The notes below the pieces were generated by a model that did no database searches, was not told the origin of the DNA, and saw nothing but the letters and a program-made list of their open reading frames with translations. Of a DNA stretch of 25,709 nt, positions 1 through 25,709 are shown in pieces (positions within the stretch are counted from its first letter, which is position 1; every line of letters starts with the position of its first letter). Origin of the DNA: a virus; the IMG/VR virus record IMGVR_UViG_3300030104_001158, positions 1 through 25,709 of that record; one strand, written 5' to 3'. The position numbers and the translations under genes are program-made.

Positions 1-210
1 GGTTATTTGGCTACAGATGGAGCGACTTTAGCAGGATGGGTTATTGAATTAGAAAAAAACAAACAAGAAAGAGGTTTAACAAAAAGAGATATTTATCTTA
101 TGCCTTTTGATGATTTAGCTGATCTTACAGAAGATCAAATAGAATCTATGAATAGTGAAGCACTAAACGAATTTAATAGACGTTTTAGTCAAACACAACC
201 AATATACTAA
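1..210 (+). CDS. C-terminal end of an unidentified late protein (5' truncated)
   Basis: The reading frame is already open at base 1 (Gly-Tyr-Leu...) and runs to a TAA at 208-210, so only about the last 69 residues are visible. A TTG at base 7 is probably internal rather than a start. The visible part is charged and polar, with no cysteines or membrane segment. It contains an acidic stretch (DDLADLTEDQIESMNSEAL) that looks helical. It is followed 18 bp later by the 775-aa structural protein in the same direction, so it probably belongs to the late virion gene block. I do not recognise the family and assign no function. Confidence 0.6.
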   Translation, partial: GYLATDGATLAGWVIELEKNKQERGLTKRDIYLMPFDDLADLTEDQIESMNSEALNEFNRRFSQTQPIY

Positions 211-228
211 TAATTTAAAAGGTTTTTT

Positions 229-2556
229 ATGTCAGAGAAAAAAGAAAATCAAGACTCTCTTGCAAAAACTTTAGCTTTAGAAAATCTTAGAAAAGCTAAA
301 GAGGATAAAAATAAATTTATTTTGCCAGATAGAGGTAATGGAATAACAGGGGATGTAGATGTAAATATCGCTCCTCCTGTACCGACAGATGAGGTTGTGG
401 CTCCAAAAAGAACTGTGAATATTAGAGGTTCAGAGATTGACCTTGATAAAGATTATCTTCGAGAACATTCCAATTTCTCTATAGCATCTGGAATGGGAAG
501 TGAAGGCATGGATCTTGTAGGAACAAAAGTAGATATTCCTGATGAATATCCTTTATATTCTAAAGATGGTGTTCAAGTTCCAATACCGAAACCAGTGCAA
601 TTCGTTCTTGAAACATTAACAAGTTTAGGAGTTAATGTTGCAGGACTTGGAATTGCAGGAATTGCAGGTTTAGTCGGTTTAATGGGTGATCTTCTTGTTT
701 CGGCATTTGGAATGGAGCAATCGGAAGCAGAAAGATTAGCTAGAGATGTTATGGCTGCTCCTGAAGCTTTTGCAGGAAAGCTAGGAACTTTGCCACTTAC
801 AAAAATAGAACGTGGAGCAATTCCTAAAATACCAGAAGTTAAAGACACAGATAAAAAACCAATCGAAACCACGGTAAAACCAGTCGAAACTCCTGAAATG
901 ACGGAAGCAGAAATAGGGAAACTAATAAGAACGGCTGCCTCTAAGGGTATGGGTTCTGATAGAGCTTTAGAAAAGTTAATTGCTCAGGCAAAAATTAATC
1001 CTGAAATTAAAGAAATGGCAGAACGTCTAGGGTTTAATTTGCCTTTTGATATTTTTGCCGAAGGAGAAATTGTTAAAAGAGCTGCAGGACTTACTAGAGA
1101 TGTAAAGACTTCTGTTGCTGAAGTGACATTTAGAGCAGAAGTACAAGACGCTATTAATCGTGCGGATCAAATTGTTAAAGAACTTGGAGCTACAGATTTA
1201 TCAACAATTTCTTTTAAAATAGGCGATGAACTCCGAACAACGCAAGAAACTTTAAAAAAAAGAGAAAGCGATTTGTATGATAGAGTTGATGGCAATGAAG
1301 AAGAAAATATTGTTGGATTAATAGATCATACTAATAATGCAACTTTAACAAATACTTTAAACGAAATTAACAAAATAGCTAAAAAATTAGGTGGTGAAAA
1401 ATTTTTAAAGCCAAAAATAAAAAAAATATTACAAGATGAAGATTACACTTATGGAAGGCTTTTAAGTATAAAAGAGGAAATAGGGGATGCAGCTTTTAAA
1501 AATAAAGGTGAATATGTTGATAGTCCTACATCAACTTTAATTAAAATATATAATGCAATAAAAAAAGATCAATTTGAAAACGCAATTCGTATTGGTGGGG
1601 ATGAAGTAGACGATCTGTTGAAAACTGCAAATCAATTAACTGTAAAACGAAAAAACTTGGAAAAACTTGCTGTAACAATATTAGGAAAAGATTTGCAAGG
1701 ATCTGTTGCTCCAAAATTAACAGGTGCAATAACTTCTGGTGCAAAAGGTAACATATCAAGTACAAACAGAATTATAAAGGCTATTCCAAAAGAATTTAGA
1801 AAAGAGGCAATACTTACAGCTCTTCAAGATGCGACTAGAGGAAAAGACATATCAGGAAATGTAAATTTTGGGTTAGCACAATTTAATACTATGTATCAAA
1901 AATTAAAAGATCAAAAAGTTGTATTCAAAGAACTTTCAAAAGAATTAGGACCAGAAACAACAAAAGTTTTAGATGAGTTGTCAGAAATATCAAAAAGAAT
2001 AACTATAGCTAGAGCTAATGTAGATGTCACTGGAAAAGCAAATCAAGCCGTATTACTGAATACAATGCAAGCCGAAGGTATTTTAGAAAAGTTTTTAGGT
2101 GGTAGCGTATTGGCACGAGTAACAAGAGGTGGGCTAGGAGGAGCTGCAGGTTTAATCTCAGGAGTTCCAATAGTTGCTCCTGCAACCGCAGCAATATTTC
2201 AAGCAATAAAGATTTCTCCAAAAGAACGATTAAAAATGGCAGGAGATTTGTTTAACGACACAAGATTTAAAACTTTAATTGATAATATTTCTGAAACTGG
2301 CACGGCATCAGTTAAAACTATAAATGACTTGGCAAACTCCCCTGTCTATAGACGTTGGGCAAAAACAATGGGTATAGAAGATCCTCGTAACTGGTTAAAC
2401 ACGGCTATTGTAGGAACAGCGGATACGGACGCAATACCAGTCGAGCCAGAGGGAATACCCACAGAAACAGAAGAATTAACACAGTCTTCGGCATTGCAGA
2501 GTATTATTGAGCGAACAGATTCAGAAACGAGAGATCGTATTTTGCAACAGGTGTAG
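229..2556 (+). CDS. Large probable internal virion / DNA-ejection protein
   Basis: This 775-aa protein is one of the largest in the window. The N-terminal 110 residues are charged and probably extended. A hydrophobic Gly/Ala/Leu-rich segment at about 123-162 (AGLGIAGIAGLVGLMGDLL core) could insert in a membrane. Residues about 225-620 are long, Lys/Glu/Leu-rich helices with coiled-coil character. A second Gly/Ala-rich patch (GGLGGAAGLISGVPIVAP) lies at about 634-651, and the tail is acidic. This architecture, next to small membrane proteins at the end of the late block, resembles internal core or ejection proteins of short-tailed phages. No lysozyme or transglycosylase motif is visible. The gene is strikingly A-rich compared with the portal gene. 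The function is inferred from architecture and context, not from a diagnostic motif. Confidence 0.6.
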   Translation: MSEKKENQDSLAKTLALENLRKAKEDKNKFILPDRGNGITGDVDVNIAPPVPTDEVVAPKRTVNIRGSEIDLDKDYLREHSNFSIASGMGSEGMDLVGTKVDIPDEYPLYSKDGVQVPIPKPVQFVLETLTSLGVNVAGLGIAGIAGLVGLMGDLLVSAFGMEQSEAERLARDVMAAPEAFAGKLGTLPLTKIERGAIPKIPEVKDTDKKPIETTVKPVETPEMTEAEIGKLIRTAASKGMGSDRALEKLIAQAKINPEIKEMAERLGFNLPFDIFAEGEIVKRAAGLTRDVKTSVAEVTFRAEVQDAINRADQIVKELGATDLSTISFKIGDELRTTQETLKKRESDLYDRVDGNEEENIVGLIDHTNNATLTNTLNEINKIAKKLGGEKFLKPKIKKILQDEDYTYGRLLSIKEEIGDAAFKNKGEYVDSPTSTLIKIYNAIKKDQFENAIRIGGDEVDDLLKTANQLTVKRKNLEKLAVTILGKDLQGSVAPKLTGAITSGAKGNISSTNRIIKAIPKEFRKEAILTALQDATRGKDISGNVNFGLAQFNTMYQKLKDQKVVFKELSKELGPETTKVLDELSEISKRITIARANVDVTGKANQAVLLNTMQAEGILEKFLGGSVLARVTRGGLGGAAGLISGVPIVAPATAAIFQAIKISPKERLKMAGDLFNDTRFKTLIDNISETGTASVKTINDLANSPVYRRWAKTMGIEDPRNWLNTAIVGTADTDAIPVEPEGIPTETEELTQSSALQSIIERTDSETRDRILQQV

Positions 2557-2569
2557 CTAAGTTTTAAAG

Positions 2570-2812
2570 ATGAAAGACGAAGAAAAGACAAAAGAAGATT
2601 TTAAGAACGAAGACAAGGCAGCTTTGAGAAGACAACTTGCACAACTTCGGATGGCAAGATATACATTAATGTCGATGGGAGTTTTTACGGCAGCAATGTT
2701 TTTTGTATCGGTAGAAAGGGTAAATGCTTTGTCAGACATATCAAATTTATTTTATCTCAGTGGTGCAGGAATAGTTGGAGCCTACATGGGATTCAACTCA
2801 AAAAGGTTTTAA
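2570..2812 (+). CDS. Small two-helix membrane protein (holin-like), paralogue of the gene at 3320
   Basis: This 80-aa protein has a very charged N-terminus (about 30 residues of Lys/Glu/Asp/Arg). Two hydrophobic helices follow, at about 32-48 (TLMSMGVFTAAMFFVSV) and 61-75 (FYLSGAGIVGAYMGF). The C-terminus reads SGAGIVGAYMGFNS, which closely matches SGLVGAYFGFS in the protein at 3320-3580. The two therefore look like diverged copies of one family. Size, two membrane segments and charged ends fit a class II holin or another small virion or envelope protein, but nothing in the sequence proves lysis. It begins 14 bp after the preceding stop with only a weak ribosome site. Confidence 0.6.
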   Translation: MKDEEKTKEDFKNEDKAALRRQLAQLRMARYTLMSMGVFTAAMFFVSVERVNALSDISNLFYLSGAGIVGAYMGFNSKRF

Positions 2813-2824
2813 AAGGATAGTACA

Positions 2825-3247
2825 ATGGATCCGTTGTCCTTGGCCCTCATTTCGTTTTCAGCATTAAAAAAGGGCATTTCGCTTGGAAAAGATATCTCAT
2901 CTATGGGGAAGGATTTAAATAAGGTCTTTCAATTTATAGATGGTACAAAGGCAGCCCAAAAGTCTGGAAATAAAAATGATCCATTATCTGACTATATTGC
3001 CTATGAAAAAGCCCTGGATATGGAAAAAGAGCTTATGGACGTTATCTGGCAGACCAGGGGTTCCAAAGGGGTCGCAACTTTTAAACGCATGAGAGCACAA
3101 GCTACGGAAAGAGACAGGCAGTCTAAATACGCTGCTGTGGCTCGTAAAAACAGAATATTAAATGTTTTATCAATTTTTTTAGGATTAAGTATAACATTAG
3201 GTGGAGGAGCAGTTTTAATCTGGGCAGCAATTGAGTTTAAGCCCTAG
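2825..3247 (+). CDS. Conserved-type phage protein with a C-terminal membrane anchor
   Basis: This 140-aa protein has an amphipathic, Lys-rich N-terminal region (ALKKGISLGKDISSMGKDLNK). The central helical stretch is rich in charged residues (about 55-110). One strong hydrophobic helix lies near the C-terminus at about 114-136 (LSIFLGLSITLGGGAVLIWAA), followed by a very short tail. A tail-anchored membrane protein placed between two small membrane proteins suggests a virion membrane-interaction or lysis-related role. I recall similar small proteins beside internal virion genes of marine phages but cannot name the family. A GGATAG stretch six bases upstream of the ATG is the likely ribosome site. 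Confidence 0.6.
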   Translation: MDPLSLALISFSALKKGISLGKDISSMGKDLNKVFQFIDGTKAAQKSGNKNDPLSDYIAYEKALDMEKELMDVIWQTRGSKGVATFKRMRAQATERDRQSKYAAVARKNRILNVLSIFLGLSITLGGGAVLIWAAIEFKP

Positions 3248-3319
3248 CCAGTTGATTATTTTTTCTATTGTGTTATTGTTTCTCTCATATTTAGATTCAA
3301 TAACGCCTCCACTTCCAAC

Positions 3320-3580
3320 ATGGATGTTAATAAAATGAACGAAATGATACCAGATAAAAAAGCTTACCAAAGCAATAGACGCATTATGTGTTACATAGCG
3401 TTGGGTCTTATGGCTATGACAACGGTGGCAACTATCTGGAACCCTGTACGCATGGCACACGCTGATGGAGCTATCATGACGCAGTACATAGCTCTCAGTG
3501 GTTTAGTCGGAGCGTACTTTGGATTCAGTCGGACATCAGGTTCAGCATCAAAAACTAAAAAAGAAGTGGAGATGACCTGA
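3320..3580 (+). CDS. Second small two-helix membrane protein, paralogue of the gene at 2570
   Basis: This 86-aa protein has two hydrophobic helices at about 23-40 (MCYIALGLMAMTTVATIW) and 55-70 (YIALSGLVGAYFGFS), followed by a Lys-rich, Ser-rich tail. The second helix and its LSG-VGAY-GFS signature are shared with the protein at 2570-2812; the first helix is only loosely similar. The 72-bp gap before it is unusually long for this block. The ATG at 3320 has no clear Shine-Dalgarno sequence, and ATGs at codons 6 and 9 are alternatives. Its TGA overlaps the ATG of the next gene (TGATG at 3578-3582), so the two are translationally coupled. Confidence 0.6.
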   Translation: MDVNKMNEMIPDKKAYQSNRRIMCYIALGLMAMTTVATIWNPVRMAHADGAIMTQYIALSGLVGAYFGFSRTSGSASKTKKEVEMT

Positions 3581-4176
3581 TGTGTAGTGGCTTTGGAGGA
3601 TTAGATAAAATAACACCTGAAACTCCTGATTACTCAAAACGGATTGAAGGTCTTTTATTGGAAGCTCCACAACCCTCATCACCTCCTATTGACGGTGGGG
3701 GAATGTCTCCACTTGCAGAACCCGACGTAATTAAACCAACAGTAGCACCTCCATCTATGGGAGGTGGTGGAGATGAAACTATGGGAGGAGAGACTTCCCT
3801 TTCAGAAGGCATATTAGTATTACCCCATGGTGGGGGAATGCCTTTTAACCCATTCGGAGGCAGAGGAGGCATGGGTAGACAGGGAGTAAGACCATACCTT
3901 CAATCTATTATTTCTTTAGCTCGAAACAAAGAATTAAATGATATTGATGAAAAAACAGGGCCATATATTGAAGAAGTGCAACAAATAACAGATAGAACTT
4001 TTCCAGATTTATTTAGTGGCAGTGGCATGGGAAGTCTTGGCGGTTTTTATGGTGGTGGAATGAGGGGTCTTATTGGTTCTTCGGTTGCCGACGCAAGACC
4101 TGCTTCTGACATAGGATCAAATCCCTTTGTCCAGTCACGGAAAAACACGGGACCATATCAACTTTCTAGAAAATAA
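3580..4176 (+). CDS. Gly/Pro-rich putative structural protein
   Basis: This 198-aa protein starts MCSGFGG. It is dominated by low-complexity Gly/Met/Pro segments: DGGGM, MGGGGD, MGGE, HGGGM, FGGRGGMG and YGGGMRG. A short ordered-looking helical part lies between (about 103-145, LQSIISLARNKELNDIDEK...). The short N-terminal Cys-Gly start is common in small virion-associated phage proteins, but there is no signal peptide, so it is not a convincing lipoprotein. It is coupled to the upstream membrane protein. It ends exactly one base before the last codon of the opposing early operon, with no spacer or terminator between. Function is unknown; a virion or ejection-apparatus role is inferred from position. 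Confidence 0.6.
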   Translation: MCSGFGGLDKITPETPDYSKRIEGLLLEAPQPSSPPIDGGGMSPLAEPDVIKPTVAPPSMGGGGDETMGGETSLSEGILVLPHGGGMPFNPFGGRGGMGRQGVRPYLQSIISLARNKELNDIDEKTGPYIEEVQQITDRTFPDLFSGSGMGSLGGFYGGGMRGLIGSSVADARPASDIGSNPFVQSRKNTGPYQLSRK

Positions 4177-4590
4177 TTAACCTGTTATTGTTGTAGCCAA
4201 TTCACTCCAATCCTCATTAGTCATATTTCCTTTTTTATAAAACGTGCAGAACTTCAAGAAGTCTGGGCGTGACGGACGATTGTAAAGCAAGTCAACATAT
4301 CCTGCATTAACCAGTGCAATAAAGTCCCTGCCAATTCTAATCAACACCCAACTTGCTCCACCGTTTTTAAAGTGCTCCGCTGCCCAGTACATTTGATTTA
4401 ACTTCAATCCACTGCTGATTCGGTTTTTAGGAAACTTATCCAAATATTTAAGTTCTATCCATCCAGACTTTCCTTTGTGAATATAATGAATGTCAGGCAT
4501 CCCTTTGGTTACTTTATTTTCCACACGGTACATTTTATTAATTGGTAATTTATCTCTTAATAAATTCCAGAATTGCTTTTCACTTCCCAT
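4177..4590 (-). CDS. PD-(D/E)XK (VRR-NUC-like) nuclease
   Basis: This 137-aa protein has the PD-(D/E)XK nuclease signature: GMPDIHYI with Asp33, followed by WIELKYLD with Glu46 and Lys48. An upstream acidic residue (Glu4) lies in the first helix. Small standalone nucleases of this fold in phages process replication or recombination intermediates, often as Holliday-junction or flap nucleases of the VRR-NUC type. The gene is the last of the leftward early operon and is coupled to the SNF2-like helicase (ATG overlaps the helicase TAA in TAATG at 4588-4592). This helicase-nuclease pairing is common in phages. The fold call is strong; the exact substrate is not known. Confidence 0.8.
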   Translation of the reverse strand: MGSEKQFWNLLRDKLPINKMYRVENKVTKGMPDIHYIHKGKSGWIELKYLDKFPKNRISSGLKLNQMYWAAEHFKNGGASWVLIRIGRDFIALVNAGYVDLLYNRPSRPDFLKFCTFYKKGNMTNEDWSELATTITG

Positions 4591-6290
4591 TAGACTTCCT
4601 CCTCCTCTAAAAATATTGACATTGGATCTTTTGTTATCATGTCGGCAATCGACTTCTTATCTCGAAGTGCCTTGATAATTTTACTATCGATAGACTTCTG
4701 ACATTCTATATCGATATAGGTAACATTCGTTTTGGTTCCGATACGGTGGCATCGATCTTCACTTTGAAGACGCTGCTCTAAATCAAAACTATTTGAATAG
4801 TAGATTGCATACTCAGCAGCAGTCAGCGTTATACCAGTTCCTCCTGCCTGTGGAGTTCCAACAAAGTACCTAATCTTTGGATCGTTCTGGAAACGCTCAA
4901 TAGCGTACACTCTAGCACCTGGTGATACATCTCCGTGGTATGACACTGCCTGATCGCCCAACAGCTTCTCTATGACCCTTATATCGGGTCTAAAGCGTGC
5001 CCAGATAATCGTCTTGGAGTTGATCCCACTCAGAATGTCTTTGAGAGCTTCAATCCGTGGGTTTTTATCGTCAATAGCTTCGATGCCATCTTCCGTTGGA
5101 AACCAACCGCATAATATCTGTTGCATCCTCAGAAGCCGTGTAATTGCCTCTGGAGCCTCTATTGTCTCTCCACCTAGTTCTGCAATGAAAGACTTCTTCA
5201 TCGTGGTGTAGAGCTTTCTCTGTTTCTCTGACATGTCAACGTAATATCTCTGGTAGATCTTGTCAGGTAAATCCAAGCAATCTTTCTTCAGCACTCGAAA
5301 GGAATGTGAATCAATAGAACGAACAAGTTCATCTGTATTTTGATAGGACACAATTTGTTTTTGCTCATAGCCACCCATGACGCAGTATCTTGCTTTGAAA
5401 CTATAGTAGCTGTCGTACCCCAGAATATTTGGATCTAGAAACTTAAACTGGCTGTAGGCATCCTCAGCACCCTTCGTCACTGGTGTACCTGTCAGGATGC
5501 GTCGGTACTTGGCAAGTTTTCCAAACTTTGTAATTGCCTTGGTTCTCTTCGCAGAAGGTGTCTTGATCCGTGTGCTCTCATCCACAACCATCATGATGTC
5601 GTTTGCCAGTAATATCTTCTGCATGTGGTAAATCGCTTTGGGTGAGCTGAACGCCTCGACATTAAAGGTAAATACTCTCAGGCAATCTTTTGCCATTGAC
5701 ACCTCGTCAAATCGCTCCTGTTCTTTTTTATTCATACCTGAACGGTAAAACACAGTCTCCCTTGGACACCAGTCAGGAAGGTGAATATCAATTTCTTTCA
5801 GCCAATTTCTGTGGACTAAATTCGGTGCGATGACTACCAAGCAATTTATCTTACCACCTGCGTAAAGATAAGCAGCGTTATCAATAATAACTTTTGTCTT
5901 TCCAGTTCCTTGTTCCATTAACAGTCCAAAGTTCTGCTTATCACGAGATATGTAGAAAGCTTTACGCTGATGCTTGAAGGGAACAGTCTTAAAATCAAAG
6001 TCATCGTTAGCAGGGAGATCTACCTTTTTATTCTTCAGGGTATCTTCCGCTGCCTTCAGATTATCAATGTAATTATCAAGATGATGGACAACATCATCGT
6101 CCCAAGTGCAGTCAGGCCAAAACTTATGTATCCGTGCTATGGTTGCACCAGTCGGTTGAAACAACAACTCTCGTGCAATCCATCTCTTAAATGACGGAAG
6201 TGTTTCCACCTTCTGGAGAACATCGGAATCCACCTTGTCAAACTTCAACAGGCAGTATTTATTTCCGTATGGACCTTTCGTTATTCTCAT
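4590..6290 (-). CDS. SNF2-type DEAD/DEAH superfamily 2 helicase/translocase
   Basis: This 566-aa protein carries the full set of SF2 motifs in order. Walker A is MEQGTGKT (125-132), the DEAH-type motif II is VVDEST (235-240), and motif III is LTGTP (266-270). In the second RecA domain are a motif IV region (IIWARFRPDIRVIEKLL), motif V (GTGITLTAA) and motif VI QSEDRCHRIG (509-518). The QxxxRxxRIG form is typical of SNF2/Rad54-like translocases. It likely remodels DNA or protein-DNA complexes during phage replication or recombination, powered by ATP. It lies just upstream of the PD-(D/E)XK nuclease and 3 bp downstream of the small gene at 6293. Length is normal for the phage subfamily, which lacks large accessory domains. 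Confidence 0.92.
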   Translation of the reverse strand: MRITKGPYGNKYCLLKFDKVDSDVLQKVETLPSFKRWIARELLFQPTGATIARIHKFWPDCTWDDDVVHHLDNYIDNLKAAEDTLKNKKVDLPANDDFDFKTVPFKHQRKAFYISRDKQNFGLLMEQGTGKTKVIIDNAAYLYAGGKINCLVVIAPNLVHRNWLKEIDIHLPDWCPRETVFYRSGMNKKEQERFDEVSMAKDCLRVFTFNVEAFSSPKAIYHMQKILLANDIMMVVDESTRIKTPSAKRTKAITKFGKLAKYRRILTGTPVTKGAEDAYSQFKFLDPNILGYDSYYSFKARYCVMGGYEQKQIVSYQNTDELVRSIDSHSFRVLKKDCLDLPDKIYQRYYVDMSEKQRKLYTTMKKSFIAELGGETIEAPEAITRLLRMQQILCGWFPTEDGIEAIDDKNPRIEALKDILSGINSKTIIWARFRPDIRVIEKLLGDQAVSYHGDVSPGARVYAIERFQNDPKIRYFVGTPQAGGTGITLTAAEYAIYYSNSFDLEQRLQSEDRCHRIGTKTNVTYIDIECQKSIDSKIIKALRDKKSIADMITKDPMSIFLEEEEV

Positions 6291-6292
6291 GA

Positions 6293-6490
6293 CTATCTCC
6301 AGTTCTTTCTATCGTCTTCGCTCTCAAAGCCAAGATTGTACTCGTTAATCTGATCTTTGGTCATATCCTCACGGAGAACTTTCTTAACTCCGCAACCGTC
6401 AAGCCAAATGTGGGGATTTGATGGTCTACCGTAGTAGGCATCCATTCTCCCCCGATCAAAGGGGGAGCCGTGGGATTTGCTGATACTCAT
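6293..6490 (-). CDS. Small conserved phage protein, SHGSPFDRGRMDAYYGR type
   Basis: This 65-aa protein begins MSISKSHGSPFDRGRMDAYYGRP; an HGSPFDRG...D-YYGR-x-P-HIW core recurs in small phage proteins of unknown function. I chose the ATG at 6490 because it overlaps the upstream gene's TGA as ATGA. A longer reading from 6514 adds eight residues but has no ribosome site. The second half is charged and probably helical (LREDMTKDQINEYNLGFESEDDRK). A perfect 7-bp GC hairpin (stems CTCCCCC and GGGGGAG, 6447-6467) lies inside the coding sequence over the SPFDRG codons. No function is known. Confidence 0.65.
   Translation of the reverse strand: MSISKSHGSPFDRGRMDAYYGRPSNPHIWLDGCGVKKVLREDMTKDQINEYNLGFESEDDRKNWR
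6447..6467. repeat. GC-rich inverted repeat inside a small gene
   Basis: Stems CTCCCCC (6447-6453) and GGGGGAG (6461-6467) flank the 7-nt loop GATCAAA. It lies in the coding region of the small gene at 6293-6490. It is one of several G-rich perfect stems in an otherwise AT-rich sequence. No T-tract follows, so it is not a canonical terminator. Confidence 0.6.
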
Positions 6491-7119
6491 AGCAACCCCC
6501 ACTTCTCTGCACATATCGGTCCAATTCCTCGCTCAATACTGTCGTGTCGTGTTAGATCACGACCACAGCAAGAACAGTTACCAGTCTTTTTACCGTAGGC
6601 TACAGCGGAAGAAAGAGGGTCTTTAGAAATCTGCTCAAGCTTAGAACGAACTCCTTGAGCAGATAGTTTAAAACCACTCCTTTTAAAAAAATCATTATTA
6701 GCAAAGAATTTACCGTCCTTTACTTTTCCTGCATACTCACCTTCAATCTTAATATATAAAGCACCTGCATTTACACCATGGTCTGGTGCTCGAGAGATAA
6801 CAAGATCCTCATAACGGAACTTAGGAGTTTTAATAGCCTCATGGGCTTTATTGAACATAGCAACTACATTACTAAGATCGACTGAAGGAGCTTCAGCTTT
6901 CTGAGCTTTGTTTGCTTTTACCTTCATAAGCATTGCAATAGCAGCTCCAGTCTGCTTGTCTGAAAGTGTGCCACGCTTTGAATACTGCTCTACTAAAGAA
7001 GAAGCAAAAGAGTTCCAAGAAGAAATCTCTCTAAGATCATCTATAAGTCCTGAATTAGCTTTCTCGAATTCTACTTCTTTTCTCTTCTGAATTCCATATT
7101 TTGAAAAATTTATTCCCAT
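6487..7119 (-). CDS. DUF6011-like zinc-binding protein
   Basis: This 210-aa protein ends in a compact cysteine module, C-S-C-C-G-R-D-L-T then GIGPICAEKWG, in the last ~30 residues. This matches the DUF6011 pattern (CxCCGRxLT...SIxxGIGPxCxxKWG). The N-terminal half is helical and charged and includes GTLSDKQTGAAIAML, a segment often found in phage proteins carrying DUF6011. I chose the ATG at 7119: a Shine-Dalgarno box AGAAAGGAAG sits five bases upstream, whereas the longer reading from 7149 would put its start inside the leader. A sigma70-like promoter lies just upstream at 7152-7179, so this gene probably begins its own transcript. Function is unknown; nucleic-acid binding is plausible. Confidence 0.7.
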   Translation of the reverse strand: MGINFSKYGIQKRKEVEFEKANSGLIDDLREISSWNSFASSLVEQYSKRGTLSDKQTGAAIAMLMKVKANKAQKAEAPSVDLSNVVAMFNKAHEAIKTPKFRYEDLVISRAPDHGVNAGALYIKIEGEYAGKVKDGKFFANNDFFKRSGFKLSAQGVRSKLEQISKDPLSSAVAYGKKTGNCSCCGRDLTRHDSIERGIGPICAEKWGLL

Positions 7120-7151
7120 AATGTCTTCCTTTCTAAATATCTTATTCACTC

Positions 7152-7179
7152 AATATATATACTTTTCCAAGGATTGCAA
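7152..7179 (-). promoter_or_regulatory. Candidate sigma70-type promoter for the DUF6011-like/helicase/nuclease genes
   Basis: On the minus strand, -35 TTGCAA (7179-7174), a 16-bp spacer and -10 TATATT (7157-7152) precede the gene starting at 7119. This is one of the few non-coding gaps in the leftward block. The -35 lies in GGGTTGCAA, similar to GGTTGCAT in the candidate promoter at 13121-13149. Confidence 0.5.
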
Positions 7180-7222
7180 CCCCTGAGAGTAAAATAATTT
7201 TTTATTGAATGTTTATAGAAAC

Positions 7223-7759
7223 TTACAGTGTTCTACCATAGAATTTGGGTGTAAGTCCCTTTGTAAATTTATCGAAGTAATACCAACAGCAGTTGTCTTT
7301 TCCAGTGTTTTGCGAATCAGCTATCCATTTAACCCTGCCAACACTTACAATTTTGCGGAGGTACGGTAGATAATCGATACTTTGTTTTGTGTGCAGCCAG
7401 TCGGCATCAAACAAAAGCCACGTTGGAACTCCGACTTCCATCAAATGTAATAGCAGTGGGTGTAGAACTTTTCTGTCCCAAGGTGGATTAGTAATAATCA
7501 AATCGGTTTCCATAACATGAAAAAAATGAAGATCCATAGCATCTTGTTTTTTAATGTCTTCACGTTGTGGCTCAATGTCGGACTTAAACACGCACTTCAT
7601 GTTGTTCTTTTCAAGATGGTCAACAAGAGTTCCATCCCCTGCACATGGCTCCACAAAAAATTTTTGATCTTTTATATGTGGTAGGAGAGGTTTTACTGCC
7701 TGAAAAGGTGTTGGGTAGAAATCTCTTTCTACCCTATCAAAGTCACTTCGTTTACCGAT
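7223..7759 (-). CDS. DNA N6-adenine-type methyltransferase with a non-canonical start
   Basis: The conserved frame reads RSDFDRVERDFYPTPFQAV, then EPCAGDG (SAM-binding motif I), then ITNPPW (catalytic motif IV). This is the signature of phage adenine-N6 methyltransferases, which modify phage DNA against host restriction. The frame is open back to a TAA at 7777-7775. Between there and motif I there is no ATG, GTG or TTG; the first canonical start is the GTG at 7654, which codes for the Val just before EPCAGDG and would delete the DFYPTP region. Likely starts are ATC at 7759, six bases after TAGGA, or ATA at 7771, which overlaps the upstream TAG. I used 7759 (178 aa). A sequencing error removing a start codon is the alternative. 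Confidence 0.78.
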   Translation of the reverse strand: MGKRSDFDRVERDFYPTPFQAVKPLLPHIKDQKFFVEPCAGDGTLVDHLEKNNMKCVFKSDIEPQREDIKKQDAMDLHFFHVMETDLIITNPPWDRKVLHPLLLHLMEVGVPTWLLFDADWLHTKQSIDYLPYLRKIVSVGRVKWIADSQNTGKDNCCWYYFDKFTKGLTPKFYGRTL

Positions 7760-7767
7760 TTGATTTC

Positions 7768-8256
7768 CTATTGTTTACAAACGCCCTCCACATATACATC
7801 ATCTGCATTTTCCAGACAACTTATTTGTTTTGGTCTGGAGAGTGGAGATGAATCTGGTTCCTTTTCTTTGTAAAATACATGGTTGCCAACGGTAGCTGTC
7901 ACCTCCATGTCTTCTGTCCAGTAAGGAGGGTCAATATCAACTGAATGATAATGTGTGGCTTCCTTTCCAACAACAGATATGTAGTGCCCCTCTTCAATCA
8001 TCAACTGAGCAATCGCCTTGGCACGCTTCATGGAATTTTTATCTGCCATTTTATCTGGCTTACCATCGCACCACCAAGAATACGCACAACCGTTTTCATT
8101 TTCTTGGAGCACAACCCCACAAATATCGTCAGGGAAAGCAGGAGAGGCAACCCTGTTTAGGGTCACCTCAGCAACTGCGATCTGGCCTTGCACCTCCTCT
8201 CCTCTGGCCTCGAAATAAAGATTTAAACTCATACACAATAAAACTGTTTCTATCAT
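7768..8256 (-). CDS. SleB-type cell-wall hydrolase (probable endolysin)
   Basis: This 162-aa protein matches the SleB/Hydrolase_2 family along its length. It has LYFEARGEEVQGQIAVAEV with the probable catalytic Glu16, then LNRV, DDICGVVLQ, AYSWWCDGKPD (about 58-68), THYHSVDIDPPYW (about 101-113) and a Cys-containing tail. The family cleaves peptidoglycan as spore-cortex-lytic or murein hydrolases and serves as endolysin in many alphaproteobacterial and marine phages. There is no obvious signal peptide, so export would need a holin. Its start overlaps the stop of the upstream 94-aa gene (ATGA), and its TAG is buried in the leader of the methyltransferase. Sitting inside the replication operon, far from structural genes, is unusual for a lysis gene. 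Confidence 0.87.
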   Translation of the reverse strand: MIETVLLCMSLNLYFEARGEEVQGQIAVAEVTLNRVASPAFPDDICGVVLQENENGCAYSWWCDGKPDKMADKNSMKRAKAIAQLMIEEGHYISVVGKEATHYHSVDIDPPYWTEDMEVTATVGNHVFYKEKEPDSSPLSRPKQISCLENADDVYVEGVCKQ

Positions 8257-8537
8257 GCGACTTCCTCCGCACTATACCCAAACAGCTTTGCAACGAGCGT
8301 AGTTGTCTTTTTCTCGTTTGCTTGGATAAACTGTCGAGATAACTTCAATCTCACAGCTTTCATATCCAGAGTTTTACGAGTGCTTTCAGAAATAACGATC
8401 TGATGCTCAGTGCCTTGATAAACCCCTGTACCGAAGTCTTTCATTTCAGCAATAAGCTCTTTCTCTTCTTTTGCCATCTCAGCAATATGTGCTCGAAGAG
8501 TAGCAACCCTGTTGACTTTATTTAAAATATTATCCAT
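8253..8537 (-). CDS. Small coiled-coil phage protein
   Basis: This 94-aa protein has an N-terminal helix with coiled-coil character (LNKVNRVATLRAHIAEMAKEEKELIAEMKDFG). A short beta part follows (GTGVYQGTEHQIVIS), then STRKTLDMKAVRLKLSRQFIQANEKKTTTL. The order coiled coil, G-x-Y-x-G, 'v-x-x-S-x-R-x-T-LD-x-KAV-x-x-L' is familiar from small phage early proteins near recombination or replication genes, sometimes annotated as Gam-like. I cannot confirm nuclease inhibition. It has a strong leader (AGAAAGGAA, then ACAAA, before ATG) and is coupled to the hydrolase by ATGA. Confidence 0.65.
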   Translation of the reverse strand: MDNILNKVNRVATLRAHIAEMAKEEKELIAEMKDFGTGVYQGTEHQIVISESTRKTLDMKAVRLKLSRQFIQANEKKTTTLVAKLFGYSAEEVA

Positions 8538-8579
8538 TTTGTTTCCTTTCTAATTTGCTATCCTAGACCTTTCGGTTTC

Positions 8580-8600
8580 GAGGGAGGAGCTACCTCCCTC
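8580..8600. repeat. Perfect intercistronic GC hairpin
   Basis: Stems GAGGGAGG (8580-8587) and CCTCCCTC (8593-8600) surround the 5-nt loop AGCTA. It lies between the stop of the 123-aa gene (8615) and the ribosome site of the 94-aa gene. No T-run follows on either strand, so mRNA processing or stabilisation is more likely than termination. Confidence 0.65.
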
Positions 8601-8614
8601 ATCATCAGTAGGAA

Positions 8615-8986
8615 TTAAGTGTATAAAGTTCTAAATTCTTCCTCATAAGAATATGGTATATTAAGTGCAAAACAAGCATAGCTATAATCTCTAAGATCAA
8701 GCTTTTCAGATTGAAAGATCCAACGAAGAGCTGTCTCTCTATCACCAGCTCCAATGCTAATGACATCTTGCACACGATCTTCAAAAGCTTTTGCCTTTCG
8801 CACTTGATCAGCTTTTTCTTCAGCCATTGTAGTTTCATGCTCATCACAAAGATCATCCCAGATCTTCTGCTTGTTCTCAGGAGTTTCATCCCAATAATGA
8901 GAAAGATGCCCAGTTCTTCCGACACTGCGTGTGCCGTAAACTTCTTTCACAAGATCTGAAAAAATATTATCGCTATATGTGTACAT
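8615..8986 (-). CDS. Conserved-type small phage protein (MYTYSDNIFSDL family)
   Basis: This 123-aa acidic protein begins MYTYSDNIFSDLVKEVYGTR and continues with HYWDETPENKQKIWDDLCDEHE, a pattern (F/Y-SD-x-x-FSDLxKExYG...KQxxWDxL) that I associate with small phage proteins of unknown function. The middle is helical and highly charged; the C-terminus (LDLRDYSYACFALNIPYSYEEEFRTLY) is aromatic-rich. Its leader is AGAAAGGAAATAAA before the ATG. The overlapping frame at 8605-8925 is a shadow. No enzymatic motif is visible. Confidence 0.65.
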   Translation of the reverse strand: MYTYSDNIFSDLVKEVYGTRSVGRTGHLSHYWDETPENKQKIWDDLCDEHETTMAEEKADQVRKAKAFEDRVQDVISIGAGDRETALRWIFQSEKLDLRDYSYACFALNIPYSYEEEFRTLYT

Positions 8987-8998
8987 TTTATTTCCTTT

Positions 8999-9250
8999 CT
9001 AAATGTTGATGTTGTTGTGAGCAGGGTTAGCAAAGCCTAGTCTAACACCACGCTCTGCTCGAATTTGTGCAGACTTCTTTGCTTGCACAACAATCAATTC
9101 TTTATTTTCTAAAGCATAATTAGCAACTCCAGAACCGCAAGTTTTACGAGCTATAGCAACCGCTAAGTCAAAGTCGCAAACCGTTCTTGTTAATATTCTG
9201 TGAAAAACTCCGTTCCATGAATTTTCTTTTTGTGCTTGTGTCATCGCCAT
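8999..9250 (-). CDS. Small hypothetical early protein
   Basis: This 83-aa protein has two cysteines (CDF and TCGSG), basic helical stretches (AKKSAQIRAERGVRLG) and no membrane segment. The start is supported by AAGAAAGGAATTAAAA just before the ATG, and a promoter-like element sits upstream at 9278-9306. Its TAG stop (9001-8999) forms the first bases of the next gene's Shine-Dalgarno box (TAGAAAGGAA). I do not recognise the family. Confidence 0.6.
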   Translation of the reverse strand: MAMTQAQKENSWNGVFHRILTRTVCDFDLAVAIARKTCGSGVANYALENKELIVVQAKKSAQIRAERGVRLGFANPAHNNINI

Positions 9251-9277
9251 TTTTAATTCCTTTCTTACTATACATAT

Positions 9278-9306
9278 AGAGTATCAAATAAATAACAGGG
9301 TGTAAA
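9278..9306 (-). promoter_or_regulatory. Candidate promoter downstream of the polymerase gene
   Basis: On the minus strand, TTTACA (9306-9301), a 17-bp spacer and TACTCT (9283-9278) occupy the gap between the polymerase stop and the 83-aa gene. The -10 region TTTGATACTCT is identical over 11 bases to the + strand element at 19219-19229, and both are followed shortly by an AGAAAGGAA leader. Confidence 0.5.
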
Positions 9307-9335
9307 GTAAAAAGAAACTAATTAAAATCAATAGG

Positions 9336-11699
9336 TTAGAAGAGGCTAGATTGCATTGCCACCTTCTTTTTCCCTGATAATAACTCCTCCTGCCTTGGTG
9401 TCAGTATCTGATTCGTTTTTCTTCTCTGCACAATATCCTCAGCCATTTTAGGTCCAACACCTCTAATCATGGTCAATCCACCAATGAGCTGTCCATCTTG
9501 CACTGACCAGTTCACTTCGGATTGATAGCGGTCAAATTGTTTGTAGGAATATCCACCAGTCTTCAGCTCCTGTAAAACTCGTTCTGTCTGTTCATCGTCA
9601 CGAGCATTTCTGAGTGTCGCTGCTGAGAACTCCAGTGGAAACTTGGATTTTAATACACAGCAGTAATAGCTGACCATTGCATAGGCTACAGCGTGTGACT
9701 TATTAAAGGCGTAGGCTCCCATTGTATTAATGTTATCCCAGATCTCCTGAATTTTCTGCTCTGGTATTCCCTGCTCCAAAGCTCCCTGTTTAAACTGTCC
9801 AAAAAACTTATCCATGTATTCCTTACCCAAAGACTTCGAGGTTGCCTTCCTCAGTGCTGATACATCCTCCCATGACATCTTTCCAACATCACGAGCAATC
9901 AACATCACCTGTTCCTGATAAACAATAACTCCGTAAGTCTCTCTTGTAATATCCTCAAGCAACGGATGCATATAGGTAACTTCCGTCTGACCTATTCGAC
10001 GCTTGACGTATTGAGCTGTTCCCCCTGAGTTTAACGGACCAGGCCTTGCCAGTGACGTAATAGCTGAGATGTCATCAAACTTCCTGACCTTCATTTCATC
10101 CGTCAGCTTTTTAAGTGCGTATCCCTCGAACTGAAATATCCCTGCATATTTCTTATCGTTCAGAATATCAAAGGCATCCTGATCTTCAAGGTTATAGCTC
10201 AAGAGCTTTTCTCGTGACCAACCCACCTGATCAAGTACATCCTGTATGACTGACAATGTTCTTAACCCCAGTGCATCGATCTTGAGTAAGTTCAGTGATT
10301 CGGCATCCTTCTTATCAATCTGAGCTGAATACTGGCTTACTGCACAATACTTGCTGACTGGGTCTTGAGTGACCAAAACCCCTGCAGCGTGAACCCCAGA
10401 ATGTCTGGCGTGGTTTTCCATCTCAACTGCATTTCTAAGCTTTGGATATTTATTCATCATTTGTCGTCCAACACGAGTATCCGTAAAGGTGTCAAAAATA
10501 CAGAGGTCAGCTCTTGGCTCTCCAAGTGCCCTCTCAATAATATTATCTTTCAGTAAGACAATGTCAGCCGTAGGCATTTTTAAATCCTTACACACTTCTG
10601 AAATTGCAGAGCGTGCCTTATACCGACTGACGGTTCCCAAGTGAGCAACCTTCTCAGCTCCGTATTTATTTCTAAGATATTCAAAAACCAATTCACGTTT
10701 GTCATCTTGAAAATCAATATCAATGTCTGGCATGTCAGCTCGACTGACATCTATAAATCTCTCGAACAGCAATCCAAACTTTATCGGATCGACATCTGTA
10801 ATTCCAATCAGATAGCAAACCAGACTTCCTGCTGACGAACCACGAGCAGGACCAACCAACATATGTTTCTTTGCGTAGTTCACCATATCCGCAATCACAA
10901 AGAAGTAATCCTCAAATTTCTTTTCTGCTATTGCCTTCAATTCTCTGTCCAGACGCTGCTTATATTCTCCAGTTAGCTCAACACCTAATTTCTCTGCACC
11001 TGCCTCACAAAGCTCCTGCAATGTTACTGGTGATTGAAATGATATCATCTGAGCTACTGGTAGTTCTGCATTGCATTCATTGGCAATGTAGTGGGTGTTT
11101 TCCTTTGCATCTCGTGGTATCCAACTAGGAAGCTCATAGTCGTGTCGAAGATACGATGCACCGTTAATTTTATTTGACCCCACAAGGATCTCATAAGTTT
11201 CCCTGTCTTTTTCTGTCGGATAGTAATTGTCAGAGGTTGCCACTGGCTTAAACCCTTTGGATCGACAAAACTCCAGTGCCTTTGGTGAACTCATTTCAAT
11301 ATATAGGTTTTCTTTTTTGGTTCGAGGTAACAATCCCCAGACTGGTTTAAACCCTGAAAGCATGATGACGTTTTCAGAAACATCAAAAAGATCCTCATAG
11401 GTAATACGGTCACGCTGAGTTGCACTTTTGGATACAAGCTCATAAATCTCAGCTAAACCGTCATTATTCTTTGCCAGAAACCCCATCATATTTTCTTGGG
11501 TATCTTCAGCTACACAAATCTCAACTCCCAGAATTGGCTTTACGTTATACTTTTTACACATTTTAACAAAGGGAACATGACCCCACGTTCCAGTGTCTGT
11601 AATGGCTAAGGCATCCAAACCAAACTGGGCAATGACTTTCTCTATCGTTCCGTAAGCTTTGCGAAACGAATACTCCGTTCTAACCCTTAGCTGAATCAT
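9336..11699 (-). CDS. Family C (DnaE-type) DNA polymerase III alpha subunit, short phage form
   Basis: This 787-aa protein is a family C replicative polymerase. An N-terminal PHP domain (LRVRTEYS...ALAITD...KPILGVEICV) is followed by the palm, with GPARGSSAGSLVCYLIGI and MPDIDIDF carrying catalytic Asp327 and Asp329. The third Asp (475) is in LLKIDALGLRTL. PGPLNSGG and FNKSHAVAYAMVSYYCCVLKS fit the fingers, and a C-terminal helix-hairpin-helix GVGPKMAEDIV is present. The PHP metal ligands are largely lost (the usual HxH reads QLRVR, and TDHG reads TDTG), so proofreading by PHP is unlikely. It is much shorter than cellular DnaE (about 1160 aa) and lacks the C-terminal OB and tau-binding regions. 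The ATG at 11699 has AGGAGG six bases upstream and overlaps the previous gene by 20 bp. Confidence 0.93.
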   Translation of the reverse strand: MIQLRVRTEYSFRKAYGTIEKVIAQFGLDALAITDTGTWGHVPFVKMCKKYNVKPILGVEICVAEDTQENMMGFLAKNNDGLAEIYELVSKSATQRDRITYEDLFDVSENVIMLSGFKPVWGLLPRTKKENLYIEMSSPKALEFCRSKGFKPVATSDNYYPTEKDRETYEILVGSNKINGASYLRHDYELPSWIPRDAKENTHYIANECNAELPVAQMISFQSPVTLQELCEAGAEKLGVELTGEYKQRLDRELKAIAEKKFEDYFFVIADMVNYAKKHMLVGPARGSSAGSLVCYLIGITDVDPIKFGLLFERFIDVSRADMPDIDIDFQDDKRELVFEYLRNKYGAEKVAHLGTVSRYKARSAISEVCKDLKMPTADIVLLKDNIIERALGEPRADLCIFDTFTDTRVGRQMMNKYPKLRNAVEMENHARHSGVHAAGVLVTQDPVSKYCAVSQYSAQIDKKDAESLNLLKIDALGLRTLSVIQDVLDQVGWSREKLLSYNLEDQDAFDILNDKKYAGIFQFEGYALKKLTDEMKVRKFDDISAITSLARPGPLNSGGTAQYVKRRIGQTEVTYMHPLLEDITRETYGVIVYQEQVMLIARDVGKMSWEDVSALRKATSKSLGKEYMDKFFGQFKQGALEQGIPEQKIQEIWDNINTMGAYAFNKSHAVAYAMVSYYCCVLKSKFPLEFSAATLRNARDDEQTERVLQELKTGGYSYKQFDRYQSEVNWSVQDGQLIGGLTMIRGVGPKMAEDIVQRRKTNQILTPRQEELLSGKKKVAMQSSLF

Positions 11700-11991
11700 C
11701 GATTGCCTCCTGAATAAATGCATAGACCCCAAGATCGTGCATGGAGTCCTTATGCATTTTATCCCACTGGTTGCAGTACCGCATAAGCTTGTGAATTATC
11801 ATTACAAAATTACCCATGCGATTGATTTCTTCTTTCCTCCCATACTCCGAAAGATTATTAACTTTTGGCAAGCCCTCTGGAAAAAGAGCTTGCATGACTT
11901 CTCCATACTGGCTGTACGTATTGCCATAAGAGGAGCGTTCTTTAAACGTCTTGACCGCTTCCTCTATGTTTTTCAATGGCGTTACTTCCAT
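11680..11991 (-). CDS. DUF6378-like phage protein
   Basis: This 103-aa all-helical protein reads ERSSYGNTYSQYGEVMQALFP, then INRMGNFVMIIHKLMRYC, then DSMHDLGVYAFI. The pattern (R-x-x-YG-x-x, then a K/R-rich helix, then D-x-x-x-D-x-x-x-Y) fits the DUF6378-like proteins common in phages. Their helical layout recalls MazG-type nucleotide pyrophosphohydrolases, but the full acidic metal-binding set is not evident, so I do not assign activity. The ribosome site AGAGGA precedes the ATG by seven bases. The start overlaps the end of the 68-aa gene and its end overlaps the polymerase start. Confidence 0.65.
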   Translation of the reverse strand: MEVTPLKNIEEAVKTFKERSSYGNTYSQYGEVMQALFPEGLPKVNNLSEYGRKEEINRMGNFVMIIHKLMRYCNQWDKMHKDSMHDLGVYAFIQEAIDDSAKG

Positions 11992-12188
11992 TTGGCAATC
12001 CTCTTTGCCCTATCAACAATGGCTTTTGCCCTGCCCATAATGCTGTCAATCTTACTCATCGTTTCATCAACTTCTTGATACGATTCAGCAAGTGCATCTG
12101 GCTGTTTGATTTTGTGCATATTCTTGATCGAATCAATCACATTTATTTTTTCTTTTGGTGCAACTGCCTTTTTCTTTTTTCTACCCAT
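11982..12188 (-). CDS. Small basic hypothetical protein
   Basis: This 68-aa protein starts MGRKKKKAVAPKEK. I chose the ATG at 12188 because AAGGAG lies seven bases upstream; the longer reading from 12224 would begin inside the upstream microprotein. It has a strongly basic N-terminus and two amphipathic helices. The last ~25 residues (MGRAKAIVDRAKRIAKWK) are again basic, so nucleic-acid binding is possible. No known family is recognised. Confidence 0.6.
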   Translation of the reverse strand: MGRKKKKAVAPKEKINVIDSIKNMHKIKQPDALAESYQEVDETMSKIDSIMGRAKAIVDRAKRIAKWK

Positions 12189-12255
12189 TATATTTCTCCT
12201 TAAAATATTTTTTAAAAGCTTCAACGATAGCTTTTTCTACATCGTTATAAATCAT
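12181..12255 (-). CDS. 24-aa coupled micro-ORF
   Basis: A short frame, M-I-Y-N-D-V-E-K-A-I-V-E-A-F-K-K-Y-F-K-E-K-Y-N-G, starts at an ATG overlapping the upstream TGA (ATGA at 12255-12252). It ends in a TAG that lies 8 bp inside the next gene. It would form one amphipathic, Lys/Glu/aromatic helix. Both junctions are typical of the operon, and otherwise the 63-bp gap would be empty, which supports a real gene. It could instead be a leader peptide that carries ribosomes to the AAGGAG site of the 68-aa gene. Confidence 0.45.
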   Translation of the reverse strand: MIYNDVEKAIVEAFKKYFKEKYNG

Positions 12256-12509
12256 AGACCATCCTCTAAATAAATGAAATATCCAGAGGCATCACCCTTA
12301 AAATTATAACGATCAACAAGCTGATTGTTAAGCTTTGCAATGCCTTTAAGATATGTCCTTGCAGTTGATTTTGGGATGTCACCATTTTCTACAAGCGACT
12401 TCAAATCTTTGAACTCATGATTTAAACTTCGCATTGCAACGGTTAACGCATACTCAGTTGGAGTACCCATCTCCAGTAGTTCTTTTTTAAAGCTTATGGA
12501 ACCTTCCAT
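12252..12509 (-). CDS. Small hypothetical early protein
   Basis: This 85-aa protein is mainly helical: EGSISFKKELLEMG, then EYALTVAMRSLNHEFKDLKSLVENGDIPKSTARTYLKGIAKLNN, then an aromatic, acidic tail (YFIYLEDGL). No motif is recognised. The leader AGAAAGGAAGAAAA precedes the ATG, and the box includes the TAG stop of the upstream gene. The stop overlaps the start of the 24-aa frame. Confidence 0.6.
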   Translation of the reverse strand: MEGSISFKKELLEMGTPTEYALTVAMRSLNHEFKDLKSLVENGDIPKSTARTYLKGIAKLNNQLVDRYNFKGDASGYFIYLEDGL

Positions 12510-12521
12510 TTTTCTTCCTTT

Positions 12522-12740
12522 CTAATTAATCCATATACCCCTAGCAGTTCGTGCAGCAATTGCATGACCAATAAGAATGTTATTATCCCACATAGGTATA
12601 AAGTTGTGAAAATTTCCGATAACCAAATTCGCATCAAAATTATGTTGCTTGGCTGCCTTTCTTAAAGCTGCCACGCCTTCAATTGATATTACTTTATCGT
12701 CATTAAAACGTAATTCAAATATTTCTTTTAATTTGCTCAT
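12522..12740 (-). CDS. Small hypothetical early protein
   Basis: This 72-aa protein appears to have an alpha/beta pattern (KVISIEGVAALRKAAKQHNFDANLVIGNFHNFIPMW...). It has no cysteines and no membrane helix. The ATG is preceded by TTAGAAAGGTAATTAA. Its TAG (12524-12522) is the first triplet of the downstream gene's TAGAAAGGAAG box. The family is not recognised. Confidence 0.6.
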   Translation of the reverse strand: MSKLKEIFELRFNDDKVISIEGVAALRKAAKQHNFDANLVIGNFHNFIPMWDNNILIGHAIAARTARGIWIN

Positions 12741-12761
12741 TTAATTACCTTTCTAATTTGT

Positions 12762-12855
12762 TGGTAGGAGTGTAAGGAATCGAACCTCACATTACGATGT
12801 CGCACCACCGTTGTTTAATTGTGCAATCATTAAACATTCACTTACCAAAACTCCC
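12762..12855 (-). tRNA. tRNA-like element with encoded CCA (non-canonical or degenerate)
   Basis: The 3' part is strongly tRNA-like on the minus strand: T-stem TGAGG, loop TTCGATT, stem CCTTA, then CACTCCT, discriminator A and CCA (12762-12764). The presumptive 5' end GGGAGTT pairs with CACTCCT over six positions (one G-U wobble; position 7-66 mismatched). A 6-bp hairpin, ACGGTG/CATCGT with loop GTGCGA, fits a long variable arm. A 7-bp stem GTTTAAT/ATTAAAC could be an anticodon arm, perhaps anticodon TGC, with a mismatch by the loop. The D-arm is missing or too short, so a canonical cloverleaf cannot be drawn. At 94 nt it is class II in size. It may be a decayed tRNA, a tRNA mimic or a processing signal; the anticodon is uncertain. 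Confidence 0.4.
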
Positions 12856-12864
12856 ATTGTTAAG

Positions 12865-12884
12865 GTGGGGGATTTCTCCCCCAC
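12865..12884. repeat. Perfect GC hairpin beside the tRNA-like element
   Basis: Stems GTGGGGGA and TCCCCCAC surround the 4-nt loop TTTC. It lies between the stop of the 65-aa gene (12892) and the 5' end of the tRNA-like element on the transcribed minus strand. There is no T-tract, so processing or RNA protection is more likely than termination. Confidence 0.65.
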
Positions 12885-12891
12885 TGATTTG

Positions 12892-13089
12892 TTAACTAAT
12901 ACGATCAAACAATAAACGATTTACTATGTCATCCACCGAATTACTAAATGACATATCTATTACATCCTGATCTAAAGACATATCGATGTCAGCAGCCTTG
13001 ACTTCAGAAAGTATTATATTTCTAAAAGCTTCAGACGTTGCATCCTTAACCTTATCCTTAATCGCTTCCAATGTATCTTCAGTTATCAT
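12892..13089 (-). CDS. Small acidic hypothetical protein
   Basis: This 65-aa acidic, helical protein (MITEDTLEAIKDKVKDATSEAF..., then ADIDMSLDQDVIDMSFSNSVDDIVNRLL) has no recognised motif. It has the operon's typical leader (TTAGAAAGGAAGAAAA before ATG). It is the first gene after the candidate promoter at 13121-13149, so it probably opens a secondary early transcript that runs through the tRNA-like element toward the polymerase. Confidence 0.55.
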   Translation of the reverse strand: MITEDTLEAIKDKVKDATSEAFRNIILSEVKAADIDMSLDQDVIDMSFSNSVDDIVNRLLFDRIS

Positions 13090-13120
13090 TTTTCTTCCTT
13101 TCTAATTAACTATACGAATC

Positions 13121-13149
13121 AGTGTAATTTAACTAATTGCAAAATGCAA
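13121..13149 (-). promoter_or_regulatory. Candidate sigma70-type promoter downstream of the UvrD-like gene
   Basis: On the minus strand, TTGCAT (13149-13144), 17 bp, then TACACT (13126-13121). It sits in the 113-bp gap between the helicase stop and the 65-aa gene. The -10 TACACT belongs to the same TANNCT type as the elements at 9278 and 18531. Confidence 0.5.
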
Positions 13150-13202
13150 CCTTTTATTTTACCCTTTTATATCAAGGGGTTGTAGGCGTTGATGAGCTAT
13201 CA

Positions 13203-14663
13203 TCATAATGTAAAGTGTCGAAGACCACGAGGTCTTATAAAAAACAAGTTCTCTCTGGTTCTTGTCAGTGCAACATACCAAACCCTGTTTTCCTCATCTG
13301 TTCCCAAGGCATCCCAACTCAACTTACCCATGTCCGTCAAGACAACGACATTGTCGGCCTCACCGCCTTTGGACTGATGGATTGTTGATATTGTAATTCT
13401 TGGCTTGTCATGAAACCTTTCTCCATTTCGCATACAGGATCTCAAGTATTCTCTCTCGTCAGGTGGTATTCCCCTGAGTACAGACATCCAATCTCTCTCA
13501 ATCGCTTCTGGTGGCAATCCAAAATCCTCTAGGCTGTATGTTTCCTTTGCTCGAAGCTTAACCTTAAACAAGAAAAACTTGGCAAGGTTTTCCGCATCAA
13601 AAAGAGAAATCTGTTTCTTCTTTCGCATTGTCTCCCATGCCATAATAGCCCTTGTCTCATCCGTATCCAAGGAACTCCTGCCATTATAAATGTATCCGTA
13701 TCCCTGTTGCCGTGCAACTTTCTTTAATCGATACAGCAGGTACTTACTTCTTGCCATGCAGAGCCAAGTTCCACTGCGACTGAAATCTATGTTATCGTCA
13801 TCTGAAACGTAGTGAACCCTTCCGTGATCCAACTTCGGTGTCCACGGCTTGACGTATCTATTTTTTATCCGACTGACAATGTCGTTGGCATATCGATGCA
13901 CCGCCCTTGGAACTCGAAAACTCTGAGGTAGGATCACCTTGTCCCCTCGCAAGCTTAGAAACTTCTTAACGTCAGCTCCTGCCCAACCAAAAATAGCCTG
14001 ATCGTCATCCCCTGCAATATACACCTCAGACGCATTTTGAGATGCCAAGATTGCCATGCGAAACTGAAGTGAGCTTAAATCCTGAGCTTCATCAATTATA
14101 CAAATGTCAATTGGCAGTGGCTCCTCAAACTTCTCAAGCATATCCGTAAAATCAAAAAGCTTGTTCTCTCTTTTATATTTGGAAAGAGAATCACGGTATT
14201 GCTTTACAGCGTGAAAGCTTAGGTCATTTTCATTGGAGTAATTGTATTGCGTTTCCAGATCTCTTAACCCAACACGAGCTAGTGATTCCACCCTCGAACA
14301 TTTATCCCCCAATCCATAGCCATTGTGAATGCCCAGATCCTCATCGTAAATCCCCTTGAACTCAACACCCATAGCCTTGCCAATTTTCACAAAGTGTTTA
14401 TCGGTCATGACATCCTCACGTTTTAACCCCAGACGTTTGTATGCCAGTGAGTGCAGTGTCCTAAAGTATGGAAAGCGTGATGTCTCAAAGTTAAACTGTT
14501 CCATTGCTCGTTCCTGAGCTTCATTCGCTGCCTTTCTTGTGAATGCTAAGTAGGCGATTCGCTCTGGCTCTATTCCACGAGCTAAACTGTTTTCAACAAT
14601 CTTTAATAGACTGGTGGTTTTTCCTGTTCCTGGTGGTCCTAATATTATCTGAACATGTCTCAT
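13203..14663 (-). CDS. UvrD/Rep-like superfamily 1 helicase
   Basis: This 486-aa protein has the SF1A motifs. Walker A is GPPGTGKTT (9-17), motif Ia is AYLAFTRKAANEA, motif II is IIDEAQD (189-195), and motif III is GDDDQAIFGWAGA (218-230). Motif IV is LPQSFRVP (245-252), motif V is STIHQSKGGEADNVVVL, and motif VI is VWYVALTRTRENL. It should unwind DNA 3' to 5' with ATP at replication forks or during recombination. At 486 aa it is shorter than cellular UvrD (about 720 aa), with reduced 1B/2B insertions, as in other phage versions. The primase lies just upstream, and its TAG forms the start of this gene's TAGAAAGGAAG leader. No DnaB-type replicative helicase is seen in the window, so this may be the fork helicase. 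Confidence 0.92.
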   Translation of the reverse strand: MRHVQIILGPPGTGKTTSLLKIVENSLARGIEPERIAYLAFTRKAANEAQERAMEQFNFETSRFPYFRTLHSLAYKRLGLKREDVMTDKHFVKIGKAMGVEFKGIYDEDLGIHNGYGLGDKCSRVESLARVGLRDLETQYNYSNENDLSFHAVKQYRDSLSKYKRENKLFDFTDMLEKFEEPLPIDICIIDEAQDLSSLQFRMAILASQNASEVYIAGDDDQAIFGWAGADVKKFLSLRGDKVILPQSFRVPRAVHRYANDIVSRIKNRYVKPWTPKLDHGRVHYVSDDDNIDFSRSGTWLCMARSKYLLYRLKKVARQQGYGYIYNGRSSLDTDETRAIMAWETMRKKKQISLFDAENLAKFFLFKVKLRAKETYSLEDFGLPPEAIERDWMSVLRGIPPDEREYLRSCMRNGERFHDKPRITISTIHQSKGGEADNVVVLTDMGKLSWDALGTDEENRVWYVALTRTRENLFFIRPRGLRHFTL

Positions 14664-14674
14664 TGGCTTCCTTT

Positions 14675-16201
14675 CTAAAAATCTTCTTTTACCTCACTTG
14701 GTATATCCAGTGGCTCGTCATCATAAAACTCAGGAGCAGGAACTGACCAGACTTTCACTGGCTTTGACTTTATCCTAAATGTATTTCGATCTCCACCTAA
14801 AGTTCTAAGCCAACTCCAAATCTGATGCTGAGATGGATATCGAAACCTTCGAGCCTCTAGATATACAAACAAATCTTCTGACCGAAAGTAAACTTTTCCC
14901 TCATCCGAATCATGCCACGGTTTGGCATTCATGATCTCATCTTTATGTCGAGCTTGCACCTTTCCTGTTAAAAACGAATCAAGCATTTTCTCAAACTGAC
15001 CTTGTGGGGATGCATCATCTGGATCGACAATCACCTCGACACTCTGAAGCAATTCATTAATTCTCTTTTCCCACTTCTGACTGGGCATTGTGCTTGGACA
15101 TTTATTTAATTTCTCCACACAGATTTTCTGAAGCTGTCTTTGATCCAATAGCTGTGGAGTTGTGACTTCTATTCTTTCTCCCTGCATTTCAATATACCAC
15201 CGCACCGACTGCTTGTTTTCAGTCTCGTATTTGGTAATGGCATCCACCTCAATAGCCAACCCACCGCCAAATCCACCGACACCAAACTCACGTTTCATGC
15301 ACTTTGGTTTCTCACAGTAATTGCAAATGGGTGATTGCTTACAGGTGTAGGCATAATCTTTTCGACTGACGGACTTGACCAATGCGTTAACCTCACCGCT
15401 TGGCAGTGGCTCTGGTAAATGTTCGTAATTAAATCGCATGAGATCTTCCTGCCAATCGTCAGGATTTTTCTTTCTGAAGTAAACCCCTACATTAAACAGA
15501 CTTATATTTCTTCCCCCCTCTGGAAAACCCATTGTAATAATGTGTTGTAAACATGGAGGACCATCAGAAAAGTGATCCAGTAATTTTGGTGCGATCCCCT
15601 GTAGTTCTTCGTAGTTCGTTTTTTTCTTTTCTGCCAGTGCCACAAACTGACTGAGACTTAGCTTCTTCCCTTTGTGAATGGCGTACCGTTCTGTATCGTC
15701 ACCATCCCAATAACATAGGTTTATCCAGTTCCCACGATCCAAGTCATTTGCTCTGGATGTCTGCTTTGGAAATATCTCTGATCCACCGTAGCCTAACTGA
15801 GCAGCAAACTCATTGAGCTTTGATACCATATCAACAGCACTAATGGCAGGATCAGTAAACAAATAAAGATGAGCACCACCAGACTTAGAACGACATAGTA
15901 CCAGAGGTGTATCACGGATTTTTTCTTCAAGACTTTCAAGCGTTTCATTTAATTTAACCTCGCCTCTTATATCGATATCGATCACACCGAAATTGCACGA
16001 GTTGTCTTGACGCAACATTATAATCCCAAGAATGTAATCTCCACCGTTTAAATGTGACCTGTAATTCTCAATGGTTGCAGGTTCACTAACTGTAACTGCT
16101 CTTCCTGACATTTTACCGTCAGCTTCTTTTTTCTGAACCCGATACTGACCATGAGCGAACTCATAACCCTGAAACAAATTCATGAATCGATTGACTTCCA
16201 T
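14675..16201 (-). CDS. Archaeo-eukaryotic-type primase (AEP/primase-polymerase) with a Cys cluster
   Basis: This 508-aa protein carries AEP primase features: FGVIDIDIRG with the metal-binding pair Asp75 and Asp77, then LCRSKSGGAHLYLF with the S-x-H-type motif at His111, and GSEIFPKQ at about 140-147. A cysteine cluster follows, C-x5-C-x2-C-x4-C (Cys287, 293, 296, 301; CKQSPICNYCEKPKC). It resembles the Cys cluster seen in TOTE-type and related primases and probably binds Zn or Fe-S. The remaining ~200 residues include a possible DNA-binding C-terminal module (YPSQHQIWSWLRTLGG). It would make primers for the DnaE-like polymerase encoded downstream. The leader is AGAAAGGATAGGAA before ATG, just after a terminator-like hairpin. 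The AEP call is firm; the exact subfamily is not. Confidence 0.85.
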   Translation of the reverse strand: MEVNRFMNLFQGYEFAHGQYRVQKKEADGKMSGRAVTVSEPATIENYRSHLNGGDYILGIIMLRQDNSCNFGVIDIDIRGEVKLNETLESLEEKIRDTPLVLCRSKSGGAHLYLFTDPAISAVDMVSKLNEFAAQLGYGGSEIFPKQTSRANDLDRGNWINLCYWDGDDTERYAIHKGKKLSLSQFVALAEKKKTNYEELQGIAPKLLDHFSDGPPCLQHIITMGFPEGGRNISLFNVGVYFRKKNPDDWQEDLMRFNYEHLPEPLPSGEVNALVKSVSRKDYAYTCKQSPICNYCEKPKCMKREFGVGGFGGGLAIEVDAITKYETENKQSVRWYIEMQGERIEVTTPQLLDQRQLQKICVEKLNKCPSTMPSQKWEKRINELLQSVEVIVDPDDASPQGQFEKMLDSFLTGKVQARHKDEIMNAKPWHDSDEGKVYFRSEDLFVYLEARRFRYPSQHQIWSWLRTLGGDRNTFRIKSKPVKVWSVPAPEFYDDEPLDIPSEVKEDF

Positions 16202-16216
16202 TTCCTATCCTTTCTG

Positions 16217-16244
16217 AAAAAGGGGAGTTGCCTGACAACTCCCC
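16217..16244 (-). terminator. Intrinsic-terminator-like hairpin between the SSB-like and primase genes
   Basis: Read on the minus strand, a 9-bp perfect stem (GGGGAGTTG with CAACTCCCC, loop TCAGG) is followed directly by TTTTT and then by the primase ribosome site. It could attenuate transcription so that the upstream coiled-coil and SSB-like genes are expressed more strongly than the replisome enzymes. Confidence 0.65.
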
Positions 16245-16251
16245 AGTAAAA

Positions 16252-17040
16252 TTAAAATGGTATTTCGTCATCCGATTTTACATTAATATCACCTGACTGG
16301 ACTTTCTTTTTAAACTCACGAGCCTCTAGGTAAATATCTTTCCCTGCATCTAGGTTTTGAATAATTCCCCCAGACTTAGCATCAAACTTCATGGAGATTT
16401 CCCAGTTAAACCAAGATCCACTTTCATTTGATTCAGGCACTGTCGTGATCTGATACGCTGTCCAGAACATAGCAGGGTTGAGTGTGCCTGTTCCTGATGG
16501 GTGAGGTATCTGCAACCTGTTCATCATGGAGTTCCACTTCTTGGCTTTCTTAATGCCAGAAGAAGACATGCTGATCATGGCAGGTGAATACCCACCATCC
16601 TTATCAACTTGATATACAAAGTATTCAGATGTATTGACCAGACTGTTGCCTTCAGGAGTTTTTAACCCACCCCTGCCATCATCTGTGCAACTATCTAAAA
16701 GAGCCGTGCAATTTATTCCGTGATCCGCAACAAATTTTCGATCATCCGTCCACTCAATGAACGTCCTTCGATAGCTCACTGGTACAACTGTTATGCCAGT
16801 TTCCCCTGAGAAAAGCTGATTGCTGACATTATCAAAAATCATACCTTCCTCAGCACCTTTGACATAAGCACCATCCGATTTCTTTACCACTGGTGATCCT
16901 GACTGAAGTATTCTCAGTCGTGGTATCAACATATCGTCAGCGGTCATATTGTCACTTGCAGAACCTGCGTCCTCCAAGAGTAGACTTGCATCAAATGGTA
17001 TTACATTCGATTCTTTCTTTAGTTCAACTTCATTTGCCAT
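16252..17040 (-). CDS. Putative phage single-stranded DNA-binding protein (SSB-like)
   Basis: This 262-aa protein has a conserved-looking core found in phage replication operons (DMLIPRLRILQSGSPVVKK, then AEEGMIFDNVSNQLFSGETGITVVPVSYRRTFIEW). It ends in an acidic tail, VKSDDEIPF. The last six residues, DDEIPF, closely copy the DDDIPF tip of bacterial SSB, which recruits replication and repair enzymes. The central part looks beta-rich, compatible with an OB-like fold, but no classical SSB motif is visible. It sits between the coiled-coil protein (stop/start TAATG overlap at 17038-17042) and the primase. SSB function is inferred from tail and context; a recombination mediator is the alternative. 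Confidence 0.62.
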   Translation of the reverse strand: MANEVELKKESNVIPFDASLLLEDAGSASDNMTADDMLIPRLRILQSGSPVVKKSDGAYVKGAEEGMIFDNVSNQLFSGETGITVVPVSYRRTFIEWTDDRKFVADHGINCTALLDSCTDDGRGGLKTPEGNSLVNTSEYFVYQVDKDGGYSPAMISMSSSGIKKAKKWNSMMNRLQIPHPSGTGTLNPAMFWTAYQITTVPESNESGSWFNWEISMKFDAKSGGIIQNLDAGKDIYLEAREFKKKVQSGDINVKSDDEIPF

Positions 17041-17651
17041 TATTTCTTTCCTTTGCTAAATGTGGCTTTACGTCCAACGTAAATTTTAAATGTGTCCATT
17101 GGGATATCTTTTCCCTCACTCAGCATTGATGCAAAGTGAGCGTCCAGAGTGCCTGTGTGCACCCCAACCGACTGATTGTACTGGACACCTTTATCCCGAA
17201 GCTCTGTTGTGAACTCCTGACATTTGGCATCTTCTTTCTTGTCAAAATTTACTTCAACTTTGTTTTTAATCATGTGCCCTGCTTTATTATCACGGAGCCA
17301 CTCAAAACATTGTTGCTGACGTACTTCCATATCCGCTTTGACATCAGGATCTTTCTGTTTATCAATGGCAGAATTTGAAGGTATACTCGCCTTTACATAC
17401 TCTCTTATGACAACTCGCTCACCGTTATTTAATGTGAAATCTTTTAAGTTTGTTTCCTGCATTAAATCAGGCAAGTCTATTGTCTGCAACCGAAGCAATT
17501 TTGACTTCTTTTCCTTCAACAGATCTTCCAATTCTGCAATCTCATACATCATGTCATGCATCCTCTGACCCATATCCGTAACTGCACCTAGTGAGTTTGA
17601 CGCAGGTGCTACGTCATCTAGAAGATTGATAATTGACTTTGGTAGTGTCAT
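17040..17651 (-). CDS. Coiled-coil phage protein co-operonic with the SSB-like gene
   Basis: This 203-aa protein starts with a helical coiled coil (MGQRMHDMMYEIAELEDLLKEKKSKLLRLQ). A conserved-looking core follows: DLPDLMQETNLKDFTLNNGERVVIREYVKASIP. Later it has FEWLRDNKAGHMIKNKVEVNF and, near the end, HTGTLDAHFASMLSEGKDIPMDTFKIYVG. This order (coiled coil, 'L-x-x-F-x-L-x-x-G-x-x-V', HP/HTGTLxAF, IP-x-x-x-F) is one I recognise from phage replication blocks without a known activity. Translational coupling with the SSB-like gene suggests they act together. The leader is TAAGAAAGGAATGAT before ATG, with the upstream TAA in the box. Confidence 0.65.
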   Translation of the reverse strand: MTLPKSIINLLDDVAPASNSLGAVTDMGQRMHDMMYEIAELEDLLKEKKSKLLRLQTIDLPDLMQETNLKDFTLNNGERVVIREYVKASIPSNSAIDKQKDPDVKADMEVRQQQCFEWLRDNKAGHMIKNKVEVNFDKKEDAKCQEFTTELRDKGVQYNQSVGVHTGTLDAHFASMLSEGKDIPMDTFKIYVGRKATFSKGKK

Positions 17652-17663
17652 ATCATTCCTTTC

Positions 17664-17909
17664 TTAACTATGAACTGGCAAGGCATCGAATGTCTCAAAA
17701 GGGATATCAATCCATCCCGATTTCGTTTCATCCAACAAAACTCGCACTCTCATTTCTTCATCGTTATGTGACATTGCAAACACAACAGGAAATAAAGTTT
17801 CTTCAGTGTGCTTCATAAAATCTTTCTTACGAATCGTCCTGTTCCTATTCGTTTTAATTGCCACGTTGTTTGCCTTTCTCAAGGCTTCTTTAGTAAAACA
17901 TTTAACCAT
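17664..17909 (-). CDS. Small hypothetical early protein
   Basis: This 81-aa protein has a basic N-terminal half (EALRKANNVAIKTNRNRTIRKKDF) and a more beta-like C-terminal half (MRVRVLLDETKSGWIDIPFETFDALP). The start at 17909 is supported by AGAAAGGAAAAAT before ATG. The ATG at 17816 is a weaker alternative with only AAGAAAG upstream. Its start overlaps the end of the 123-aa gene by 8 bp. The family is not recognised. Confidence 0.55.
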   Translation of the reverse strand: MVKCFTKEALRKANNVAIKTNRNRTIRKKDFMKHTEETLFPVVFAMSHNDEEMRVRVLLDETKSGWIDIPFETFDALPVHS

Positions 17910-18273
17910 ATTTTTCCTTTCTCATTTCAAGGGCAACAGGCATATACCATCCTTGTTTTCGATCCCTGTTGCCTTCCTCAGTTTTACGCTCCCATCTTAG
18001 GACACGCACGATTGGTGACATTTCAGATGCAATCATGCAAGCAATCATAACAGCTATTGGGTCACCACCACCAGGCCAGAGGAGAAAATCCTCTGGACTG
18101 AAATCCTTCATTATCCGTCTTGCCTTTTGTATTGATGGACTGGGGAGAAATTGTGGCTTTTCGTTTGGCTCAAACACTACCTCCAATTCACCATACCTTG
18201 TGGCATCCGTTAAATCAGGTGTCCACCCAAACTTATTTTGCTGTGGACGGTTGACTATATATACTTTAGGCAA
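17902..18273 (-). CDS. Phage protein of the VYIVNRP type, TTG start
   Basis: This 123-aa protein begins (M)PKVYIVNRPQQNKFGW. It continues with ATRYGELEVVFEPNEKPQF, then FSPEDFLLWPGGGDPIAVMIACMIASE and VRVLRWERK. This layout (VYxVNRP, Y/F-GELxxL, 'S-xx-D-x-LL...GDP-x-x-x', 'LxW') is familiar from small phage proteins of unknown role. The start codon is a TTG at 18273, preceded by a full TTAGAAAGGAAAGAGT box, so the TTG is credible. The box carries the TAG of the upstream zinc-ribbon gene. Confidence 0.65.
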   Translation of the reverse strand: MPKVYIVNRPQQNKFGWTPDLTDATRYGELEVVFEPNEKPQFLPSPSIQKARRIMKDFSPEDFLLWPGGGDPIAVMIACMIASEMSPIVRVLRWERKTEEGNRDRKQGWYMPVALEMRKEKYG

Positions 18274-18285
18274 ACTCTTTCCTTT

Positions 18286-18501
18286 CTAATAATATTTTGA
18301 CTTACCCTTGGCAGCAGGTTTAAGTTCCTGAAAAAATTCCTCTGGGTAGTCATCATTTAATATGTCACTGGTCTTAAATCGAAAGCGACAACTTGGGCAA
18401 AAACGAAGTCGAAACGTGACACCATTCTTTTTACCTGCATTCTGTATTCTCGTATCCTCATATCCGCATTTTACGCAATGCATTTTTGTTTTGGGCCTCA
18501 T
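18286..18501 (-). CDS. NrdR-like zinc-ribbon protein, first gene of the leftward operon
   Basis: This 71-aa protein has a zinc ribbon: C-V-K-C (Cys9, Cys12) GYEDTRIQNA, then FRLRFCPSCRFRFKTSD (Cys35, Cys38). This matches the N-terminal ribbon of NrdR (CxxC...DTR...RRRxCxxCxxRFTT), but the ATP-cone that follows in NrdR is absent. Such a stand-alone ribbon probably binds DNA or RNA polymerase. Being the first gene behind the strongest leftward promoter, it is a candidate early regulator, possibly acting on the control region. This is inference; no target is shown. The leader is TTAGAAAGGAAAATATTA before ATG. Confidence 0.7.
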   Translation of the reverse strand: MRPKTKMHCVKCGYEDTRIQNAGKKNGVTFRLRFCPSCRFRFKTSDILNDDYPEEFFQELKPAAKGKSKYY

Positions 18502-18530
18502 TAATATTTTCCTTTCTAAGTGATTCGTCT

Positions 18531-18559
18531 AGTCTAATGGTAGTGATTCCAAAGGTCAA
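18531..18559 (-). promoter_or_regulatory. Main leftward early promoter (candidate)
   Basis: On the minus strand, TTGACC (18559-18554), 17 bp, then TAGACT (18536-18531), 30 bp before the zinc-ribbon ATG. It is the best -35 match in the leftward block and lies in the 182-bp divergent gap. That gap (18502-18683) holds no other clear feature beyond a weak rightward -10 (TAAAAT, 18647-18652). Confidence 0.55.
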
Positions 18560-18683
18560 ACAAAAAATAAATAAAGTTTTAATTGTTTAAAATCAATGGG
18601 TTATAAAATAGTTTACCAAAAACGCAAAACGAAAAAATTTCTGTGATAAAATGGTATTAGGACAAATCAGAAAGGAAAAGAAA

Positions 18684-18965
18684 ATGATTTTTACATATCC
18701 AAAGCCGTGTGTTTGTTGCGGAAAGAAAGCACCAAAAAAGACTGAATATTTTATGACTTGGGGTACACCTGCCATTGACGAATACAAAGGCAATCTCAAA
18801 GTTATTGCTAAACTGTACGATGGAGAGAGGTTAACTCTGTGGGATGGCGAAAGTTATGAACATCGCAATGGACACTTTTGCAGTTTGAAATGCTGTGAGA
18901 GTTACGCAAATCACATTGTGGCTGAAACAATCAAACGTAATATCAAAAGATTTAATAAAAAATAA
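18684..18965 (+). CDS. Small zinc-finger-like protein, first rightward early gene
   Basis: This 93-aa protein starts MIFTYPKPCVCCGKKAPKK and later contains HFCSLKCCESYANH, so it has C-x2-C and C-x3-C pairs that probably bind zinc, with a basic C-terminal helix (ETIKRNIKRFNKK). The start at 18684 has AATCAGAAAGGAAAAGAAA directly upstream; an in-frame ATG at 18651 lies before the leader and is unlikely. It is divergently paired with the zinc-ribbon gene at 18501. A regulatory or DNA-binding role is possible but unproven. Confidence 0.65.
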   Translation: MIFTYPKPCVCCGKKAPKKTEYFMTWGTPAIDEYKGNLKVIAKLYDGERLTLWDGESYEHRNGHFCSLKCCESYANHIVAETIKRNIKRFNKK

Positions 18966-18966
18966 A

Positions 18967-18994
18967 ATGACGGTTCTTAGTTCTCTTCTATACT
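18967..18994 (+). promoter_or_regulatory. Candidate rightward promoter reading into the GGTAAC array
   Basis: ATGACG (18967-18972), 16 bp, then TATACT (18989-18994). It starts just after the stop of the zinc-finger gene and points across the A-rich tract and palindrome, with no gene until 19259. It could make a long leader or an origin primer transcript. Confidence 0.4.
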
Positions 18995-19045
18995 ATAAGA
19001 AAATATTTCGAGGATAAAAAATAAAAAAATAAAAAAAGCACTTTT

Positions 19046-19149
19046 GCGGTAACAGCGGTAACGACATGCCTTTTCTATTTAGATTCCAGTGTGTTGTCTC
19101 TGTTACCTCATCCTAAAAGTTGCGGTAACCGTTACCGCTGTCTGGTAAC
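19046..19149. repeat. GGTAAC half-site array with a perfect 17-bp palindrome (candidate origin/operator)
   Basis: Six GGTAAC half-sites fall within 104 bp. Two are tandem GCGGTAAC copies with 9-bp period (19046-19053, 19055-19062). One is inverted (19102-19107). A perfect palindrome, GCGGTAAC-C-GTTACCGC, spans 19122-19138, and a final copy is at 19144-19149. An A-rich tract (19012-19039, AAAAATAAAAAAATAAA-like) lies immediately to the left. Iteron-like sites next to an easily melted tract, at the divergence of the replication operons, fit an origin; repressor operators controlling the promoter at 19202 fit equally well. Nothing else occupies 18966-19258. Confidence 0.72.
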
Positions 19150-19201
19150 ATCTCTGGAAGTTGTTGATTTTATTGAGTTAAAATTTATTTTAATTCAGGG
19201 C

Positions 19202-19229
19202 TTGACTTATCTGCTCAGTTTGATACTCT
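19202..19229 (+). promoter_or_regulatory. Rightward early promoter for the 62-aa and ArdC-like genes
   Basis: TTGACT (19202-19207), 16 bp, then TACTCT (19224-19229), 30 bp before the ATG at 19259. The stretch TTTGATACTCT is repeated exactly in the minus-strand element at 9278-9306. It lies 53 bp downstream of the last GGTAAC half-site, so a protein bound there could control it. Confidence 0.55.
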
Positions 19230-19258
19230 GTATAAGTAATCAGAAAGGAAACGAATCA

Positions 19259-19447
19259 ATGGAAAATCAATACACAGTGAAGCAGTTAGTAGAATTTGCA
19301 AAGAATGAAATGTTTGAACTTGGATATGCAACCGAAGAGCAGCTAGATCAAGTTATAGAAATTTTCAACAACGAAGGTTTAGCAGGGGATGATCTTTTTA
19401 CTGTTTGGGATGAAATCAATAATCCAGACTATTCAGAATTTATTTAA
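19259..19447 (+). CDS. Small acidic hypothetical protein
   Basis: This 62-aa acidic, helical protein (MENQYTVKQLVEFAKNEMFE...DDLFTVWDEINNPDYSEFI) has no cysteines or membrane helix. The start at 19259 follows CAGAAAGGAAACGAATCA; an in-frame longer reading from 19091 would translate the palindrome region and is rejected. It is the first gene behind the promoter at 19202 and is followed by a TTCG hairpin and the ArdC-like gene. Small acidic early phage proteins are often anti-host or DNA-mimic factors, but there is no specific evidence here. Confidence 0.55.
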   Translation: MENQYTVKQLVEFAKNEMFELGYATEEQLDQVIEIFNNEGLAGDDLFTVWDEINNPDYSEFI

Positions 19448-19454
19448 TCAATAT

Positions 19455-19470
19455 GGGAGCTTCGGCTCCC
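19455..19470. repeat. TTCG-tetraloop hairpin upstream of the ArdC-like gene
   Basis: Stems GGGAGC (19455-19460) and GCTCCC (19465-19470) enclose the stable tetraloop TTCG. It starts seven bases after the TAA of the 62-aa gene and 22 bp before the ATG of the next one. There is no T-run, so stabilisation or processing of the mRNA is likelier than termination. Confidence 0.65.
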
Positions 19471-19492
19471 CACCATTTAGAAAGGGAACCAA

Positions 19493-20371
19493 ATGTCAAA
19501 ATTAGCAGATCAAAGAGTAGTTCAGGAATTAACTGAAAAAGTCATAGCAGAAATGGAAAGCTGTAAAGCCGAAGGTAAGGGATGGACACCATCTTGGAAT
19601 GGTTCACTGTCAGGGTTACCATTAAACTTTCTCACCAACAATCAGTTGACTGGTGGAAACCTAATGGTGGCTCTTCTGTTGGGAGCTGACAATCGGTGGG
19701 CAACACCTGCAGGATTAAAAAAGGAAAAGATGTCTTGGAAAAAAGGATCAAAGACAGTTTGGTTTCTCCGTCCTATCGTTATCACCAAGGATAAGGAAAC
19801 TGGTGAAGATCTTAAAAAGCCATTTGTCTTCTTCAAGCCATACCCAATGATCAACGGTGCTGATATTAATGACATGCCAGAAACCGCTGATGTTAACACT
19901 GAGGTTACTCATGAAGAGCGACATAACAATGCTCAGGAGTTCTCTGACAATCTTGGAGTTACCGTCAGAGAATCAGGTCTTGGACGTTGTTATTATTCTC
20001 CTGAAGACGATAGCATTCACATGCCATATAAGAAGAACTTCAATTCTCTTGATGAGTATTTCTCAGTGTTGTTTCATGAACAGGCACATGCCACTGGACA
20101 TAAGTCACGGTTAAACAGATTTGAAAAGACAAAGGAAATATCCGAAAACAACTACGCATTCGAGGAGTTGGTTGCTGAATTGTCATCCATGTTTCTCTGT
20201 GCTCACTTCGGTATCTCTTTTGAGCCAACTGAGCAAAACGCAACCTACCTCAACTCTTGGTTGGGTGCTCTTAAAGGTGACGCTGCCTACATATGGAAAG
20301 CAGCTAAGTTCGCTTCGGAGGCAGTTAACTACTGCCTTCAAGCTCAAGACGAAATCAAACAGGCAGCTTAG
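19493..20371 (+). CDS. ArdC-like antirestriction protein with metallopeptidase domain
   Basis: This 292-aa protein combines an N-terminal ArdC-type ssDNA-binding domain with a zincin peptidase domain. The first is visible from KGWTPSWNGSLSGLPLNFLTNNQLTGGNLMVALL, then NRWATPAGLKK, then KGSKTVWFLRPIV. The second has HEQAHATGH (His195, Glu196, His199, His203, the HExxHxxGH form), followed by FEELVAEL. ArdC-family proteins coat incoming single-stranded DNA and protect it from host restriction; the peptidase's role is less clear. The leader TTTAGAAAGGGAACCAA precedes the ATG, and the TAG stop (20369-20371) begins the next gene's TAGAAAGGAA box. Length is normal for the family. Confidence 0.88.
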   Translation: MSKLADQRVVQELTEKVIAEMESCKAEGKGWTPSWNGSLSGLPLNFLTNNQLTGGNLMVALLLGADNRWATPAGLKKEKMSWKKGSKTVWFLRPIVITKDKETGEDLKKPFVFFKPYPMINGADINDMPETADVNTEVTHEERHNNAQEFSDNLGVTVRESGLGRCYYSPEDDSIHMPYKKNFNSLDEYFSVLFHEQAHATGHKSRLNRFEKTKEISENNYAFEELVAELSSMFLCAHFGISFEPTEQNATYLNSWLGALKGDAAYIWKAAKFASEAVNYCLQAQDEIKQAA

Positions 20372-20383
20372 AAAGGAAATAAA

Positions 20384-20701
20384 ATGGCTAAAATATTCGC
20401 TTGTAAATTACCCCCACTATCATTCTGTGGGGGAAGTAAAGTTCGGTTTAAAAAATTCTTAAAGACAAAACCAAAAGGTAAAACTTGGGTAAACGCTGTT
20501 CCGTATCAAACTTACTTGGAAGGCAATGAGCATAGACTTACTGGAAACAGAACAATATGGGTTGTAACTGGAATAAAATGGGTAAAGTATAGATATGCAG
20601 TCGGAAAAGAATTGCAGCCATACTTCCCTTGGACAAAAACTATTCGATTGTCAAAGTGGAACGCTGAACAAAAACGTCATTTAAGAGAGTTGTGTCCATG
20701 A
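20384..20701 (+). CDS. Small basic hypothetical protein
   Basis: This 105-aa, Lys/Trp-rich basic protein starts MAKIFACKLPPLSFCGGSKVRFKKFLK. It has two N-terminal cysteines and a repeated aromatic-basic character (TIWVVTGIKWVKYRYAV, then YFPWTKTIRLSKW). The ATG follows TTAGAAAGGAAATAAA. A perfect 7-bp hairpin (CCCCCAC/GTGGGGG, 20411-20433) lies 27 bases into the gene and could affect translation. Its TGA overlaps the next ATG. The family is not recognised. Confidence 0.55.
   Translation: MAKIFACKLPPLSFCGGSKVRFKKFLKTKPKGKTWVNAVPYQTYLEGNEHRLTGNRTIWVVTGIKWVKYRYAVGKELQPYFPWTKTIRLSKWNAEQKRHLRELCP
20411..20433. repeat. GC hairpin near the 5' end of the 105-aa gene
   Basis: Stems CCCCCAC (20411-20417) and GTGGGGG (20427-20433) enclose a 9-nt loop, inside the coding sequence. 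The stem is close to that of the terminator at 21042 and of the hairpin at 12865. Confidence 0.55.
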
Positions 20702-20916
20702 TAGAATTGAAGGAAGATAAAAAAACTTACAAACGAAAGTGGTGGTGCAGATTTAACTTAATGCCATTTGGAGATGAGCTTTTTGTCTTAGATAAAGATG
20801 CAGATGACTGGCTCACTCGTTTGAATATCCCTGCTAAATATGAACGACAGGAAATTCAAACGAGAAAATACGAAAAGCCAGAAGGTAGTTATGTAAATAA
20901 TGGGAGGAAAAAATGA
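20698..20916 (+). CDS. Small hypothetical early protein
   Basis: This 72-aa protein begins MIELKEDKKTYKRKWWCRFN. It has an acidic centre (FGDELFVLDKDADDWLTRLN) and a basic C-terminus. I chose the ATG at 20698, which overlaps the upstream TGA as ATGA; a GTG at 20692 would add two residues. The preceding AAGAGAG is a weak ribosome site. Its own stop again overlaps the next start (ATGA at 20913-20916). The family is not recognised. Confidence 0.55.
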   Translation: MIELKEDKKTYKRKWWCRFNLMPFGDELFVLDKDADDWLTRLNIPAKYERQEIQTRKYEKPEGSYVNNGRKK

Positions 20917-20996
20917 TTGAAGATATTTTTGGTGTTGTCTGTTTGTTCGCAGGTTTCTATTGCTTTTTTGTTTTTGTTGTTACAGTCTGGGGATAG
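20913..20996 (+). CDS. 27-aa single-helix membrane microprotein
   Basis: A frame of 27 codons starts at an ATG overlapping the upstream TGA and follows GGGAGGAAAAA, the best ribosome site in the rightward early block. The product, M-I-E-D-I-F-G-V-V-C-L-F-A-G-F-Y-C-F-F-V-F-V-V-T-V-W-G, is almost entirely one hydrophobic transmembrane helix with an acidic N-terminus. It is the last gene before the terminator at 21042. A membrane-acting role (superinfection exclusion, lysis modulation or host enzyme inhibition) is possible but not shown. Confidence 0.6.
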   Translation: MIEDIFGVVCLFAGFYCFFVFVVTVWG

Positions 20997-21041
20997 TCAC
21001 GCTGCCTCGAATCATTGTGACTTCATGTTCCTCCCAGAACT

Positions 21042-21084
21042 ACCCCACTTGTTCTCGTAACTCGTGGGGTTTATTTTTGTTTTA
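21042..21084 (+). terminator. Intrinsic terminator of the rightward early operon
   Basis: Stem ACCCCAC (21042-21048) pairs with GTGGGGT (21064-21070), with a weak GTT/AAC inner pairing. The T-rich run TTATTTTTGTTTT follows. It separates the early genes from the terminase genes. No clear promoter is seen between it and 21136. Confidence 0.75.
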
Positions 21085-21135
21085 TTATGAGTTACTGTTT
21101 CATTACAGTTCACCACTGAAAATAAAGGTAGGAAA

Positions 21136-21603
21136 ATGGCAAAGACAAAACGTAAAGTCGGTAGACCTAAATTCGAGATTACAGATGACATTATGAAAAA
21201 GGCAGAAGACTATGCTGCCAAAGGTTTAACCATCGATCAAATCGCTGCTGTGCTTGGTATTTCTGATGCAACTATTTATGAAAGACAGCAGGAATATCCT
21301 GACTTCTATGACGCTCTAAAAAGAGGCAGAGCTACTGGCATAGCTAATGTGACAAATGCCCTCTATGAAAAAGCCACTGTCGATAAAGATAATACAGCTA
21401 TGATTTTTTATTTAAAGAACCGTGCAGGGTGGGTTGATAAACAGGAGACAACTACCACTGTGGAAAATAGACATGTCATCGATCTAACTGGGATAGACAA
21501 TGAATCACTTAAACAACTTGAATCAGTTCTTGAGCAATCTATCACTCGAACAGGTGAGAGCAGAGAAGTACCGAAGATCATTGAGGGAGTTCACGAAAGC
21601 TAG
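21136..21603 (+). CDS. terS: Terminase small subunit
   Basis: This 155-aa protein has a basic tail (MAKTKRKVGRPKF) and a helix-turn-helix (AAKGLTIDQIAAVLGISDATIYERQQEYPDF, about 33-63). It continues with ALKRGRATGIANVTNALYEKA and TAMIFYLKNRAGWVDKQ, the usual order in HTH-type small terminases. These recognise phage DNA and feed it to the large subunit and portal. It is the first late gene after the terminator and overlaps the large subunit by 104 bp. The ribosome site is AAGGTAGGAAA before ATG. Confidence 0.88.
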   Translation: MAKTKRKVGRPKFEITDDIMKKAEDYAAKGLTIDQIAAVLGISDATIYERQQEYPDFYDALKRGRATGIANVTNALYEKATVDKDNTAMIFYLKNRAGWVDKQETTTTVENRHVIDLTGIDNESLKQLESVLEQSITRTGESREVPKIIEGVHES

Positions 21604-23011
21604 TTGGGGTTCTATTGAACCTGGTGTTGAGTTTCAGAACAACTGGCATATCGATGCAATCTCTGAACATCTTCAGGCGGTTGTGGAAGGTAACATCAAA
21701 CGTCTGATTATTAATGTCCCTCCACGCCACATGAAATCAATCTCTGTTGCCGTTTGCCTCCCTGCATGGACTTGGACCATACAGCCAGGAAAAAAATTTC
21801 TGTATGCTTCCTATGCCAGTTCCCTGTCGATTCGTGACAGCGTTAAATGCCGAAGGTTACTTGATAGCCGTTGGTATAAAGCTCACTTCGAGGATACATT
21901 TAAGTTAACTTCTGATCAAAACCAGAAACAGAGATTTGAAAACGATAAGACTGGAGCCAGAATAGCTACGTCAGTCGATGGTGCTTTAACTGGTGAAGGT
22001 GGAGATATTATTGTCATTGATGATCCACACAATGTCAGGGAAAGCGAATCATCCGCTGTTCGTGAAGGTGTGTTGGAGTGGTGGGATCAAGCTATGCAAA
22101 CTCGTCTGAACGATCCTAAGACTGGTGCATTTATAATTATTATGCAGCGTGTCCACGAAAGAGACCTTACAGGGCACATATTAGCAAACGAACTTGGTGA
22201 TGAATGGAACCACTTGTGTTTACCTGCAAAATACGAGGTGGGGCACCCAACACCGACACGGTCATTTCTTGGCTTTACTGATCCTCGCACAAAAGAAGGT
22301 GAGCTTCTCTGGCCCAACAGAATTGACGAAAAAACTTTGACTTCCTTAGAAAAAAGTCTGGGCAGTTATGCATCAGCAGGACAATTGCAACAACGTCCTA
22401 TGCCAAAAGGTGGCGGTATATTAAAAGCTGAGTGGTGGGTTCCTTGGGAAAGTGAGGATCTTCCTGATATTGAATATGTGCTTCAGTCGTGGGATACGGC
22501 TTTCAGCACAAAAGAAAAGACATCCTATTCTGCCAGAACAACGTGGGGTGTGTTCAAGCACAAAGGTATGACTTGTGCGATTGTATTGGATATGTGGTAT
22601 GACCGTGTCAGTTACCCTGAGTTAAGAAAGATTGCTCAGGAGGCATATTACGACTACGAACCTGATGCCGTGTTGATAGAAAAGAAAGCTTCTGGTCAAT
22701 CTCTCCTGCAAGATTTACGCATTGCAGGAATACCAGTAATTGAATATATGCCTGACAGAGATAAGGAAGCGAGAGCACATGCAAGCTCTGCATTACTCGA
22801 AGATGGCAGAATTTACTATCCATCGTCAAAGAAATGGTGTAAGGACTTGATCGATATCTGTGCAAGTTTTCCTGCCACGGATAATGATGACATCGTTGAC
22901 ACATGTACTCAGGCATGGTTAAGATTAAGAAAAGGTTGGTTCGTTGGTCACTCGACTGACTATGAAGACGATGAAGAACCTGAAAAAAGAAGGATAACGC
23001 TCTATGGCTAG
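21500..23011 (+). CDS. terL: Terminase large subunit (ATPase-nuclease)
   Basis: This 503-aa protein has the packaging motor ATPase: LIINVPPRHMKS (Walker A-like, about 69-80) and IIVIDDPHN (Walker B, about 170-178). The C-terminal RNase H-type nuclease has LQSWDTAFS, then VLIEKKASGQSLLQ and DDIVDTCTQAW, supplying acidic residues. It pumps DNA through the portal into the prohead and cuts it. The ATG at 21500 follows GGGATAGAC but lies inside the small-subunit gene; a GTG at 21554 would shorten the overlap but has no ribosome site. The C-terminus overlaps the portal start by 8 bp. Confidence 0.95.
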   Translation: MNHLNNLNQFLSNLSLEQVRAEKYRRSLREFTKASWGSIEPGVEFQNNWHIDAISEHLQAVVEGNIKRLIINVPPRHMKSISVAVCLPAWTWTIQPGKKFLYASYASSLSIRDSVKCRRLLDSRWYKAHFEDTFKLTSDQNQKQRFENDKTGARIATSVDGALTGEGGDIIVIDDPHNVRESESSAVREGVLEWWDQAMQTRLNDPKTGAFIIIMQRVHERDLTGHILANELGDEWNHLCLPAKYEVGHPTPTRSFLGFTDPRTKEGELLWPNRIDEKTLTSLEKSLGSYASAGQLQQRPMPKGGGILKAEWWVPWESEDLPDIEYVLQSWDTAFSTKEKTSYSARTTWGVFKHKGMTCAIVLDMWYDRVSYPELRKIAQEAYYDYEPDAVLIEKKASGQSLLQDLRIAGIPVIEYMPDRDKEARAHASSALLEDGRIYYPSSKKWCKDLIDICASFPATDNDDIVDTCTQAWLRLRKGWFVGHSTDYEDDEEPEKRRITLYG

Positions 23012-25490
23012 AAAACCGATATCTCTTCAGCAAGATACAATTCCGTTTACCGAAGGTGCTCCACCTGATGACTTGCTTGTTGAAGAAATTGGAGATGACG
23101 TATTAATTGGTGACCCTGCTCTTGATGACGTTTCTGAAAAAGATGACCAGTTTGACAACAACCTAGCCGAAGAACTTTCGTCAAAAGAATTAAATAATAA
23201 GGCATCGACTTTGGTGTCTGCCTATAACAATGACCGTGAAGCTCGTTCTGAGTGGGAGGAGCGATATAAAAAAGGTTTGCAGACATTAGAACCTGACGGT
23301 GGCATGAACGAATCGGAAGAGGAGCGTGCTGTTCGAGGTCTATCGACAGTTGTGCATCCTATGATTGCCGAAGCTGCCACGCAGTTTAATGCCAGAGCTA
23401 TTGCAGAATTATATCCGTCAGGTGGTCCTGTTAAGACCGTAATAGTCGGAGATCCCAGTGAGGAGCTTGAAGAACAGGCACGCAGGGTTCGAGAGTTTAT
23501 GAATTACCAAATTACACAGGAAATGCCAGAATACTTTCCTGACTTGGATCAGATGTTGTTTCACCTGCCTCTGGTTGGTCAGACGTTTAAAAAAGTCTGG
23601 TGGGATAGTAACATGGAAAGGCAGTGTTCCCAGTTTGTAAAGGCTGAGGATTTTGTTGTCGCTCCTGAAAGTAAAGACTTATATACATCTCCACGATATA
23701 CGCATGTCATTAAAATGCCAAAGAACGACTACAATCGATACGTTCAGTCTGGCTATTATTTACCGACAATGGACGCAGGAGATGAGGCAAGCACCTCAGA
23801 AGATATTATTGGCGAGATCGAAGGAATTGACACTTACGGTGATGACGCTCAGGATGATGTGATCACATTACTGGAAATGCATGTCTATGAATTGTTTGAC
23901 GGTATTGACGACGATATTGACGATGATAACGCTGTGGCTGTTCCTTACGTTGTGACGATTGACCATGATAACGAAAAGATTGTCAGCATTCGCAGAAACT
24001 GGAATCAAGATGACGAAAGAAAAATGCGTAGAGATTGGTTTGTTTCCTACAAGTTCTTACCTGGTCTTGGTTTTTATGGCTTTGGATTGTACCACCTGAT
24101 TGGTGGCTTGGGTAAAGCAGCGACTGGATCTCTGAGGGCGTTACTTGATTCGGCTGCTTTTGCGAATATGCAAGGTGGCTTTAAATTAAGGGGTAGAGTT
24201 TCTGGTGGTGAAGTGCAGGTCAATCCTGGTGAGTTTGTTGATCTTGATGCCACGGTGGATGATGTTAACAAGGCAATCATGCCACTTCCGTTTAAAGAAC
24301 CCAGTGGTGCGTTGTTTAATTTGCTAGGTTTGATTGTGGATGCAGGGCAGAGATTTGCCAGTACCGCTGACTTAAATGTTGGTGACGTAAATCCAAATGC
24401 TCCAGTTGGCTCGACAGTTGCGTTAATTGAGCAGGGCAGTAAAGCTTTCTCAGCAATTCACAAGAGGTTGCACTACGCTCAGGGTCAGGAATTTAAATTA
24501 CTTGCTGACTTGAATGCAGAAAATTTACCTGATGAATTTGAGTTTTCGTTGTCTGGTAGCACGGAAATGGTTTACGCTCGTGACTTTGATGAACGTATTG
24601 ATATTATTCCTGTCAGTGATCCGAATATATTTAGCACGGCTCAGAGGATTGCTCAGGCTCAGTCTGTTTTGCAAATGGCTCAGTCAGCTCCACAGTTGCA
24701 CGATATTTACGAAGCTTACAAGAGAATGTATGAGGCGATACGAATACCGAATATTGACGAGATCCTGAAGAAACCTGAAGAGGCGGTTCGGATGGACCCA
24801 ATTGATGAAAACATGGCGGTTATGTATGGCAAGCCTATAAAAGCTTTTGTTGATCAGGATCATGATTCGCACGTTGCCGTTCACATGCAGTTTATTCAAG
24901 ATCCATCGTTGGGTGGAAATCCTGGTGCTCAACAGCTACAACCTGTTCTTATTGCTCACATAGCTGAACACATTGCGTTGTTATATCGTAATCGGATGGA
25001 GGCAAGTGTCGGTGTACCACTACCGCCAGTTCCAGATTTTAACAGCGAAAGACCTGATTTAAAGGATATCAATCCACAGCTTGATAACTTAATTAGTCAG
25101 AGGGCAGCTCAAGTTGTACAGCAAGCTCCACAAATGCAACAGATTGCTGCCATTACAGCTCAACAACAGCAACAGCAACAAGAAAATCCATTGCAGTATG
25201 CTCAACAGTTAGCTCAATTAGAGACAGAAGCTCTGAAGGCGAGAACGCAAGCTCAAATACAAGCGGATCAGGCAAAGGCTCAGTCACAAATTCAAATCAA
25301 GCAAGCTGAGGCAAAGCAGGATATGGAGATTGAAGCAGCGAAGGCAAGAGCTGATTTGCAAGCTAAGATCCAGAAGTTGGAAGCTGAATTGCAGTTAGAG
25401 CGAGAAAAAAATGCGTCGAAAGTTCAGATGGAGCGTGAGAAAAACGCAGCGGAAATACAAATGGAGGCTATGAAGAATGTCTCCGAATGA
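23004..25490 (+). CDS. P22-like portal protein with a long C-terminal coiled coil
   Basis: This 828-aa protein has portal-family features. After an acidic N-terminus come SEWEERYKKGLQTLE, then AVRGLSTVVHPMIAEAATQFNARAIAEL and LEEQARRVREFMNYQITQEMPEYFPDLDQMLFHLPLVGQTFKKVWWD, and later LPGLGFYGFGLYHLIGGLGKAATGSLRALLDSAAFAN. These fit the portals of P22-like and related short-tailed phages. The portal forms the dodecameric entry channel of the capsid. The last ~130 residues contain a Gln tract (QQQQQQQENPLQYAQQLAQ) and a charged, repeated helix (MEREKNA repeats), probably a coiled-coil barrel. It directly follows the large terminase, as expected for late genes. Confidence 0.9.
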   Translation: MARKPISLQQDTIPFTEGAPPDDLLVEEIGDDVLIGDPALDDVSEKDDQFDNNLAEELSSKELNNKASTLVSAYNNDREARSEWEERYKKGLQTLEPDGGMNESEEERAVRGLSTVVHPMIAEAATQFNARAIAELYPSGGPVKTVIVGDPSEELEEQARRVREFMNYQITQEMPEYFPDLDQMLFHLPLVGQTFKKVWWDSNMERQCSQFVKAEDFVVAPESKDLYTSPRYTHVIKMPKNDYNRYVQSGYYLPTMDAGDEASTSEDIIGEIEGIDTYGDDAQDDVITLLEMHVYELFDGIDDDIDDDNAVAVPYVVTIDHDNEKIVSIRRNWNQDDERKMRRDWFVSYKFLPGLGFYGFGLYHLIGGLGKAATGSLRALLDSAAFANMQGGFKLRGRVSGGEVQVNPGEFVDLDATVDDVNKAIMPLPFKEPSGALFNLLGLIVDAGQRFASTADLNVGDVNPNAPVGSTVALIEQGSKAFSAIHKRLHYAQGQEFKLLADLNAENLPDEFEFSLSGSTEMVYARDFDERIDIIPVSDPNIFSTAQRIAQAQSVLQMAQSAPQLHDIYEAYKRMYEAIRIPNIDEILKKPEEAVRMDPIDENMAVMYGKPIKAFVDQDHDSHVAVHMQFIQDPSLGGNPGAQQLQPVLIAHIAEHIALLYRNRMEASVGVPLPPVPDFNSERPDLKDINPQLDNLISQRAAQVVQQAPQMQQIAAITAQQQQQQQENPLQYAQQLAQLETEALKARTQAQIQADQAKAQSQIQIKQAEAKQDMEIEAAKARADLQAKIQKLEAELQLEREKNASKVQMEREKNAAEIQMEAMKNVSE

Positions 25491-25709
25491 TTTGTTAGCT
25501 TCGATCAGACCAATTAATCCTGCTGCTTTTGGTCCTGTTAAGCAACAGATGCCACCACAGGGAATGCCACAAGGCAGACCTCCACCACAGGGAATGCCAC
25601 AACAAAACCCTGAAGGTGAGAGAATGACAAATTACTTGATGAATAAAGTTGAAGAGATTAAACAAAGATTAGGGCAAGGTGATGTTGGTGCATTATCAAA
25701 TGTCACTGA
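25477..25709 (+). CDS. Pro/Gln-rich late protein (3' truncated by window end)
   Basis: An ATG at 25477, inside the portal's last codons, follows GGAGG with a 9-bp spacer. The frame stays open for 77 codons to the window end. The product begins MSPNDLLASIRPINPAAF and has two copies of a PPQGMPQ repeat (GRP between them), then a helical region (GERMTNYLMNKVEEIKQRLGQG). It continues the late block after the portal, so a scaffold, head-completion or minor virion protein is possible. I do not recognise the family, and the C-terminus is not in the window. Confidence 0.6.
   Translation, partial: MSPNDLLASIRPINPAAFGPVKQQMPPQGMPQGRPPPQGMPQQNPEGERMTNYLMNKVEEIKQRLGQGDVGALSNVT
25552..25602 (+). repeat. 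Direct repeat encoding PPQGMPQ
   Basis: Two exact 21-bp copies (25552-25572 and 25582-25602; each starts CCACCACAGG and ends TGCCACAA) occur with 30-bp period inside the Pro/Gln-rich gene. Exact DNA identity suggests a recent duplication of ten codons. Confidence 0.85.

Follow-up and report, generated by a model that had tools for sequence, protein, structure and literature searches.

A GGTAAC half-site array of conserved geometry as a probable phage replication origin and candidate recognition site of an AEP-type primase

The window analysed here, a stretch of 25,709 nucleotides (positions 1 to 25,709) of the 31,085-base virus record IMGVR_UViG_3300030104_001158, encodes terminase, portal, a DnaE-type polymerase, SNF2- and UvrD-type helicases and an AEP-TOTE primase, together with Pam3 gp32-, gp33- and gp34-like proteins. 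Two early operons diverge at 18502-18680, flanked by a leftward gene for a 71-aa protein and a rightward gene for a 93-aa protein. An array of GGTAAC half-sites, which the original prediction had placed at this divergence, was found one intergenic gap further on (18966-19258); its neighbours are the 93-aa gene on one side and a 62-aa ORF on the other, both of which run rightward. Terminase genes lie about 2 kb downstream of the array in the window family. A search with 18000-20500 for similar DNA gave no match in the phage collection, named phages included. The region 18966-20701 to the right of the array has the character of an accessory zone, as the adjoining ORF varies among near-identical relatives (the 62-aa ORF in the window, a different ORF in L023); an ArdC-like antirestriction gene at 19493-20371 is missing from many relatives, and a hairpin, GGGAGC-TTCG-GCTCCC (19455-19470), occupies the gap between the 62-aa ORF and this gene. 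The features of the array and the replication genes are as follows.

4590..6290, minus strand: SNF2-type helicase, candidate replication helicase; homologues in 6/6 related named phages
9336..11732, minus strand: DnaE-type (Pol III alpha) DNA polymerase
13203..14663, minus strand: UvrD-type helicase, candidate replication helicase; homologues in 6/6 related named phages
14675..16201, minus strand: AEP-TOTE-type primase, 508 aa, candidate initiator; residues ~395-490 predicted winged helix
18989..19149, no strand: whole conserved element, candidate replication origin (nhmmer profile match 19008-19169 in the window, corresponding blocks in relatives)
18989..18999, plus strand: TATACTATAAG box, promoter -10-like; with ATGACG at 18967, 9/12 matches (promoter scan, alignment)
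19014..19037, no strand: A-rich tract, candidate DNA unwinding element (direct reading; A/T-rich in aligned relatives)
19048..19053, plus strand: half-site (putative iteron) 1, GGTAAC (motif scan, alignment)
19057..19062, plus strand: half-site 2, 9 bp past half-site 1 (motif scan, alignment)
19063..19101, no strand: 39-bp spacer; length kept, sequence mostly variable, TTT at 19072-19074 conserved
19102..19107, minus strand: half-site 3, inverted, GTTACC on the plus strand (motif scan, alignment)
19124..19129, plus strand: half-site 4 (motif scan, alignment)
19131..19136, minus strand: half-site 5, inverted, making a 17-bp palindrome with half-site 4; many relatives keep ACC only
19144..19149, plus strand: half-site 6 (motif scan, alignment)
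19202..19229, plus strand: rightward promoter-like TTGACT-16-TACTCT of the next operon (direct reading; in the window below the promoter-scan cut-off)

As predicted, GGTAAC occurs six times (19048+, 19057+, 19102-, 19124+, 19131- and 19144+), within 102 bp where 104 bp had been given, with start-to-start spacings of 9-45-22-7-13. The tandem pair with a 9-bp period (19048+, 19057+) and the perfect 17-bp palindrome GCGGTAACCGTTACCGC at 19122-19138 were likewise confirmed, and a perfect 12-bp inverted repeat, ACAGCGGTAACG/CGTTACCGCTGT with arms at 19052-19063 and 19130-19141, had gone unmentioned. The nearly pure A/T tract is present, but its pure run measures 24 bp (19014-19037) and not the ~28 bp proposed. 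The whole element spans ~160 bp: the A-rich tract comes first and is followed by a direct pair of half-sites with a 9-bp period, an inverted site 45 bp further on and, after another 22 bp, the remaining sites. The copy number of the repeat exceeds chance: after dinucleotide shuffling of the window (300 replicates) GGTAAC reached at most 3 per 104 bp, against the 6 observed, and no hexamer exceeded 5; with the intergenic region shuffled 5000 times, the GGTAAC maximum was again 3. Single-strand DNA folding of the array was also stronger than that of shuffles (z -2.8); it was set aside as evidence of function, since inverted half-sites predict such folding. An Rfam search gave no match at the array.

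Relatives were gathered via the gp34-like and ArdC-like proteins and via the spaced GGTAAC pattern, and the spacing of the array was found to be kept in ~40 related contigs despite differing flanking small genes. Close relatives have exactly 9-45-22-7-13; in others CGAAACC replaces site 5 and the remaining sites stand at the same spacing. The palindrome is limited to a subset, as GGTAACCGAAACC stands at this place in L004, L006, L007, L008 and many others, and it was rejected as a signature, its matches in the collection beyond two close relatives being unrelated contigs without a comparable array, several of them apparently within coding repeats. Across 36 non-redundant elements, the most conserved columns include the half-sites, part of the A-rich block, the TATA at 18994-18997 within the TATACTATAAG box and the spacer TTT; the box also occurs in the drifted relatives L017 and L019. 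Conservation in relatives had been set beforehand as a refuting test, and with half-sites and spacing both kept the origin reading survives it.

A profile of the element matched 55 of the 70 primase loci that had at least 4.8 kb of upstream sequence, with 2.75-3.77 kb between the element, which lies upstream, and the primase C-terminus in every one. Of the 15 loci without a match, L017, L019, L176, L165-L168 and, in part, L014 show drifted arrays. No array was recognised near the primases of L163, L164, L228, L238 and L246. L017 and L019 carry a homologous block with GGGAAC/GGTTAC/GTTTCC half-sites, shared in part by L014 and resembled by the drifted block of L176; GGGAACG-like sites were found in L009 and L010, which are low-score profile matches. 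A fixed-spacing search of the drifted relatives for any hexamer failed because half-sites differ from each other inside one array.

Further elements were seen in some of these relatives. In one branch, additional GTTACCGA/AGTAACC sites precede the main array by ~100-200 bp (L004, 8637-8690; L007, 8514-8567); the window does not have them. A hammerhead-ribozyme-like sequence (CTGATGAG - stem - CGAAAC - GTC, stem-closed) lies on the minus strand of L007 at 7831-7894, with similar ones in L004, L006, L008, L055, L075, L086, L099, L102, L176 and L185, and another near 22611 in L165 (Acinetobacter phage Bhz20). Some fall in the rightward early region close to the array and none was found in the window; their Rfam scores of 17-19 bits are under the curated gathering threshold of 48-56.

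The genes around the array are far less constant. Among 21 related loci, the 71-aa gene was present in 11, the 93-aa gene in 1, the ArdC-like gene in 4 and the 62-aa ORF in 0, these counts being lower bounds as some loci are truncated. The two zinc proteins of 71 and 93 aa had been named as the nearest candidate binders, an assignment supported neither by these counts nor by L006, L007 and L008, in which the array is present and both genes are absent. The replication genes track the array, and the zinc proteins do not. Cumulative GC skew, the other check proposed, proved neutral: its minimum (18516) falls where the coding strand changes, and the array stands at no clear inflection in Barton, Bhz20, K21lambda1 and Kokobel2, whose genes are co-directional. 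GC skew follows gene orientation and thus says nothing about the origin here.

Remote homologues of the last 194 residues of the primase were found in 18 phage records at 25-35% identity, alignable along the whole stretch. In four of the six named phages examined, an array of similar layout occupies the gap directly before the primase gene: 8-53-32 with GGTAAC/GGTAGC sites in Barton, 8-8-52-25-8 with GTAACC-like sites in Bhz20 (both Acinetobacter phages), 8-8-43-12-21 with TGGAAC sites in the Klebsiella phage K21lambda1, and 9-8-44-12-21, again with TGGAAC sites, in the Providencia phage Kokobel2. No array was recognised in the other two, MW202510 and DSL-LC04 (L163, L164). An A/T tract comparable to that of the window is present in the window family and absent in the Barton-type phages. 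The IMG/VR contigs L248/L249, which also encode remote homologues of the primase, carry TATCAC in a 9-42-23-9-13 arrangement that ~110 bp separate from the primase ORF behind it. Other repeated hexamers (TTCAAG, TAATAG, CCAATA) occur upstream of the primase in L250 and several marine contigs; they are looser in layout and are taken as leads only.

Unrelated contigs with the spaced GGTAAC pattern and an intergenic array mostly adjoin a primase or helicase gene, the array often being located past its stop codon. The neighbouring genes comprise DUF5906/Pox_D5, VapE, BT4734/PriCT_2/VapE, Toprim/AAA_25, DUF927, AEP-TOTE and the PHROG 'DNA primase'. This survey was guided, scanning the large ORFs nearest the arrays with no unbiased count, and matches inside long ORFs were put aside as coding repeats; the sharing of the motif with unrelated phages is partly ascertainment, since the pattern search selected for GGTAAC. 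An exception is the family L068/L090/L092/L132/L145, whose GGTAAC arrays have integrase or ParB/methylase-like genes as neighbours. Contig 3300044765_000192 (L089, L090, L132) holds three GGTAAC arrays, related copies of which lie close to such genes, and a GGTAACACAAAA tandem repeat was noted within a 309-aa ORF of L114 and L155.

AEP-TOTE is the sole domain detected in the 508-aa primase, and a helicase domain was not found. An AlphaFold2 model of residues 315-508, built on an alignment of 44 sequences that share 25-98% identity with the window, reached a pLDDT of 86, and an earlier model from a shallow alignment (pLDDT 62) was discarded. Its predicted helices 85-97, 127-136 and 144-153 and strands 157-163 and 166-174 (fragment numbering) follow the winged-helix pattern, so that the C-terminus is confidently predicted to be a winged helix. 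In Foldseek searches against PDB, SaPIBov1 Rep was the best match (8tch; E 0.0078, prob 0.97, TMq 0.28), followed by the pCW3 relaxosome accessory protein, in a structure that includes oriT DNA (prob 0.97-0.99), and then PadR and HSF DNA-binding domains; winged-helix proteins are among the high-confidence matches, though none passes E 0.001. The modelled fold class is credible; the likeness to SaPIBov1 Rep is suggestive, and kinship is not established by it. Searches of PDB with the primase sequence returned nothing significant, and hhalign/HMM comparison found no relation between the winged helix and the array-linked D5, VapE, DUF927 and Toprim proteins.

Judged from these sequence comparisons, the array is quite likely a replication origin of the phage, and we consider it probable, drawing also on the predicted fold and on analogy, that the AEP-type primase encoded by the phage itself reads it as an iteron origin. 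On this model, the element at about 18989-19149 would be the origin and the GGTAAC half-sites its iterons, on which the primase (14675-16201) would dock through its C-terminal winged helix. Primase copies on both flanks of the 39-bp spacer could then form a complex and open the A-rich tract, after which the SNF2- or UvrD-type phage helicase would be loaded, the primase would lay a primer and the DnaE polymerase would extend it. Binding by the primase, melting of the tract and the start of replication at the array are inferred here by analogy. The reading is supported by the array itself, its conserved spacing, its persistence amid gene swaps, the layout beside homologous primases and the predicted fold. 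Against it stand the distance between array and primase gene in the window family, which are ~3 kb apart and not adjacent, the exception family, and the want of sequence kinship to the other array-linked initiators. The drift of the half-sites counts against it as well: the primase is 80-91% identical across phages with different half-sites (GGTAAC versus GGGAAC/GGTTTC), and as the reader it would therefore have to tolerate or track the drift.

The half-sites of such an origin might instead be read by the gp34-like protein, by the SNF2 or UvrD helicase or by a host initiator, with the primase merely recruited. Homologues of gp34, SNF2 and UvrD do co-occur with the primase in 6/6 related named phages, and gp32-gp34 are the conserved genes nearest to the array in the window family; we nevertheless regard this as unlikely, because in the Barton-type phages and L248/L249 the array stands immediately before the primase and far from gp34, because a winged helix is predicted at the C-terminus of the primase, and because the changes of half-site between lineages speak against one host factor. 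Of the two functions originally proposed, iteron origin and multi-site repressor region, the origin is the better supported. The operator retains a place since the array sits, as predicted, 53 bp upstream of a promoter-like sequence (TTGACT-16-TACTCT from 19202, by direct reading), at which L003 has a near-consensus TTGACA/TATAAT pair. A phage repressor or activator on the half-sites would then control the 19202 promoter and perhaps the upstream TATACT box, whose TATA is conserved, and iteron binders often repress a nearby promoter as well. Still, no regulator gene tracks the array, the genes downstream of it are swapped among relatives, and unrelated phages hold such arrays beside primase or helicase genes, which together make a purely regulatory role quite improbable. 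Origin and operator functions are compatible, and control of the neighbouring promoter may be a further role of the array.

The proximity of the terminase genes in the window family could point to a packaging (pac/cos) site, or the array could serve in partition. Both seem very remote, as in the Barton-type phages tail and primase genes flank the array and terminase is distant, and the scanned ORFs of the window yielded no ParB-type gene. That the array arose by chance, or through drift of repeats with no function, has practically nothing to recommend it: no finding spoke in its favour, and the shuffle test and the column conservation across the 36 elements argue against it.

Taking the primase-read origin one step further, we tentatively suggest that this phage lineage uses a helicase-free AEP primase as origin recogniser, with the origin geometry fixed and the half-site rewritten, although we would give this broader proposal somewhat less than an even chance. 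The geometry would consist of 2-3 direct sites 8-9 bp apart, 42-53 bp, one or more inverted sites and further sites, and the rewritten half-sites would be GGTAAC, GGGAAC, TGGAAC, TATCAC and possibly TAATAG. For most environmental phages the replication origin has yet to be mapped, and an array layout that is conserved and goes with a family of primases would allow origin prediction in many uncultured viruses, extending to the named phages Barton, Bhz20, K21lambda1 and Kokobel2. The primase-linked layout also makes the role of the primase as initiator directly testable, and, if the proposal is true, the rewritten half-sites form a natural series for reading the winged-helix recognition code.

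Compared with known systems, the window resembles iteron plasmid origins in having direct iteron-like repeats near an A/T-rich tract; it differs in combining direct and inverted half-sites around a ~39-bp spacer, and no plasmid-type Rep initiator was found. In the collection of papers searched, none paired GGTAAC with an iteron; the P4 iteron contains GGTGAAC, which is reminiscent of GGTAAC. SaPI Rep recognises an iteron origin beside its own gene via its C-terminal domain, and SaPI Rep and SCCmec Cch2 are alike in that clusters of short iterons beside the initiator gene are read by a C-terminal DNA-binding domain (PMC7581432). Their binder, however, is a self-loading helicase with a separate primase, whereas in the window phage the binding role is assigned tentatively to the primase, and the helicases are encoded apart from it. 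P4 alpha is a primase that binds origin repeats through a winged helix (PMC4234260), but it unites a Toprim-type primase and a helicase in one protein, while the window primase is of AEP-TOTE type with no helicase domain found. The pRN1 replication protein ORF904 is an AEP primase with a C-terminal winged helix that acts at its own origin (PMC4234260), differing from the window phage in its stem-loop origin without iterons and in the SF3 helicase within the same protein. It has been suggested that AEP-SF3-winged-helix replication proteins assemble on stem-loops and not on iterons (PMC4234260), and an AEP primase that reads iterons, if our interpretation is true, would contrast with that suggestion.
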